A DNA stretch of 64,000 bases from contig NZ_AP021889.1 of assembly GCF_011398355.1 (NCBI RefSeq), forward strand, positions 930,001 to 994,000, written 5' to 3'. The notes beneath the pieces are model-generated. The model was not told the DNA's origin. It worked only from the letters and a program-made list of their open reading frames with translations, and did no database searches. The stretch comes from Thiosulfatimonas sediminis (GTDB lineage: Bacteria; Pseudomonadota; Gammaproteobacteria; Thiomicrospirales; Thiomicrospiraceae). Of the stretch, positions 1 to 64,000 are shown piece by piece (within the stretch, counting starts at the first letter, position 1; every line of letters starts with the position of its first letter). Position numbers and translations under genes: made by a program.

Positions 1-723
1 TTTGTTGGCAAGGTCGTAGTGGATTTGCGAATCGGAATCGGTCACCGCTTGTTTGAACTTTTTGAGAATCAATTTCGGATCATCACCCAGCGCGATAAAG
101 TTATTTTTGTTTTCATCGGACTTAGACATTTTTGATAGTGGGTCTTGCAGGCTCATAATTCGACCGCCTGAGGTTGTCGGTGGAATGAACGGTTCCGGCA
201 CAGTGAAAATATCGCGTTGGTATTTGCTATTAAAGCGCATGGCTAAATCACGGGTTAATTCTAAATGCTGTTTTTGGTCCGCGCCGACGGGCACCATCGC
301 CGTTTGGTACAGCAAAATATCTGCCGCCATCAAGACGGGATAATCAAATAGCCCGACATTGATGTTGGCCGAGTGTTTCGCCGATTTATCTTTAAACTGC
401 GTCATGCGATTAAGTTCGCCCATGTAGGTCGAGCAGTTTAAAATCCATGCTAGTTCGGAATGTTCTGGTACATGTGATTGGATAAAAACAGTGCTTTTGT
501 CCGGATTAATGCCAGAGGCGAGATACCAAGCAACAAAATCTAAACTGCGATTGCGCAGCTCTTCGGGATTTTGTTCAACTGTGATGGCGTGCATATTGAC
601 GAGCGAAAAAAGACAATTGTAATCATCTTGCATGGTTACCCAATTTTTTATTGAGCCAATGTAGTTGCCAATCATCAGGTCGCCGGAGGGCTGAATGCCG
701 CTTAATAAGGTCGGTTTATGCAT
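1..723 (-). CDS. trpS: Tryptophanyl-tRNA synthetase, 3' end cut by window edge
   Basis: Charges tRNA-Trp with tryptophan in the cytoplasm. My translation from the ATG at 723 gives 241 residues and stays open to base 1, so about the last 90 residues of a typical ~335-residue enzyme lie outside the window. The start [14 protein letters not shown] is typical of TrpS. The class I HIGH-equivalent is GNYIG at residues 19-23, and KMSKS is at residues 198-202 (bases 118-132). The run [16 protein letters not shown] is also family-typical. The gene is monocistronic here and diverges from nothing close. Confidence 0.97.
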
Positions 724-955
724 AATCTGTGTTCTCTAAATCCCTTAAAAGGTGCCGTTTACATCGTTGATTTATCAGTAGCAGGTTGAAATTTGCGCGT
801 ATTTTCGCATTTTTAAGCATGAATCGCTAGGGTGGCACGGAATAAGTCCGCATCGCCTAGTGAGGTGAATTATTGTGCTGGTTAGAAGGTTTGTTTACGC
901 AATGTTTCAAATGGAAAAATATTCTGGGATTTCTCGTTCTGTCTCTCATTCATCT

Positions 956-1408
956 TTAAAAGACCCATGGAAGGAGTTTTTTGGTATGGGTTTGGTAGAT
1001 TCGATAGTCGCTTACTTGCCGGCAGATTAAAGTCTCTTCGTAATGCAGCTTTAAAAGCAGTGTCGCGAATAAGGCAAAATAAAGCCAAGCGCTCGTAAGT
1101 TGGCCATCAAGTAGTGGCAGAGGCAAACAGAAAAGTAAAATGGCGGCATACATCGGATGACGGATAAACCTGTAGGGTCCAGTGGTGACGACGGCCAAGT
1201 GTGGCAGTGGGTCTGGCACGATATTAAAGTGACCGAGATGCATTGTCTTTAGAGCCCATAGCCCAAGCAGTGTACCAGCGGCATAAAAAAACAGGCTCCA
1301 AATTGGCCAGTTAGCCGGAAAAGCAAACACAGCTAAAGCGCCGATTAGGCCAAATTGGCCACTGACTAAACTGTAAGAGTAAATTGGGTGTTTGAGTTTT
1401 TGGTGCAT
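956..1408 (-). CDS. Small membrane methyltransferase, isoprenylcysteine carboxyl methyltransferase (ICMT/PEMT) family
   Basis: 150-residue hydrophobic protein with about four membrane segments. The signature GPYRFIRHPMY at residues 77-87, preceded by VPDPLPHLAVVTT, is the SAM-binding/catalytic region typical of bacterial ICMT- and phospholipid-methyltransferase-like proteins. Substrate unknown; bacterial members methylate diverse lipid or small substrates and most are uncharacterised. The ATG at 1408 has only a weak ribosome site. It lies alone between trpS and pcnB, so context gives no clue. Confidence 0.8.
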   Translation of the reverse strand: MHQKLKHPIYSYSLVSGQFGLIGALAVFAFPANWPIWSLFFYAAGTLLGLWALKTMHLGHFNIVPDPLPHLAVVTTGPYRFIRHPMYAAILLFCLPLPLLDGQLTSAWLYFALFATLLLKLHYEETLICRQVSDYRIYQTHTKKLLPWVF

Positions 1409-1611
1409 ACTGATTTGTCCCGTTTAAAGCGAAAGTTGGTGGCTTTGATTGCAGTCTTAGCAAAAGGCGTTAAAATGAGGAAAATTTAGTTCAAGGGTTG
1501 CGAATAGTTTCTGTAAGATTCGTAAACGCCTTTTAGCATTGGCTGCACCGTTTGTTTTATTGGCAGTGGTGTCAAGTCCTTAGCAGTATATGGTAGTTAA
1601 CAACAAAATCT

Positions 1612-3057
1612 ATGCACAGTTTTATCCGAAAAATAAGCGCCTTTTTTTCCAGCCCTAAGCCCGTGACAGCTGAGGATCATCAACCACCCTTCGTTTTAAG
1701 TCGAGACGACCACAATATTTCCCGCGATGACATTGATCGTGCCGCTTTGGATGTTCTTTATCCGTTGAAGCGCGCCGGCTATGATGCCTATCTTGTCGGT
1801 GGTTGTGTGCGCGATTTACTCTTAGGGCTTGAGCCGAAAGATTTTGACGTTGTCACCAATGCCGAGCCTGAACAAGTTAAGCAGGTATTCCAGCGACGCT
1901 GCCAATTAATTGGGCGACGCTTTCGTTTAGCGCACGTTCGTTTTGGTCGTAATATTATTGAAGTAGCTACCTTCCGAGGTCATGATCAAACGGCACCGCA
2001 AGCGCGTGGTCGATTTTTCGGTCGCAAAAAATTTGCGCAAACGCGCGAAGTTGATGAGAGTGGACGTCTTCTGCAAGACAATATTTACGGCAGCATTGAA
2101 GAGGACGTCTGGCGTCGTGATTTTACGGTAAACGCACTCTATTACAGCGTGAAAGATTATTCGATTCTTGATTACACTCATCAGGGAATTGAAGACATTG
2201 AAAAAGGTCTGATACGTCTGATTGGTGATCCGCAAACGCGTTATCGAGAAGATCCTGTACGGATGATTCGCGCTGTACGTTTTGCAGCAAAATTAGGCTT
2301 TAGAATTGAGAAGCAATCGGAAGCACCAATACGTGAACTCGCGCCTTTGCTGAGCGATGTCTCTAATGCCCGAATGTTTGAAGAAGTGCTTAAACTTTTC
2401 CATAGCGGTGTTGCGGTCCAGGTTTTTGAAAAATTACGTCATTACGGACTTTTTGAGCATCTGTTCCCGCAAACTGAAAAAGTGCTAGAGCAAGAAAGTG
2501 AAGGCTTTCCGAGGATGTTGGTCATTGAGGCATTGAAAAGCACTGACGAGCGTATTCGTTCAGGTAAAAGTGTGAATCCGGCGTTTTTGTTTTCCGCTTT
2601 GCTTTGGGAGCCAATGCAGCAACGTAAGCAAGCGTTGATGGATCAAGGTGAAGTGCATCAAAATGCGTTGTTTGCTGCCGCGAATGAAGTGATCGAGCAA
2701 CAGATTAAACAGACAGCGATACCTAAACGCTTCACTGCCCAAATTCGCGAGATTTGGAGTTTGCAATATCGTCTGCCAAAGCGTCATGGTGACAAGGCGC
2801 AAGAGTTGTTAGAGCATCCGCGTTTTCGTGCGGCTTACGATTTTCTTGGGATTCGCGTTGCCGCCGGAGAGACGGCCGAGCAGCATCTTTTTGACTGGTG
2901 GACGGAATATCAAGAAAAAACCCCGGTTGAACGTGTCGCTTTTGCCTCAGATTTAAAGCCACAGCATAAGCGCAAACGTCGTCCACCGCGTCGTAACCGT
3001 AATTTCTTCCGTAAACGTAGCCAAAATGGCGAAAGTTCAGCGCCTAAAGATTCGTGA
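1612..3057 (+). CDS. pcnB: Poly(A) polymerase I
   Basis: Adds poly(A) tails to RNA 3' ends, promoting decay. 481 residues. The nucleotidyltransferase motif LVGGCVRDLLLG is at residues 61-72, with the catalytic pair D77/D79 in KDFDV. RRFRLAHVRFG and EVATFRGH follow, as in E. coli PcnB rather than CCA-adding enzymes. The C-terminus is very basic (HKRKRRPPRRNR), as expected for the RNA-binding tail. The ATG at 1612 has no clear Shine-Dalgarno sequence. The stop overlaps the folK start (GTGA), the usual pcnB-folK pairing. Confidence 0.95.
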   Translation: MHSFIRKISAFFSSPKPVTAEDHQPPFVLSRDDHNISRDDIDRAALDVLYPLKRAGYDAYLVGGCVRDLLLGLEPKDFDVVTNAEPEQVKQVFQRRCQLIGRRFRLAHVRFGRNIIEVATFRGHDQTAPQARGRFFGRKKFAQTREVDESGRLLQDNIYGSIEEDVWRRDFTVNALYYSVKDYSILDYTHQGIEDIEKGLIRLIGDPQTRYREDPVRMIRAVRFAAKLGFRIEKQSEAPIRELAPLLSDVSNARMFEEVLKLFHSGVAVQVFEKLRHYGLFEHLFPQTEKVLEQESEGFPRMLVIEALKSTDERIRSGKSVNPAFLFSALLWEPMQQRKQALMDQGEVHQNALFAAANEVIEQQIKQTAIPKRFTAQIREIWSLQYRLPKRHGDKAQELLEHPRFRAAYDFLGIRVAAGETAEQHLFDWWTEYQEKTPVERVAFASDLKPQHKRKRRPPRRNRNFFRKRSQNGESSAPKDS

Positions 3058-3545
3058 AAATTCATACCGCCTATCTTGGGTTGGGGGCGAATCTTGATGC
3101 CCCTGTTCAACAAATTAAAGAGGCTTTGAGGCTGCTGCAAGCGCAGCCGGAAGTGCATTCGTTGGTTTCTTCTCAACTCTACGCTTCCAAGCCTTTAGGG
3201 CCGCAAGACCAGCCGGATTACGTGAATGCGGTTTGTCGCTTAGAGGTTTCGCTTGAGCCCTTGGCGTTGTTGGCGTTGTGTCAAAATATTGAAATGCAGT
3301 TGGGGCGAGTTAGAAAACGTCATTGGGGCGAGCGCACGATGGATGTGGATATTTTGCTGTATGACGCAATCTCTTTACACAGCGAAACTCTAACGATTCC
3401 CCATGCACAGATGCATCTGCGCGATTTTGTGCTCGTTCCACTGGCAGAAATCGCTCCAGCGATCGACATACCCGGGTTAGGGACGATAGATACCCTATTA
3501 AAAAACTTGCAGCAGAGTTTTTTGCTCCCGCTTGCGGTTGAATAA
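3054..3545 (+). CDS. folK: 2-amino-4-hydroxy-6-hydroxymethyldihydropteridine pyrophosphokinase
   Basis: Transfers pyrophosphate from ATP to hydroxymethyl-dihydropterin in folate synthesis. 163 residues, normal length. YLGLGANL near the N-terminus and the signature HWGERTMDVDILLYD, which carries the two metal-binding aspartates, are clear. GTG start at 3054, overlapping the pcnB stop by four bases, so it is translationally coupled. Confidence 0.95.
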   Translation: MKIHTAYLGLGANLDAPVQQIKEALRLLQAQPEVHSLVSSQLYASKPLGPQDQPDYVNAVCRLEVSLEPLALLALCQNIEMQLGRVRKRHWGERTMDVDILLYDAISLHSETLTIPHAQMHLRDFVLVPLAEIAPAIDIPGLGTIDTLLKNLQQSFLLPLAVE

Positions 3546-3691
3546 AACCAACTGCGGGCGCTTCTCTCAGTTCAAATATCCCTTCATTTAGGTTACATTA
3601 TGCGCTTCTTGTCACGCTTTCAAGCGAGTCACGAGGCGGCTTCTTAAAAGTAAGATTACGTAAATTGCCGCTGATATTTTAGGAAAACACC

Positions 3692-4498
3692 ATGCGTAAA
3701 CGTTTATCAAACCTACAAAAAACCCTTGCGGATGGCGAGGCTTTAGCTTGTCTAACGGCATATGATGCCTCGCAAGCCTATTGGGCGGCGCAATCTGGTG
3801 TTGATGTTTTGTTGGTAGGCGATTCACTTGGGATGGTGGTGCAAGGACACTCAACTACCTTGCCAGTGAGCTTAGATAATATGGTGTACCACACGCAGTT
3901 GGTTCAGCGCGGTAACGCACAAGCGCAGCACCCAGCTTATTGTATTGCTGATTTACCATTTATGAGCGATGCCACGATTGAGAGCGCCTTGCAAGCCGCC
4001 GGCCGTTTGATGAAAGAGGGCGGCGCGAATATGGTTAAACTTGAGGGGGCGCAACGTGTGGTGCCGATTATCCGAGCCTTGGCTCAGTTAGGTGTTCCGG
4101 TATGTGGGCATCTAGGCTTATTGCCACAGTCTGTGGAAAAACACGGTTATAAGGTGCAGGGAAAGGATGCTGTTTCGGCGCAGGCCTTGTTTGATGCGGC
4201 ATTGGCTTTGCAAGAGGCCGGTGCGGATATGTTGGTGTTGGAATGTGTGCCGGCTGGACTGGCACAAAAAATTACCGCAGCCTTATCCATTCCCGTTATT
4301 GGCATCGGTTCTGGTGTGCATACATCCGGACAAGTTTTGGTTTTACACGATATTTTGGGTGTGACTTTGGGTAAGGCGCCGAAGTTTAGTAAAAATTTTA
4401 TGTTTGGTCAGGGGTCTATTCAGGCGGCAATCGGCGCTTATGTTGCGCAAGTGAAAGCGCGTACTTTTCCTGATTCATCGCATTTGGTAGCGGAATAA
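3692..4498 (+). CDS. panB: 3-methyl-2-oxobutanoate hydroxymethyltransferase
   Basis: First committed step of pantothenate synthesis: transfers a hydroxymethyl group from methylene-tetrahydrofolate to 2-oxoisovalerate. 268 residues. [14 protein letters not shown] carries a metal-binding aspartate; DLPFMS, VKLEGA and PVIGIGSG are the other conserved blocks. The ATG at 3692 is preceded by an AGGAAAA ribosome site. panC follows 14-23 bases downstream. Confidence 0.96.
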
Positions 4499-4521
4499 TT
4501 TAACGGTATTGGGTGTTAAAA

Positions 4522-5370
4522 ATGCAAGTCATTGAAACGATTAGTAAATTGCGTTTAGTGGTGCAAGGTTGGAAGCGCCAAGGGTTAACGGTGGCATTTG
4601 TGCCTACGATGGGGAACTTACATCAAGGGCACCTAAGTTTGGTGGATGTTGCCAAGCAAAAAGCCGATAAGGTTGTCTGCAGTGTGTTTGTTAATCCACT
4701 GCAGTTTGGTCCTGATGAAGATTTTGACCGCTATCCACGAACCTTTGAAGCGGATAAAAAGTTGCTCAGTGAGCAGGGGGCGGATTTGCTGTTTTTCCCG
4801 AGTGTACAGGAAGTTTATCCGCATGGTACGGCACAACAGACCTTAGTTAAAGTGTTGGCCAGTTTAACTGAAAACCTAGAAGGTGCTGTCCGTCCAGGGC
4901 ATTTTGACGGTGTCAGTACGGTGGTGCTGAAGTTGTTTAATATGGTACAACCAGATTGTGCTGTTTTTGGGCAGAAAGATTATCAGCAATTGCGCGTGAT
5001 AAAGATGATGGTCGAGGATTTATCTTTGCCGATCAAAATCATTGCAGCGCCGATTGCTCGTGATAAAAATGGTTTGGCACTGAGTTCGCGTAACCAGTAT
5101 TTGAGCGCTGAACAGCGTCAGATTGCGCCTAAATTACAGGTCGTTTTACAAGACATTGCCGCCGCTTTGCAGTCGGGTAATCGCGATTTTTTCGCTCTCT
5201 GTGAAGTTGCTCAGCAGCGTTTGTTAAGGGAAGGTTTTGATCAGGTTGACTATATCGAGATTTGTCAGCCAAAAACCTTACAAAAATCGACTGATTTCGA
5301 TCAAGAGTTTGTCATTTTAGGCGTTGCCCGGCTTGGAACAACCCGCTTGCTGGATAATATTCTGATATAA
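4522..5370 (+). CDS. panC: Pantothenate synthetase (pantoate-beta-alanine ligase)
   Basis: Joins pantoate and beta-alanine with ATP. The Rossmann-like HIGH motif is QGHLSLV after VAFVPTMGNLH, and the KMSKS-equivalent region is ALSSRNQYLS. A GTG at 4513 would add three residues; I prefer the ATG at 4522 because family members begin MQxIxTIxxLR (282 residues here). No strong Shine-Dalgarno sequence is visible for either. Probably cotranscribed with panB. Confidence 0.95.
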   Translation: MQVIETISKLRLVVQGWKRQGLTVAFVPTMGNLHQGHLSLVDVAKQKADKVVCSVFVNPLQFGPDEDFDRYPRTFEADKKLLSEQGADLLFFPSVQEVYPHGTAQQTLVKVLASLTENLEGAVRPGHFDGVSTVVLKLFNMVQPDCAVFGQKDYQQLRVIKMMVEDLSLPIKIIAAPIARDKNGLALSSRNQYLSAEQRQIAPKLQVVLQDIAAALQSGNRDFFALCEVAQQRLLREGFDQVDYIEICQPKTLQKSTDFDQEFVILGVARLGTTRLLDNILI

Positions 5371-5436
5371 GATAAGTGCGTTAAACATGGCTTTTATGCC
5401 TTTTTTGCACATCTGTGTCTTAAGCAAAGGTTTCTT

Positions 5437-6222
5437 ATGAGTTACTCCACCCTTATTGGTCTACTCGCTGGCATCATCATTGTGCTGATCGCTATGGCGA
5501 TGGGTGAGGGGGTTTCGCTTGGGGTTTTTTTCAACGTTCCCGGTATTATGATTGTGGTTGGCGGTACGGCTGCCGCCACGATGATTCGCTATTCTTTAGC
5601 AGATTCATTAAGTGCCATTGGGATGTCTTTTCACGCTCTGAAGTTGAATAAAGAAACAACGGATTTAAATGAGCTGGTTGATATTACCGAAGAATTGATT
5701 CGTTTGTCGCGCGCTAAAGGCGTATTGGCGATGGAGGAGTTTGAGGTAGGTAATCGTTTTTATCAAAATGGTGTGCGAATGTTGGTGGATGGTTATTCCC
5801 CAGAGTTAGTTGCGCAGAGTTTGCGTGAGCAAACGAATTTGCTGAATGATAAAGCGGAAACGAGTGCTGGCGTGTTTCGTTCAATTGGTGAAGCCGCTCC
5901 GGCGTTTGGCATGATTGGCACTCTAGTGGGCTTAGTGCAGATGCTTTCTAACCTAAGTGATCCTTCGGCGATTGGCCCCGCGATGGCCGTGGCGATGTTG
6001 ACGACTCTGTATGGCGCAATGATTGCCAACTTATTTGCACTACCCGTGGCGGATAAGATTGCGTCTTGGACTAAAAATGAAACTTATCGACAAGCGATGA
6101 TTATTGAAGCGGTTGATTCGATTGCCAGAGGCCATAATCCCGCGGTTATGCGGGATTTATTGGCGCCTTATTTACAGGGTACCGCTAAATCTAAACAGCA
6201 GGATAAAGGTGATGAGCAGTAA
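5437..6222 (+). CDS. pomA: Flagellar stator subunit, MotA/PomA type
   Basis: Forms the ion channel of the flagellar motor with MotB/PomB in the inner membrane. 261 residues. Two N-terminal membrane segments (LIGLLAGIIIVLIAMAMG, then VPGIMIVVGGTAAATMI), a cytoplasmic loop, and two C-terminal segments with the family block APAFGMIGTLVGLVQML. Length and sequence resemble sodium-driven PomA more than E. coli MotA (about 295 residues). It overlaps the next gene by 11 bases. It sits inside the pantothenate genes. Confidence 0.93.
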   Translation: MSYSTLIGLLAGIIIVLIAMAMGEGVSLGVFFNVPGIMIVVGGTAAATMIRYSLADSLSAIGMSFHALKLNKETTDLNELVDITEELIRLSRAKGVLAMEEFEVGNRFYQNGVRMLVDGYSPELVAQSLREQTNLLNDKAETSAGVFRSIGEAAPAFGMIGTLVGLVQMLSNLSDPSAIGPAMAVAMLTTLYGAMIANLFALPVADKIASWTKNETYRQAMIIEAVDSIARGHNPAVMRDLLAPYLQGTAKSKQQDKGDEQ

Positions 6223-6967
6223 GCCATCAGGGAGTCCTGCATGGATGGCAACCTTTGCCGATTTAATGTCGTTATTGATGGCACTGTTTGTTTTGTTGTT
6301 TGCTATGTCATCGGTTGATATTGTGAAGTACAAGGCGGTAGTTGAATCTTTTAACGAAACCCTAGGTAATGGCGATGAGTTAACGCCAGAGCAAACCTCT
6401 TTTTTTCAGTCAGTACAGCAGGGCATTGATGCGCAAACGCCTGTGATTGAAAACCCACAAACGGATGAGGTGGACAAATCGACCAGAGAAATGCAGAGCT
6501 TGTATAAACAGTTACAGAGCAGTTTCTCATTATTAGGAGAGCAGGCGGTTAAGATTGAGTTTGCTGAGCAGAGTAATCAAATTAAGTTGGTTTTTCCTGA
6601 GCAGATTGCATTTGATGCTGGGCGTGCTGAGTTAAAACCGCATTTTGTGGTGCTTTTGCGCAAGCTGGCCGATTTAAAAAAACAGCCATTGTTGGTCAAA
6701 GTGGTTGGGCATACTGATAGCCGCTCGATAACTGGCGGTCGTTTTCTGAATAATTGGGAGTTATCCAGTGCCAGGGCGTCTTCGGTGGTTGCCCAGCTGG
6801 TTAAAGACGAATGTGTGCGTCCTGAACAGGTTCAAGCAATTGGCGTTGCCGACACTCAGCCGATTGATAAAAGTCAGACCGAGCAGGCTTTTGCCAAAAA
6901 TCGCCGTGTAGAAATTTTGCTGTTATCTATGGGCGAGCAAAATGAAAAAATGGCGATGCAACATTAA
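6212..6967 (+). CDS. pomB: Flagellar stator subunit, MotB/PomB type
   Basis: Anchors the stator to peptidoglycan and carries the ion-binding site. From the ATG at 6212 (AAAGG at 6205-6209 upstream) it is 251 residues; a longer open frame from 6104 only reads through pomA. The single membrane helix WMATFADLMSLLMALFVLLF contains the ion-binding aspartate D17. FADLMSLLM and the following Ser-rich turn are PomB-like, suggesting sodium coupling (inference). The C-terminal OmpA domain has VVGHTDSR and WELSSARA. Translationally coupled to pomA. Confidence 0.93.
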   Translation: MSSKPSGSPAWMATFADLMSLLMALFVLLFAMSSVDIVKYKAVVESFNETLGNGDELTPEQTSFFQSVQQGIDAQTPVIENPQTDEVDKSTREMQSLYKQLQSSFSLLGEQAVKIEFAEQSNQIKLVFPEQIAFDAGRAELKPHFVVLLRKLADLKKQPLLVKVVGHTDSRSITGGRFLNNWELSSARASSVVAQLVKDECVRPEQVQAIGVADTQPIDKSQTEQAFAKNRRVEILLLSMGEQNEKMAMQH

Positions 6968-7030
6968 ACGCATTTGCTGTTATTCGGTGTCTTACTAAAT
7001 TCATTGGAGTGGCTTGAGTGCTCACCTAGC

Positions 7031-7067
7031 AAAAAGCAGCATCCGATAAATCAGAATGCTGCTTTTT
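7031..7067. terminator. Bidirectional intrinsic terminator between pomB and panD
   Basis: A perfect 12-bp inverted repeat, aaaaagcagcat (7031-7042) and atgctgcttttt (7056-7067), has an A-run on one side and a T-run on the other. It lies between two convergent genes, so it can end transcription from both. Confidence 0.85.
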
Positions 7068-7110
7068 GTTTGGATAATTGAGCTGAACTGAAATTGGAAT
7101 AATTTACTTT

Positions 7111-7506
7111 TTAGCTAGCGATATCCATTTTTTGAACTGCAATGGTATTTTTAGTGTGCGATATTTTATTGCTATGCTCTTCAAAATACACCATTTTGGG
7201 TTTGAAGTTTTCCGCTTCCTTTTCGGACATAGCGATATAGGTCGCAATAATCAATACATCACCGGGCGAGGCTTTGTGAGCCGCTGCGCCATTCACCGAG
7301 ATAATTCCGCTGTTTTCTTCACCTCGAATTGCATAAGTGGTAAAGCGCTCACCGTTATTGACGTTATAAATTTGAATTTGTTCGTATTCTCGAATCTCAG
7401 CGACATCCATTAAAGTGCCGTCAATGGCGCAAGAGCCTTCATAATCGACTTCTGCGTGAGTCGTTTTGACACGGTGCAGCTTAGATTTTAATAAAGTGAT
7501 TTGCAT
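7111..7506 (-). CDS. panD: Aspartate 1-decarboxylase proenzyme
   Basis: Makes beta-alanine from aspartate for PanC. The protein self-cleaves at Gly24-Ser25 in YEGSCAID, turning Ser25 into the pyruvoyl cofactor. The start [13 protein letters not shown] at 7506 matches the family; the open frame extends 21 codons further upstream without support. 131 residues, typical. It completes the panB-panC-panD set but is convergent with it, separated by the stator genes. Confidence 0.96.
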
Positions 7507-7715
7507 AGTTTTCTCGTCTTTCGCGAATCTATAGGAGGATTGTTTCGCTTTTGGCTGCGCAATCCGCAAATATAAGCCCGCTATTATACTGAATTTTTAA
7601 ATTTTGATAAATGCTTAGGTTTTCCGAGCGCCATTTTTACTGCCTAAACCTTCAGCAGCAATCTAACCCCTTGCCGGCGTTTCGATGTGTTCGAGTTAGA
7701 TAAAACGTGCTAAGC

Positions 7716-7749
7716 AAAAAGCGCCAAGCGGAAATCCGGTCTTGGCGCC
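7716..7749 (-). terminator. Intrinsic terminator of ppc
   Basis: Read on the minus strand, GGCGCCAAG and CTTGGCGC form a stem around a 12-base loop and are followed by a run of T. It lies 22 bases past the ppc stop. Confidence 0.85.
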
Positions 7750-7771
7750 TGATAACATGGAGCGAAATCGG

Positions 7772-10570
7772 TTAACCTGTATTTCGCATCCCCGCGGCAA
7801 TCGCGTTAATGCTGTTTAATAAAGGTGGTAGCCATCTGTCTTGCTCTTCTTCGCTCAACGCCTCGTTTTTATAACGGCGCAGTACTTCAATTTGAATATT
7901 GTTTAACGGCACCAAATACGGATTGCGGCGTTTCAGTGACAGAGCAATCGTTGGGTTGTCGGCCATTAAGTATTCATTGTCGGTGATTTCTAAAATACGC
8001 GCGCACGCTCGTTTGTGCTCATCGGCAATTTTTTGATAGACCGTCTGCGCAACGGCTTGGTCACGTCCAAGATGGCTGTAGGCTTTGCCGATAACGACAT
8101 CGGTTTTGACCAGCGCCATCTGAATGTTACTGGCGATGGCGTTAAAAAATGGCCAGTTATGATTCATCTCTTGCAGTGTTTCTGGACCGTTTTCTTCAAT
8201 CCATTTATTTAACGCATAGCCCGTTCCTTGCCATGCTGGAAAGGTAAGACGCGCTTGCGCCCAGCCAAAAATCCATGGAATTGCGCGAATTGACTCTTTC
8301 GACAAGTTTCCCTTTTTACGGTGCGATGGACGTGAACCGATATTGAGTAGTCCCACTTCGGTAACAGGGGTTGCTTGATAGAAAAAGTCAAAAAACCCTG
8401 GCGTATGGTCGGTCAAATCACGATAGCAGTGTTCGCCGTCGCGGGCCAGCTGTTGCATCGCTTGCAGGTATTTTTCGTTATCTGGTTTGACAGGTCTAAC
8501 CAAGTTCAAACTGGCTTTCATTAGGCCTGTGACACCAAGAGATAACTCATACATGGCGGTTTCTGAGTTACTGTATTTATATGACAAGACTTCGCCTTGC
8601 TCGGTAAATTTGATTGAGCCGCGAACGGTTCCAGTCGGTTGCGATAGAATTGCGTGGTGCGTTGGGCCGCCTCCTCGCGCTAAAGTACCGCCGCGTCCGT
8701 GGAATAGACGACAATCAATGCCGTGCGCATCCGCTAATTTCATAATTTGTTGTTGTGCTTGATACAGTGACCAAGAAGAAGACAGATTGCCGCCGTCTTT
8801 GGCAGAATCGGAATAGCCCAACATGATTTCTTGCTGGTTGCCGGAAGCGCGCAACAGGTCTTTATAAGTCGGGTTGTCCAATAGGTCTTTCGTCACTGGA
8901 ACAATGTGTTCTAAATCTTCGATGGTTTCAAATAGAGGGCTGATATTGACATTACAATACGGTTTTCCTGCGTTATAACCTGCTAGACCTGCTTGATGGG
9001 CAAGGAAGAGCACTTCCATGACATGGCTGGCGGAGTGAGTCATTGAAATAACGTAGTTGTTAAACGCTTTTGGACTGATTTCTTGACGCATTTTGCGCAT
9101 TACATGAAAGACTTCTAAGACTTCTTGCGTCATCTCTTGTAATTGCAGGTGCTGCGTGTCGATAATCGTTGCAGAGGCAACGTGTTGCGCAAGGACGCTA
9201 ATGCGTTCTGCTTCGCTTAGGGTGTTGTAGTCGATATTTAAATGTTGCAGCAAATCTGCTACAGCATCGGTATGGACGGTCGATTCTTGGCGAATGTCGA
9301 GACGCATTAGGTAGAACCCAAAGGTTTTTACCAAGCGTATGAGGTCCAGTAGTTCTGCTTCGGCAACATTCAAATCCCCGTGCCCGCAGAGTGAATCGAA
9401 AATCAGTTCAAGATCGTGTAAGAAGTCGTTTTCGGACTCATAAGCTAAAGGACTTTTCTCGAAAGATTCATCATTTAATGAGGCTTCAATATACTCAAGA
9501 TTGTGCTTAAGTTTGCCGTGCATTAGGTATAGAAAACGGCGATAAGGCTCATCTTTAAAGCGTTCTGGGCGTTTTTTGAAGACCGCACGAATCAAGTCGG
9601 TATCGCAAATGGTAGCGCGATTAATCACATCTTGTGAGATGTCGCATAGATGTCTTGAATGGGTCAATTTTGAGCTTAAATCAAAAACCCGTTTTTGGTA
9701 TTCATAAATTACCGCGCGGCTTTGGAGTAAAAGCGCGTGCTCTGTGGTGTTGTGGGTAACAAATGGGTTGCCGTCACGGTCACCACCAATCCACGAACCG
9801 AAAGTTAAAAAATTGGGTGTTTCAATCGCATCGTCTGGATAGTGTTTTGCCAGGGCGCGATCCATGTAGCGATAGACTGTTGGCACAGCATCAAACAAGG
9901 ATTGACGGAAATAGTAGATACCATTGCGAATTTCGTCTTCAACGGTTGGTTTTTGTCGACGTACTTCGTCGGTTTGCCAAAGTACTTGAATTTGTGTTTC
10001 AAGTTGTTGATGAATCGAGTCTTTTGCGTAATCGTTGTTGTAGTTATCGGCTTCGTTTAGTGTGCCAATATCTAGGAATACGCGGCGCAAATTGTCCATC
10101 ACTGAGCGGCGTTTTGATTCAGTTGGGTGTGCGGTGAAAACCGGAATATAGTTGAGTTTGGAGAGCAGTGTTTGCACTTGTGCGCCATCCAAGCCTTTGT
10201 CTTTAAATTCGGCAATCGTGTTGAGAACTGAACCTGTCCATAGAGGACCATCGGAACGTAATTGGCTTTGACGTTCGTGATACTGGTGCTCCTCTTCAGC
10301 CAAATTGACTAGGCTGAAGTAGAGATTAAAAGCGCGAATAATTAAATTTAAATCATCAGGCGTCTGTTCTTGAATAAAGCGGGTGAGTTCCGCACGAAGT
10401 TGCGGGTCGTCTTCTTTTTGAAGCAGGATATAGCCTTTACGTAGTTTTTCTACAGCATCGAAGGTTTTTTTGCCAACCTGTTTTTCGATGACTTTACCTA
10501 ATATATTCCCTAAAAGCTTCACTCGCGCGCGTAGCTGCTTATCACGATTTTCTGCCATATTCTCACTCAA
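7772..10570 (-). CDS. ppc: Phosphoenolpyruvate carboxylase
   Basis: Carboxylates PEP to oxaloacetate, an anaplerotic step important in autotrophs. 932 residues. The family motifs are clear: FTAHPTESKRRS with the catalytic histidine, GSWIGGDRDGNPFVT, GYSDSAKDGG, LFHGRGGTLARGGGPTH (catalytic loop), and the C-terminal RNTG. Start ATG at 10570. It lies in a same-strand row with ppa and fbp, each apparently its own transcription unit because terminator-like hairpins separate them. Confidence 0.97.
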   Translation of the reverse strand: MSENMAENRDKQLRARVKLLGNILGKVIEKQVGKKTFDAVEKLRKGYILLQKEDDPQLRAELTRFIQEQTPDDLNLIIRAFNLYFSLVNLAEEEHQYHERQSQLRSDGPLWTGSVLNTIAEFKDKGLDGAQVQTLLSKLNYIPVFTAHPTESKRRSVMDNLRRVFLDIGTLNEADNYNNDYAKDSIHQQLETQIQVLWQTDEVRRQKPTVEDEIRNGIYYFRQSLFDAVPTVYRYMDRALAKHYPDDAIETPNFLTFGSWIGGDRDGNPFVTHNTTEHALLLQSRAVIYEYQKRVFDLSSKLTHSRHLCDISQDVINRATICDTDLIRAVFKKRPERFKDEPYRRFLYLMHGKLKHNLEYIEASLNDESFEKSPLAYESENDFLHDLELIFDSLCGHGDLNVAEAELLDLIRLVKTFGFYLMRLDIRQESTVHTDAVADLLQHLNIDYNTLSEAERISVLAQHVASATIIDTQHLQLQEMTQEVLEVFHVMRKMRQEISPKAFNNYVISMTHSASHVMEVLFLAHQAGLAGYNAGKPYCNVNISPLFETIEDLEHIVPVTKDLLDNPTYKDLLRASGNQQEIMLGYSDSAKDGGNLSSSWSLYQAQQQIMKLADAHGIDCRLFHGRGGTLARGGGPTHHAILSQPTGTVRGSIKFTEQGEVLSYKYSNSETAMYELSLGVTGLMKASLNLVRPVKPDNEKYLQAMQQLARDGEHCYRDLTDHTPGFFDFFYQATPVTEVGLLNIGSRPSHRKKGNLSKESIRAIPWIFGWAQARLTFPAWQGTGYALNKWIEENGPETLQEMNHNWPFFNAIASNIQMALVKTDVVIGKAYSHLGRDQAVAQTVYQKIADEHKRACARILEITDNEYLMADNPTIALSLKRRNPYLVPLNNIQIEVLRRYKNEALSEEEQDRWLPPLLNSINAIAAGMRNTG

Positions 10571-10794
10571 ATTTAAGTAAACAAAATTAGCCGATATTGT
10601 ACCAGAATTTTTTTATGATTGGTTTGAAGGCGCGGGCAATCGCTTGATTAATCAGCTGTTTTCGTCGGCTGAGCGATGCTTTTTGAACCGAGTGCGTTAA
10701 AGTGGTGCGGCATTGCTAGCAATGGTGCTAAAAATAGGTGCGTTGATAAACGCTTCTGTTGGTGTGAGGAGTTTGTTGTCTTACCAAAGGATAT

Positions 10795-10822
10795 AAAAAA
10801 CGCCGATAGAGATCGGCGTTTT
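10795..10822 (-). terminator. Intrinsic terminator of ppa
   Basis: A 12-bp stem aaaaaacgccgat/atcggcgttttt with the tetraloop agag, T-run on the minus strand, about 20 bases past the ppa stop. The A-run on the other side may let it work in both directions. Confidence 0.88.
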
Positions 10823-10841
10823 TGCGGAACTGTACTAAAAC

Positions 10842-11369
10842 TTATTTGTTTTGGTAGCTGGCGACACCGGCAAGAATCTCTTTACGAGCTTCTTCTACAT
10901 CACCCCAGCCATCAACTTTGACCCATTTACCTGGTTCAAGATCTTTGTAGTGACTAAAGAAATGTTCAATTTGCTCTTTAAGTAATGGTATGTCTTCAAC
11001 TTTTTCAATCTTAGAGTAGATAGGTGAAAGTTTATCAACCGGAACCGCAATGACTTTAGCATCTTGGCCGCCGTCATCGGTCATTTTGAAAATGCCAATT
11101 GGACGACAACGAATGACCGAACCCACTAAAAGAGGGTGAGGGGTGACCACTAAAACATCGACCGGATCGCCATCGTCAGAAAGCGTGTCGTTGATGTAGC
11201 CGTAGTTGGCTGGGTAAGAAAGTGTTGAGCCTTGAAGACGGTCAACCCAAACTAAGTCCGTCTCTTTGTCGACTTCGTATTTGATTGGTGGCGCAAATGC
11301 TGGAATTTCAATGATAACGTTAACATCATTTGGTACGTCTTTACCGGCTGGTACAGCTGCAAAACCCAT
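10842..11369 (-). CDS. ppa: Inorganic pyrophosphatase, family I
   Basis: Hydrolyses pyrophosphate to phosphate in the cytoplasm. 175 residues, normal for the bacterial soluble family. The signature [11 protein letters not shown] with the metal-binding aspartates follows [27 protein letters not shown] is near the C-terminus. Start [23 protein letters not shown] is conserved. Located between fbp and ppc. Confidence 0.96.
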
Positions 11370-11451
11370 AGTAATTTCCTTATAAATCGACCGTGAGGGC
11401 TAAGGTGAAAAGTCCTTTTGGTCATTAATTATTTTTTAATATTAAAACGAA

Positions 11452-11532
11452 AACACCCGTAACAAGTCCGCCGTTAAGGTAATGAAAACGTGATGTCTTC
11501 GTGCCTTCCTGGTTACCTTGTTACGGGTGTTG
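11452..11532 (-). terminator. Long-loop inverted repeat after fbp, possible terminator
   Basis: Perfect 15-base arms aacacccgtaacaag (11452-11466) and cttgttacgggtgtt (11518-11532) are separated by 51 bases. Inside, aaggtaa (11476-11482) can pair with ttacctt (11513-11519), a pairing that competes with the outer one. On the minus strand the outer stem is followed by a U/A-rich stretch. The loop is far longer than in a normal terminator, so the role is uncertain. Confidence 0.5.
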
Positions 11533-11552
11533 TGAATCTAAGTTAGATTCGA

Positions 11553-12524
11553 TTATTTGCTGTGGTAAGCGACGACCTTAGCCACTTCATTTTTTGAACC
11601 AAGTACCACTGGAACGCGATCGTGGATACCTTTTGGCGCAACGTCCATAATGTCCATGCGTCCAGTTGAAGACGCGCCGCCAGCTTGTTCAACGATCATC
11701 GACATTGGGTTACCTTCGTACATCAGACGAAGTTTACCGGCTTTAGATGGATCACGCTTGTCGTATGGGTACATGAAGATACCGCCACGCATAAGAATAC
11801 GGTGAACTTCTGCAACCATAGACGCTACCCAGCGCATATTGTAACGCTTGCCTAGAGGACCTTCTTCACCAAGTAGACAGTCATCAATGTATTGCTTCAT
11901 TTCTGGTTCCCAGAAACGTTGGTTAGACATGTTGATTGCAAATTCTGCGGTGTCAGCAGGGATTTGGATGCCTGATTTGGTTAGGATGAACTCACCTACT
12001 GTTGTGTCTAGAGTAAAGATGTTAACACCATTACCAGTTGTCATCACTAAAAGCGCAGATGGGCCGTACAGTACGTAACCGGCAGCAACTTGTTTGCGAC
12101 CGTTTTGTAGGAATACTTCTTGGTTGTCGCCAGACTGGTCGTCTTGCGCTTCAAGTACAGAGAAGATCGTACCAACAGAAAGGTTAACGTCGATGTTTGA
12201 AGAACCGTCTAGTGGGTCGAAAGTAACTAGGTATTTACCTGCGGCAGAGCCAGCAACGGTGTAATCTTCTTCTTCCGAACCGATACCACGAACGTATGGG
12301 TTAGCCACTAGGATGTCTTTTAATAGGTCGTTAGAGATAACGTCCAATTTCTTTTGCGTCTCACCTTGAACGTTTTCGTCTTCTGTTGCGCCTAGGATAC
12401 CGGCTAGTTCACCTTGACGAAGTTTGAAAGCGATGTCTTTACACGCAACAATAACATCATTGATTACTAGTTCTAATTCTGCTGGAACGCCTTCCGCAGC
12501 CAATACTTGGTCAAGTCTTTTCAT
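11553..12524 (-). CDS. fbp: Fructose-1,6-bisphosphatase, class I
   Basis: Removes the C1 phosphate of fructose-1,6-bisphosphate in gluconeogenesis and the Calvin cycle. 323 residues. Metal and substrate blocks are clear: GSEEED, FDPLDGSSNIDVN, GIFMYPYDKRDPSKAGKLRLMYEGNPMS. Start ATG at 12524. Its position beside ppa and ppc fits an autotrophic carbon metabolism, although no RuBisCO gene is in the window. Confidence 0.96.
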   Translation of the reverse strand: MKRLDQVLAAEGVPAELELVINDVIVACKDIAFKLRQGELAGILGATEDENVQGETQKKLDVISNDLLKDILVANPYVRGIGSEEEDYTVAGSAAGKYLVTFDPLDGSSNIDVNLSVGTIFSVLEAQDDQSGDNQEVFLQNGRKQVAAGYVLYGPSALLVMTTGNGVNIFTLDTTVGEFILTKSGIQIPADTAEFAINMSNQRFWEPEMKQYIDDCLLGEEGPLGKRYNMRWVASMVAEVHRILMRGGIFMYPYDKRDPSKAGKLRLMYEGNPMSMIVEQAGGASSTGRMDIMDVAPKGIHDRVPVVLGSKNEVAKVVAYHSK

Positions 12525-12910
12525 CGAGTTTCTCGCTGTTTAGATTGATAAAAAAAATTGCGCTAATGATACCCGTTGATGTGGTAATTCGCAAACTTTT
12601 ACCTAGAGAGGCACAGAACAAGTCTCTATTTACTTAAGCATGGGGTTGCGGGGTGTCAATTATATGCTTGTGTGCATGGGGATAGCCAAAGCCAAATAGG
12701 CGATAGGTTGAAGGCGGACAGCGAAGTGGCTTTCGCAAGCAGTGCTTGTAGGGGGAGACTGTTTTTCAGTGAAGCGGTTCATTATTAACCTCTCGTGATG
12801 ATAATAACAGCCGTCTTGGTGAATCGGGTAAAATATAGGGTTAGTTAAAATATTTGATTACGTTGAGTCGATGTAAAAAGCGGGTTGATGTGCGTTAAGA
12901 GATAAGTGTC
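12525..12910. other. 386-base divergent intergenic region fbp/thiI
   Basis: No gene seen. It must hold the promoters of fbp (minus) and thiI (plus); GGGTAAAATATAGGG near 12830 is a possible -10 region for thiI. Two small adjacent hairpins occur at 12721-12748: GCGAA/TTCGC, then the palindrome CAAGCAGTGCTTG (12736-12748). Nothing else is recognised. Confidence 0.5.
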
Positions 12911-14347
12911 ATGAAGTTTATTATTAAGTTTTTCCCTGAAATTATGGTCAAAGGCGTGCCGTTAAAAAAACGCATGACGATGCAGCTGACTGAGAATCTA
13001 AAACGCTTAGTCGGGCGCATTGATGAGCAAATAAAGGTAAAACGTTTTCACGATAAACTTGAGGTTTACTGTCCTGATGATTTGCACGCGCCGGTGCGCA
13101 ACCTATTAGGACGCACACCTGGAATTGAACAGGTTTTAGAAGTTAAAGACTTTCAGACGGGTGATGATTTGCAAATGATTGCCGAAAAAGCGGCTGAATT
13201 TTATTTGGATAAAATCGCGGGTAAAACATTTGTTGTTAGGGTAAAGCGTACTGGCAGCCATCCGTTCAAATCGGGCGATATTGCACGCTATGTTGGTTCG
13301 TATCTGTTTGAGCAGGGTACCAGTGCAGGCGTGGATTTACACAGTCCACAGGTTACCGTTAAGTTGGATTTGTATGATCAAACCTTGAATGTCATTACCG
13401 ATCGGTTCGTGGGGTTGGGTGGTTTTCCTATGGGGGGGCAAGGCGAGGTTTTGTCTTTGATGTCGGGTGGGTTTGACTCCACGGTTGCCAGTTATTTATC
13501 AATGAAGCGGGGGGTGAAAACCCATTTTATTTTCTTTAATTTGGGTGGTGCTGCCCATGAAATTGGGGTTAAGCAGGTTTCACTGTATTTATGGGCCAAG
13601 TTTAGTGCTTCGCATCGGGTTAAGTTTGTTAGTGTGCCGTTTGAGGCTGTAGTCGAAGAAATTCTGCGTAGCGCGCATGAGAGTTATATGGGGGTCATGC
13701 TGAAGCGCCTAATGATAAAAGCCGCTGAGCAAGTGGCTGGGCAGATGAATATTGACGTGCTGATTACTGGCGAAAGTGTTGCACAGGTCAGCAGTCAAAC
13801 CTTGCGCAATTTAGCTGTGATTGATGCGGCCAGTAGTAAGTTGATTTTGCGTCCGCTGGCGGTGATGGATAAGCCGCAGATTATGGCGATAGCGGATCAA
13901 ATTGGTACCCGAGAGTATGCCGAATCCATGCCGGAATATTGTGGGGTGATTTCGCGTAACCCTGTGACGAATGCGTCTTTTGAACGCGCGCAAAAAGAAG
14001 ATGCGCTGTTTGATATGAGGGTCTTAGACCGGGCAGTGGCTGAAGCACAAACCATTAATGTTGATCAGATTGTGGCGGATGTAAATCAGCGTCAAGCGGT
14101 GGAAGTTGTGCATGTTGTCACTGATGAAGTGTTGATTGATATTCGTCGTCCTGAGGAGAAGAAAGCACATCCATTGGCATTGCAACATTTAAGTGTGCCG
14201 TTTAATCAATTGGGTGCGGACTTTAAAAAGTTGGCACAAGATAAAGCGTATTTACTGTATTGCGACAAAGGGGTGATGAGCCAATTGCACGCTCAGTATT
14301 TACGCGATCAAGGGTTTAACAATGTTCGGGTGTATCGCCCTTTATAA
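12911..14347 (+). CDS. thiI: tRNA 4-thiouridine synthase with rhodanese domain
   Basis: Makes s4U8 in tRNA and, in many species, supplies sulfur for thiazole synthesis. 478 residues. N-terminal ferredoxin-like/THUMP region (starts MKFIIKFFPEIMVKG), PP-loop ATPase motif SGGFDSTVASY, the block PEYCGVISRNP with the disulfide-forming cysteine, and a C-terminal rhodanese domain ending LLYCDKGVMSQ, whose cysteine carries the persulfide. It is therefore the long, E. coli-type form. Start ATG at 12911. Confidence 0.95.
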   Translation: MKFIIKFFPEIMVKGVPLKKRMTMQLTENLKRLVGRIDEQIKVKRFHDKLEVYCPDDLHAPVRNLLGRTPGIEQVLEVKDFQTGDDLQMIAEKAAEFYLDKIAGKTFVVRVKRTGSHPFKSGDIARYVGSYLFEQGTSAGVDLHSPQVTVKLDLYDQTLNVITDRFVGLGGFPMGGQGEVLSLMSGGFDSTVASYLSMKRGVKTHFIFFNLGGAAHEIGVKQVSLYLWAKFSASHRVKFVSVPFEAVVEEILRSAHESYMGVMLKRLMIKAAEQVAGQMNIDVLITGESVAQVSSQTLRNLAVIDAASSKLILRPLAVMDKPQIMAIADQIGTREYAESMPEYCGVISRNPVTNASFERAQKEDALFDMRVLDRAVAEAQTINVDQIVADVNQRQAVEVVHVVTDEVLIDIRRPEEKKAHPLALQHLSVPFNQLGADFKKLAQDKAYLLYCDKGVMSQLHAQYLRDQGFNNVRVYRPL

Positions 14348-14365
14348 CCCGTTGTATCGGAGGGT

Positions 14366-16105
14366 TTAGGGGGTGTCTGCGGTCTTGTCAGGCTCGTCGT
14401 TATCATCCAGTTGAGGTGCTTCAAGCGGTTCTTCGGTTTGGCGCTTGGCTTCTTCTTGTTGCCCATCCAGTGTAAGGGTCTCGTCGAATAGGAATTCGGG
14501 CGGTTCATCTGAAATTGCTGGAATATCTTGCAGATGAGTCCGTTTTAGTCGTTGTTTTTCTTCAGCCAGTTTAAACGCTAAGGTAATTGCTGCGGATGTC
14601 TTTTGAATAAAAGTCACATAGTTGACGGTCTCTAAACCAATCTCGTTGCGTGCGATGGTTTCTACGTTATAAAACCATTTATTTGGATCTAATCCTTCGC
14701 GTTTTGCAATCCGTTGTAACTGCCGAATCCGTCCTGGCCCAGCGTTATATGCGGCTAATGAAAAATTAATTTTATCTTCTGCCGAGTATTCTGGTTTGTC
14801 AAAATAATGATCGCGTAAAAAACTCAAATAACGCACCCCAGCATGGATGTTGTTTTCTAAGTTGGTGCGAGTGTTTTTAATCGCAACGTGTTTGGAGTTC
14901 GCTGTGCTAGCACGAATTTGCATGACGCCATAAGCGCCGACTGGGCTGACCAAGTTTTGGTCGAATTTGGATTCTTTATAGGCTTGTGCCGCAATCATGC
15001 GCCAGTCAAAGTCGTAAAATTGTGCGTACTTTTCAAAAAAATATTGCAAGCATGGCGTTTTGTCCAAAGGGGTAAAGTCGAGCGGATGCTGTATCCAGTT
15101 TTCGTTTTCAAAATAGCGCCGAAACAGGACGTTACTTAAATAGCGACCGGGGCGAGCTTGTTTTTCGATAAAGGCGTTTAAGGAGGCTTTTAAATTGGGG
15201 AGTTTTTTATTGATCGCCCATGCGATTTGTCCTCCATGGCGTAAGATAAAATCTTCTTGAACCACGATGTTCGGTAGTGCCTTACGATAAATTTTGGCGA
15301 TGTGGCTATCGACGATGGTGTAAGGAAAAAGTCCGGCATTCACCATTTCTAGAATATCTTCCGCTTCAAGCAGTGTGTTGGCTTGAATTACTTCAATACT
15401 GTCTAATCCTAAACCGCCCAAGACTTGATTAATTTGTTGTAACTGCACGATATAGCTGCTGTTGGCAACCACGACAATTTGCTTGCCGGCGAGCTCTTCA
15501 AAACGCGTAATGGGTTCAGCATCTTTGTTGGCAACCAGGATTTCGTTGATGTCGCTAATATAAGGGGCGGTGAAGTCAACTAACTGACTGCGTTCAGGAG
15601 TCAGGGTTAAGCCAGCGGCAATAATATCTCCTTCACCATTGATGAGTGCATCAAACAGCTGATTGAAAGGGCGGGTTAAATACACAAAATGAGTTTTAAA
15701 GCGCTCTTGGCGTGGTCCGCGATTAAGGAATTTTTCATAGGCACTCATAAGCTCATATTCCAAACCGCGCGTCCCCTCATTACTATGAAAAAAGTTGGTT
15801 CGGTTGTAGCTTACTAAAACTCGAAAAAGGCGGCGTTCTCGAATCTTCTCTAAATCACCGATAAAGTGGCTGTTAATACGCTCGTTAATCGATGCTTTGC
15901 TCATCTGTGTGGCGCTAGAGAGTGTTTGCGCTTGGCTGATTGCGCCTTTGTCAAATACGCTGATGAGTAATAGTGATGTGCCAATTAATATCAAATACAG
16001 CGCGCGCCATAGACTGCGAAGCGCAAAATTGCGAGCAGCTAAGTTGCCATTTGGGGCACTTGTGCTGCGGTGTATTAAGGGCTTATTACAGGTTGCTTTT
16101 TGCAT
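14366..16105 (-). CDS. mltF: Membrane-bound lytic murein transglycosylase F
   Basis: Cleaves peptidoglycan glycan strands to 1,6-anhydro products. An N-terminal membrane segment (ALYLILIGTSLLLISVF) is followed by a family-3 solute-binding-like domain (RLFRVLVSYNRTNFF, GLTLTPERSQLVDFT) and a C-terminal SLT domain with catalytic Glu in AYKESKFD, then GAYGVMQIRAS and AAYNAGPGRI. The frame extends to a GTG at 16165; I prefer the ATG at 16105, but neither has a convincing ribosome site. The long acidic, Pro-rich C-terminal tail is unusual. Convergent with thiI. Confidence 0.9.
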   Translation of the reverse strand: MQKATCNKPLIHRSTSAPNGNLAARNFALRSLWRALYLILIGTSLLLISVFDKGAISQAQTLSSATQMSKASINERINSHFIGDLEKIRERRLFRVLVSYNRTNFFHSNEGTRGLEYELMSAYEKFLNRGPRQERFKTHFVYLTRPFNQLFDALINGEGDIIAAGLTLTPERSQLVDFTAPYISDINEILVANKDAEPITRFEELAGKQIVVVANSSYIVQLQQINQVLGGLGLDSIEVIQANTLLEAEDILEMVNAGLFPYTIVDSHIAKIYRKALPNIVVQEDFILRHGGQIAWAINKKLPNLKASLNAFIEKQARPGRYLSNVLFRRYFENENWIQHPLDFTPLDKTPCLQYFFEKYAQFYDFDWRMIAAQAYKESKFDQNLVSPVGAYGVMQIRASTANSKHVAIKNTRTNLENNIHAGVRYLSFLRDHYFDKPEYSAEDKINFSLAAYNAGPGRIRQLQRIAKREGLDPNKWFYNVETIARNEIGLETVNYVTFIQKTSAAITLAFKLAEEKQRLKRTHLQDIPAISDEPPEFLFDETLTLDGQQEEAKRQTEEPLEAPQLDDNDEPDKTADTP

Positions 16106-16295
16106 ACATTCGATTTTTTTGAGCTGTATTTTTATGAATTGTAGTCTTTGCTGGTTGCCAAACACGGTTTTTTTTAAATAGCGGAACGGTTCTTATGCTG
16201 CTTCAACTTTTGCTATGCTAAAAAGTCTAATATACAAGCGTTAGCTTATAAAGTATGAAGAGTACTGTTTGGCGTTTGATGTTATGGAGTCTGCA

Positions 16296-17717
16296 ATGCG
16301 TAAAGTAAAGTATGCCATCATTGGTGCGGGAACCTCTGGGTTGACTGCGATGTCTTATCTACAGCAATTAGGAGAGGATTTTGTGTTAATTCAAGGGGGG
16401 GCTTACGGCACTACCTGTGCACGAGTCGGCTGTATGCCGTCCAAAGCGATGATTCATGCGGCTAATCATTATTATCAACGTAATCATTTTGCGGAACTTG
16501 GCATTGAAAAAGGTGAACAGCTAAACGTGGATTTGCCCAAGGTTTTGCAACGGATACGTCAGTTGCGGGACCGTTTTACCGGCGGGGTGAAAAAAAATTC
16601 AACGGATGGCTTGTCGGCGGAACAGTTAATTGAAGGCTTTGCTCAATTTGTTGGGCCGAATCAGTTGGAAGTGAATGGCGAAATAATTCAAGCTGAGCGC
16701 ATTATTTTGGCTAATGGTTCGCGTCCAGTCGTGCCGCAAGCTTGGCAGGTAATTGGCGATAAGCTTTGGACCAGTGATGATATTTTTGAACAGACTGATT
16801 TACCAAAACGCATAGCGGTCATCGGGCTTGGTGTGATTGGCCTGGAATTGGGGCAGGCTTTGGCTCGTTTGGGTGTTGAGGTAACTGGTATTGAGATGCA
16901 AAACACCTTAGGAGGTCTGACAGAACCTGCTCTGATAGAACTTGCCGTGGCCGAGTTTAGCAAGGAATTTACGGTTCATTTGGGTCAAGCGGCAGAGGTG
17001 TGTTTGAATCCAGAAAACCAGGAAGAGGTGGCGATAAGGTTAGGTGATAAGACGATTTACGTCGATGCGGTTTTAGCGTCTTTAGGTCGACGTTCAAATA
17101 TTGATAATTTGAATTTGGCGGCGGCTGGCATTGGGGTGGATGCGCGCGGAATGCCTCCTTTTAATGTGCATACGATGCAGATTATGGATAGGCCAATTTT
17201 TATCGCCGGCGATGCAAATGGCTATCGTCCGATTTTGCATGAGGCTGGTGATGAAGGGCGTATGGCAGTGCTGAATGCCGTCTCTTATCCACAAATTCAG
17301 TCTTTTGCGCGCAAAGTCCCTTTGGGGGTCGCGTTTAGCGACCCTCAAATCGCATTGATTGGGCAGCGCTATGCTGATTGTGTTGGTGAACAGACTCTGA
17401 GTGTGACTTTTCCGCTTAGTTGCGCGAATGGCCGTGCCATTGTGATGGGCCAGGATAAGGGGGCGATCTGTCTCTTTGCTGACAAACAGAGTAAAAAGTT
17501 ATTGGGCGCTGAGTTATTTATGGCTGATGCTGAACATCTCGCGCACGGTCTGGCTTGGATGTTGCAACAACAGATGACAGTTGCACAGTGGTTGCGCATG
17601 CCGTTCTATCATCCCGTGTTGGAAGAGGCTTTGCAATCGGCATTACGCCAGTTAGCGCGGCAGTTGTATCCTGAGCAGAGTAATTGGTTGGCAGCTGAGT
17701 TAAGTCCGTTGGAGTGA
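16296..17717 (+). CDS. Dihydrolipoamide dehydrogenase-like flavoprotein disulfide reductase
   Basis: FAD- and NAD(P)-dependent class I disulfide oxidoreductase. From the ATG at 16296, which has GGAG at 16286-16289, it is 473 residues. FAD motif AIIGAGTSGLTAM, redox-active disulfide in TTCARVGCMPSK, NAD(P) motif VIGLGVIGLELG, second FAD block IFIAGDAN, and the C-terminal catalytic pair in YHPVLEEAL. The active-site sequence differs from canonical GGTCLNVGCIPSK. No 2-oxoacid dehydrogenase genes are nearby, so it is an orphan whose disulfide substrate cannot be named; lpd is possible but not assured. Confidence 0.85.
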   Translation: MRKVKYAIIGAGTSGLTAMSYLQQLGEDFVLIQGGAYGTTCARVGCMPSKAMIHAANHYYQRNHFAELGIEKGEQLNVDLPKVLQRIRQLRDRFTGGVKKNSTDGLSAEQLIEGFAQFVGPNQLEVNGEIIQAERIILANGSRPVVPQAWQVIGDKLWTSDDIFEQTDLPKRIAVIGLGVIGLELGQALARLGVEVTGIEMQNTLGGLTEPALIELAVAEFSKEFTVHLGQAAEVCLNPENQEEVAIRLGDKTIYVDAVLASLGRRSNIDNLNLAAAGIGVDARGMPPFNVHTMQIMDRPIFIAGDANGYRPILHEAGDEGRMAVLNAVSYPQIQSFARKVPLGVAFSDPQIALIGQRYADCVGEQTLSVTFPLSCANGRAIVMGQDKGAICLFADKQSKKLLGAELFMADAEHLAHGLAWMLQQQMTVAQWLRMPFYHPVLEEALQSALRQLARQLYPEQSNWLAAELSPLE

Positions 17718-18138
17718 TAATGCGATCAAAGCACAGCAAGCACAGTGGTTTCAAAGTAAAGCGCTTGTGGATGTTTCTTTGCAAAATTTGCTTTTGTTGT
17801 TGTCCGTTTTGTCACGTGTTAACCGGATGGTAGGCAGATTCCTGCTGAGTCAACGTATTCTGTTCTTGATTTATTTGGACTTACTCAGCGTCTCCTTAGA
17901 ATTTTCAAGAGCCCCTAGCTTTAAAGCGGTGACTGTGCGCTAATGGCAAAAGAATTTGATGATTGAAGACGTCTTTAATAATGATTTAAAAGAGTTTTGT
18001 TATAATGACGACAAATTTTACAGACGATTGTGCTGTTTTCCTTGACCATAGCGGCTTTACGGCCGCCTTAAAGCCTGTTTGGAGAGTGAACACAGGCTGG
18101 TTAGGGATTAGGCAAATCCAAAACTTAGATGGAAGCAA
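17718..18138. other. 421-base intergenic region upstream of rnr
   Basis: No gene or tRNA recognised. A consensus -10 hexamer TATAAT lies at 18001-18006, but the matching -35 is weak. A leader of about 125 bases to rnr would follow, containing a small hairpin GCGGC/GCCGC near 18050-18065. Confidence 0.45.
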
Positions 18139-20478
18139 GTGACTACTGAAACGCAAACCGATTTAATCGACCCGCACGCCGAGCGTGAAGCCGAAAAATA
18201 TGATAATCCTATCCCAAGCCGTGAATTGATTTCGCAGACGCTCGAAGAAGAATCCAAACCACTACGTATCTTTGAAATTGCCCGGATTTTGCAAGTAGAT
18301 GAAGATGATGAAGAACGTTTTGAAGCGTTGAATCGTCGTTTGAAAGCGATGGTTCGTGACGGCCAATTAATTCGTAATCGACGAGGTGCATTTGGTTTGT
18401 TGAAGAAGATGGATTTAATTCGTGGACGAGTTCTGGGGCATCCGGACGGTTTTGGATTTGTGGTTCCTGAAGAGGGCGGAAAAGATCTGTTTTTGTCAGA
18501 AAAAGAGATGCACAAAGTGTTGCACGGTGACCGTGTTATTGCATCGATTGTTGGTGAAGATCGCCGTGGTCGTCATGAAGGGGCCATCATTGAGGTGATT
18601 GAGCATTGCACTGACGAATTGCTTGGACGTTTAACTTTTGAAGGTACTTTAGCGTGGGTTCGTCCAGACAATAATCGGATTGCACAGGATATTTTTATTC
18701 CGCAAGACGGTTTGAAAGATGCGAAAGAAAATCAGATTGTTCTGACTAAAATCCTACACCAGCCATCAGCGCGTTCAGGGCCGATTGGTAAAATTGTTGA
18801 AGTACTGGGGGATTTTATGGATCCCGGTATGGAGATTGATTCTGCGATTCACGCGCATAATATTCCAAATACTTGGTCGGATGAGTTGCAAGCGGAGTTG
18901 GCGCAAATTCCGGATGAAGTAACGGAAGCAGACTTGGACGGGCGCAAGGATTTACGTACCTTGCAGCTGGTGACCATCGATGGTGCGGATACCAAAGATT
19001 TTGATGACGCGGTTTATGCAAAGCGTCGTAAAAACGGTGGTTGGAAGCTGGTTGTGGCGATTGCGGATGTTTCGCATTATGTTAAACCTGGAACCGAGCT
19101 GGATAAAGAAGCGTATAAGCGCGGTAATTCTGTTTATTTTCCGCAGCGTGTCGTGCCAATGTTGCCGTCAAAATTGTCTGATGGTTTGTGTTCGCTTAAT
19201 CCGCACGTTGACCGTTTATGTATGGTTGCGGATATGGCAATTGATGCCAGTGGGAAATTAGAGCGTACTCAGTTTTATCAAGCGGTCATGAACTCTAAAG
19301 CGCGTTTAACCTATTCGCAGGTGCACGAGATGATTGTTGATCATCAATCTCCATTGCGTGAAGAGTTTGCCGAACAGCTAGAGAATGTCGATACCTTATT
19401 TGAATTATTCAAGGTACTGCAATCGGCGCGTGAAGAGCGCGGAGCTCTGGAATTTGATACTACTGAAACCCGTATCGTCTTTGATGATGAACGCAAAATT
19501 GAAGAAATTGTGCCAGTCGTTCGTAATGATGCACACAAGCTGATTGAAGAATGTATGCTGATGGCGAACGTTGCTACCGCTCGTTTCTTAAAGTGGCATA
19601 AAATCCCCACTTTGTACCGTGTGCATGAATCACCGATGGCGGATCGTTTGCAGAATTTGCGTACGTTTTTGGCTGACTTTAATTTACAGCTTGCTGGAGG
19701 TGATACACCGACGGCGCACGATTATGCCGATGTGTCGCGTCAAGTAGCGGGCAAGCCTTACGAGCATTTGGTGCAAACTGTTATGTTGCGCTCAATGAAC
19801 CAAGCGGTTTATCACCCTGATAACAAAGGCCATTTTGGCTTGAATTATGAAAACTACACGCATTTTACGTCGCCTATTCGTCGTTATCCGGATCTGTTAG
19901 TGCATCGTGCAATTCGTTATGTTTGGGGCAAGCAGCCGATTGAAAACTTCAATTATGATGAAGCTAAAATGGTCGAATTGGGGCAGCATTGTTCTGACAC
20001 TGAGCGCCGTGCAGATGAGGCCACGCGAGATGCAGTCACCTTCTTGAAATGCGAGTTTTTATCACATCGCTTAGGCGAAGAGTATGAAGCGGTGATTACC
20101 GCAGCGACGAACTTTGGTCTGTTTGTCGAAATTGATCCTTTGTATGTTGAGGGCTTGGTACACATTACTGAGTTGGGAGATGATTATTTCCATTACGACA
20201 ATGCGCGCCACTGTTTGAAAGGTGAGCGCAGTGGTAAAGTGTATCGTTTAGGCGACCGTATCAAAGTTCAGGTAGCGCAAGTTAATCTGGATGATCGCAA
20301 AGTCGATTTACGTTTTATTGAAAGCTTGGTTAGTGATGATTTCTCAGCTGAAAGTGATGTCGCTTCTGATGCCCATGACGATTCGAATGATGAGGATGAC
20401 AACAAACGCAAGCCGCGTAAAAAACGTTTTTACCGTAAAAAACGCAGCGGGCGTGCTAAGCCAAAAGCGAAGGATTGA
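18139..20478 (+). CDS. rnr: Ribonuclease R
   Basis: Processive 3'-5' exoribonuclease that degrades structured RNA. 779 residues. N-terminal helix-turn-helix region, cold-shock domains, RNB catalytic block TIDGADTKDFDDAVY with metal-binding aspartates, S1 domain (EYEAVITAATNFGLFVEI) and a Lys/Arg-rich tail (KRKPRKKRFYRKKRSGRAK). The block AEREAEKYDNPIPSRE near the N-terminus is shared with E. coli RNase R. GTG start at 18139 with GGAAGC just upstream. rlmB follows after three bases. Confidence 0.96.
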   Translation: MTTETQTDLIDPHAEREAEKYDNPIPSRELISQTLEEESKPLRIFEIARILQVDEDDEERFEALNRRLKAMVRDGQLIRNRRGAFGLLKKMDLIRGRVLGHPDGFGFVVPEEGGKDLFLSEKEMHKVLHGDRVIASIVGEDRRGRHEGAIIEVIEHCTDELLGRLTFEGTLAWVRPDNNRIAQDIFIPQDGLKDAKENQIVLTKILHQPSARSGPIGKIVEVLGDFMDPGMEIDSAIHAHNIPNTWSDELQAELAQIPDEVTEADLDGRKDLRTLQLVTIDGADTKDFDDAVYAKRRKNGGWKLVVAIADVSHYVKPGTELDKEAYKRGNSVYFPQRVVPMLPSKLSDGLCSLNPHVDRLCMVADMAIDASGKLERTQFYQAVMNSKARLTYSQVHEMIVDHQSPLREEFAEQLENVDTLFELFKVLQSAREERGALEFDTTETRIVFDDERKIEEIVPVVRNDAHKLIEECMLMANVATARFLKWHKIPTLYRVHESPMADRLQNLRTFLADFNLQLAGGDTPTAHDYADVSRQVAGKPYEHLVQTVMLRSMNQAVYHPDNKGHFGLNYENYTHFTSPIRRYPDLLVHRAIRYVWGKQPIENFNYDEAKMVELGQHCSDTERRADEATRDAVTFLKCEFLSHRLGEEYEAVITAATNFGLFVEIDPLYVEGLVHITELGDDYFHYDNARHCLKGERSGKVYRLGDRIKVQVAQVNLDDRKVDLRFIESLVSDDFSAESDVASDAHDDSNDEDDNKRKPRKKRFYRKKRSGRAKPKAKD

Positions 20479-20481
20479 TCT

Positions 20482-21213
20482 GTGAAGCAGCAGCTTATTT
20501 TTGGTTTGCATTCGGTGGAGCGTTTTTTAAAGCAGGCACCGCAGTCGGTTTTTAGCATTCAATTTATCAAGGGTCGCTTGAATCCACGTCAGCAAAATCT
20601 GTTAGATCAGGCTCGTGCTTTGGGTTTAAATGTTGAATTAGTTAATAAATCAGCGTTTGATAAAGCGGATGGCAATCACCAAGGGGTGATGGCCATGGTG
20701 GAAAAACAGAAAGATTTAACCGAAGTGGATTTGCTCAAGATCGCCGAAGGAAAATCAAATCCTCTTTTTGTTTTTTTGGATGAAGTGCAAGATCCGCATA
20801 ATTTAGGCGCGATTTTACGCACAGCGGATGCGGTTGGGGTTGATGCTGTGGTGATTCCTAAAAATCAGTCAGTTGGTATGAATGCTACCGTTCGTAAGGT
20901 TGCATGTGGTGCCGCCGATACCGTTAAGTTAGTGGTCGTCACGAATTTGGTACGAACCATCAAAGATCTACAACAGCAGGGTATGTGGATGGTTGGTTTA
21001 GCTGGAGAAACTGAGCAGACTATCTATCAAATCGATTTTAAAGGTTCGATTGGTATCGTGATGGGGGCAGAAGGCTCTGGCTTGCGTCGTTTAACGCGAG
21101 AAGCTTGTGATCATTTGGCTGCCATACCAATGGCCGGTGTAGTGGAAAGTTTGAATGTGTCTGTTGCCACAGGTGTCACGCTTTATGAAGCGATGCGCCA
21201 GCGTAATCTATAG
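20482..21213 (+). CDS. rlmB: 23S rRNA (guanosine-2251-2'-O)-methyltransferase
   Basis: SPOUT-family enzyme that methylates G2251 of 23S rRNA. 243 residues. An N-terminal substrate-binding domain (LIFGLHSVERFL), then the SpoU motifs NLGAILRTADAVGVDAV, GAEGSGLRRL and SLNVSVATGVTLYEA. GTG start at 20482, three bases after rnr, the usual rnr-rlmB operon. Confidence 0.95.
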   Translation: MKQQLIFGLHSVERFLKQAPQSVFSIQFIKGRLNPRQQNLLDQARALGLNVELVNKSAFDKADGNHQGVMAMVEKQKDLTEVDLLKIAEGKSNPLFVFLDEVQDPHNLGAILRTADAVGVDAVVIPKNQSVGMNATVRKVACGAADTVKLVVVTNLVRTIKDLQQQGMWMVGLAGETEQTIYQIDFKGSIGIVMGAEGSGLRRLTREACDHLAAIPMAGVVESLNVSVATGVTLYEAMRQRNL

Positions 21214-21232
21214 TTCCATCGAATTTTTTGGT

Positions 21233-21261
21233 AAAAAACGCGCTCATAAGGCGCGTTTTTT
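21233..21261 (+). terminator. Intrinsic terminator of rnr-rlmB
   Basis: 11-bp stem aaaaaacgcgc/gcgcgtttttt around a 7-base loop, T-run on the plus strand and A-run on the other side, 20 bases after rlmB and before the convergent kinase gene; probably works both ways. Confidence 0.88.
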
Positions 21262-21294
21262 GTTTGTGTGAAAGATAAATTGGATATGTCGATT

Positions 21295-22494
21295 TTAAGC
21301 GAGATAGATGTCGCCCTGTTCGTCAGTCCGAATCGCAATTGGCGTTAAGTGTTCGCCCCAGCAAGGGCCATCAATACATTCGCCGTCAGCAATATTGAAA
21401 AATGCATCATGCACCGAGCACTTTAGGGTGTTTTCAAATGGATTGACGTCAATTTTATAGGCTTCGTTTAATGGCACATTTTGATGTGGGCAGTTGTTTT
21501 CATAAGCGCGTACGGTATTTTCGTGCAGGATTAAAATGATGCTGCCAGTACTGCCAACGTCAATAACCGTGGCTTTTGCTTTACTGAGTTTTTTAATGTT
21601 AGCGATGGCACGGTTTTCTGCTTTAACGTTTAAGATGTCATCCAAGCCGCGTTTTTGAATTTTTTGTGCTGCCAATTGATTAGCAAATTTACACGCTTCA
21701 CTTAATGAATTGCCGTTAAGCAATTGATGGATTAGGCCGGCATTAAAAGTATCGCCAGCCCCTAAAGTGTCAATAACCGGATTTACCGGAATGGCAGGAA
21801 TATGCTCTATGGAATTGTTAATCGCTTTAAGCCATACGCCTTTTGCGCCCCAAGTGCAGACAAGGTTGCTATTCGGCGCTAACTGGCTCATCGCTTCTAA
21901 AAGTTGTACCGCATCGGTAAATTGCTTCGCTATCGCGTAGTGGTGTGAAAAAATCACTAGATTTGCGAGCGGTAGCAAAGCTTCAATGTTTTCTCGCGGT
22001 TTCTCAACTTCCAGTGAAATCGGTTGCTTGTCTAAAAACGTCTTACTGATATTTAACATGCCTTGAAGGTTTTCAATATTTCTACCTTCAAAATGGAGCC
22101 AATCGAAATTTTCAATTTCAATTTTGGCAAAGAACTCAAAACTTACCTCTGGTAAATCGCGATAGTGCACAATCGTACGGCTGCCGTTATGCGCATTTAA
22201 GGTAACGATGGAGTTGGGTGTGCTGCCTTGAATGAATTTTTGAATGTGAGTGCAGTCAATTCCATGATCTTGCATGCCGCTGATAAGTTGTTTTGACTCA
22301 CTATCGGTTGCTGCGGTGGTGCAAATTGAAGTAGCGTGACCAAGTTGATTTAGTACATATAACGTGTTGTTTACATTGCCCCCAATTTGATGTGTTTTAG
22401 ACAGTGCACGCATTTCTTGATCTTCTTTAGGGTGCTGTTCAACACTAAAAATGGTATCCAGCACAGCATTACCTATGGCAAGAATTTTGGCCAT
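21295..22494 (-). CDS. PfkB-family sugar kinase fused to a C-terminal Rieske [2Fe-2S] domain
   Basis: 399 residues. Residues 1 to about 300 are a PfkB (ribokinase/ketohexokinase-type) kinase: GNAVLDTIF at the start, the substrate-side motif IGGNVNNTLYVL (37-48) and the catalytic DTLGAGDTFNAG (242-253, base D248). Residues 305-399 are a Rieske fold: cluster ligands CPH at 335-337 and CSVH at 359-362, followed by FNIADGECIDGP as in NirD/ferredoxin-type Rieske domains. I see one uninterrupted frame, so the fusion looks real. Substrate and electron partner are unknown. It diverges from the FNR-type gene across 544 bases. Confidence 0.85.
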   Translation of the reverse strand: MAKILAIGNAVLDTIFSVEQHPKEDQEMRALSKTHQIGGNVNNTLYVLNQLGHATSICTTAATDSESKQLISGMQDHGIDCTHIQKFIQGSTPNSIVTLNAHNGSRTIVHYRDLPEVSFEFFAKIEIENFDWLHFEGRNIENLQGMLNISKTFLDKQPISLEVEKPRENIEALLPLANLVIFSHHYAIAKQFTDAVQLLEAMSQLAPNSNLVCTWGAKGVWLKAINNSIEHIPAIPVNPVIDTLGAGDTFNAGLIHQLLNGNSLSEACKFANQLAAQKIQKRGLDDILNVKAENRAIANIKKLSKAKATVIDVGSTGSIILILHENTVRAYENNCPHQNVPLNEAYKIDVNPFENTLKCSVHDAFFNIADGECIDGPCWGEHLTPIAIRTDEQGDIYLA

Positions 22495-23038
22495 TATGAG
22501 ATTCCTTTATTAAATTTTTCTATCAGTGGCGGATATTTTATGGAATTTTAGCATAACTGTTGTTCGGAAAAGTTTTCCATAAAAAGACCGAAAATAATGC
22601 TAACAAGTCTTGACAATTTAAAAAGTGAATAAAGTTGGTTTTCATAGCTTGACAAGTCGTTAATTATTTTAGTGAGTGCTAATGTTTTTAGCTTGTTAGC
22701 ATTGATAACTTTATGATTTATAAAGAAAAAAATGTTGCAATACTGTGTTTCCTAAAATAGGCGTTGGGAGGAGTTTTTCCACAGAATCTGTGGATAACTT
22801 TGTGAGTAAGTATCAGATAAGTCGGCAAACTCTTGATGGTTCATGGGGCTTTCGAGGACTGATTAAAATTTAGTCAAATAGTTTTTTTTGAGTTAAAATA
22901 ACTATTTGGGTGGAAATTTTTCTAGTACAATAAGTATTTATGTGTACATAAGATAATAGAATGTCTTTAGTACTGTTTCGTATTCCCAAAAGAGATACAA
23001 TCAAAACTTGATTAGGGACAATTAAGTAGACGGTTCAT
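22495..23038. promoter_or_regulatory. 544-base divergent control region between kinase-Rieske gene and fnr
   Basis: No gene seen. AATGCTAACAAG (22597-22608) is matched by its exact reverse complement at 22692-22703, with a related TGCTAATG at 22677-22684. Two TTGACA hexamers occur near 22611 and 22649. The arms CAAATAGTT (22875-22883) and AACTATTTG (22900-22908) form a further inverted repeat. TTATGTGTACATAA (22938-22951) is a near palindrome, and AATCAA-aac-TTGATT (22999-23013) carries FNR-like half sites 25 bases before the fnr start. Very AT-rich. Confidence 0.5.
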
Positions 23039-23788
23039 ATGAGTGAAGTAAAGTCAGCATTTAACGTTAGTTGCAAAAACTGTGGTTTGCAAAAAATTTG
23101 TTTTCCAACCGGTTTGCAAAAAGACGAGATAGATCGCCTTGATAGTTTTGTAGAGCGCCGTGCCCCTCTTAAAAAAGGGCAGCATCTATTTGAGGCACAC
23201 GATAAATTTAATGCGTTATACGCAATTAGAGCGGGCGTTGTAAAGCTCTATTCGTTTACCGACACGGGTGAGGAGATTGTGCATGGCTTCTATCTACCCG
23301 GAGATGTTTTAGGTATCGATGCGTTGGGTTCTCGAATGCATCAGTACAACGCAATTGCGTTGGATACAACCAGTGTGTGTAGTTTGCCATTTGATAAGTT
23401 TTCGCAAATGACTGAAGAAGTGCCGCAGCTGAATAAGCAGATGATGAATGTAATCAGTAAAGAAGTTCTGGATGGTCGAATGCATTCTGAATTGTTGGTG
23501 AGACGTAACGCTGACCAACGTGTTGCACAGTTTATTTGGAATATGTCAGAGCGTTATCGAAGCCGCGGTTATGCAAGTTCAGAATTTAGACTCAGTATTT
23601 TACATCGTGATGTGGCTGTGTATCTAGGATTAACGCCCGAAACGGTTTCGCGTATTTTAGCCAAATTCAATTCTGAAGGGATTGCTACTTGGAAAAAGAA
23701 AGAAGTAGTAATTCATAACATGGATAGATTGTTATATACCGCAGGGGTTCAAACGGCTTGCGATAGTTGCAATAAAGCATCAGCTTAA
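23039..23788 (+). CDS. fnr: FNR/Anr-type oxygen-sensing transcription regulator
   Basis: CRP-FNR family regulator whose [4Fe-4S] cluster senses oxygen. 249 residues. Cluster cysteines C12, C15 and C21 (CKNCGLQKIC) plus C114 in TTSVCSLPF match E. coli Fnr. Cyclic-nucleotide-like beta barrel, dimer helix, and C-terminal helix-turn-helix HRDVAVYLGLTPETVSRIL with DNA-contact residues E201, S204, R205, which predict binding to TTGAT-N4-ATCAA. Such a site lies 37 bases after its stop. ATG start at 23039. Confidence 0.94.
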   Translation: MSEVKSAFNVSCKNCGLQKICFPTGLQKDEIDRLDSFVERRAPLKKGQHLFEAHDKFNALYAIRAGVVKLYSFTDTGEEIVHGFYLPGDVLGIDALGSRMHQYNAIALDTTSVCSLPFDKFSQMTEEVPQLNKQMMNVISKEVLDGRMHSELLVRRNADQRVAQFIWNMSERYRSRGYASSEFRLSILHRDVAVYLGLTPETVSRILAKFNSEGIATWKKKEVVIHNMDRLLYTAGVQTACDSCNKASA

Positions 23789-23824
23789 CTTCGTAACAAA
23801 AAAAATTACAGATTTTTGCTGAGA

Positions 23825-23838
23825 CTGATTTAAATCAA
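23825..23838 (+). promoter_or_regulatory. FNR box
   Basis: CTGATTTAAATCAA matches TTGAT-N4-ATCAA at nine of ten fixed positions. If it acts at -41.5, transcription would start near 23873. It lies just downstream of fnr itself. Confidence 0.7.
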
Positions 23839-23872
23839 TATTTATATATTGTATTTATGTTTCAATAGTGTT

Positions 23873-23960
23873 TGTGAAGACGTTGAGTCTTTGAAAGGTT
23901 TTCTCAACGGTTTTCATAATGTAGCCCGCTTGCCCGGCAGTCAAATGCCGGGATTTTTTT
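23873..23960 (+). ncRNA. Candidate FNR-controlled small RNA
   Basis: About 88 bases from the start predicted by the FNR box to a strong terminator. Architecture: 5' hairpin CGTTGAG/CTCAACG (23881-23887 with 23903-23909), an unpaired stretch (about 23910-23932, ggttttcataatgtagcccg), then a GC-rich terminator hairpin with seven T. There is no open frame of note. This is the layout of Hfq-type regulatory RNAs, and FNR-activated sRNAs (FnrS, AniS) are known in other proteobacteria. No sequence similarity to FnrS is evident; the start site is inferred. Confidence 0.5.
23933..23960 (+). terminator. Intrinsic terminator of the candidate sRNA or of fnr
   Basis: Stem cccggca/tgccggg (23933-23939, 23946-23952), six-base loop, then A and seven T. 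Confidence 0.88.
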
Positions 23961-24243
23961 ATAGCAACTATTTTTATTCTTAAATATATGTGTGCTATAT
24001 AAAAACTGAGATTATATTAACAAAGTTTTAATAAAAAATTTACTGGCATAAGTACGTATTTTGTTGTTTTTTATTAAAATTTTTCAGTATTTATCCTGTT
24101 TCTTGGTCTTTAAGGCTCTTTTGAGTCGTTTCAATATAATCTTTTTCTTATCACCCTTTGCTCGATACTTTTTTTTTATACTGAATCCGGTATAGTTGTA
24201 TGCATTGTTTAGTCTTAAATATTTAAAAGAAAAGGTGGCATAA
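23961..24243 (+). other. AT-rich region upstream of pal
   Basis: No gene seen. TATAGT at 24191-24196 is a possible -10 for pal, overlapping an imperfect palindrome ATAC-N8-GTAT (near 24178-24193). AAAAGGTGG just before 24244 is the pal ribosome site. Confidence 0.35.
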
Positions 24244-24801
24244 ATGGTTCAAAATTTAGTTAAGTATTTTGCTGTTGCAGCTATAGGTTCGGCGTTGATT
24301 GGTTGTAGCGCCACGCCAGAAATTGAAGATGGTTATAAATACGAAGAGCAAAAGCAGGCGGTTGGTGATGTCTCTCCAGCAGTTGCAAAGGTTTCGATGA
24401 ATGACGGTGCTGCTGATTTGAATGGCGCCAATAAAAATTCAGACGGCTTGAGTAATGAACAATTAAAAGCGATGTTGAGCGGTAAAGTGGTCTATTTTGA
24501 TTATGACCGTTCTGATGTACGTGCTGAGTTTTATGAAGTGATAAAGCTTAATGCGCAATACTTGAACAAAAATCCAAGTATGAATGTAACCGTTGCGGGT
24601 CACTGTGATGAACGCGGTTCTCGAGAATACAACTTGGCGTTAGGTGAACGTCGTGCGATCTCCGTAAAAAATGCTTTGGTTTTTGAAGGTGTTAGTGCCA
24701 GTCGAATCAATGTAGTGAGTTTTGGTGAAGATATGCCAGCGATTGAAGGGCATACGGATTCAGCATGGGCGAAAAACCGTCGAGCAGAATTTAATTACTA
24801 A
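24244..24801 (+). CDS. pal: Peptidoglycan-associated OmpA-family lipoprotein (Pal-like)
   Basis: Outer-membrane lipoprotein that binds peptidoglycan. 185 residues. Lipobox ALIGC with the lipidated C21; C-terminal OmpA domain VVYFDYDRSDV, VAGHCDERGSREYNLALGERRA, VSFGEDMPA, AKNRRAEF. GHCDERGS and NLALGERRA are typical of Pal. No tolB or tolQRA is adjacent, so the assignment to the Tol-Pal complex is by sequence only. It has its own promoter region and terminator. Confidence 0.88.
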   Translation: MVQNLVKYFAVAAIGSALIGCSATPEIEDGYKYEEQKQAVGDVSPAVAKVSMNDGAADLNGANKNSDGLSNEQLKAMLSGKVVYFDYDRSDVRAEFYEVIKLNAQYLNKNPSMNVTVAGHCDERGSREYNLALGERRAISVKNALVFEGVSASRINVVSFGEDMPAIEGHTDSAWAKNRRAEFNY

Positions 24802-24851
24802 AAATTTTGCCTAGAGGTTGTTGAAGGTTCAACTTCCTTTAGGTTAATTTG

Positions 24852-24885
24852 AAACCTCTCTTTTGCAGAAAAGAGAGGTTTTTTT
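24852..24885 (+). terminator. Intrinsic terminator of pal
   Basis: 13-bp stem aaacctctctttt/aaaagagaggttt around gcag, followed by T-run; about 50 bases after the pal stop. Confidence 0.9.
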
Positions 24886-24938
24886 ATAATTAAAATTTTC
24901 TTTTTTCTATTAAACAGCAAGTTAGCATAGGTTTTTGT

Positions 24939-27566
24939 ATGGCAAATACGGCCCCTAAAGTAAATTATTTATCCGACTATCAGCCACCCAATTTTGCGAT
25001 TGGATCGGTGTACCTTGAGTTTGACTTGCAGCCATTGGCAACGCGTGTGACCAATCGAATGCTGTTAACCAGAATGGCTGCAGGCGCTTTACATTTAGAC
25101 GGTGAGAATCTCCAATTGATTTCGGTGACTTTAGATGGCTTAGAGGTTACGAATCAGTGTTTGATTGATGAAAACGGCTTGCAGTTAATGACCGATAAAG
25201 ATCAATTTGAATTGGTGGTGGTAACTGAAATTGCGCCGCAGAGTAATACTGCTTTAGAAGGTCTTTATCGGACCAGTAATAACTACTGTACGCAGTGTGA
25301 GGCAGAAGGGTTTCGTAAAATCACTTACTACTTGGATCGTCCTGATGTATTGAGTGTTTTTACGACAAAAATTATTGCTGATAAATCTGAAAATCGCTAT
25401 CTATTGGCGAATGGAAACATGGTCGAATCAGGTGATTTGGCTGATGGTAAACATTATGCTGTTTGGCTGGATCCGCACAAAAAACCTTGTTATCTGTTTG
25501 CTTTAGTTGCTGGTAATCTCGAAAAAATCACGGATACCTATACTACGGTAGAAGGTCGAGAAGTGCGTTTGGAAATTTTTGTTGAGCCGCGAAATATTGA
25601 TAAATGTGATCATGCGATGCAGTCACTTAAGCGTTCGATGCAATGGGATGAACAGCGCTTTGGCCTAATTTATGATCTGGACATTTACATGATTGTTGCG
25701 GTAGATGATTTCAATATGGGCGCGATGGAGAATAAAGGGCTTAATGTCTTTAATTCCAAATTTGTTCTGGCGCAACCAGCAACGGCAACCGATGTTGATT
25801 ATGAAGGAATTGAAGCGGTTATTGGACATGAGTATTTCCATAATTGGACGGGAAATCGCGTGACCTGCCGTGATTGGTTTCAATTGACCTTAAAAGAAGG
25901 TCTTACCGTTTTTCGCGATCAAGAATTTACTGCTGATATGCTCTCACCATCGGTTAAACGTATAGAAGACGTTAAACGCCTGCGCTCGAATCAATTTCCT
26001 GAAGATGCTGGGCCGATGGCACATCCGATTCAGCCACAATCTTATATTGAGATGAATAATTTCTATACCATGACGGTGTATGAGAAGGGCGCTGAAGTTG
26101 TGCGTTTGTATCATACTCTGCTGGGTGAGTCAGGTTTTCAGAAAGGAATGCAGTTATATTTTGCCCGTCATGATGGACAAGCGGTTACCGTGCAGGATTT
26201 CCGTCAGGCGATGGCGGATGCGAACGCTGTTGATTTAGCACAGATGCATAACTGGTATGTGCAGTCTGGTACGCCGCATCTGCAAGTCACTGCAGAGTAT
26301 TATCCAGAGACGAAAACCTTCACGTTGACTTGTAAGCAGAGCCAACCTCAAACCAAAGATTTTGTTCCGTTACTTTTACCGATTGGTTTTGGAATGCTCG
26401 ATCAACATGGTCAGCCGCTTATTCTAGAGCCGACTTTTGAGAGTGCAGCTCATGTTGAATTGCGTAGTAATACTCATGCCATTTTAAGAATGACGCAATT
26501 AGAGCAAAAATTTACTTTTATGGATGTGAGTTCGCCGCCAGTGCCATCGCTGTTACGCGGTTTTTCCGCACCGGTTAAGTTGCACTTTGAGTATTCCAAT
26601 GCCGATTTAGCTCTGTTGGCGGCGGCCGATGAAGACAGTTTTGTGCGATGGGAAGCGATGCAGACCTTATTGTTGCGTACCATTCAGTCTAAGGTCTCAG
26701 CCTTGCAGTCGGGCTCAGAATTGGCGCTTTCTAATGAGGTTTTAGATGTAGCAAAAGCTTTGTTGGAAGATGAACAATTGGATGCTGCGTTGGTTGCGAT
26801 GACCCTGAGTTTGCCGGAATTAGGTTATATCGGCGAGCAGTACCAAGAAGTGGATGTCGATGCAATTTATCAGGCGCATCATTGGTTAGAAAGTCAGTTG
26901 GCGCATGGTTTGCAGTCACAGTGGCTGGCCGCATATCAGCGTTGTCAAAACAATGGGCCTTATCAATATGACAAAATCCAGATTGCACAGCGTATGTTGA
27001 AAAATGTTGCTTTGAGTTATTTAGGTGCATTGCCTGAGAATCAAGCGCTCGTTGCTTCGCAATATCAGTTACAACAGAATATGACAGATGTACTGGCTGC
27101 GTTACGAATTATGTTGGTGCATCAACATGCTGCAGCTCAAGACGCTATGCAGGACTTTTACCAGCGCTGGCAAGAGGATAATTTGGTGGTTGATAAGTGG
27201 TTTGCATTGCAAGCTCAGACCCAAAATGCGCAGGCTGTCGAGACTTTAGCCGTACTACTGCAACATTCTGATTTTAGTTTAAAAAACCCTAATCGGGTGC
27301 GCAGTTTACTCGGTGTATTTTCGCGGTTGAATTTGGTTGGTTTTCATCGAGCCGATGGCAAGGGTTATCAAATGGTGAGCGAGCAGATTTGTTTATTGGA
27401 TGCCTTAAATCCGCAGATTGCAGCAAGATTGTTGGCGCCATTTACCCATTGGAAACGGTATGATGTTAAACGCCAATCGTTAATGCGTGCGGCATTACAA
27501 GAAATTCTGCAGCGTGAAGGGGTTTCCAAGGATGTGTATGAAATTGCCTCTAAGTCTTTGGCATAA
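24939..27566 (+). CDS. pepN: Aminopeptidase N (M1 family)
   Basis: Zinc aminopeptidase that removes N-terminal residues from peptides. 875 residues, as in E. coli PepN. Exopeptidase motif GAMEN about 30 residues before the zinc site; zinc ligands H297, H301 (HEYFH) and E320 (LKEGLTVFRDQEF). The C-terminal part is the helical PepN-type domain. ATG at 24939. The next gene starts 23 bases later. Confidence 0.96.
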   Translation: MANTAPKVNYLSDYQPPNFAIGSVYLEFDLQPLATRVTNRMLLTRMAAGALHLDGENLQLISVTLDGLEVTNQCLIDENGLQLMTDKDQFELVVVTEIAPQSNTALEGLYRTSNNYCTQCEAEGFRKITYYLDRPDVLSVFTTKIIADKSENRYLLANGNMVESGDLADGKHYAVWLDPHKKPCYLFALVAGNLEKITDTYTTVEGREVRLEIFVEPRNIDKCDHAMQSLKRSMQWDEQRFGLIYDLDIYMIVAVDDFNMGAMENKGLNVFNSKFVLAQPATATDVDYEGIEAVIGHEYFHNWTGNRVTCRDWFQLTLKEGLTVFRDQEFTADMLSPSVKRIEDVKRLRSNQFPEDAGPMAHPIQPQSYIEMNNFYTMTVYEKGAEVVRLYHTLLGESGFQKGMQLYFARHDGQAVTVQDFRQAMADANAVDLAQMHNWYVQSGTPHLQVTAEYYPETKTFTLTCKQSQPQTKDFVPLLLPIGFGMLDQHGQPLILEPTFESAAHVELRSNTHAILRMTQLEQKFTFMDVSSPPVPSLLRGFSAPVKLHFEYSNADLALLAAADEDSFVRWEAMQTLLLRTIQSKVSALQSGSELALSNEVLDVAKALLEDEQLDAALVAMTLSLPELGYIGEQYQEVDVDAIYQAHHWLESQLAHGLQSQWLAAYQRCQNNGPYQYDKIQIAQRMLKNVALSYLGALPENQALVASQYQLQQNMTDVLAALRIMLVHQHAAAQDAMQDFYQRWQEDNLVVDKWFALQAQTQNAQAVETLAVLLQHSDFSLKNPNRVRSLLGVFSRLNLVGFHRADGKGYQMVSEQICLLDALNPQIAARLLAPFTHWKRYDVKRQSLMRAALQEILQREGVSKDVYEIASKSLA

Positions 27567-27589
27567 GACGATCGCCATAAACAGCGGGG

Positions 27590-29047
27590 ATGCTCATGTT
27601 GTATCGAATTAAACGGCGTATATTGGTTGCCGCTTTAGGCATTGGCTTGGGTTATTCATCGGCAACTTTTGCCTTTAGCTTGGGCGAATTATTTGGGTTT
27701 GGCCGTTCCGATGAGTCAAATCCGCAACAAGCGGCAGCAGAGAAAACGCAATCAGCCAATCAGCCGGTCGATTCGATGGAGCAGCAGATTAAGCAGATTG
27801 ATCAAGAAATTTTAATTTTGCGTGCTGAATTGGCGCTTAAAAATGGTGATATCTCGCAGTTGCAGCAGCAGATTAATCAGTTGGAGGCCTCTGGTGTTTT
27901 ACCACTTTTTGTGGAGCGCGTTGCACAGCTAAAGACCCATCTTGAACAAGGCAAAAGCAAGCCCAGTTTATTTGAATTTTTAGGTTTGACTGGCACTCGG
28001 TTTGATGTTGATTTAACCGATCCAAACGCGGTAGTGGCCATTGTTTTACCGATGAGCGGTGATTATCAGCGTGTTGGTTCAAGTTTGTCGTTGGGGATTG
28101 AATCGGCACTCAAAAAACAGGGGTTTAAAGGACAGATTTATCATTTTGATACTGAGCAGTACGGTAATCTTTATTTGTTGTGGGAGCGTCTGAAAAACTT
28201 TCAACCGAATTTGATTTTCGGGCCTTTAAAAAAGCTCAATATTCAGGCGTGGCATGATTTGCAAACTGGTGTTCCAACGCTCTATCTCAATGATGCACCG
28301 ATAAACTACCAGTCTTATGAGAAATCACTGTCGCCCAGCCGTTCTGGCGGAATGCTCAAGAGTGTCGACTATCTGCATAAAAACTTCTACAAAGGCGCAT
28401 TGTTGTTAGCACAAGATGATGAACGTGCTGCCTTGCTACTGGACGAGTTCAATGCTTTGAATAATCAACAAGCTAAGTCGATGCCTTATGCAGTACAGCG
28501 TATTGAAACAAGTGTTGATGATGGTATTGAAAAAGGTTTAGGTATTGAAGAGTCCAAAGCGCGAGCGGCAGTGCTGCGAAAGCGCATTGCTCGCACGATT
28601 GAATTTGTGCCGCGTTCGCGGCAAGATTTAGATGCTGTGCTCAGTCTCTTGCCAGCGAATCAAGCGGTACAGGTCGCGCCATTCCTAAACCTCTACCAAC
28701 TCAGTCATGTAAAGCATTTATGGTTTGCACCGCAGGTGCCAAAGTTGACCGATTTGACACTCTACCAGACTGCTTGGCAGGAAACTTACGCTTTTTTACC
28801 CACTTATCTTTACCAATCTTACCAACAAGAGGTGAATCTTCGCCCTCAGGCTGAATCTGGCATCTTTAATGCTTTAGGAACAGCGGCAGTGGAAATTTTG
28901 ACCTTTTCCGATCAGTTTGACCAGCGTGACTGGTTAATCAATACCTCGGTAGGTCAAGTTGAAACGCGACCAACTGGGCAGTTCTATCTCTTGCCAGCTG
29001 TATATTTTTTGAACAACGCTAAAGTTGTTCCGGTGAATACCGATTAA
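27590..29047 (+). CDS. LppC/LpoA-family periplasmic protein (penicillin-binding-protein activator-like)
   Basis: 485 residues. Signal sequence (RRILVAALGIGLGYSSATFA) with a likely signal-peptidase I site and no lipobox cysteine, a coiled-coil stretch (SMEQQIKQIDQEILILRAEL...), then a periplasmic-binding-protein-like fold with VAIVLPMSGDYQRVGSSLSLGIESAL and LIFGPLKKLNI, as in the C-terminal domain of LpoA. LpoA is normally an outer-membrane lipoprotein that activates PBP1a; this protein lacks the anchor, so the role is uncertain. Follows pepN closely. Confidence 0.75.
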   Translation: MLMLYRIKRRILVAALGIGLGYSSATFAFSLGELFGFGRSDESNPQQAAAEKTQSANQPVDSMEQQIKQIDQEILILRAELALKNGDISQLQQQINQLEASGVLPLFVERVAQLKTHLEQGKSKPSLFEFLGLTGTRFDVDLTDPNAVVAIVLPMSGDYQRVGSSLSLGIESALKKQGFKGQIYHFDTEQYGNLYLLWERLKNFQPNLIFGPLKKLNIQAWHDLQTGVPTLYLNDAPINYQSYEKSLSPSRSGGMLKSVDYLHKNFYKGALLLAQDDERAALLLDEFNALNNQQAKSMPYAVQRIETSVDDGIEKGLGIEESKARAAVLRKRIARTIEFVPRSRQDLDAVLSLLPANQAVQVAPFLNLYQLSHVKHLWFAPQVPKLTDLTLYQTAWQETYAFLPTYLYQSYQQEVNLRPQAESGIFNALGTAAVEILTFSDQFDQRDWLINTSVGQVETRPTGQFYLLPAVYFLNNAKVVPVNTD

Positions 29048-29125
29048 TTTATGGCGGGTGGCCGATACCGATTCTTAGTTGGTTAGTGCGATCTATTTCG
29101 TAACCTGAACAATTAAGGATATGGT

Positions 29126-30280
29126 GTGGCAGATCCAGACGACATTATTGACCCAAACGACCTTGATAGCATTGATGCTTTACTTGATGAAGCCGAGTTT
29201 GATTTAGGTGAAGAGTTGGAAGCGGTGGAGCCCGAGCCGGTTGTTTTACCGCCCGAGGTTGCTGTTGCCGACGACATTGAGCAGGTGCCTGAAGTGGACG
29301 ATGGCCTTGTTGAAGAATCTGAGTTAGCTGTTGATATGCCAATCGAACAGGCTGCTAAGGTTGAAGAATCAATGTTAGAGGAGGTGGCGGTAGCGGCTGT
29401 TGCTGGTGCTGCGGCAGCCAGTTTACTCAAGCCTGAGGCACAACAACCCACGCAACGCAACGAACCGCCTGCAGAAACGCCAATCGAAAAAGATCCCATT
29501 GAAAAAATATTAGATGACCGGCAGCAGAATAAAAATAAATCAGAAATCACGGTGGAACAAATGGACTCGCTAAAAAAGATCATTATTATTTTTGGCTCAA
29601 CCAGTATTGTGTTGATTCTAACCGCTATCGGCATTGGTGTTTGGGGGGCGATTTCAGCTTCTCATGCAGGGATCTCCGAAGAGACGCAGACGATGTTAGA
29701 AAGCATGAAAGTGAATGGCGATACGACGAATGCTGGAGTCAAAGAGATGAGGACCAGTTTAGAGTCGGTTGAAAAAAAATTGGATGCGATTAATTTTCAA
29801 GTTGAGCAGTTGGCCACTGATTTAATTACTTTGCAAGGCCAGCCAGCTAAACCTCAAGAGATGATTGATCCTTTAGGTTTGCATAAGCCAGCTGAACATA
29901 ATCCTGTTGAACACAATCCTCCGGCAGTCGTTCAAACGCCGCCGATTGCGGCGCCTGCAACCATTACGACTGTCGTTGCTGACCCCCAAATTTTGAAAAA
30001 AATGGATTCAATTAACTATCGTTTGATTAAAGCACAGCAAGCGATGGACGCGATGAGTTCACAGATTAAAAACATTCAGCAAACCCAGCAAGAAGTTGTG
30101 CATGGCGTTAAAAGTGTTGAAAAGCAGCAGCTTTTAGAAATGAAAGAGCGTGCTGATTTGGCGGCAGAAAAAGCGGAAGCTGAAAAGGCGCAACAACACA
30201 AATCCAAAGCGAATCCGTATTCTTATCAAACGCCAGATGGGATGTTCTACGACCAACGTGTACAGGATTCTTATCCATAG
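29126..30280 (+). CDS. Unrecognised acidic single-pass membrane protein with coiled coil
   Basis: 384 residues; function unknown. Residues 1-80 are strongly acidic (DPDDIIDPNDLDSIDALLDEAEF...), 87-101 are Ala-rich, 151-176 form one clear membrane helix, and the rest is a coiled coil with a Pro-rich linker near residues 255-280. The lack of a signal peptide suggests a cytoplasmic acidic N-terminus and a periplasmic coiled coil. GTG start at 29126 after AAGGAT. GCCGATAC at 29061-29068 resembles a sigma-28 -10, but no good -35 is found. Eight bases before a lipoprotein gene and near flgP, hinting at a flagellar or envelope role. Confidence 0.75.
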   Translation: MADPDDIIDPNDLDSIDALLDEAEFDLGEELEAVEPEPVVLPPEVAVADDIEQVPEVDDGLVEESELAVDMPIEQAAKVEESMLEEVAVAAVAGAAAASLLKPEAQQPTQRNEPPAETPIEKDPIEKILDDRQQNKNKSEITVEQMDSLKKIIIIFGSTSIVLILTAIGIGVWGAISASHAGISEETQTMLESMKVNGDTTNAGVKEMRTSLESVEKKLDAINFQVEQLATDLITLQGQPAKPQEMIDPLGLHKPAEHNPVEHNPPAVVQTPPIAAPATITTVVADPQILKKMDSINYRLIKAQQAMDAMSSQIKNIQQTQQEVVHGVKSVEKQQLLEMKERADLAAEKAEAEKAQQHKSKANPYSYQTPDGMFYDQRVQDSYP

Positions 30281-30288
30281 GAGTTAGC

Positions 30289-30528
30289 ATGATGCGAGTC
30301 ATTATCTTAGCGTTATTTACGTTAGGTTTTGTCAGTGGTTGCGCGCAAAAACCGGTCCCGTGGGTAAAAACACATGCACAAAAAGCCTATGACCAGCTGG
30401 GTTTTGAAGAAGATCCTGGCAGTTCATTGACCGTGCCGCAATATTATCAAAGCAGTAACCAGCCGCTGGCGGAGCAAGCTGGACAAGTGCGCTATTTAAA
30501 TGATATTTATCTGCAAAAAATGCAATAA
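30289..30528 (+). CDS. Small lipoprotein, function unknown
   Basis: 79 residues. Signal sequence with lipobox FVSGC (C18) and a short soluble part; no family recognised. GGAG ribosome site just before tandem ATG codons at 30289 and 30292. Cotranscribed with the acidic membrane protein and upstream of flgP; the position is compatible with a flagellar outer-membrane accessory protein, but the sequence does not show it. Confidence 0.75.
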   Translation: MMRVIILALFTLGFVSGCAQKPVPWVKTHAQKAYDQLGFEEDPGSSLTVPQYYQSSNQPLAEQAGQVRYLNDIYLQKMQ

Positions 30529-30618
30529 GTTTGCAAAAAGATGTAAAGAAATAGAGATTCAGTCGTTACAGAAAGCAGGCGTTAAAACTAATCGCCACAA
30601 TAATAAGGAGACTTAATA

Positions 30619-31224
30619 ATGAAAAAGTCACACATTTTAATGGGATCTTTAATGGTGTCGATTGCTGCGCTGAGCGGCTGTAGTTCAACGCCTGAACAAG
30701 ATGCACAAGGAAAAGATTGCTGTGGGCAACAAAGCGTTGCTACTAAAGAACAGCCAGCCACGGTTCATCAAAAGATTTATCAGCAAGTGATGCCACAACC
30801 TGAGCCACCTCATAAACCCGCTAAAGTGGAAAAGCCGGAATTGATTAAAATTACTGGTATTGGGTATGGAGCAGAAAGTACGTTTGAAGCTTACACGCCT
30901 GGTCAGCGTCGTTTAATGGCAATTCGCTCTTCTAAGTTAGATGCTTATCGCGCTTTAGCAGAACAGATTTCTGGAATTAAAATCGACAGTAATACTGCGG
31001 TTTCAACCCTGACCGCCAAAAACGATTCTTTTAGAGCGCGCGTTAATACGGTAGTACGTGGTGCGCGTGTAGTCAGTGTGACGCCGATGGCCGACAATAA
31101 CTATGAAACGGTTTTGGAAGTGTACGTCGATAAAGGTTTTTTTGAAAAAGCGTTTGTTTACACCGCTGACGATGCAGGCATCGCTGAACCAGAAACCGCT
31201 TATCAAATTCAGTCTTATCAGTAG
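30619..31224 (+). CDS. flgP: FlgP-like LPP20-family outer-membrane lipoprotein
   Basis: 201 residues. Lipobox ALSGC (C21), a short Cys/Pro-rich linker, then the LPP20 domain: ITGIGYGAES, QRRLMAIRSSKLDAYRALAEQISGIKI, VRGARVVSV, YETVLEVYV. In Vibrio and Campylobacter FlgP forms part of the outer-membrane-associated ring or disk of the flagellar motor. A strong AAGGAG ribosome site precedes 30619. With FlgT at 35.5 kb it suggests Vibrio-type accessory rings. Confidence 0.85.
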   Translation: MKKSHILMGSLMVSIAALSGCSSTPEQDAQGKDCCGQQSVATKEQPATVHQKIYQQVMPQPEPPHKPAKVEKPELIKITGIGYGAESTFEAYTPGQRRLMAIRSSKLDAYRALAEQISGIKIDSNTAVSTLTAKNDSFRARVNTVVRGARVVSVTPMADNNYETVLEVYVDKGFFEKAFVYTADDAGIAEPETAYQIQSYQ

Positions 31225-31279
31225 CAGTCGATAGCCGATTAATCCGTGATTAATTGGCGCAGGCTAAAGTGAGAGAGCG

Positions 31280-31591
31280 ATGAAAAAACGCACTATACAA
31301 TCCGCTGTTCTAGTGGTTTTGTTGATGGTTGAAGGTACCGCATTGGCTGCCAGTATCAGTACGCGAGTACGCATTTTGGAAGGTAAGGTGGCCAGTCAAG
31401 AACGCACGGTTAAGCAGGTATCTGAAACCAATGCCGCTCAGAAAGAGCAATTTGAACAGGGGATGAACAAGGTTCATCAACTGGAGAGAAAAGTTCAGCT
31501 ATTGGATAAAAAATTTTCTGAACAGTTTGACGAAAAAGCGAAAACCAATGCCGTAAAATCGGGCGGTGATAAGCGTTACGCCTATCCCTAA
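31280..31591 (+). CDS. Secreted coiled-coil protein, function unknown
   Basis: 103 residues. Signal peptide ending GTALA, then heptad-like helix (RVRILEGKVASQERTVKQV...) and a short tail ending RYAYP, which resembles the ends of the acidic membrane protein (ends DSYP) and its cluster. Function not recognised. Lies directly after flgP and before a terminator. Confidence 0.7.
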   Translation: MKKRTIQSAVLVVLLMVEGTALAASISTRVRILEGKVASQERTVKQVSETNAAQKEQFEQGMNKVHQLERKVQLLDKKFSEQFDEKAKTNAVKSGGDKRYAYP

Positions 31592-31624
31592 TCGTTATGA
31601 TGTTGTTGGATTTTTGAGCAAAAG

Positions 31625-31649
31625 AAAGCGGCCAATTGGCCGCTTTTTT
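31625..31649. terminator. Bidirectional terminator between the flgP cluster and the PilZ gene
   Basis: Palindrome aaagcggccaa/ttggccgcttt with T-run on the plus strand, between convergent genes. Confidence 0.85.
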
Positions 31650-31677
31650 GCGTCTATGATGATTTGACGATGGATTA

Positions 31678-32274
31678 TTAGTAATCGCTCAAGCCATCCC
31701 CGGTTTTTGCTGATTTGGAAGCCTGTGCTAATTCGATTTCTTTGGATTGAATAAAGAAGATCAATTTGCGTCGGTCTTCTTCTTTTAAGCCGTCATAGGT
31801 CATGGCGACTCGATTGATAGCCCCAAACTCTTTGGGTTGAATATTGACCACGCTAGCACGAACTAAAATAGGTGACTGGCTGTTTAACGGTTGCATTAAC
31901 AGATCGACTTTATCATCCAAATCTATTTTTTCTTCGATATCAAAAGCGATGCCGTTGCCGCTTAAATTGACTAAGCGTTGCGGAATGGCTTTCATCATCT
32001 GTTCGCTGTTCAAGGTTTCCATCAAAAAGTTGAGCTTTGTGTTGATTGAGTTGATGGCATTTGCTAAAAGTGAACTGCGTTCATTGATTTGCACAATTGC
32101 GTCATTGATGTGTTTATCGAGAGTAATCAGATCTTGCATCATGTAGTTTTCAATGAAGTTACTGTCCGCACCATCCGGTAATGGGTTTTGCTCAATTTCG
32201 CTAGCCGGGATAACACGATAGCTACAACGCATCATTACATCAATACGAAAGTACGATCTTTGTCCAATCTTCAT
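31678..32274 (-). CDS. PilZ-domain c-di-GMP-binding protein with helical insert, flgMN-linked
   Basis: 198 residues. Both c-di-GMP motifs are present: RxxxR at R6-R10 (QRSYFRID) and NxSxxG at N103-G108 (NLSGNG), but they are separated by about 90 residues, mostly a predicted long helix (residues 41-95), instead of the usual 20-30. Later PilZ strands: VDLLMQPLNSQSPILVRASVVNI. Downstream of flgM-flgN as the PilZ gene flgZ is in Pseudomonas, so it probably tunes motility in response to c-di-GMP (inference). Confidence 0.85.
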   Translation of the reverse strand: MKIGQRSYFRIDVMMRCSYRVIPASEIEQNPLPDGADSNFIENYMMQDLITLDKHINDAIVQINERSSLLANAINSINTKLNFLMETLNSEQMMKAIPQRLVNLSGNGIAFDIEEKIDLDDKVDLLMQPLNSQSPILVRASVVNIQPKEFGAINRVAMTYDGLKEEDRRKLIFFIQSKEIELAQASKSAKTGDGLSDY

Positions 32275-32456
32275 AATGCCTGTCCATGGTTGATTTGTTT
32301 TTAAGGATAAGTTGGGTAAATACTTTAACGTAAATTATGACGTAGCTAAAGAAAATATGGCAGATGTCAAAAAATGCGCTATACAAAAAAAATTAGAAGC
32401 ATTTTTTAGACCAGAGTAGGGGGGAGAGGGTCGGAAATTGCGATAAAACAAAAAGA

Positions 32457-32945
32457 TTAGGCTTCGCCAAGTTTCGCGCCACTGTTGCGATGCGGTTTTT
32501 CTGTGGTGCCTTTGGCGCCGTAGAGTTTTACCGAAGGATTTTGCCCTGTGATTAAATTCAGAGTAAAACGGTTGATTTTACTGAGGGTTTGTACCGCGAT
32601 GCCGTTAGCTTGGTTTAGCTCAAAGGAAGCTGTTAACTTGTCGTTCAGTGCACTAAGTGCCTGTTTGGTTGGTTGGTCTAAACGATTGACAATAGCATCT
32701 GAGCCATTGAGCAGTGCCTGAAGATCGCATTGATGCTGGCTTAATAAATGGTTGCACTCTTTGGAGGCTTGCTCGAGTTGTTGGGAGAGTTGCTGTTTGT
32801 TGTTGGCAACCTCTTCAAGTTCGATAGCAGAGCCTTTTGCAATGCAAGTCGCCTCCTGTTGCAGGCAGTCAAAAAAAACATCAGCTATAGGTTTTAACTG
32901 GTCGATAACTTGATGAATGCTAGCATTGAATGCGTTTAGAGCCAC
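32457..32945 (-). CDS. flgN: Flagellar export chaperone FlgN
   Basis: 162 residues, largely helical; chaperone for the hook-filament junction proteins FlgK and FlgL. Sequence similarity in this family is low; the call rests on helical composition, the block INRFTLNLITGQNPSVKLYGAKG typical of FlgN C-termini, and its position 12 bases after flgM. GTG start at 32945 with AAGGA upstream. Confidence 0.85.
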   Translation of the reverse strand: MALNAFNASIHQVIDQLKPIADVFFDCLQQEATCIAKGSAIELEEVANNKQQLSQQLEQASKECNHLLSQHQCDLQALLNGSDAIVNRLDQPTKQALSALNDKLTASFELNQANGIAVQTLSKINRFTLNLITGQNPSVKLYGAKGTTEKPHRNSGAKLGEA

Positions 32946-32957
32946 GAGTTGATATCC

Positions 32958-33281
32958 TTAGAAGCGCGCAAAAAGAACTTCGGTTTGCATTAGTTTATCT
33001 GCAACTTTTTGTGCATCAACTTGATAGCTTCCAGAACTGATCGCTTCACGTAGCTGTGCAATGCGATCGCTGTTGTCCGCGTGAACATTTTTTGCCTTAT
33101 CTTCTAAAGCACGAATTTGACTTTGCACATCGGTTAGCGTGACTTTATCGACACTGTTGTTAGACGTGTCAGACATTGCAATTGATTGATTTGAATCTGT
33201 AGCCTTTTCACCATTAATCGGCTTACCAGCATCGCTATTGCGACCACCTACCGCTTGGGGATTTATTGTTTTAATATCCAT
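32958..33281 (-). CDS. flgM: Anti-sigma-28 factor FlgM
   Basis: 107 residues. Binds sigma-28 (FliA) until it is exported through the finished hook. N-terminal disordered half rich in Asn/Ser/Gly, C-terminal block DKVTLTDVQSQIRALEDKAK...DRIAQLREAISSGSYQVDAQKVADKLM, the sigma-binding helices. ATG at 33281 with AGAGG upstream. Operon flgM-flgN-pilZ, preceded by a sigma-28-like site. Confidence 0.93.
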   Translation of the reverse strand: MDIKTINPQAVGGRNSDAGKPINGEKATDSNQSIAMSDTSNNSVDKVTLTDVQSQIRALEDKAKNVHADNSDRIAQLREAISSGSYQVDAQKVADKLMQTEVLFARF

Positions 33282-33352
33282 TTTCTTCGCCTCTTTATAA
33301 AACTCAGAGTTTTTATCTTGAAACTGTATAGAGAAGTGGGGTGACTTCTGCG

Positions 33353-33378
33353 TTATCAGTTATAGCGGCCGTGCTTTA
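33353..33378 (-). promoter_or_regulatory. Sigma-28-like promoter for flgM-flgN-pilZ
   Basis: On the minus strand TAAA-N14-ACTGATAA, compared with consensus TAAA-N15-GCCGATAA. The 14-base spacer equals that of the flagellin promoter in this window. Located 72 bases before flgM. In other gammaproteobacteria flgM is also driven by sigma-28. Confidence 0.5.
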
Positions 33379-33546
33379 CAAAACTTGAGTAAAAAATCGA
33401 AATATTTAAGAAATATTTCCTCTCTTGGATTTGCCAGTTAATTAGGCTGTGCCTAGAGACTGCTTTTGATGCGTTTTAGATCGCTAAGTCATTCTTTATA
33501 CAGTCAAAATTTAGAATTTTGCTAAGTCTACCATATTTGCATCCAG

Positions 33547-34269
33547 TCACGGAATATATACCGTATTCGGCGCAATGACCACGCCCTTGAGCGTTTTTCC
33601 GGATGACAAGTTTTTGACAGTGACCTGCTCATCGCGAACCGCGTTTTCTTGGGCTTCGCCGCGTGTAATCACTTCAACTGTACCGATGGTTGTGACAAGA
33701 TTTACTTGGCGGTTTTTAAATACCCAAAATGGCGGTTGTAAGTCTCGTATTTTAAGCGGTTGATTGACCCCAATAGCACGTTTGGTTCGCATTCCTACGG
33801 CGTGCTGAGCATTGCTTAAAATTCCTCGTGGTGCGCTGCGGTATGGCATTAGGAGTTCAACGACATCTTCGGCTTGAATAGCGCTGCGCTTCATAATTGC
33901 GCGGCTGGCGACAACAACTTTGGTTTTGCCGTCAATTTCCGCTGGGATAAATACCTGCCATTTGGGCGCATTACAGCTTACCCCAATGGTCATCCTGCCA
34001 AGGAAGTCATCTGGATTACGATCATGTAACGTCAACGGTTGTTCGCATTTTGCTAGCTTAACGCTTTCACTTAATTCGCGGATGTTATATTCCGCTTCGT
34101 AAATGGTTTCATTTGGATTTCTTTGTGATTTCTCTTTGAGGTAATTTAAGACTAGCTGATGTATTTCGTCGCTTGACTGCACGGCGCGGCTATTATCACC
34201 ATATCCATTGGATGCGGTGCTTAGAGCGAGCAAGGTAATCAGGGTGAGTAATTTGCGATGAAATGTCAT
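33547..34269 (-). CDS. flgA: Flagellar P-ring assembly chaperone FlgA
   Basis: 240 residues. Signal peptide (KLLTLITLLALSTASNGYG), then the FlgA/SAF region: CNAPKWQVFIPAEI, VVVASRAIMKRSAIQAEDV, GMRTKRAIGVNQPLKIRDL, and the C-terminal VKNLSSGKTLKGVVIAPNTVYI. It assists FlgI P-ring assembly in the periplasm. It diverges from cheV; the two share a 200-base region with a sigma-54-like element for each strand. Confidence 0.94.
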   Translation of the reverse strand: MTFHRKLLTLITLLALSTASNGYGDNSRAVQSSDEIHQLVLNYLKEKSQRNPNETIYEAEYNIRELSESVKLAKCEQPLTLHDRNPDDFLGRMTIGVSCNAPKWQVFIPAEIDGKTKVVVASRAIMKRSAIQAEDVVELLMPYRSAPRGILSNAQHAVGMRTKRAIGVNQPLKIRDLQPPFWVFKNRQVNLVTTIGTVEVITRGEAQENAVRDEQVTVKNLSSGKTLKGVVIAPNTVYIP

Positions 34270-34305
34270 TTTCTCGGTTTACTGTTAAAGGATTAAAAGC
34301 TCTAA

Positions 34306-34322
34306 AGCAAGTTAGATGCCTA
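34306..34322 (-). promoter_or_regulatory. Sigma-54-type promoter for flgA
   Basis: Minus strand TAGGCATCTAACTTGCT: GG-N10-GC with TTGCT at -12. 37 bases before flgA. Confidence 0.6.
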
Positions 34323-34350
34323 TATTTGAATGGTTGATGTTTTTACTAAC

Positions 34351-34367
34351 TTGGCTTGAGCTTTGCT
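34351..34367 (+). promoter_or_regulatory. Sigma-54-type promoter for cheV
   Basis: TTGGCTTGAGCTTTGCT: GG-N10-GC. About 100 bases before cheV and divergent from the flgA element. Confidence 0.65.
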
Positions 34368-34469
34368 TGGATGATTTAACATCAAAAAATTCGTTAGCTC
34401 AACTCAAGGTTTTGCTGTTTAATCGAACCTGCAATATTTGCTAATTTCGCAAAGGATAAGGAGAAATTC

Positions 34470-35438
34470 ATGTCTAACTTTTTAAAAGGGGTGGATCAGC
34501 GTACATCACTGGCCGGCATGAACCGAATGGAGCTGCTGCTGTTCAAAATTCGCGGAGAGCAACTGTTTGGCATTAATGTTTTTAAGGTGCGAGAGGTAAT
34601 TCGTACGCCCAAAATCTCTCCCGTCCCTAAGGCGGATGCGCGTATTGTGGGGGTTGCCGATATTCGCGGTCAAACTATGCCGATGATTGATTTGGCACGC
34701 GCCCTCGATTTGGAGCCTATTCCAAAAGATAAATATTCTGAAAGCTTGACCATTGTGACGGAGTTTAATAGTTCTGTGCAGGGATTTTTAGTGGAAGATG
34801 TTGATCGCATTGTGCACTTACGTTGGGAGGATATTTTGCCGCCGCCGGAAACCTTGCAGAATATTAACTATCTGACTGGTATTACACGGGCGCAAGAACA
34901 GCTGGTGGAGATTGTGGATGTGGAAAAGGTCTTGGTTGAGGTGGCCGGTAACCGGACTGACGTGCCAGATGAGTATATTCAGAATAATAAACAGATTATT
35001 CAAGGCAAAAACTTCTTTGTCTTGGGTGCGGATGATTCGGTTGTTGCGCGTTCGCAGTTAAAAAATATTTTAGATAACTTAGGAATTACGAACCGAATTG
35101 TTAATAACGGTAAACGTGCTTTAGAGTTATTGCAGCAGTGGGCTGAAGACGCTGCGCAGGGTGATGGGTTGCCTGTTGCTGAACGTGTTTTGATGGTTAT
35201 TTCGGATATTGAAATGCCTGAGATGGATGGCTACACCTTAACGACCAGCATTCGCAAAGATGAGCGTTTGAAAGATTTGTATGTGGTACTTAATTCGTCA
35301 TTGAGTGGTGGTTTTAATGACAAGCTGACCGAGAAGGTTGGCGCCAATGTATTTATCTCTAAATGGCATGCTGACCAACTGGCAAAAATCATTGTTGCGC
35401 GAATTAAGCAGGTTGAAAGTACTGCTAAAGCCAGTTAA
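34470..35438 (+). CDS. cheV: Chemotaxis coupling/receiver protein CheV
   Basis: 322 residues. N-terminal CheW-like domain (about 22-165: LLLFKIRGEQLFGINVFKVREV, GVADIRGQTMPMIDL) that couples receptors to CheA, and a C-terminal receiver domain (about 177-315) with the phospho-acceptor aspartate in VISDIEMPEMDGY. ATG at 34470 after AAGGAG. In Vibrio and Pseudomonas cheV lies beside flgA/flgM/cheR, as here. flgT follows after 22 bases or more. Confidence 0.95.
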   Translation: MSNFLKGVDQRTSLAGMNRMELLLFKIRGEQLFGINVFKVREVIRTPKISPVPKADARIVGVADIRGQTMPMIDLARALDLEPIPKDKYSESLTIVTEFNSSVQGFLVEDVDRIVHLRWEDILPPPETLQNINYLTGITRAQEQLVEIVDVEKVLVEVAGNRTDVPDEYIQNNKQIIQGKNFFVLGADDSVVARSQLKNILDNLGITNRIVNNGKRALELLQQWAEDAAQGDGLPVAERVLMVISDIEMPEMDGYTLTTSIRKDERLKDLYVVLNSSLSGGFNDKLTEKVGANVFISKWHADQLAKIIVARIKQVESTAKAS

Positions 35439-35505
35439 GGCTAGTTAAGGCGACATTAAGGTGAATCCGCCTTGTGTCAAAATGCATCTGAGCGTTGGAG
35501 TGAAA

Positions 35506-36918
35506 ATGCGTAGTAAATTCAATTATCGAGCTTTTTCAATCGTCGTATTTTTGCTGTCAAACGGCTTAGTGGCGCCAAGTTTGCAAGCGGATGACTTTGA
35601 ATTTTGGGAGCCAGAAGCATCCGTTCAACAAGAGTGTCAGCCAGGGGTGCAATATCAGCGTAATGCACAAGGCGTCTGTGAGCCGGTGACTTCATTGAAT
35701 GCAACGCAACCGATAAAAAAACCGTTAGTACAGAGCAAGCTTGCTGCCCAAAACAAGGGGTTGCCAAGTTGTTTTACGGTAAAAGGGCAGGCTTCCACCG
35801 AAGGCGTGGCGAATGAATTTGCAAAAAAAATGGCGATTCGCGAGGCTTTAAAAAATGCTTCCATGCAGCGTAATCTTGAGGTGAATAGTGATGTTACTTT
35901 GCAGAATCAGACAGTGCTGTTGGAGAATGAGCGTTTTGTCAGTCGATCACAGGTGCAAAGTTACACTTTGTTAAAAGAAGGATTGGAAGATCCATTAGAT
36001 GTGTATGGTCAAGAGAAACCGAAGCCGCTCAATTATGAAGTGGAACTGGATGTTTGTTTGAGCGCCAAGCGCGGTCTTTGTCCTGATTTAAATGGGCGGC
36101 AATACGCGCCATCGTTGTTAGTTGCTCCTTTAGCTGTGGAAGATGTTGCTGGAGTGCGGGATTTACGTAATCTTGTAATTGGATACCAGCAGGAGTTGGA
36201 GCGACGTTTACAGGATAGCGGGCAGCCAAATATTCATTCATTGCTGGGAGCGGTTGACATCCAAGCAAATCTTCGTATCACTCCAAATTTAGATCAGCAA
36301 TTATTGGAAGACTTATACGATCAGAGTGGTGCTCAATATTTGTTGTTGAGTGTACTGCGCTCAGCAACGAGTTTGCGCGAGGAGCAGGGATGGGGGACGC
36401 AAATTCAGCGTTATTACAATCAGGCCTTGGAAGATGATAGTCGCTATATTGAAGTGGATTGGTATGTGTTAGATTTGCTCGATAAACAAGTCGTACATCA
36501 GGTGCGTAACGGTTTTGATTTAAAAGGCGCGGTTCGTGTTAATCGAGACAGGATGTTCGGTACCAATGCGTTTTTTGCAACGGACACGGGTAAGGCGTTT
36601 GATCAATTACTGCAATACCAGAGTGCGAATGTTCTTGAGTTTTTGCATTGTAAACGTTTGGTCAGTAAGGTGATTGACGTCCGCGACGGAAAGTACTATC
36701 TCTTTTTAAACGCTGAATCGGGAGTGCAGGTTGGTGATGACTTGGCGGTTTATCATCGCATTGGCGCGCCTGTGAATGTATCCGGACGCAGTTTAGGGTC
36801 GGAATACGAGCCGGGCGCATTTTTAAAAGTGACGGCGATTCAAGCCAACTTTGCGATTGCGGAACTGAGTGCGTCAAAAAATGTAGTGCAAATTGGCGAT
36901 CTAGTCCGTCCTTGGTAG
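35506..36918 (+). CDS. flgT: Flagellar H-ring protein FlgT
   Basis: 470 residues from the ATG at 35506, which has GGAG five bases upstream and gives a clean signal peptide (cleavage near SLQADD); a GTG at 35461 would add an unlikely leader. The N-terminal domain includes SCFTVKGQASTEGVANEFAKKMAIREAL; the C-terminal part has DVRDGKYYLFLNAESGVQVGDDLAVYH. In Vibrio FlgT builds the H ring around the L/P rings and helps recruit the PomAB stator, which fits the PomAB-type stator at 5.4 kb. Cotranscribed with cheV. Confidence 0.85.
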   Translation: MRSKFNYRAFSIVVFLLSNGLVAPSLQADDFEFWEPEASVQQECQPGVQYQRNAQGVCEPVTSLNATQPIKKPLVQSKLAAQNKGLPSCFTVKGQASTEGVANEFAKKMAIREALKNASMQRNLEVNSDVTLQNQTVLLENERFVSRSQVQSYTLLKEGLEDPLDVYGQEKPKPLNYEVELDVCLSAKRGLCPDLNGRQYAPSLLVAPLAVEDVAGVRDLRNLVIGYQQELERRLQDSGQPNIHSLLGAVDIQANLRITPNLDQQLLEDLYDQSGAQYLLLSVLRSATSLREEQGWGTQIQRYYNQALEDDSRYIEVDWYVLDLLDKQVVHQVRNGFDLKGAVRVNRDRMFGTNAFFATDTGKAFDQLLQYQSANVLEFLHCKRLVSKVIDVRDGKYYLFLNAESGVQVGDDLAVYHRIGAPVNVSGRSLGSEYEPGAFLKVTAIQANFAIAELSASKNVVQIGDLVRPW

Positions 36919-37081
36919 AAGGGCTAGTCAGCATTTCTCTTAATATCGGCAAATTTTTCCGCATCATGTTTAGTCGATGCCGACTTTGTCGATTCATTTC
37001 GTTATATCAAAAATCCCACTAAGGCCGTATATAACGGCCATTTTGAATTTTTCTTGAAAGATTATCTTAAAAAAATCGCTT

Positions 37082-37098
37082 TTGGCATCATCCTTGTT
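37082..37098 (+). promoter_or_regulatory. Sigma-54-type promoter for flgBCD, GT at -12
   Basis: TTGGCATCATCCTTGTT: the -24 GG is standard but the -12 dinucleotide is GT instead of GC. About 87 bases before flgB. Confidence 0.5.
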
Positions 37099-37184
37099 AA
37101 GTCTTAGTTAGTTCAATTTACTCATGTCAGAATTTTGGGCGTAGCTTTAGCAACGCGCAAATGGTTTGATCGATGGAGGATGGT

Positions 37185-37583
37185 ATGGCCGAGTCAATAT
37201 TTGGTATTCATGAAAGAGCACTGCAAGTGCGTACCATGCGCGGTGAAGTGTTGGCCAGTAATTTGGCGAATGCCGATACACCAAACTATAAAGCGCGTGA
37301 TGTTGATTTTCGCCAAGCATTGCGTGCTGAAAGCGATAAATTTGCTAAAGATTCACTGCCAATGGCGCATACCAGTGGTCGACATATGACTGGTGATGCT
37401 CTGTTAAATACGCAAGATTTTTTGAAATATCGTATGCCGACTCAGCCCTCGTTGGATGGCAATACGGTAGAAGCGCACATCGAAAAAGCCCAGTATATGG
37501 AAAATGCGATGCAACACCAAGCAACCTTAGAGTTTATTGATAGCAAAATTCAAGGGATTCGCGGCGCGCTGAAAGGCGAATAA
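37185..37583 (+). CDS. flgB: Flagellar proximal rod protein FlgB
   Basis: 132 residues. Rod-family N-terminus ASNLANADTPNYKARDVDF and C-terminal helix. The ATG at 37185 has GGAGGA at 37175-37180; an in-frame ATG at 37173 overlaps that ribosome site and is rejected. First gene of flgBCDE. Confidence 0.94.
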   Translation: MAESIFGIHERALQVRTMRGEVLASNLANADTPNYKARDVDFRQALRAESDKFAKDSLPMAHTSGRHMTGDALLNTQDFLKYRMPTQPSLDGNTVEAHIEKAQYMENAMQHQATLEFIDSKIQGIRGALKGE

Positions 37584-37609
37584 GTCGGTATAGATTTTAG
37601 GAGAGAGTG

Positions 37610-38020
37610 ATGTCCTTATTTAAAGTATTAGATATTTCCGGTACGGGGATGCACGCGCAAACAGTGCGCTTAAATACCATCGCGTCGAACATGGCCAACG
37701 TCGATAGCGTGAGCTCGAATAAGGATGAAACCTATCGCTCCAAACAGCCGGTTTTTCAGACAATCTTGGAAGGTAATATGAATGAGCCAGCGATGGGTGT
37801 GCGCGTAAAAGAGATTGTTGAAAGCCAGGCGCCTTTAAAAATGGAATATAACCCGAATCATCCGATGGCAAACGAAGAGGGATACATCTTCCGTCCAAAT
37901 GTCGATATTAACGAGGAGATGGCGAATATGTTGTCCGCCTCTCGCTCTTATGAGACCAATATTGAAGTAATGAATACATCAAAACAGTTGCTGCTGCGTA
38001 CCATTCAGCTTGGCAAATAA
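37610..38020 (+). CDS. flgC: Flagellar proximal rod protein FlgC
   Basis: 136 residues from the ATG at 37610 (TAGGAGAGAG upstream). N-terminal ISGTGMHAQTVRLNTIASNMANVDS, the block NPNHPMANEEGYIFRPNVD, and the C-terminal MLSASRSYETNIEVMNTSKQLLLRTI are FlgC hallmarks. Confidence 0.95.
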   Translation: MSLFKVLDISGTGMHAQTVRLNTIASNMANVDSVSSNKDETYRSKQPVFQTILEGNMNEPAMGVRVKEIVESQAPLKMEYNPNHPMANEEGYIFRPNVDINEEMANMLSASRSYETNIEVMNTSKQLLLRTIQLGK

Positions 38021-38036
38021 GGAAAGGATTTGAATC

Positions 38037-38726
38037 ATGGATATTAGCTCACTTTTATCACCCAACAGTTCCGATTATGTCGCTAGCTTACAGCAAGGCA
38101 GCAGTTCTGCATCTTCTGCGCCGGATCAGGTTATGGGGCAAGCCGATTTTTTACGTTTATTGACCACACAGTTGCAGAATCAAGATCCCTCTAAACCGAT
38201 GGACCCAACCAGCTTTGTCACGGATTTGACGCAAATGAGCCAATTGGAATCGACGGTGCGCATGAATGAATCGATTTTGGCAATGACCAGTAGCTTTCAG
38301 AATATACAGACCATGCAAGCGGCATCGATGATTGGTAAAAGTGTGCAGGTAGAGGGTTCAATGTTCACGCATACTCAAAATGAGGCATCACAATTTCGCC
38401 TAAAAACCGATAAGCCGATGAATGATGTTGCCTTGGTTGTGTCCGATAAAGATGGCAAGGTGCGTGAAATTTCGATTGGCACCTTGGCCGCTGGTGAGAA
38501 AAACTTCTCTTGGGATGGTAAGGATGATTTGGGTAATGTGATGAATTCCGGCGATTATGAGTTGACCGCTTACGGTACCAATGACAACGGTGATTTGGAG
38601 ATGATTGGTTCGGTGGTTGCATCACGCGTTAATTCAATTAGTGTTAATAGCGACGGCAGTATGACCTTAAGTTTAGCAACCGGTGAACGTATTAGTATGG
38701 ATGCGGTGCGTGAAATTAGCGGCTAA
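38037..38726 (+). CDS. flgD: Flagellar hook capping protein FlgD
   Basis: 229 residues. N-terminal signature QADFLRLLTTQLQNQDPSKPMDP with LTQMSQLES, then the FLgD Ig-like/tudor-like region with FSWDGKDDLGNVMNSGDYEL. Scaffold for hook assembly; lost from the finished structure. 17 bases after flgC. Confidence 0.95.
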   Translation: MDISSLLSPNSSDYVASLQQGSSSASSAPDQVMGQADFLRLLTTQLQNQDPSKPMDPTSFVTDLTQMSQLESTVRMNESILAMTSSFQNIQTMQAASMIGKSVQVEGSMFTHTQNEASQFRLKTDKPMNDVALVVSDKDGKVREISIGTLAAGEKNFSWDGKDDLGNVMNSGDYELTAYGTNDNGDLEMIGSVVASRVNSISVNSDGSMTLSLATGERISMDAVREISG

Positions 38727-38762
38727 TTTTGCCGCATTTATGCCGATTTTAACCGCTAAAAG

Positions 38763-38779
38763 TTGGCATCGCATTTGCT
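38763..38779 (+). promoter_or_regulatory. Sigma-54-type promoter for flgE
   Basis: TTGGCATCGCATTTGCT: GG-N10-GC. Gives flgE its own start with a leader of about 115 bases that includes the hairpin GCTGG/CCAGC near 38830. Confidence 0.7.
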
Positions 38780-38906
38780 ATGTTTAGATAACAGAATAAT
38801 TTGATTTACTGATTACGCATCGGGCTGGCAAGACCCAGCTCGGCAAGAAAATACAAGCACGGGCTTTGGTAGACAGAATTTAATAAGACACACAAGGAGA
38901 AAGATC

Positions 38907-40544
38907 ATGGGTGTAGCTTATGACTTAAATGCATTAAGTGGGATTAACGCAGCATCAACTGGATTGGGCGTTATTTCTAATAACTTGGCCAACTCGCAGT
39001 CGGTCGGTTTTAAAAGTTCGCGTGCGGAATTTGCGGATATGTTTTCTGGGCCACAAAATTCACCGGGTAACGGGGTTCGAGTTGCAGCCGTGACCCAAGA
39101 CTTCACCCAAGGAACGATTGCCGGCACCGGTCGAGAGCTGGATATGGCAATTGATGGCGAAGGCTTTTTTGTTTTGGAAGATAAAACGGGACGCTATGAC
39201 AATGTGTATACCCGTAATGGATCCTTTAAATTGGATAAAGACGGCTTTCTGACTGATCAGACAGGCAACAAAGTTCAGGGCTTTTTATTGAATGAAAATA
39301 TATCCACCACCACCAATCCAGTGTTTGATACCACGCTGAGTTCGATTGATTTGGATGATTTGAATAAAGAGCCAAAAGCCACTGATGAAATGACCTTTGA
39401 TATCAACTTGAATGGTGAAGCCGACAACAACGTTGATGGCAATTTAACGGCAACCCCAGGTTCGATTGACAATTCGGTTGGTGGAACCACGCCAATTGGT
39501 GGAGCCACCTTATCGAATATTGCAAAATTGACGGATTTTGAAACCGAAGGGGCTTATGGCGGTTTTCCAGATTACGTAACCACCGAAACCATTCATGACA
39601 CTTTGGGCGGGGAGCACCGTTTAACAGCCAATTTCTATAAACGTGATGTGGTGACGACAGGTCCTGGGGTTAACGGTTCAGATTTGACTTATGATGCGGC
39701 CACCGATACCTACTCTCAGGTTGCAACTGGGACAGGCGATACAAAATATACCAGTTGGTTGGTGCAGTACACGATGGAAGATTACGACCAAGAAACTGGG
39801 CAATGGGTGACCAGTGGTCATGCAGAGGGCGCGACACCAGGTGAGGCGACGGCAGACGGCGGGTTAGTTTATGAGTTGCGTTTTGACACCAATGGTAAAT
39901 TGATTGATGTTCGTGAGCCTTTAGAGCAAAACACTCAAGCAGCGGGAACCGGCGGTAACATCAATATTGTTGGACAAGATACGGCGAATACTGCGTTGGA
40001 TCCTGCAAGCTGGGTATCGGTAAATTCTGCACCGAGCATGAAATGGGTTGTGGATGCGCCTTTTACTGGAGCGAGTGATCCATTGGGTAATACTGCTGAT
40101 ACGACGATTGGGATTGAAGTAGATTTTGAAGAAATGACCCAATTTGCCGGCTCTTCTATTACCCGTGGTGTGACACAAAATGGTTATGCGGTTGGTGATT
40201 TAATCGGTTTGACGACCGGTTTGGATGGTGTCATTCAAGCGCGTTATTCAAACGGACGCTCCGTACCAGTTGCTCAGGTGGCTTTGGCAAATTTTGCCGA
40301 TAAAAACGCCATGGAAAAACTCGGTGGTCAAACTTACGCGGAAACCTTTAGCTCGGGTACCCGTCAATTGGGGCAACCGCAATCGGTTGGTTTGGGAACC
40401 ATTAATGCTGGTTCATTGGAGTATTCCAACGTGGATGTTGCTGGTGAGTTGGTCAATATGATTCAAACTCAGCGTACTTATCAGGCATCTGCTCAGGTTA
40501 TTTCGACGTCACAGCAGTTAACGCAGACTATCCTACAGCTATAA
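38907..40544 (+). CDS. flgE: Flagellar hook protein FlgE
   Basis: 545 residues, longer than the ~400 of E. coli because of an enlarged Asp/Thr-rich middle (about 150-420). N-terminal LSGINAASTGLGVISNNLANSQSVGFKSSRAEFADMF and C-terminal SLEYSNVDVAGELVNMIQTQRTYQASAQVISTSQQL are typical. Strong AAGGAG ribosome site. Followed by a terminator. Confidence 0.95.
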   Translation: MGVAYDLNALSGINAASTGLGVISNNLANSQSVGFKSSRAEFADMFSGPQNSPGNGVRVAAVTQDFTQGTIAGTGRELDMAIDGEGFFVLEDKTGRYDNVYTRNGSFKLDKDGFLTDQTGNKVQGFLLNENISTTTNPVFDTTLSSIDLDDLNKEPKATDEMTFDINLNGEADNNVDGNLTATPGSIDNSVGGTTPIGGATLSNIAKLTDFETEGAYGGFPDYVTTETIHDTLGGEHRLTANFYKRDVVTTGPGVNGSDLTYDAATDTYSQVATGTGDTKYTSWLVQYTMEDYDQETGQWVTSGHAEGATPGEATADGGLVYELRFDTNGKLIDVREPLEQNTQAAGTGGNINIVGQDTANTALDPASWVSVNSAPSMKWVVDAPFTGASDPLGNTADTTIGIEVDFEEMTQFAGSSITRGVTQNGYAVGDLIGLTTGLDGVIQARYSNGRSVPVAQVALANFADKNAMEKLGGQTYAETFSSGTRQLGQPQSVGLGTINAGSLEYSNVDVAGELVNMIQTQRTYQASAQVISTSQQLTQTILQL

Positions 40545-40565
40545 TCTTTAAGCGCTTTAATCTTC

Positions 40566-40591
40566 AGCCGGCATTTATTGCCGGCTTTTTT
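40566..40591 (+). terminator. Intrinsic terminator after flgE
   Basis: 8-bp stem agccggca/tgccggct, five-base loop, six T. Ends the flgBCDE unit before the flgF promoter. Confidence 0.9.
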
Positions 40592-40675
40592 ATGGGCGCT
40601 CCATTTTTTGCCTTATCGTTATTAACGGCCTAAGCTCCAGAACTTTAGCGTAAATAATTTTATTGTTTAGAGTTT

Positions 40676-40692
40676 TTGGCACGCTGCCTGCT
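40676..40692 (+). promoter_or_regulatory. Sigma-54-type promoter for flgFGH
   Basis: TTGGCACGCTGCCTGCT: -24 TTGGCACG is consensus, -12 is CTGCT, GG-N10-GC spacing. Predicted start near 40704. Confidence 0.75.
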
Positions 40693-40703
40693 AAGTTTTA
40701 CTT

Positions 40704-40850
40704 GAGAAAAGAAATGCGTCAAATCGCTAACACACAAGAGAAAACTTAGCCTTTAGGATTAAGGCTCGACATAGTGACTATGTCATCGGGGTAGTGGTTT
40801 TAGGATGAGGCAGCTGCCCCTCTTTTTAATTATTGTTTGGAGTCTTTGTT
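40704..40850 (+). promoter_or_regulatory. Structured flgF leader ending in a terminator-like hairpin
   Basis: About 147 bases between the predicted sigma-54 start and flgF. Three hairpins in a row: AGCCTT/AAGGCT (40748-40766), GACATAG-tga-CTATGTC (40768-40784), and GGGGTAG/CTGCCCC (40788-40794 with 40814-40820) directly followed by TCTTTTT. The last looks like an intrinsic terminator 23 bases before the flgF start. Could be an attenuator; it does not match a riboswitch class that I know. Confidence 0.45.
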
Positions 40851-41594
40851 ATGGACCGGATGTTATATGTAGCCATGAGTGGCGCTAAGGAAGTGATGCT
40901 TTCGCAGGCGAATAACTCAAACAATTTGGCCAACGCCAATACTGACGGCTTTAAAAAAGACTTCAATATTTTCCGTGCCCAGCATATGGAAGGGCCGGGG
41001 CAGCACACTCGTACCTATGCATTAGATGAGCGTCCAGCAACCGACTATACACCGGGAGCGATTAAAGTCACTGGTCGAGATTTAGACTTGGTCACTCGAG
41101 GTGATGGTTTTATGGCAATTCAAACCCCAAAAGGGGATGAGGCCTATATCCGTACAGCCAGTGCGCAGATTTTGCCGAATGGCGATATGGTCGATGTCAG
41201 CGGAAATCCTGTGCTCAACGAGGGCGGCGCACCAATCAACGTGCCGCCTTATGAAAGTATTGCCATTGGCGATGATGGTACGATTACGATTGTGCCGGCT
41301 GGTGCGCAAGGAAATCAGCAAGTGGTATTGGATCGTTTGCGTCTGGTGCAGCCGGATGTCGCTAATTTGTACAAAGGCTTAGACGGTTTTAGTCGTCAGC
41401 GAGAAGGTTCGCCGGAATTAAATCAAGCAAGCGTTGCAGTGGTGAGTGGGGCTTTGGAAACCAGTAATGTCAATACTGCCGAGGCGCTCGTGAATATGAT
41501 TGAGCTGTCGCGCCAATATGAGTTGCAAGTCAAAATGATGGCAACCAGTAAAAATCACGCTCAGAAATCCGATTCGCTGTTGTCTGTTCGTTAA
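40851..41594 (+). CDS. flgF: Flagellar proximal rod protein FlgF
   Basis: 247 residues from the ATG at 40851 (GGAG at 40839-40842). N-terminal MLYVAMSGAKEVMLSQANNSNNLANANTDGFKKD; middle GDGFMAIQTPKGDEAYIR; C-terminal SNVNTAEALVNMIELSRQYELQVKMM. A TTG at 40833 in the same frame is unlikely because it covers the ribosome site. Confidence 0.94.
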   Translation: MDRMLYVAMSGAKEVMLSQANNSNNLANANTDGFKKDFNIFRAQHMEGPGQHTRTYALDERPATDYTPGAIKVTGRDLDLVTRGDGFMAIQTPKGDEAYIRTASAQILPNGDMVDVSGNPVLNEGGAPINVPPYESIAIGDDGTITIVPAGAQGNQQVVLDRLRLVQPDVANLYKGLDGFSRQREGSPELNQASVAVVSGALETSNVNTAEALVNMIELSRQYELQVKMMATSKNHAQKSDSLLSVR

Positions 41595-41614
41595 TGTCTT
41601 AAGGAGATAAAGAT

Positions 41615-42406
41615 ATGAATCACGCACTCTATATTGCAAAAACCGGTTTAGAGGCTCAGCAATTTCGTCTGGCTGCGATCTCTAACAATATTGCGAACGC
41701 CAATACTTATGGCTTTAAAGCCGGGCGCGCTGAATTTAACGATTTGATTTACCAGAATGTACGTCAACCTGGGGCCCAGGCCACTCAAGATGAAGCGAAT
41801 ACGCTGCCTTCTGGTCTGCAATTAGGGACCGGGGTTAAAGCCATTGGCGTGCAAAAAATTCATACCCAAGGCAATATCATGGTGACTGATAATCAGTTGG
41901 ATTTGGCGGTCGAGGGCAAAGGTTTTTTCCAAACCTTAGACCAAGATGGCAATTTGATGTACACCCGTGACGGTTCTTTTGAAGTTAATCAGAACGGGGA
42001 TATTGTCACGTCATCGGGTTATTTACTGGAACCCAATATTAATGTCCCACAGGACGCGACAGAGATATCCATCACCAGTGACGGTGCCGTGTTTGTGTCA
42101 CAGCCAGGCAACGTTGGACAGAATCAGATTGGTCAGATTGAGTTGGCTACCTTCATTAATCCAGCGGGTTTGGAATCTTTAGGAAAGAACTTCTATGCAG
42201 AAACCACTGCGAGTGGCGCGCCAAATATCAATAATCCGGACACCGCAGAAGCCGGTTCAGTATTACAAGGTGCGTTAGAGTCTTCTAACGTTAATACTGT
42301 CGAAGAGTTGATTGGCATGATTGAAGCGCAGCGCACCTATGAAATGAACTCAAAAGCCATCTCTGCTGCTAACGGTATGATGCAGTATCTGAATAACAAC
42401 ACCTAA
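41615..42406 (+). CDS. flgG: Flagellar distal rod protein FlgG
   Basis: 263 residues. ALYIAKTGLEAQQFRLAAISNNIANANTYGFK at the start, VEGKGFFQTLDQDGNLMYTRDGSF in the middle, ESSNVNTVEELIGMIEAQRTYEMNSKAIS at the end: all FlgG hallmarks. AAGGAG ribosome site, 20 bases after flgF. Confidence 0.96.
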   Translation: MNHALYIAKTGLEAQQFRLAAISNNIANANTYGFKAGRAEFNDLIYQNVRQPGAQATQDEANTLPSGLQLGTGVKAIGVQKIHTQGNIMVTDNQLDLAVEGKGFFQTLDQDGNLMYTRDGSFEVNQNGDIVTSSGYLLEPNINVPQDATEISITSDGAVFVSQPGNVGQNQIGQIELATFINPAGLESLGKNFYAETTASGAPNINNPDTAEAGSVLQGALESSNVNTVEELIGMIEAQRTYEMNSKAISAANGMMQYLNNNT

Positions 42407-42448
42407 TAGCATAATGGCAAGCCAAGTTTGAGTCATTAAGGAGGGTTT

Positions 42449-43171
42449 ATGAATCGCAGAATGAACATATTATTAATCGGTCTAGGTGCGATTGTGGTTG
42501 CGCAATTAGCAGGATGCGGCAGTACGCCGCAGCGCCATCAAGAGCTTAACTACGCGCCAAGTTATCCGGTGAATATTCCAAAGCCGCAGCAACCCACCAA
42601 TGGTTCTTTGTATCAGCCTGGGGCTATGACATTGTTTGATGATTCGCGCGCCCATCGAGTTGGCGATATTATCACCATTAATTTGGATGAAAGTATGACG
42701 GCCAATAAAAAAGACGAGGCTAAATACGATAAATCGAATAGTCAAGATTATGGCATTAACACGCCGCTGAACATTACTGCGCCGGGTGGTTTATTGGGTG
42801 GCGTGGTGGGTGGCGTCGGAAAGGCGGCAGTTGGTTTGGGTATTGGGTATGGCTCAAACGGTTCTTTTTCCGGTAAAAGCGATGTTAAGCAAAATTCCAG
42901 TTTAAGTGGTTCGATTTCTGTCACCGTGGTGGAAGTGATTCCCAATGGCAACTTAATGATTCGTGGTGAAAAATGGATTACCATTCATGAAGGTGATGAA
43001 GTGGTCCAGTTTGCCGGAATTATTCGTCCGGACGACATTCAACCGGATAATACGATTTCGTCACAAAAGGTTGCCGATGTGCGTTTGGTGTATAAAGATG
43101 TCGGCATGAGTGGGAATACTGCGCGTGCCGGGGTTGCAACCGAGTGGCTAAGTCGTTACTGGCCGTTTTGA
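42449..43171 (+). CDS. flgH: Flagellar L-ring lipoprotein FlgH
   Basis: 240 residues. Lipobox AQLAGC (C23); L-ring blocks RAHRVGDIITINLDES, LSGSISVTVVEVIPNGNLMIRGEKWI, EVVQFAGIIRPDDI. Forms the outer-membrane bushing. AAGGAGG ribosome site. Confidence 0.96.
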   Translation: MNRRMNILLIGLGAIVVAQLAGCGSTPQRHQELNYAPSYPVNIPKPQQPTNGSLYQPGAMTLFDDSRAHRVGDIITINLDESMTANKKDEAKYDKSNSQDYGINTPLNITAPGGLLGGVVGGVGKAAVGLGIGYGSNGSFSGKSDVKQNSSLSGSISVTVVEVIPNGNLMIRGEKWITIHEGDEVVQFAGIIRPDDIQPDNTISSQKVADVRLVYKDVGMSGNTARAGVATEWLSRYWPF

Positions 43172-43178
43172 TCTTATC

Positions 43179-43210
43179 AACCGTAGGCATGCAGGGCTGT
43201 GCTTACGGTT
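43179..43210 (+). other. Hairpin between flgH and flgI
   Basis: AACCGTA (43179-43185) pairs with TACGGTT (43204-43210), with a smaller inner stem. No T-run follows, so it is at most a weak terminator, or an mRNA-stabilising 3' hairpin of flgFGH. Confidence 0.4.
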
Positions 43211-43357
43211 ATTGTTATGGTTTTTAGGCGCGAACTTGTTTTGTGCCTGAAGTCACTTACGGATTCTGTGTCGTCTATGTTTACAGGCGTTGAGTTTCAG
43301 ACAGTTTCTGTGAATATCCTTAAAAATTCTTCCCTGTTTTAATCTATTAAACGTCTT

Positions 43358-43374
43358 CTGGCATAAACACTGCT
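43358..43374 (+). promoter_or_regulatory. Sigma-54-type promoter for flgIJKL
   Basis: CTGGCATAAACACTGCT: GG-N10-GC. 50 bases before flgI, in a 253-base gap that otherwise shows only the hairpin above. Confidence 0.68.
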
Positions 43375-43424
43375 GATAACTTCTTATCACAGGGCAACCT
43401 GTTTTTCTGAGTTTAGGAGGGGTT

Positions 43425-44519
43425 ATGCATCGTCTGATATTTACGCTTTTCGCGTGTAGCATGGTTTGGAGTAGTTGCAGTTATGCTGAACGGATAAAGG
43501 ATATCGCCAATGTCGGCGGTGTGCGTTCCAATCATCTGGTCGGATACGGTTTGGTTGTCGGGTTAAATGGCTCTGGTGACAAAACCCCGTTTGCTGAGCA
43601 AAGCCTATTAAGTATGTTGAATAAATTTGGCATTAAGGTGCCAGACGGGGTGAGTACTAACACGAAAAATGTCGCGGCGGTCGCTGTGCATTCCGAATTA
43701 CCAGCATTTGCTAAATCGGGTCAAAAAATTGATATTACCGTTTCCTCTTTGGGAAATGCGAAAAGCTTGCGCGGCGGCACCTTGTTAATGACGCCGCTCA
43801 AAGGGGTAGATGGTAATGTTTATGCATTGGCGCAGGGTAATTTGGTGGTTGGCGGTTTAGATGCCAGTGGGGCAGATGGCTCGCGAATTACGATTAATGT
43901 GCCGAGCGTCGGGCGTATTCCCAATGGCGCTATGGTTGAAAAAACCGTCAATACCGGATTTGATCTGGGTAATAGCATTCGTCTTAATCTGAAAAATGCC
44001 GATTTTACGACGGCGACAAATTTGATGAACACCATTAATGAACAACTTGGGGAAGGCACGGCGAAAGCATTGGATGGCGAAACGGTTGAAGTTTTGGCAC
44101 CGCGAATGGCCAACCAACGTGTTGCATTTTTGTCGATGATTGAGAATATGGAAGTGGTCACCGGTGATGCACCAGCCCGAATAATCGTTAATTCACGTAC
44201 CGGAACGGTCGTGATTGGCCAGCACGTTACCGTGAATCCAGCGGCAGTGACTCACGGTAGTTTGACGGTTAAAATCAGTGAAGATACTCAAGTAAGTCAG
44301 CCAAATGCGTTAGGCGGTGGAAACACCGCGCTAACCGCCAATAGTGGTGTCGATGTTCAGCAGGGCAGTGGCCGGATGTTTAATTTTCCAAAAGGTGTTT
44401 CATTGGATGATATCGTGCAGGCGGTGAATAAAGTGGGTGCTGCGCCGGGTGACTTGGTGGCAATTTTGGAAGCTTTAAAGCAGTCTGGTGCGTTGAAAGC
44501 CGAATTAATGATTATTTAA
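43425..44519 (+). CDS. flgI: Flagellar P-ring protein FlgI
   Basis: 364 residues. Signal peptide ending CSYA, then [55 protein letters not shown], and a C-terminal [32 protein letters not shown]. Periplasmic ring around the rod. AGGAGGGG ribosome site. Confidence 0.97.
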
Positions 44520-44535
44520 AACGGGGCGCAGTAAG

Positions 44536-45030
44536 ATGGAAGGACTTGATTTTAAAAATCTCAGTGCGGTCGATTCGATGCGCCAAAAAGCGCAGAACGT
44601 GGCGGATAGCAACGCGCTGAATGATTTGAAAACCACCGCCAAACAAGATCCAAAAGAGGCGCTACGCCCAATGGCGGAGCAGTTTGAAGCGCTCTTTTTG
44701 CAACAGGTTATGAAAGAAGCACGCAAGGTCTCTTTTGATGAAGGCTGGTTGGACGGCAATCAAGGCGATTTTTACAAGGACTGGCATGACAGTCAATTGG
44801 CGCAAAGTTTATCTTCTAAAGGTTCTTTAGGTTTGGCCGATAGTATTGTTGAGCAGCTGGCGCCCAAAATTGATAATGTTTATACGCCGGAGCAGTTTTA
44901 CGCGTTGCAAGCGCAAAAACAGCAGGCGTCAGAATCCTTGCCATCCGCTAAGCACATAGATGAGACGCCAACAGCGCCTGCGGGCTTTGCCAGTACGGCC
45001 AGTGCCTTGCAATTTAGAAAGCAAAATTAA
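44536..45030 (+). CDS. flgJ: Rod-cap protein FlgJ, single-domain form
   Basis: 164 residues: only the rod-binding domain (AEQFEALFLQQVMKEARKVSFDEGWLDGNQGDFYKDWHDSQLAQSLSSKGSLGLADSIVEQL). The C-terminal glucosaminidase domain found in E. coli and Vibrio FlgJ (~310 residues) is absent. A separate transglycosylase gene 3 kb downstream may supply that activity (inference). 16 bases after flgI. Confidence 0.92.
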   Translation: MEGLDFKNLSAVDSMRQKAQNVADSNALNDLKTTAKQDPKEALRPMAEQFEALFLQQVMKEARKVSFDEGWLDGNQGDFYKDWHDSQLAQSLSSKGSLGLADSIVEQLAPKIDNVYTPEQFYALQAQKQQASESLPSAKHIDETPTAPAGFASTASALQFRKQN

Positions 45031-45070
45031 TCAATTGAATCGGCAGTGAAGCGTCGATTGGAGAGACACT

Positions 45071-46942
45071 ATGGCAGATATGTTAACCATTGGGACTTTG
45101 GCAACGAGCACCTTTAAACGGGCGTTGGATGTCACCAGTCACAACGTCGCAAATGTGACCACCGAAGGTTACAGTCGCCAGCGTGCTGAAATTGTCAGTA
45201 ATACGCCAAACGTTGTCGGCAGCGCCTTTTTAGGCGGTGGTTCAGCAGTCAGTACCATCGAACGTATTAATGCGGATTATATTCAACGCCAGCTTTACGG
45301 TAGTTCAGCTATGTTAGAGCGTTATGATGCTTCCTATTCTTTGGCAACTCAAGTGGAAGGCATTGTCGCTGGCAATGATGACGGCGTTAAAGATTTTATG
45401 CAGCGCTATTTTGATAGTCTGCAGACGCTTGCAGCCAATCCGACCTCCAGTGTGTCACGCCAATTATTGCTTGACGAAGCAGGCAATTTGCAAAGTCATG
45501 TGAGTAACCTTTCCAGTGTTTTGAACGATTTGGAAGTGCAGACTAATAACCAAATTACCGATTTGGGCAAAGAAATTAATAGTCGTTTAGAGAGTATTCA
45601 AGAGATCAATAATCAGGTGTCTCGCGCCTTGGCGGTTGGAACGCAACCGCCGAATGATTTACTTGACCAGCGTGACCAAGCCATTTTGGAATTGAGTCAA
45701 TATATCGATATAAAAACCTTCCCGCAAGACGACGGTAGTATTGATGTGCACGCCGGTGGTGGAAAAATTCCGCTGATTACTTCCAATACGTTAACCAAGT
45801 TGGAAGTTGCCGCCAGTCCCTTTCAAGATGAAGGGCGGGTTGAAGTTTACGCATTTATCGGTGGGGATCGCCGCGTTGTCAGTGACAAAATTACAGGTGG
45901 TCAATTAGGCGGCGTTTTAGATTTTAGAACAGAGATGCTTGACCGTGCGCAAAACGATTTAGGTTTAACTCTAAACGGCATGGTTGCGTCAATGAATTGG
46001 CAGCACTATCAAGGTTATGACATTAATGGCGAAGCGGGTGGCGATTTGTTCGCCCCGTTAAGTGTTGATGCGCTTAATAATCGCAACAATACCGGCGTGG
46101 AAGACGGCGAAAATTTTGTGATTAGCTTTAATCCAAATTACGATGGTGTAACGGCTGGAACTCAACCACCTTATACCGGAACACTTGGTGTGGATGTCGA
46201 TGGTCAACCGGCAACCTATGGCGATAAAAAAGCGTTGTTAGATAATGCCATTACGCAAATCGGTAACTTTGCCTCGCGTGAGTATGAAATTCGTTTTGAC
46301 GGTACGGACTATCAGTTTTATGACCATAAGAGCAAAGAGTTACTGACGCCGCTGGAGCAACCTGCAGGTTCTAATCGTTTTCAATTGGATGGGTTGGAAT
46401 TTGATTTAAGTGCCTCTTTGGGGAGTGATGTCGGAGATGTGTTTTTGGTCAAGCCCCATCAAGCCATCTTGGATAGTTTTGAAGTCGCTTTGCGGGATCC
46501 AGAGAAATTGGCAACCCGAGGACAGTCGCCGGTAGAAACCGGTGCTTTTACCGGTACTTCCGGTGCGCCTTTAACGGATAGCAGTCCTCCTGAAGCCGCG
46601 GCGTATGGTGATAATACCAATATGGCGAATATGGCCAGCTTGCAGACCAAAGAGATTCTGTTCAGTGATGATAATGGGGTTGCCTCGAGTACATTACTGG
46701 GTGGCTATTCGATAATGGCCAGTAATGTTGGGCTGTATGTGCGAGGCAACGACATTCAGTTAACCGCTCAGGAAAACGTTTATCAACAATTGGTTGATCG
46801 CCGCGATTCACTTTCTGGGGTTAGTTTAGATGAAGAGGCCGCCAATTTATTGCGCTTCCAGCAGGCTTATGAGGCGTCGGCACAAATTATTTCCACGTCG
46901 CAATCATTGTTTCAAACACTGTTGAGTGTGGTTAGAGGATAG
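45071..46942 (+). CDS. flgK: Hook-filament junction protein FlgK (HAP1)
   Basis: 623 residues. N-terminal LATSTFKRALDVTSHNVANVTTEGYSRQRAEI and C-terminal SGVSLDEEAANLLRFQQAYEASAQIISTSQSLFQTLL are diagnostic. GGAGAG ribosome site before 45071. Confidence 0.96.
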   Translation: MADMLTIGTLATSTFKRALDVTSHNVANVTTEGYSRQRAEIVSNTPNVVGSAFLGGGSAVSTIERINADYIQRQLYGSSAMLERYDASYSLATQVEGIVAGNDDGVKDFMQRYFDSLQTLAANPTSSVSRQLLLDEAGNLQSHVSNLSSVLNDLEVQTNNQITDLGKEINSRLESIQEINNQVSRALAVGTQPPNDLLDQRDQAILELSQYIDIKTFPQDDGSIDVHAGGGKIPLITSNTLTKLEVAASPFQDEGRVEVYAFIGGDRRVVSDKITGGQLGGVLDFRTEMLDRAQNDLGLTLNGMVASMNWQHYQGYDINGEAGGDLFAPLSVDALNNRNNTGVEDGENFVISFNPNYDGVTAGTQPPYTGTLGVDVDGQPATYGDKKALLDNAITQIGNFASREYEIRFDGTDYQFYDHKSKELLTPLEQPAGSNRFQLDGLEFDLSASLGSDVGDVFLVKPHQAILDSFEVALRDPEKLATRGQSPVETGAFTGTSGAPLTDSSPPEAAAYGDNTNMANMASLQTKEILFSDDNGVASSTLLGGYSIMASNVGLYVRGNDIQLTAQENVYQQLVDRRDSLSGVSLDEEAANLLRFQQAYEASAQIISTSQSLFQTLLSVVRG

Positions 46943-46946
46943 CATT

Positions 46947-47996
46947 ATGCGTATTTCAACGAGTCAGTTTCATAGTCAAGGTGTGACCTCGATTCAAAGA
47001 CACCAAGAAGATATTCTAAAAACGCAGTTACAGCTAAGCACCGGTAAACGCGTCAATGCGCCCGGCGATGATCCGGTTGCACTCAGCCAAATAAACGCGT
47101 TAAAAAGCACCATGTCGACCATTGATCAATTCGCTAAAAATGGCGATTACGCAAAAAGTCAGTTAGTTTTGGAAGAAACCGCAATTGGCGATAGCATCAG
47201 TTCGATTCAGCGCGCGCGCGAGCTAGCCATTCAAATGTCGAATGACACTTACAATGCCAGCAATCGCGCACAGGCAGCGGCCGAAGTTGGGCAGATTATT
47301 GAGCAGATGCGCAATATGATGAATTACAGTAATTCCGAAGGCGAAAAAATCTTTGCCGGTAGTAGTGTGAATGTCGAACAAGCATTTGTGCCAGATCCGC
47401 GAAATCCAGGGTATTACGCTTATGTTGGCAGCCCGCAATCCGATCAGACAGCGCTCACCACCGCTACAGCGGTCGCTTTGGATGTCCAAGCCAATTACGG
47501 TTCACGATTTGTGCAGATTGGTTTTGATGACAATGATTACTTAGAAGCGGATGATTTTGGCGATGCTTCGCGTGTGCGCATCACCGACAATGGTTCGGCG
47601 GTATTTAAAACCGACGGCAATAGCGTTGCGGTTGATGGTGTCTTTGTTACCGATGGCCCAGTTGACAATAATATTTTGAATACGATGGTGAGTTTGAAAA
47701 ACTTTCTTGAAGCCGGTGAGCGTCCACCTGACGAACTGATTTTGGATATGGATTCGGCCTTGGAAAACTTGTCTTTTGTACGTGCTGAAATTGGGGGGCG
47801 CCAAAACCGCATTGAATCGCAATATGATGGTGGTGAAACTTTTAAACTGGCCTTGGAAGAGCGTCGCATGAATTTGGAAGAGACCGATATTGTTAAAGGG
47901 ATCACCGATTTAACCCAACAGCAGAATGCATTGCAAATGGCGCAGCAGGTGTTTACACGGGTCAGTGAAATGTCGCTGTTTAATTACTTGCGTTAG
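46947..47996 (+). CDS. flgL: Hook-filament junction protein FlgL (HAP3)
   Basis: 349 residues from the ATG at 46947 (AGAGGA at 46934-46939); the frame opens 21 bases earlier inside flgK. RISTSQFHSQGVTSIQRHQEDILKTQLQLSTGKRVNAPGDDPVAL is the flagellin-like N-terminus; C-terminal ITDLTQQQNALQMAQQVFTRVSEMSLFNYLR. Confidence 0.95.
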   Translation: MRISTSQFHSQGVTSIQRHQEDILKTQLQLSTGKRVNAPGDDPVALSQINALKSTMSTIDQFAKNGDYAKSQLVLEETAIGDSISSIQRARELAIQMSNDTYNASNRAQAAAEVGQIIEQMRNMMNYSNSEGEKIFAGSSVNVEQAFVPDPRNPGYYAYVGSPQSDQTALTTATAVALDVQANYGSRFVQIGFDDNDYLEADDFGDASRVRITDNGSAVFKTDGNSVAVDGVFVTDGPVDNNILNTMVSLKNFLEAGERPPDELILDMDSALENLSFVRAEIGGRQNRIESQYDGGETFKLALEERRMNLEETDIVKGITDLTQQQNALQMAQQVFTRVSEMSLFNYLR

Positions 47997-48042
47997 ATTC
48001 TTTCAAGTTAAGTTTTGCTGATTAAACGTTGAATTTAGAGAA

Positions 48043-48059
48043 CTGGTACTGCTTTTGCT
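48043..48059 (+). promoter_or_regulatory. Sigma-54-type promoter for mltC-like gene and leg cluster
   Basis: CTGGTACTGCTTTTGCT: GG-N10-GC with a consensus TTTTGCT -12 side; -24 is TGGTAC rather than TGGCAC. 39 bases before the transglycosylase gene. Confidence 0.6.
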
Positions 48060-48097
48060 TAATGACGATATAACGTCGTGATTGAGTAGGCAGTATT

Positions 48098-49498
48098 ATG
48101 TTTTTTAGCAAATCTTCAACGGTGTGGATTATCGCCGGCAGTTCGTTGTTATTGCTGGGCGCATCTTACGCATCTTCGATGCATAGCTGGGTTAACCAGC
48201 AGCCACGAGCGCAAAGTGCCGCTCCAGTTGTCATTCCAACATCCTCAGCGATGACGCTGGTCTCGACTCGTCCGTTGCCCGTGACCTTGCCGCCAAGTGA
48301 TTCATCCAGTCAAGCATTGAGTGAGGCGGCTATTGTCGCGCCGTCTAAGAGCCCAGCCCCTCAAATATTGCAGGAGAGTGCTCAATCTCAGCAACCAGAA
48401 ATCTCTGTTCGTTCACCCGTATCATTAGTCGATTCTGTGCCCAGTCAAGCGAAATCATTGTCGACACCGATGGTGTCCATCGATGAGATTTCCGGAGTTG
48501 CTGAGGCTGCAACACCGCCTGAGCAGGTCCCGCCGACGATTATGACCCACACTGTGCCAATGACGCCAAGCGTGCAGCGGCCGCAACAGATTCAGGCCCA
48601 CGCGTATGAAGATGAGATTATTGTTGAGTTTCCAGCGCAACTGGCGCGAACCACACAGATTAAAAAAGCTTTAAGCACGATAATGCTCGCTGATGTCTCT
48701 TTGGAGCAGATGGATTTGCTTAAGCCGGCAAAATTCAATACACAGAATGAACCCTATTACTTTAAGCGGGTACGTGATAAGTCTAACTTTTCGATTCGCT
48801 ATCCGGCACAAGCGTATGAATATGCCAAGGTCTTGTTAAACGAGAACGCTTATTGGGTTGCGGATGAGGCTCAGCAGTTTTTGCACGTCCGTATCCCATT
48901 ACACTCTCCGGATGCGCCTTTGGCCTCTTTGTTACGTCAAGCGCCAAATGCCAAACAAAGCCTATCGTTAACCGTTCCAAACGAGGTCGAGCAGTATCGT
49001 CGCTGGGCTCAGCATTATGCGCAAGCTTATAAAGTGCCGGTGGATATGGTTTTGGCCGTCATGCAGGTTGAGAGTGCTTTCAATCCACAAGCCAGAAGCC
49101 GCTCCAACGCCTTAGGGTTGATGCAAATTAAAGCCGAAGCAGCAGGCCGAGATGTGTTTACCTTGATCGATGGCCATAATCGCGCACCAAGTGAAGAGGA
49201 GTTATTGAACCCGCAAAACAATATCCGGATTGGTGCCGCTTATTTAAGTTTGTTAGACCAACATTATTTTGGCGATGTGAGCGATGCAAAGAAGCGTGAA
49301 CTCCTAGTTATTTCTGCCTATAATGCGGGATTAAATACGGTTTTAAAGTTGTTTGCAAACACACCGAAAGCCGCGCTTGAAAAGATTAATCAATTGACTG
49401 TGCAGCAGCTTTATCAACGTTTGCAGAGTCAGCACGAAACGCAAGAAGCGCGAGAATACGTTGATAGAGTTCTGAATGCGAGACAGCAGTTGAGTTAG
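48098..49498 (+). CDS. MltC-like lytic transglycosylase in the flagellar locus
   Basis: 466 residues. An N-terminal hydrophobic segment (WIIAGSSLLLLGASYA) without lipobox cysteine, a long Ser/Pro/Gln-rich linker (about 35-185), an MltC-type N-terminal domain, and a C-terminal SLT domain with catalytic Glu in VMQVESAFNPQARSRSNALGLMQIK and ISAYNAGLNTVLKLF. E. coli MltC is a lipoprotein; this one is probably anchored by its signal segment or secreted. Between flgL and legB, sharing their strand; possibly the rod-penetrating muramidase missing from FlgJ. Confidence 0.85.
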   Translation: MFFSKSSTVWIIAGSSLLLLGASYASSMHSWVNQQPRAQSAAPVVIPTSSAMTLVSTRPLPVTLPPSDSSSQALSEAAIVAPSKSPAPQILQESAQSQQPEISVRSPVSLVDSVPSQAKSLSTPMVSIDEISGVAEAATPPEQVPPTIMTHTVPMTPSVQRPQQIQAHAYEDEIIVEFPAQLARTTQIKKALSTIMLADVSLEQMDLLKPAKFNTQNEPYYFKRVRDKSNFSIRYPAQAYEYAKVLLNENAYWVADEAQQFLHVRIPLHSPDAPLASLLRQAPNAKQSLSLTVPNEVEQYRRWAQHYAQAYKVPVDMVLAVMQVESAFNPQARSRSNALGLMQIKAEAAGRDVFTLIDGHNRAPSEEELLNPQNNIRIGAAYLSLLDQHYFGDVSDAKKRELLVISAYNAGLNTVLKLFANTPKAALEKINQLTVQQLYQRLQSQHETQEAREYVDRVLNARQQLS

Positions 49499-49518
49499 CT
49501 CATTTGGGGAAAATTAAA

Positions 49519-50514
49519 ATGGAATTTTGGCAAGGCAAGCAAGTTTTAGTGACGGGGGCGGACGGTTTTATTGGTTCTCACCTGACTGAGGCATTAGTTC
49601 AGGTGGGCGCTAAAGTGCGCGCCTTAGTCATTTATAATTCGTTTAATTCTTGGGGGTGGTTAGACAGTTCGCCCTATAAACAGCAAATTGAGGTGGTGAG
49701 CGGAGACGTGCGAGATCCGTTCTTCTGCAAACAGATTACTCAAGGATGTCATACGGTCTTTCATCTTGCAGCCTTAATTGCGATTCCTTATTCCTATGTT
49801 GCGCCCAATTCTTACGTTGAAACGAATGTTAATGGCACCTTAAATATCGCGCAGGCGTGTTTAGAAAACGGTGTGCATCGTCTAATGCATACCTCTACCT
49901 CGGAAGTTTACGGTACGGCGCAATATGTCCCCATTGACGAAACACATCCTTTGCAGCCGCAGTCGCCTTACAGCGCCAGTAAAATCGGTGCTGACGCCAT
50001 GGCAATGTCTTACTACAATGCTTTCGAATTACCAGTATGCATTGCGCGTCCCTTTAATACCTATGGGCCAAGACAATCAGCTAGAGCGGTAATCCCAACG
50101 ATTATTAGCCAGATTGCCAGTGGCAAAAAACAGATTCAACTTGGCGACACTTCGCCCACACGTGATTTTAATTACGTGACCGATACTTGTCGCGGTATGC
50201 TGGCAATTGCGGCGGCGAAAAGTACCATTGGTAAAACGGTCAATATCGGTTCTAATTTTGAAATTTCTATCCAAGATACCTTGAACCTCATCAAGCAAAT
50301 AATGCAGTCTGATGTGGAGTTTGTGACCGATGCTCAACGTCTGCGCCCTAAGGATTCCGAAGTGTTTCGTTTATGGTGTGACAATTCCTTAATCAAAGAC
50401 TTAACGGATTTTGTCCCACAGTACGATATCCTTTCTGGATTGACGCAAACCATTGAGTGGTTTTCACAACCGCAGAATCTAAAGCATTACAAAGCGGATA
50501 TTTATAATGTCTGA
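49519..50514 (+). CDS. legB: NAD-dependent 4,6-dehydratase, legionaminic acid pathway
   Basis: Extended SDR enzyme that would convert (GDP-)GlcNAc to the 4-keto-6-deoxy sugar. 331 residues from the ATG at 49519 (GGGGAAAA upstream; a TTG at 49504 is less likely). Nucleotide motif VTGADGFIGSHL, THTSTSEVYG and catalytic YSASK (YxxxK). RPFNTYGPRQSARAVIPT is typical of the LegB-type branch. 20 bases after the transglycosylase and overlapping legC by eight bases. Confidence 0.88.
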   Translation: MEFWQGKQVLVTGADGFIGSHLTEALVQVGAKVRALVIYNSFNSWGWLDSSPYKQQIEVVSGDVRDPFFCKQITQGCHTVFHLAALIAIPYSYVAPNSYVETNVNGTLNIAQACLENGVHRLMHTSTSEVYGTAQYVPIDETHPLQPQSPYSASKIGADAMAMSYYNAFELPVCIARPFNTYGPRQSARAVIPTIISQIASGKKQIQLGDTSPTRDFNYVTDTCRGMLAIAAAKSTIGKTVNIGSNFEISIQDTLNLIKQIMQSDVEFVTDAQRLRPKDSEVFRLWCDNSLIKDLTDFVPQYDILSGLTQTIEWFSQPQNLKHYKADIYNV

Positions 50515-51652
50515 ATTTTTGCCGATTTATCAAGCGGTTCGCGCGCATTACGGTGACGGTTTTATTCCACTGCACGCGCCTTGCTTTGCGGGTGAGGAAA
50601 AAGCGAAGTTAGTGGATTGTATCGACTCTACATTTGTCTCGTCGGTTGGTAAGTACGTGGATGAATTTGAGCAGCGTATTGCCGAGTTTACTGATGCAAA
50701 GTATGCCGTGGCCGTTGTTAATGGCACCATGGGGTTAATGTTGGCTTTACGGGTTGCTGGAGTGCAAGCCGGCGATTTGGTGATAACCCAATCATTAACC
50801 TTTGTCGCGACCGCGAATGCAATTTCTATGTTGGGCGCCGAGCCGCTATTTTTGGATGTTGATAAATCGACTCTGGGTTTAAGTGCTGGAGTGCTGGAGC
50901 ACTTTTTAAACACTGAGTGCCGTTATCGAGATGGAATTTTACATCATATTGACAGTGGCCAGCGCATCGCCGCCTGTGTGCCTATGCACACTTTGGGAAT
51001 GACCGGTGAAATCCGCAAAATAGCAGAGTTATGTCAAGCCTATGGCGTGAAATTGATTGAGGATGCGGCGGAAAGCTTAGGTTCGTTCGTTCAAGGTCAG
51101 CATAGCGGCACTTTTGGCGATATGGGCGTTTTTAGTTTTAATGGCAATAAAATCATTACGACCGGTGGTGGCGGGGTCTTGGTCACCAATGACGCCACTT
51201 TAGCAAGTCAGGCCAGACATTTAAGTACGACCGCAAAGATTCCGCATGCTTGGGAATTTACGCATGATGAAATCGCTTATAACTTACGAATGCCTAATTT
51301 AAATGCCGCTTTAGGTGTGGCACAAATCCAGCAATTACCGGTATTTCTAACAGAGAAACGCCAGCTTGCCGCTTTTTACCAGCAGGCGTTTGCTGACGCA
51401 GAAGGGTTTTCTTTTGTGCGCGCGCCGGCGGATAATGCCAGCAATGCTTGGCTTAATGCCCTCTGCTTTGAGATGCCAGAACAAGCACAGCGCTTTTTGG
51501 CGGAGTCCAACGGGCAGGGTATCCAAACACGTCCGCTATGGACGCCGATGCATCAATTGGAAATCTATCAATCTTGTCTGCGCGGCGCTTTGCCAAATAC
51601 CGAATTTCTTGCGGCGCGATTGGTTAATATTCCCAGCGGCGTGCGCAGCTGA
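50507..51652 (+). CDS. legC: PLP-dependent aminotransferase, legionaminic acid pathway
   Basis: DegT/DnrJ/EryC1 family; aminates C4 of the keto sugar made by LegB. 381 residues. DAAESLGSF with the PLP aspartate, FGDMGVFSFNGNKIITTGGGG with the Schiff-base lysine in GNK. C-terminal MPEQAQRFLAESNGQGIQTRPLWTPMHQL is LegC-like. Overlaps legB by eight bases and legH by one, so the three are translationally coupled. Confidence 0.9.
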   Translation: MSEFLPIYQAVRAHYGDGFIPLHAPCFAGEEKAKLVDCIDSTFVSSVGKYVDEFEQRIAEFTDAKYAVAVVNGTMGLMLALRVAGVQAGDLVITQSLTFVATANAISMLGAEPLFLDVDKSTLGLSAGVLEHFLNTECRYRDGILHHIDSGQRIAACVPMHTLGMTGEIRKIAELCQAYGVKLIEDAAESLGSFVQGQHSGTFGDMGVFSFNGNKIITTGGGGVLVTNDATLASQARHLSTTAKIPHAWEFTHDEIAYNLRMPNLNAALGVAQIQQLPVFLTEKRQLAAFYQQAFADAEGFSFVRAPADNASNAWLNALCFEMPEQAQRFLAESNGQGIQTRPLWTPMHQLEIYQSCLRGALPNTEFLAARLVNIPSGVRS

Positions 51653-52281
51653 TGCTCAGTCAACAGCCCTTAATGTTAATTGGTGGCGGGGGTCATTGCC
51701 GCAGCTGTATTGATGTCATTGAATCCACTCATTTATTCCAGATTAAAGGGATTGTCGAGGCGGATAACGCGTCTGTTGATGCGAGTCTTGCCTACCCATT
51801 GCTCGGTTATGATCGCGATTTAATTCCGCTGTTAAACGAGACGCCGAATTGTCTGATAACCATCGGTCAATTAAGCAACCCGAAAATTCGACAATCGGTT
51901 TATCAGCACTTATGCTCACTGAATGCAAATATGCTGACAGTGATCTCTGCGCACGCTTATGTGGCGTCAACCGCGAGTATTGGCAAAGGCACGATTGTGA
52001 TGCATCAAGCATTGGTGAATGCTTATGCGCAGATTGGCGAAAATGGCATTATCAATTCGCAAGCGCTAATAGAGCATGACTGTGTGATTGGCAATGATTG
52101 TCATATTTCTACGGGCGCAAAAGTGAATGGTGGCGTCACTATTGGACGTGGCTGCTTTATTGGCAGTGGCGCGGTGATTAAACAAGGCCTTAGCCTCAGC
52201 GATAATGTTGTGGTTGGCGCGAACAGTACCGTTTTGAGGGACATTACTCAGCCGGGTATTTATACGGGAGTGATTAAATGA
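51652..52281 (+). CDS. legH: NeuD/LegH-type sugar N-acetyltransferase
   Basis: 209 residues. N-terminal small Rossmann domain (MLIGGGGHCRSCIDVIE) and a C-terminal left-handed beta helix of hexapeptide repeats (STASIGKGTIVMHQALVNAYAQIGENGIINSQALIEHDC...), catalytic His in EHDC. Acetylates the C4 amine made by LegC. ATG overlaps the legC stop (TGATG). Confidence 0.88.
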   Translation: MLSQQPLMLIGGGGHCRSCIDVIESTHLFQIKGIVEADNASVDASLAYPLLGYDRDLIPLLNETPNCLITIGQLSNPKIRQSVYQHLCSLNANMLTVISAHAYVASTASIGKGTIVMHQALVNAYAQIGENGIINSQALIEHDCVIGNDCHISTGAKVNGGVTIGRGCFIGSGAVIKQGLSLSDNVVVGANSTVLRDITQPGIYTGVIK

Positions 52282-53291
52282 AAGTGTTTATTATTGCTGA
52301 AGCGGGCGTGAATCATAATGGCTCATTGCAAACCGCGAAGCAGTTGGTTGACGCGGCCGCAAAAGCGGGCGCTAATGCAGTGAAATTTCAAACTTTTAAG
52401 GCCGAAGAATTGGTGACTCCTGGCGTGTTGCAAGCAGAGTATCAAACCGTCAATAGCGGGATTGAAGAGAGTCAGCTCTCGATGCTCAAACGACTTGAAT
52501 TGGATCTGTTCTCGCACCGTGCTTTGGTGGCCTATTGCGACCAGAAAAAAATTGAATTTATGTCAACGCCATTTGATTTGTCGAGTATTGATCTGCTCAA
52601 AAATTTAGGCATGCGGCGCTGGAAAATCCCGTCGGGCGAACTCTTGTCAGTGCCGTATTTACGCAAGATTGCGGCTTTTAACCGTTCAACCATTTTGTCT
52701 ACCGGTATGGGCTCCATTGAGGAAGTTGAATTTTCGGTAAAAACTTTGTTGGACGCTGGTTTAGCTCGTAAAAACCTTGCTATTCTGCATGCCAATACTG
52801 CGTATCCAACCCCCTACAGCGATGTGAATTTACGCGCGATGCAAACGCTACAAGATACCTTTGATCTCCCGGTTGGGCTGTCTGACCACTCGCTCGGGAT
52901 TGAAGTGCCGATTGCCGCAGTTGCAATGGGTGCTTGTGTTATTGAAAAACATTTTACCTTAGATAAAACCTTGCCAGGGCCAGACCATAAAGCCAGTTTG
53001 GAACCGCATGAACTTAAAGCGATGGTGACTTCGATCCGAAATATTGAAAAAGCTTTGGGAACCGGTGAGAAACGGCCATCGGTTTCCGAAGCGATGAATA
53101 TCGAAATTGTTCGTAAACGTATTGTAGCGGCTTGTGAGATTCAAGCGAATGAACGCTTTAGTGCCGACAACTTGACCATCAAACGGGCTTCCAGTGGCGT
53201 TGATGCGCGAGACTGGGATGCGGTGATTGGCCAAACCGCTAGGCGACATCTGCAGCCCAATCAGGCATTGCAAGAGCGTGACTATGCCTAA
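52278..53291 (+). CDS. legI: N,N'-diacetyllegionaminate synthase (NeuB family)
   Basis: 337 residues. Condenses the 6-deoxy-diacetamido-mannose-type sugar with PEP to the nine-carbon acid. FIIAEAGVNHNGSL and AVKFQTFKAEELVTPG at the start, PSGELLSVPYLRKIA, GLSDHSLGIEVPIAAVAMGA, HFTLDKTLPGPDHKASLEP, and a C-terminal antifreeze/SAF domain. Overlaps legH by four bases. NeuB and PseI are related; gene context supports LegI. Confidence 0.9.
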   Translation: MKVFIIAEAGVNHNGSLQTAKQLVDAAAKAGANAVKFQTFKAEELVTPGVLQAEYQTVNSGIEESQLSMLKRLELDLFSHRALVAYCDQKKIEFMSTPFDLSSIDLLKNLGMRRWKIPSGELLSVPYLRKIAAFNRSTILSTGMGSIEEVEFSVKTLLDAGLARKNLAILHANTAYPTPYSDVNLRAMQTLQDTFDLPVGLSDHSLGIEVPIAAVAMGACVIEKHFTLDKTLPGPDHKASLEPHELKAMVTSIRNIEKALGTGEKRPSVSEAMNIEIVRKRIVAACEIQANERFSADNLTIKRASSGVDARDWDAVIGQTARRHLQPNQALQERDYA

Positions 53292-54480
53292 GCCGTATCG
53301 GATTGCGTTGGTCACAAGTGGTCGTGCGGATTATGGACTGCTAAAGCCGTTGTGGTTGGCCTTAGAAGCCGATGCCGAGTTTTCTCCCAGCATGATTGCT
53401 ACCGGCTCTCACTTAGTGGCGGAGCAAGGCAATACGCTAGATTTTCTCAAGAATGAGGGCATTACGCCGTTATATACCGTAGATATGAAAATTTCTGGTG
53501 ATTCGGCAGCCGCCTTAGGTGCTGCATCAGGGCTTGGATTAGCGTGTTTTGCGGAATTTTTTGAACGCCATGATTTCGATTTATTGGTTATTTTGGGTGA
53601 TCGTGTTGAGATGTTGGCGGTGGCGACCGCTGCACTGCTCAATCGCTTGCCGATTGCGCATATTCATGGCGGTGAAGCGACTTTTGGTATGCTTGACGAT
53701 GCGGTACGTCATAGCTTAACAAAACTCTCGGCGTTGCACTTTGTTGCGCATCCTGTTTATGCTCGACGGGTTATTCAGATGGGGGAAGCGCCGCAGCGTG
53801 TTTTTACCGTGGGCGCAATCGGTTTGGATAATGTGACGCAAATTCCTCGGTTATCGGTATCGGAATTAAGTCAACGCACTGGGATGGATTGGTCAAAACC
53901 GACGATTTTACTAACCTATCATCCGGTGACCCTAAATGCGCCTTCTTTGGCTTACGCAGAAATGCAAACCGTATTGGCCGCCGCCTTAGCCAGTGACCTA
54001 CAAATTTTAGTTACGATGCCGAATATTGATGCCGGTGGCGGCCAGATTTATCAAGCGATTATTGAGGGCCAGCGAGCCGCCGCAGAGCAATTGCATTTTG
54101 TGAAATCCTTGGGGCAACAGGGGTATTTAAGTGCGATGCAACACTGCGCTTTGCTCTTGGGCAATTCGTCAAGTGGCATTATTGAAGCCGCTTCGTTTAA
54201 AAAGCCAGTGGTGAATATCGGTGAGCGCCAACTTGGTCGCTTAGCGGCTAAAAATGTTTGTCATGTGACTTGTGATACGCAACAGATTTTAAACGCGATT
54301 AATCAGGTGAGCAGTGTGGATTTTCAGCAGTCATTAGCGGATTTGCAAAATCCATACGGTCAAGGCGAGAGCGCGGCGAAGATTCTTGTCGAGCTTAAAA
54401 AAATTAATCTCGATGACCGTAATGGTTTATTGAAAAAAGGTTTTGATGATTTGCCGGCTCCAACGGAGCAGGCCGAATAG
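53284..54480 (+). CDS. legG: UDP/GDP-sugar hydrolysing 2-epimerase (NeuC/LegG family)
   Basis: 398 residues from the ATG at 53284, overlapping legI by eight bases; the frame opens 57 bases earlier without support. VTSGRADYGLLKPLW, LGDRVEMLAVATAAL, HIHGGEATFGMLDDAVRHSLTKLS and LLGNSSSGIIEAASFKKPVVNIGERQLGR are typical of hydrolysing 2-epimerases of this family. Releases the mannose-configured sugar for LegI. Confidence 0.9.
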   Translation: MPKPYRIALVTSGRADYGLLKPLWLALEADAEFSPSMIATGSHLVAEQGNTLDFLKNEGITPLYTVDMKISGDSAAALGAASGLGLACFAEFFERHDFDLLVILGDRVEMLAVATAALLNRLPIAHIHGGEATFGMLDDAVRHSLTKLSALHFVAHPVYARRVIQMGEAPQRVFTVGAIGLDNVTQIPRLSVSELSQRTGMDWSKPTILLTYHPVTLNAPSLAYAEMQTVLAAALASDLQILVTMPNIDAGGGQIYQAIIEGQRAAAEQLHFVKSLGQQGYLSAMQHCALLLGNSSSGIIEAASFKKPVVNIGERQLGRLAAKNVCHVTCDTQQILNAINQVSSVDFQQSLADLQNPYGQGESAAKILVELKKINLDDRNGLLKKGFDDLPAPTEQAE

Positions 54481-54509
54481 AAAAGAATAAGCAACTCAGT
54501 AGGAGAAGG

Positions 54510-55325
54510 GTGGTGAATGCGAATCAACTTGGTTTTAAAAGAGTGCTGCTGACTTTAACGCGTCCTCTTGTGTTTACGCCACGTGAAGAGTGGGTCAAAA
54601 AAGTGGATTATTCGACTGGCTTTAAGCAAGCTGGAGAGGCCTATTATGAACGCTATGATGCGTCTTTTGGTACGCGCCCGGGGCGTAAATTGATGTGGCA
54701 ATTGGAACAAGCCGTGTTGCAACAATTGGTCAGTGAAAAGGCTGTGCAGAATCATTTGGATTTTGCGGGCGGCACAGGACGGGTGGCGAAAGCCTTAGAA
54801 GAGTCTGTTGGTTCGCAAGTGATTTTGGATATTTCCGAGGGAATGTTAAAGGTTGCACAGAAAAAACTTCACAAAGCGCACGTTATCTGTACCGACTTTA
54901 ATCAAGGGGTTGAGCAGTTGGCGGATGAGTCGCTGGATTTAATCACTTCGTTTCGTTTTTTTCCTAACGCAGAGGCGCAATTGCGCGAGCAAGCGATGGC
55001 ATTTCTTGTGACCAAAATGTCGCAAGATGGGCGCTTAGTTTGTAACAATCACCGTAATTTCTGGTCGCTGTCTTATCTGTTTAGTCGTCTGTTTTTTATG
55101 GGCGGCGATGTCGGTATGAAAAACAGTGAACTGCGTGCGTTGGCAGCAAAACATGGGTTGCGATGTGTTAAAAGTTATTCATTAGGATGGGTGCCACAAA
55201 ACGAAGACCGTGCTTTGCTGCCTTGGGCTTGGACCGCCAAAATTGAGTTTGGCTTGCTACGTCGCTGGGCGTCTAAGTTGAATTTAGGGTACAACACGAT
55301 TTTTGTGTTTGAAAAGATTCGTTAG
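54510..55325 (+). CDS. SAM-dependent methyltransferase in the legionaminic cluster
   Basis: 271 residues, class I methyltransferase: SAM motif HLDFAGGTGRVAKAL, motif II-like VILDISEGMLKVA, and LDLITSFRFFPNAE. Substrate unknown; it may methylate the sugar (O- or N-methylation of nonulosonates is known in flagellin glycans) or a surface polymer. GTG at 54510 or 54513; AGGAGAAGG lies right upstream. Inserted between legG and ptmE together with the next gene. Confidence 0.82.
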   Translation: MVNANQLGFKRVLLTLTRPLVFTPREEWVKKVDYSTGFKQAGEAYYERYDASFGTRPGRKLMWQLEQAVLQQLVSEKAVQNHLDFAGGTGRVAKALEESVGSQVILDISEGMLKVAQKKLHKAHVICTDFNQGVEQLADESLDLITSFRFFPNAEAQLREQAMAFLVTKMSQDGRLVCNNHRNFWSLSYLFSRLFFMGGDVGMKNSELRALAAKHGLRCVKSYSLGWVPQNEDRALLPWAWTAKIEFGLLRRWASKLNLGYNTIFVFEKIR

Positions 55326-55330
55326 TCGCT

Positions 55331-56338
55331 GTGTCCCCCCCTTGGCTACCTAGAGCCCCTGCATTTGCGGGTTTTTATCCTGCTGAGATTGCATGGCAAC
55401 CAGTGATCGGCGACGCGGCTGAATCTTTGCAGCAGCAGACTGGTTTGTACGGTTCGGTTGCGACTTTAGCCGGTGAAGGTTGGTCAAAAGGTTTTTTTAA
55501 AATCGCCGCGTCACCAGTGGCGTTTGTTAAACAAGTATCAATCGCTGACGCACAGCGTTTTAAACAAGCAGATGTTTTAGCCGCGCAATTAGAGGTGTGC
55601 GGAATTGCTGTGAGTCGTCTGATGCCCGGTTTTCCTAAACCGGCGGGTTCTGCCGCCGAGGCGCTTTTGGCTTATCCTTTTATCGACGCTAATTTTTTAA
55701 ATGCGAACTCTCAAAGTCTCCAAACTTTAGGTCAGGTATTGGCTAAGGTACATCATTGCTGGCTGGAATCGCCATCGCAAGCGGCGGTTAAATCGGCCGG
55801 AACCGCTCGTTTTGAGAGGTTGCAGCAGGCTCTAATTGACCGTATTTGGCGTAGGTATGCTGTTCCTGCCGAGGCAGAGGCCGTTTTAGAAGCCTATCCT
55901 GCGGAATATTTCGCTTATTTAATGACGGATGCGCAAATGGTGCATGGTGATGTGAATGTCGGTAATGTTTTGCAGAGAGCTGACGGTGAACTCGTTCTGT
56001 TAGATTTTGAAAGTGCGTTAAGTGCATGGCTCAATCCACGAGTTGATTTGGCGTTTGTGATTGAGCGTTTTATTTTGGTTCGTGGATATGGCGCAGATGA
56101 ATTGAGCCAACGGCTTTCGGCCCTTTTACAAGGTTATTATGCTGGGAGTGAGCATCGTTTTAATGATGCTAGGCATCTGGTCATTCTTTTGCAGACGATG
56201 GCGGTACGAAGCTTATTGATTTTGACGCAACTAAGCGCGCAGCAAAAGTCAGTTGCACTCAGTGAGTGGCACAAATTTGTTGAGTTGTATCGGCTTGCCG
56301 CAACCGAAGAGCGAAGTTTACAGATTACGCTTGGATAA
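55331..56338 (+). CDS. APH-fold small-molecule kinase in the legionaminic cluster
   Basis: 335 residues. Phosphotransferase (APH/choline-kinase-like) family: catalytic loop VHGDVNVGNVL (HGDxxxxN) and the metal-binding LLDFES. The N-terminal lobe is less conserved. GTG start at 55331, five bases after the methyltransferase. Possibly an amino- or acetamido-sugar kinase supplying the sugar phosphate for PtmE; this is inference from position only. Confidence 0.78.
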   Translation: MSPPWLPRAPAFAGFYPAEIAWQPVIGDAAESLQQQTGLYGSVATLAGEGWSKGFFKIAASPVAFVKQVSIADAQRFKQADVLAAQLEVCGIAVSRLMPGFPKPAGSAAEALLAYPFIDANFLNANSQSLQTLGQVLAKVHHCWLESPSQAAVKSAGTARFERLQQALIDRIWRRYAVPAEAEAVLEAYPAEYFAYLMTDAQMVHGDVNVGNVLQRADGELVLLDFESALSAWLNPRVDLAFVIERFILVRGYGADELSQRLSALLQGYYAGSEHRFNDARHLVILLQTMAVRSLLILTQLSAQQKSVALSEWHKFVELYRLAATEERSLQITLG

Positions 56339-56361
56339 ATTCGGTTCTTTAGTTTTATTGG

Positions 56362-56378
56362 CTGGCGTGTAATTTGCT
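56362..56378 (+). promoter_or_regulatory. Sigma-54-type promoter for ptmE-legF-maf
   Basis: CTGGCGTGTAATTTGCT: GG-N10-GC with TTTGCT at -12. 30 bases before ptmE, in a 70-base gap. Confidence 0.65.
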
Positions 56379-56408
56379 TTGTAACAAGAAAGCACGGTTA
56401 GGAGATAA

Positions 56409-57470
56409 ATGATGCCTACAATAGATTGGAAAAAAATAGCGGTGACATCGCACGTTTCAATTCGCGAAGCGATGAAAGTGCTGGACGTTACTGCGATGCA
56501 AATTGTGGTGATTTCCGCGGAAAATGACACCTTGGTGGGCACCTTAACCGATGGGGATATTCGCCGAGCGCTCTTAGCCGGTTGCACCTTAGAGTCTGCG
56601 GTCGAGGAGGCGATGAATGTTCAACCCGCCTATGGATTGAATACAGAAAGTGAAATCCGCTGGCGTACCAAAATGCAAAGTAAAGGCTTACGCCACCTGC
56701 CCATCGTGGATGTTAATAAAAAACTGGTCAGTCTGTTTTATCTTAAACGCGATGTGATTCAAGGGCATAAAAACCCGGTAGTGATGATGTTGGGTGGTTT
56801 GGGGATGCGAATGCGCCCTTTGACGGAAACCGTGCCTAAGCCAATGTTGAAAGTTGGTAATAAGCCAATCTTGGAAATCATTCTTGAGCACATTGTTGAA
56901 CAAGGTTTTGTGGAATTTTATTTTTGCATCAATTATCTAGGCGAGCAAATTCGGACGCATTTTGGCGATGGCGAGCGTTGGGGCATCAAAATTCATTATG
57001 TTGAGGAGCAGAATCGCTTGGGAACGGCGGGTGCTTTGGCTCTGTTGCCTGAGTTTGAACATGATTTCATTGTGATGAACGGCGATTTATTGACAAAAGT
57101 TGATTTGGTCGCTTTGTTGAACTTTCATAGAGAACACGCCAATAGCATTACCGCTTGCGTGCGCGAGTACTCGCAGCAAGTACCATATGGCGTGGTCGAA
57201 TTTAGTGACACTAAGGTCACTCAAATTGTCGAAAAACCGGTGTACCGGCATTTTGTTAGCGCAGGAATTTATGCGCTTTCGCCAAGTGCGTTGGGGCAGG
57301 TGTCCTTTAGCGGCTATTACGATATGCCGTCGATGATGACCGATTTATTGAATCAAAATTATCCGGTGGGTGGTTTTCCGTTAACCGAATATTGGATGGA
57401 TATTGGTCAGATGCCGGATTTTGAACAAGCGCAGATTGATTATAGCCATCACTTTGCCCAGACGCTTTAG
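56409..57470 (+). CDS. ptmE: CBS-domain sugar nucleotidyltransferase (PtmE type)
   Basis: 353 residues. N-terminal pair of CBS domains (about 1-118: VSIREAMKVLDVTAMQIVVIS, LVGTLTDGDIRRALLAG) followed by an NTP-transferase domain: VMMLGGLGMRMRPLTETVPKPMLKVGNKPIL, FIVMNGDLLTKVD. In Campylobacter PtmE makes GDP-glucosamine for the GDP-linked legionaminic pathway. Tandem ATG codons at 56409 and 56412 after AGGAG. Begins its own sigma-54-like unit. Confidence 0.88.
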   Translation: MMPTIDWKKIAVTSHVSIREAMKVLDVTAMQIVVISAENDTLVGTLTDGDIRRALLAGCTLESAVEEAMNVQPAYGLNTESEIRWRTKMQSKGLRHLPIVDVNKKLVSLFYLKRDVIQGHKNPVVMMLGGLGMRMRPLTETVPKPMLKVGNKPILEIILEHIVEQGFVEFYFCINYLGEQIRTHFGDGERWGIKIHYVEEQNRLGTAGALALLPEFEHDFIVMNGDLLTKVDLVALLNFHREHANSITACVREYSQQVPYGVVEFSDTKVTQIVEKPVYRHFVSAGIYALSPSALGQVSFSGYYDMPSMMTDLLNQNYPVGGFPLTEYWMDIGQMPDFEQAQIDYSHHFAQTL

Positions 57471-57481
57471 ACAAGGTTAGT

Positions 57482-58201
57482 ATGGAACAGCTGACAATTA
57501 CTGCGATTATCCCCGCACGCGGGGGCTCCAAAGGGATTCCGCGTAAAAATTTATTCCCGATTAATGGCAAGTCGTTAATTCAGTATACGGTGGAAGCCGC
57601 TCAAAACAGCACCTTGCTCAACCAAGTGATGCTTAATTCCGAAGATCAGGAAATCATCGATTTTTGTGCTGCTCTGGGGGTGGACGTCAGTTATCGCCGA
57701 CCATTCAAATTGGCTGGCGATGCGTCGCGGCAAATCCACGCGATTTTGGATTGGTTGGATTGGATGGAGCAGCATCAACGCTTGCCGGATGTTGTTGTGC
57801 TGTTGCAGCCTACCTCTCCGCTGCGAACTGCGGCGTTAATTGATGCTGCGCTGAAGGTGTTTTTGCAAAATCCGACGGTCTCATTAGTTGGTGTGAACGC
57901 CATGCAAGAACATCCGGCAAAAAGTATCCATAAGCGAGAAGATGGTTGGCAATATTTGTTGGATTCCGGTGATTATGTTCCGCGAAGACAAGAGATGGCC
58001 GACGATTTTTTTGTAATCAATGGTTCGATTTATATCGCAACGCCAGATTGGATTCGTCTGCATCAAGGGTTTACCGTTGAAGGGCAGTCGCACTTGTTTG
58101 TAACCAATCAAGCAGAGGGTTTGGATGTTGATACGCTGTTGGATGTATCAATTGCCGAGGCCTATCTTAAAAATGCCCTTAAAACTCAAAATAAGCAGTA
58201 G
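57482..58201 (+). CDS. legF: CMP-legionaminic acid synthetase (NeuA family)
   Basis: 239 residues. Activates the nonulosonate with CTP for transfer. ITAIIPARGGSKGIPRKN is the diagnostic CTP-binding motif; VVLLQPTSPLRTA, NGSIYIATPDW follow. Lies between ptmE and the Maf glycosyltransferase, three bases before the latter. Confidence 0.92.
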   Translation: MEQLTITAIIPARGGSKGIPRKNLFPINGKSLIQYTVEAAQNSTLLNQVMLNSEDQEIIDFCAALGVDVSYRRPFKLAGDASRQIHAILDWLDWMEQHQRLPDVVVLLQPTSPLRTAALIDAALKVFLQNPTVSLVGVNAMQEHPAKSIHKREDGWQYLLDSGDYVPRRQEMADDFFVINGSIYIATPDWIRLHQGFTVEGQSHLFVTNQAEGLDVDTLLDVSIAEAYLKNALKTQNKQ

Positions 58202-58203
58202 TT

Positions 58204-60669
58204 ATGATTGAATTAAACACCCCGCAACAAAACCGTTTTGGTGATTCGTATTTTCCGGAAATTAACCAACAACTGTTTGCCAAAGAGTCGGCAGAATCGG
58301 TTTTCAAACGTAATTTCCCCCATTTGTTTGAACCGAGCGAAATGCTATATATCGTGGTTGGAACCGATAGTGGCCTGTTTTATGAATTTGTGCAGCGTCA
58401 AACGCTTCCAAAACATATGCAGTTTGTGTTTATTGAATACGATCAGCTCGCTGAGCAAATGCCGACACCTTTTAGCGAACTCAATGATTTAGATCCTCAA
58501 GTTGCGATGGTTGCGCAAAATTTTAGGCTCGAGAAGTTATTAGCGAAATTTAACACCTACTTTATTCGCCGCAGAGTACAGCTGATTAAATCTATGGCGG
58601 TCACCGATAGTCCGAAAAACGGGCTTTATGAACTCTTGTGGAAACAGATTAAACCGGCGTTTGATACCTTGGGGTCAAACGTTTTACAAGCGCAGAATGC
58701 CTATCAGTTTGAAAATGCACGGTTGCTTAATGCGGCAGATAATTTGATTCCCATCAAACAATTGAATCGTCCTTTAGAAGGGCTTTGTGCGGTGTTGATT
58801 GGCGGCGGGCCAACCTTGGATGATTCGCTTGCGTGGATTCGTGACAATCAGCATAAATTGGTGATTTTCTCGGTAGCGCGAGTTGCTGCACGATTGTTAC
58901 AAGAGTCGATTGTGCCGGACTTTTTTGTCTCGGTGGATCCGCACGATGTCAGTTTTGACAACTCTAAAGGTATTTTTGAGTTTGCCGACCGTTCGATTTT
59001 GCTAAACAGTTATCACATCAATCCGAAAATTTTAGGGCAGTGGCCTGGGTTGAAAGCTTATGGTGGGGCGAAATACGGCTGGAAAGATGTAGACGTGCCG
59101 AGTAATGTCGGCAGTCCTGGGCCAACGGTGGTTAACTCAGCGTTTCATTACGCTACTGAGATGGGCTGTAAAAAACTGTTTTTGAGTGGTGTGGATTTCT
59201 GTTTTGCCAAAGGCCAAACCCACGAAAGCTCGAGTAATGAAGCTAAGTTATCGGCACAACTGCAGTTTAAAAATTTGTTGCGTGTTGAAACCAACCGAGG
59301 CGCCATGGCTGAGACAAAGCTGACACTCTTCAATACGCAACAAGCATTTCAGCAACAGGTGTATTTTCAGTTGTCACGCAACGCCGCTTTAGAGGTGTTT
59401 TCGCTTGGGGCCGATTCCGCCAAAATGGATAAAGTGGCTTTTGCCAGTGCACCTGATGCAACTACGTTTACGGATAAAGTGCACTCTATCGCCAACTTAA
59501 AACAGCAGTTACAGCTAAGTCCAGCGGCGCAGTTAATGGCCAGTCAAACGGTGACTCAGGAATTAGCGAAAGAGTTGAAACGGTTTAAATCTGTGCAACG
59601 ATTTGCGCAAGATGCTTTGGCGGCCCTGCCAAAATTGTTGGATAAGCAGACGCAGCAGCCTAAACAGAAAGTTAAAAATAAAATCGAGCGTTTGAGAAAG
59701 AAAATCAATAACACCTTGGCGGATGACGCTGATTTGTTGATGAATTATAACTTCATGCATTTTTCAGAAAACTTTAACCCTGAGCAGGTTTTGGATGAAA
59801 CGCAAGGCGCGCTCACACAATTGACAGTCTTTTTTACTTCCGTCGATGCGGCTTTAACCCAGTATTTACAATTGCTCGCCTTGGCAGAAGAACGCGCCCA
59901 ATTGAGGGTTAAAGAGTTGCGCGGAGTTACGCCACTGGAGATTGCCCCTTATTGGGATAAGTATCAAGAGCCGGGACGCGCGTTTTTATGGACTAATTTG
60001 CATGCCGCATCGACCGAGCAAGAGAATCAGTTGTTGGACGATTTTTACGCCAAATTTGCGGCGGAGTTGTCCTTAGCCAATACCAAACTTTACGCTACAT
60101 TAAAGCAGAAGACGCAATCACTTAGTGTGCTTGCGGATAAGGCCAAAGAGGCTTTGTTAAATCGAAATTCGGGCGCGATTGCCCAACTAAAAGGCGTTGC
60201 TGAACAGTTGGAAATAGCCGTTGAGCGTGATGCATTATTGCAATTATTGGTCGCGATGGAGGCTGATTTAGCCGAGCAAACTGAGCAGGCTTTGCAAGGT
60301 TATTTAGCGATTAATGAACCGGTAGTTCGGCATGTTGCTTTACAACAAGCGGCGAATTTAGCGTTTAGGTTAGAGCGATATCAGGATGCCTTGATGATTT
60401 TGGAAGCGCTTTGTCGTTTTTCACTGGATTACATGCTGCCGTATGCCGAAGTCTTTGATATTTTGGGGAATACGGAAATGGCCGTGCAAGTTGTCGAATT
60501 GTATTTGCAGCAAAAACCACAAGCGTATTTGGCAAATCTAAAACTTGCCGAGATGTATCAGAAGTTAGGGGACAGTGCGGCTGCCAAGCAAGTTTTGGAG
60601 CGGGTGTTATTGGTTGATCCTGATAATAGTACCGCAAAATTTTTGCTCGCTATCGAAAACGCGCAATAA
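58204..60669 (+). CDS. maf: Maf-type flagellin glycosyltransferase (motility accessory factor)
   Basis: 821 residues. Central DUF115/MAF_flag10 region: GLCAVLIGGGPTLDDSLAWI, IVPDFFVSVDPHD, NVGSPGPTVVNSAFHYATEMGCKKLFLSGVDFCFAKGQTHESSS. C-terminal part (about 640-821) is helical and ends in TPR-like repeats (AVQVVELYLQQKPQAYLANLKLAEMYQKLGDSAAAKQVLE). Maf proteins transfer nonulosonates to Ser/Thr of flagellin before export. Follows legF by three bases; flagellin genes come next. Confidence 0.9.
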   Translation: MIELNTPQQNRFGDSYFPEINQQLFAKESAESVFKRNFPHLFEPSEMLYIVVGTDSGLFYEFVQRQTLPKHMQFVFIEYDQLAEQMPTPFSELNDLDPQVAMVAQNFRLEKLLAKFNTYFIRRRVQLIKSMAVTDSPKNGLYELLWKQIKPAFDTLGSNVLQAQNAYQFENARLLNAADNLIPIKQLNRPLEGLCAVLIGGGPTLDDSLAWIRDNQHKLVIFSVARVAARLLQESIVPDFFVSVDPHDVSFDNSKGIFEFADRSILLNSYHINPKILGQWPGLKAYGGAKYGWKDVDVPSNVGSPGPTVVNSAFHYATEMGCKKLFLSGVDFCFAKGQTHESSSNEAKLSAQLQFKNLLRVETNRGAMAETKLTLFNTQQAFQQQVYFQLSRNAALEVFSLGADSAKMDKVAFASAPDATTFTDKVHSIANLKQQLQLSPAAQLMASQTVTQELAKELKRFKSVQRFAQDALAALPKLLDKQTQQPKQKVKNKIERLRKKINNTLADDADLLMNYNFMHFSENFNPEQVLDETQGALTQLTVFFTSVDAALTQYLQLLALAEERAQLRVKELRGVTPLEIAPYWDKYQEPGRAFLWTNLHAASTEQENQLLDDFYAKFAAELSLANTKLYATLKQKTQSLSVLADKAKEALLNRNSGAIAQLKGVAEQLEIAVERDALLQLLVAMEADLAEQTEQALQGYLAINEPVVRHVALQQAANLAFRLERYQDALMILEALCRFSLDYMLPYAEVFDILGNTEMAVQVVELYLQQKPQAYLANLKLAEMYQKLGDSAAAKQVLERVLLVDPDNSTAKFLLAIENAQ

Positions 60670-60771
60670 GCTCGCAGCGGCTTTGCCAAATTTGCGTTGT
60701 CTGAAGCGGTTTGAAGGTGTTCAACCTTCGCATCAGTAATTTCATTTCTACTTGGTTTTTCAACCGTTTTT

Positions 60772-60802
60772 AAAGCCTCATTGATTGAGGCTTTTTGTTT
60801 TT
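60772..60802 (+). terminator. Intrinsic terminator after maf
   Basis: 9-bp stem aaagcctca/tgaggcttt with a five-base loop and T-rich tail. Confidence 0.85.
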
Positions 60803-60832
60803 CCCCCCTCCCTTAAGTTTTATTCTGGACAG

Positions 60833-60857
60833 CTGTTAAATAAGCATGATTTAACAG
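60833..60857. promoter_or_regulatory. Inverted repeat upstream of flagellin promoter
   Basis: CTGTTAAAT (60833-60841) and ATTTAACAG (60849-60857), perfect 9-base arms, 7-base spacer, with no T-run. About 130 bases before the sigma-28 -35: possible operator for an unknown regulator. Confidence 0.4.
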
Positions 60858-60986
60858 GTTTACATAATCATTACGCTATGGATTTTCAGGCAAGCCTAGA
60901 AGTTGCGCTTTGCAATCCTTTGCTGCCGTCAATCGGGGCCTGTTCTGTGTCCCCGTAGCATTTTTTAAAAAAAATGAATTTTTTTC

Positions 60987-61012
60987 TAAAGATATCCCAA
61001 CGGTGCCGTTAA
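60987..61012 (+). promoter_or_regulatory. Sigma-28 promoter of flagellin 1
   Basis: TAAA-N14-GCCGTTAA, close to consensus TAAA-N15-GCCGATAA, about 90 bases before the flagellin start. Confidence 0.75.
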
Positions 61013-61102
61013 AGAGTTTGAAGGCAACAAAGAGTGCCTCAAATCAAAAATAGAAATACAACACACACAGCGTGATGAAGACATCACACAAGGAGAAATA
61101 TC

Positions 61103-62035
61103 ATGGCAATGGTAATCAACACTAATATGGCATCCCTGAATGCAGTGCGTATGTTAGACCGCACCTCAGGTGATCAATCGACTGCAATGGAACGCTTAAC
61201 TTCTGGTATGCGTATTAATAAAGCAGCTGATGATGCAGCCGGTCTTGCAGTGGCAACCGGTATGACTACCCAAATTATGGGTACTGATATGGCGATTCGT
61301 AATGCGAATGATTCAATTGGTATGTTGCAGACGTTAGATGGTGCTTCTGAAGAAGTGATGAATATGTTGCAGCGTATGCGTGAGCTTGGTGTCCAAGCGA
61401 TGAACGGTACTTACAACAATGAGAACCGTGCACAGATGCAGTCAGAGTTCTACCAGCTTCAAAGCGAAGTGGTTCGTATTGCAGACACAACTAAATTCAA
61501 CGGCATGAATATTATGAATTCGTCTAGTTTTGGTCCAAGTGGTGTGATTTCGGCAGGCAATGTTGCAGCCAGCGCGATTCAAGTAGCGGCCAGTTCACCA
61601 GGTGCATTTAAAGCGCATGTGGGTTGGGAAGCTGGTAACGACAACCGCATCGGTGTGGCGTTATTAGATTTTAACACCTTGGCGGCTTTAGACAGTGCCA
61701 ACATCTTTTTAATGAGTGGTAACGGCTCTGGTATCACTTTCGGTTCGGCACTGGGCTTTGCTTCAGCGGCTTTGAGTGCCATTGATTCGGATATCGATAC
61801 TTTATCGACCATGCGCGCCAACTGGGGTGCTTTGCAAAACCGAATGGAGTCTACCGTTTCGAACTTGCAAAACATCAATGAAAATATTAATGCAGCGCGC
61901 TCACGCATTATGGACACTGACTTTGCTAAAGAAAGCGCAGAGTTAGCTAGAACACAAGTATTACAACAAGCTGGGATGAGTATGTTGAGTCAAGCGAATC
62001 AGCAATCTCAGCAGGTAATGTCACTACTTCAGTAG
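61103..62035 (+). CDS. Flagellin 1
   Basis: 310 residues; filament subunit. Conserved N-terminal D0/D1 (INTNMASLNAVRMLDRTS...SGMRINKAADDAAGLAVATGM) and C-terminal (RSRIMDTDFAKESAELARTQVLQQAGMSMLSQAN) helices. The middle (about 145-235) is short, so the outer D2/D3 domains are nearly absent; it is rich in Ser/Ala/Gly and is the likely glycosylation zone for Maf. AAGGAG ribosome site. Sigma-28 type promoter upstream. Confidence 0.96.
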   Translation: MAMVINTNMASLNAVRMLDRTSGDQSTAMERLTSGMRINKAADDAAGLAVATGMTTQIMGTDMAIRNANDSIGMLQTLDGASEEVMNMLQRMRELGVQAMNGTYNNENRAQMQSEFYQLQSEVVRIADTTKFNGMNIMNSSSFGPSGVISAGNVAASAIQVAASSPGAFKAHVGWEAGNDNRIGVALLDFNTLAALDSANIFLMSGNGSGITFGSALGFASAALSAIDSDIDTLSTMRANWGALQNRMESTVSNLQNINENINAARSRIMDTDFAKESAELARTQVLQQAGMSMLSQANQQSQQVMSLLQ

Positions 62036-62168
62036 TGGTAACCAGGTTTTCGCAAGTCACTTGATAGTGGCAGGTGAAACATCAGAAGCCTTCGGGGATT
62101 TTGATAAGAGGCTCACAAGGCATCAAATTGGGATCGAAAGGTTTTAGTTAAAATAAAGGAGATTAATC

Positions 62169-63098
62169 ATGGCAATGGTAATCAACACAAATATGGGCGC
62201 AATTAACGCTCAACGCACCTTGGATCAAACCTCAAGAGAACAGTCGGTCTCAATGTCTCGTTTGACCTCAGGTTTGAGAATTAACAGTGCGGCCGATGAT
62301 GCTGCTGGTTTAGCGGTCGTGACTGGGATGAATACTCAGTCAATCGGTACTCAACAAGCTGTGCGTAACGCCAATGACGCGGTTGGGATGGTACAAACCT
62401 TAGACGGTGCTACCGAAGAGGTTGTTAACATGCTGCAACGTATGCGTGAGTTATCTGTTCAATCGATGAACGGTACTTACAACAACGATAACCGTGACCA
62501 AATGCAATCTGAGTTTAAACAGTTGCAAACTGAGGTAGTTCGTGTTGCTGATACAACTAAGTTCAACGGCATGAATATCATGAATACCTCAAGCTTTAGT
62601 GGTGGTGTCTTGTCTGTTGGACAAATCAGTGCGGGCACAATCGCTTCTGCAGCCGGTGCTGACAATGCGTTTAAAGCTCACGTCGGTTGGGAAGGTGGAT
62701 CTGCTAACCGTATCGGTGTCGCTCTGCTTGATTTTGGCTCTCTAACCTCACTAACCAGTGCTACGGTTCGTTTGATGAGTGGTAATCCTGCGAGTGTTAC
62801 GTTCGGTTCAGCGGTTGGGTTTGCTTCTGCTGCAATCAGTGCGATTGACTCGGATTTGGCGGCCATTTCGACTATGCGTGCAAACTGGGGTGCGATTCAA
62901 AACCGTTTGGATTACACCGTGTCTAACTTAACTAACGTAGATGAAAACATTCAAGGTTCTCGTTCACGTATTGAAGACACTGACTTTGCTCGTGAATCGG
63001 CTAACTTAGCGCGTACTCAGGTATTGCAACAAGCAGGTATGAGTATGTTGTCGCAATCTAACCAGAACTCGCAGAACGTACTGTCCTTGCTAAGATAG
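62169..63098 (+). CDS. Flagellin 2
   Basis: 309 residues, close paralogue of flagellin 1 with the same start (MAMVINTNM) and the same domain plan; differences concentrate in the middle (about 145-235). No separate sigma-28 site or intrinsic terminator is evident in the 133-base gap, so it may be cotranscribed with flagellin 1 or use a promoter that I cannot recognise. AAAGGAG ribosome site. Confidence 0.96.
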   Translation: MAMVINTNMGAINAQRTLDQTSREQSVSMSRLTSGLRINSAADDAAGLAVVTGMNTQSIGTQQAVRNANDAVGMVQTLDGATEEVVNMLQRMRELSVQSMNGTYNNDNRDQMQSEFKQLQTEVVRVADTTKFNGMNIMNTSSFSGGVLSVGQISAGTIASAAGADNAFKAHVGWEGGSANRIGVALLDFGSLTSLTSATVRLMSGNPASVTFGSAVGFASAAISAIDSDLAAISTMRANWGAIQNRLDYTVSNLTNVDENIQGSRSRIEDTDFARESANLARTQVLQQAGMSMLSQSNQNSQNVLSLLR

Positions 63099-63137
63099 TT
63101 TAAGTTAGAGCTACGAGTAGGATAGGGGGGTGAAATA

Positions 63138-63542
63138 ATGGAAATCCAAAGTATTTCAGATGTTGTCACGACCCCTTCTGCTCAAAAAGTAACAAGCGTT
63201 ACCAATCGTGTAGAAGGGGATAACCCAAAAATCTCATCGGAACTACCAAAAGTGGCTGAAACTGCTCCGGCTTCTAAAGAAGAAATTGCTGCTCAGGTTG
63301 AACAGCTAAATCGTCAGTTAGAGTTATTGGGACAGTCGATTACTTTTGGGGTTGATGATTCAACCAACGCCACAGTTGTGAAAGTGGTTGATAAATCGAC
63401 CGATGAGCTTATTCGCCAATTGCCTTCGGAAGGTTCTTTGAAAGTGATGCAAAACATTCAAGAATTTCTAACTCGAATGCAACAAAATGGAAGTATTACT
63501 CAGGAAAGTTTGACAGGTAGCCTAATCAATGAAATCATATAA
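63138..63542 (+). CDS. flaG: FlaG family protein, first copy
   Basis: 134 residues. Disordered N-terminal half, then the FlaG domain: EEIAAQVEQLNRQLELLGQSITFGVDDSTNATVVKVVDKSTDELIRQLPSEGSLKVMQNIQEFL. FlaG influences filament length. Follows flagellin 2 by 39 bases. Confidence 0.9.
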   Translation: MEIQSISDVVTTPSAQKVTSVTNRVEGDNPKISSELPKVAETAPASKEEIAAQVEQLNRQLELLGQSITFGVDDSTNATVVKVVDKSTDELIRQLPSEGSLKVMQNIQEFLTRMQQNGSITQESLTGSLINEII

Positions 63543-63567
63543 ATAATAAGGTTTCTTGGAGGCGAGT

Positions 63568-64000
63568 ATGGCAGAGTTCAATGTTATACAAGCAGGTTAT
63601 CAAACAGTTCCAGACTTTACCAAAACGGATAAAACTTCTAAGGTCTCAAGAGAAGAGGCGATGAATGCAGATGTGTCCACTCAAAAAATTGAGTTGGCCA
63701 AAATCGTTCAAACTGCGCCATCTTCTCAGGCCAATCCGTATGTTGAAGATAAACCACCGCTTGATGCGTTAATGGAAAATATCAATCAACAACTGAAAAA
63801 GTTACAAAATTATCTGCGCTTTGAAAAAGACGATACGTCTGAAAAGCTGGTAATTTTTATTAAGGACAGTGAAACGAATGAAATCATTCGACAAATTCCT
63901 GCCCAAGAATTTCTTGAAGTTTCTAAAAACATTACTCAGTATTTAGAAGCTCAGCAAACCTTGAACCAGAAAAATAGTGGTTCAAGCAGCCCGGTTGGGA
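63568..64000 (+). CDS. FlaG family protein, second copy, cut by window edge
   Basis: My reading from the ATG at 63568 (TTGGAGG upstream) stays open for 144 codons to the window end. The FlaG domain is clear: MENINQQLKKLQNYLRFEKD, LVIFIKDSETNEIIRQIPAQEFLEVS. Starts 25 bases after the first flaG; the N-terminal half is longer and different, so it is a diverged tandem paralogue. Confidence 0.85.
   Translation, partial: MAEFNVIQAGYQTVPDFTKTDKTSKVSREEAMNADVSTQKIELAKIVQTAPSSQANPYVEDKPPLDALMENINQQLKKLQNYLRFEKDDTSEKLVIFIKDSETNEIIRQIPAQEFLEVSKNITQYLEAQQTLNQKNSGSSSPVG

Follow-up and report, generated by a model that had tools for sequence, protein, structure and literature searches.

A predicted FNR-activated small RNA gene behind fnr in Thiosulfatimonas sediminis and related genera

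Immediately behind the fnr gene of Thiosulfatimonas sediminis, a putative binding site for the oxygen sensor FNR precedes a short non-coding stretch with a strong terminator, which raises the question of whether this stretch is merely the 3' end of the fnr messenger or a gene of its own for a small RNA (sRNA) under the control of FNR. The window analyzed herein is a 64,000-nucleotide stretch of a 2.72 Mb chromosome, and a preliminary description had proposed from its letters that an FNR box drives an sRNA beside fnr. In the present study, we conclude with considerable confidence, on the strength of sequence comparison, that the locus is an independent FNR-activated gene for a trans-acting, probably Hfq-binding sRNA lying beside the gene of its activator. 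The features of the locus are as follows.

22996-23001: apparent -10 element of fnr, TACAAT, assigned by eye
23008-23021, plus strand: FNR-like box TTGATtaggGACAA, 8 of 10 fixed positions, just past the apparent fnr -10
23039-23788, plus strand: fnr, encoding a 249-aa oxygen-sensing FNR (NCBIfam NF008365, 237 bits against a cut-off of 228) with the Pfam domains HTH_Crp_2 and cNMP_binding
23825-23838, plus strand: FNR box CTGATttaaATCAA, 9 of 10 fixed positions, centred at -41.5 from the inferred start
23858-23866, plus strand: extended -10 element, TG-n-TTCAAT
23873-23960, plus strand: inferred sRNA of 88 nt, covered by covariance models R1-R3
23873-23918, plus strand: 5' hairpin of 15 pairs, its pairing kept while the sequence varies between genera
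23918-23931, plus strand: core AATGTAGCCCGCTT, mostly unpaired and conserved, the probable seed
23933-23960, plus strand: intrinsic terminator, stem 23933-23952 followed by a T run
24244-24801, plus strand: pal, the usual downstream neighbour, outside the sRNA unit

The box was found at the place and with the nine matching positions first described. Its distance from the end of the fnr stop codon at 23788 is 36 bases rather than the 37 originally given, the other details having been right within 1-2 bases, and the 88-base stretch, said to begin about 35 bases past the box, begins 34 bases past it at 23873, a start that was placed 7 nt past the -10 hexamer, and ends with the T run at 23960. The upstream gene is of the FNR type, as had been supposed, and its product has the arrangement C-x2-C-x5-C readable in its N-terminus. 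Further upstream, a single 399-aa frame on the minus strand (21295-22494) joins a PfkB-type sugar kinase to a C-terminal Rieske [2Fe-2S] domain. Matches to this frame lie upstream of fnr in 28 of the 30 loci of one set and in 14/14 of another, mostly to the kinase part since the loci end there.

The promoter layout is shared by every locus in which the RNA was recognized. For each RNA, the best box was sought in the 120 bases preceding the core, and the -10 element was the best one in a 12-base range past the box. An FNR box with 9-10 of the ten fixed positions was present in 30/30 loci and perfect in 17, and TG precedes the -10 element (extended -10) in 29/30. Counted from inferred starts, 7 nt past the -10 hexamer, the box is centred at -41.5 in 27 loci and at -40.5 in three, so that all 30 have an FNR box at one of these two positions of a sigma-70 type promoter. 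In shuffled 120-mers, a box with nine of ten positions occurred anywhere in the scanned part in only 46 of 6000. Over the whole genome, the pattern YTGATNNNNATCAA gives 28 strand-hits and its reversed control gives 2; in the window the pattern occurs at three places, the other two (5291-5304 and 58744-58757) being inside coding frames. Since box, -10 element, core and terminator are conserved in 30 genomes, the locus is not due to chance, and the joint conservation of box, -41.5 spacing, extended -10, core and terminator across five genera supports the proposal of an FNR-box-driven sRNA beside fnr.

Of 56 fnr loci, 30 have the order fnr, box, RNA, terminator, and these belong to five genera of a single family (Thiomicrorhabdus and related genera); the 56 comprise the sets of 30, 12 and 14 loci examined downstream, a 57th (G024) at a contig end being left out. 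The DNA of 23790-23975 matches 16 of the 32 genomes of the genus, and 15 of these matches sit between fnr and pal; locus L016 was dropped, the common part being only the box-to-minus-10 stretch. A covariance search of relatives, suggested at the outset as a check, gave matches in 27 of 62 genomes of the order, namely 15 of the genus and 12 in three other genera, the latter each directly behind an fnr homolog with 42-57% identity. The weak hits L038 and L039, with no FNR gene by tblastn, no box and no intact core, were dropped. Three further RNAs (L103, L104 and L115) were found by inspecting fnr loci lacking a model match, and all 30 RNA genes adjoin fnr. With filters off, each of the 30 loci, 15 of which had served to build model R2, has a single R2 hit at E<=0.05, and no hit of model R3 in the 26 fnr loci lacking the RNA is better than E 1.4. 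In two of these RNA-less loci (L049 and L061, of G001 and G016), the gap from fnr to pal contains a MITE-like insert that is about 150 bases long and has inverted ends matching each other.

Outside the family, no convincing member was found in an even sample of 369 genomes of the class searched with stricter filters, in which three family members matched strongly and a fourth, G053, which is without fnr, did not match. Two weak matches outside the family (L222 and L223) were dropped, since both fnr (by tblastn) and the box are lacking and the core is either absent or broken. A scan of 84,980 species for the 20-nt pattern TTTCATAATGTAGCCCGYTT, which does not fit the variants of other genera and may omit near relatives of the window, returned six records only: four from Thiomicrorhabdus and two MAGs classified under Thiomicrospira and Hydrogenovibrio. 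Named relatives with the core in their records are T. heinhorstiae, T. marina and Thiomicrorhabdus sp. Milos-T2. Moreover, the RNA is absent too from five family genomes in which no fnr reached the threshold applied (G015, G045, G052, G053 and G060; no positive control was included), and this joint absence could be one deletion of two neighbours. On the FNR tree, which has some long branches of weak placement, the distribution of the RNA requires 5 changes, compared with 18.9 for shuffled labels; the simplest account is an RNA that arose early in the family, was passed on by descent and disappeared on several occasions. Its lack in 26 of 56 fnr loci indicates that it is dispensable.

The shape first described, a 5' hairpin, an open segment and a strong terminator, was recovered in the fold of the 88-mer and in the terminator scan. 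The fold reaches -30.1 kcal/mol, compared with -19.6 +/- 3.2 for shuffles (z -3.26), and the terminator stem has 7 pairs, 6 of them G-C. Across the 30 RNAs, which are 65-95 nt long, the 5' hairpin differs widely between genera and still pairs, with a mean z against dinucleotide shuffles of -2.06 and 28 values below -1. When the RNAs are aligned by fitting to the model, pairing occupies 92.4% of cells, against 33-55% when partners are slid by 1-3 columns; on that same fitted alignment rest the counts of double changes, in 14/18 pairs over both helices and in 9/11 of the 5' helix. When the 15 genus members are aligned with MAFFT, the 5' helix (drawn by hand) is paired in 87.7% of cells and shows no double changes, those present sitting in the terminator. 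The core AUGUAGCCCGCUU is nearly invariant over the 30 RNAs, the exceptions being an extra U in L104 and an altered CUU in L015 and L115, and it stays so in loci where FNR identity is down to 42%. It is mostly unpaired in the predicted folds and largely paired in L009, L014 and L115. The seed-like segment had been placed at 23910-23932; the conserved part is narrower, 23918-23931 within that span, and the TTTTCAT immediately 5' of it may extend the probable seed. The frame of the core relative to the first start codon is mixed (13/12/5 over the 30 RNAs). The locus thus has the features of a non-coding structured RNA with an intrinsic terminator, and the near-invariant core, the kept helices and the mixed frame fit a base-pairing sRNA. 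The RNA also has a T-run tail, and hfq was found in 59 of the 62 genomes. Comparison between genomes establishes the promoter layout, the RNA shape, the core and the linkage to fnr at the level of sequence.

Herein, we propose a mechanism in which expression, FNR dependence, use of Hfq and repression are what we infer. Without oxygen, FNR with its 4Fe-4S cluster would bind the box at -41.5 and activate the class II promoter with its extended -10. The RNA would end at the terminator, which the fnr mRNA probably reaches as well, and the 5' hairpin would protect the RNA end. The open core would base-pair with ribosome-binding sites, lowering translation, and in part of the family fnr itself would probably be one target, in negative feedback.

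Which messengers the RNA acts on may be read in several ways. First, at somewhat below an even chance, its main role may be feedback: FNR would drive synthesis of the RNA, which in turn would block translation of fnr at the start region. Several relatives have GGGCUAC-U-AUGAA or a similar sequence in the fnr start region, to which UUCAUA-AUGUAGCCC in the RNA is complementary. GGGCUA or GGCUAC lies just 5' of the fnr start codon in L046, L047, L050, L051, L067 and L073, the fnr leader of some relatives contains GGGCUACUAUG, and other complementary sites occur in L071, L076 and L078/79. The site lies before the AUG in L046 and L071 and after it in L076 and L078, differing positions that may reflect repeated evolution. 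Tested with shuffled cores, the pairing of core and fnr start reached p<=0.05 in 15/30 loci with the RNA and in 4/26 without it; among control starts, omitting loci that do not reach these genes, pal and pepN gave 3/25 and 1/23 with the RNA and 0/23 and 1/24 without it. Ranked against 2343 own-genome starts, the pairing reached p<=0.05 in 15/30 and 6/26, and the ranks differ (Mann-Whitney p 0.003), although the genomes are related and not independent. Against this reading, four to six RNA-less genomes pair too; five of the six fall in two small groups, which may descend from RNA-bearing ancestors. Windows in the coding part of fnr (mean -12.1) also pair as strongly as the start window (-11.0), and the pairing is not significant in the other 15 of the 30 RNA-bearing genomes, including G000, G009, G022, G031 and G007. 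In the window's own clade, the core-fnr pairing is absent (rank p 0.29-0.38), and the longer RNA tested against fnr in this clade and G007 was not significant (p 0.12-0.32). Taken over many relatives, the pairing suggests negative feedback on fnr, and we advance only tentatively the view that some members of the family, though not the window's clade, have such feedback.

The window's clade, without this pairing, has the 8/10 box past the fnr -10, and FNR may therefore act on its own promoter instead; transcriptional autorepression of fnr through the box at 23008-23021 is possible. Perfect FNR boxes lie near the fnr start in L045, L055, L080, L082 and L110. A box of at least 8/10 within 65 bases of the fnr start was counted, by eye and with a cut-off set afterwards, in 2/15 paired and 7/15 unpaired RNA-bearing genomes, which is too weak to claim exclusive use of either RNA pairing or an FNR box at fnr.

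Second, the RNA may be a broad repressor resembling FnrS, one that shuts off mRNAs of aerobic functions and not fnr, a reading that we entertain with reserve. The promoter geometry is the same as that given for FnrS (class II, -41.5) in an excerpt of PMC3032703, and a 13-nt core that is nearly invariant across five genera implies that several targets are under constraint. However, a conserved target was not found. Target prediction, another check suggested at the outset, yielded sites in the own genome, but those checked are not conserved in relatives. The scan took in 2343 starts predicted by greedy ORF calls rather than a trained gene finder, which represent about 90% of the genome, and two sites stood out, at -23.2 and -20.9. 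The best hits of 30 shuffled cores averaged -16.7 (sd 1.7, extreme -22.6); none was as strong as -23.2, and one beats -20.9. The -23.2 site spans both the start codon and the ribosome-binding site of a gene that lies upstream of acnB (a neighbour recognized by eye) and encodes a 191-aa lipoprotein without a Pfam match. The lipoprotein has homologs in four other genomes of the 62, and the site is kept in none of them, including G009. The -20.9 site starts at an uncertain codon, and ccmF, ranked third, was found in 10 of the 30 genomes asked, with a good site in G000 only. Since the lipoprotein and ccmF sites are not kept in relatives, no target is supported in the window's clade. Moreover, when the 30 genomes were searched for complements of the core, allowing one mismatch, 7 were found away from the RNA loci, compared with 15 for the reversed control; all 7 were inspected and none lies at a start codon. 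Among the top 120 sites of the own-genome scan are eleven near-identical 116-aa frames with identical start regions, by eye an IS transposase helper (e.g. 15606, 75639, 344660, 554682 and 1117477).

Third, a joint, two-layer loop appears rather unlikely when taken as a whole. In such a loop, FNR would switch on the RNA behind its own gene and the seed would pair with the fnr start; the fnr mRNA, which would carry the seed in its own 3' UTR because it probably runs to the same terminator, could be silenced in cis; and some lineages that lack the pairing would have come to use an FNR box in the fnr promoter in its place.

It is very improbable that the stretch is only the 3' UTR and terminator of the fnr mRNA, with the box incidental. 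The site at 23933-23960 is the first terminator-like site listed 3' of fnr, and with none listed between the fnr stop and 23933, the fnr mRNA probably ends there too. However, box, -10 element and core are as conserved as the terminator, and in RNA-less relatives fnr persists while the unit is missing. Conservation of the terminator alone, which the preliminary description had set against its own proposal, was not what we observed, the core being better conserved than the terminator stem. Hardly credible, finally, is a leaderless short peptide starting near +1: an ATG, GTG or TTG lies within the first six bases in 30/30 RNAs and some frames encode 11-13 aa ending in IM, but the lengths range over 3-24 aa, the helices covary, and the mixed frame of the core makes a conserved peptide unlikely.

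The independent, FNR-activated sRNA gene that we favour can be placed beside known systems. Rfam gave no match in the whole window at gathering score, and a permissive search of 23789-24240 (E<=10) gave 6 matches, the highest being RprA with 23.4 bits against a cut-off of 70; FnrS was not among them, in keeping with the dissimilarity to FnrS noted earlier. Among the papers listed for topic terms in an open-access library, none deals with this RNA. To our knowledge, FnrS is not linked to fnr. OxyS with oxyR and SgrS with sgrR are sRNA genes beside their activator genes, and both are divergent pairs that respond to other signals; the sRNA here, in contrast, lies downstream of fnr on the same strand. 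An FNR-dependent sRNA of Neisseria is known both as fnrS and as AniS. FnrS itself, of Escherichia coli and other Enterobacteriaceae, is FNR-activated through a class II site at -41.5 according to an excerpt of PMC3032703, the layout predicted here as well, and the present RNA differs from it in having no Rfam match and in adjoining fnr in all 30 loci. The same excerpt gives the Neisseria RNA as 108 nt, anaerobic, with a perfect FNR box at -41.5 and a terminator; box position and terminator are alike here, and the sequences were compared only through Rfam. OmrA and OmrB repress the mRNA of their own activator OmpR (ompR), as stated in part of PMC12692685, an activator-feedback loop like that predicted here for part of the family; they are controlled by OmpR and not FNR, and feedback is absent here in the window's clade.

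By comparison of sequences, the RNA thus represents a new family within a known kind of sRNA, and its position behind fnr, the gene of its proposed activator, is fixed. This kind of sRNA is already known in enterobacteria and Neisseria, and here it comes with a different seed and the fixed linkage to fnr. If the proposal is true, the sulfur-oxidising Thiomicrorhabdus group would have an FNR-controlled sRNA with a seed of its own and an unusual, fixed linkage to fnr, and the relatives with, without and with altered pairing would form a natural set for testing whether RNA feedback tunes the levels of the oxygen sensor.
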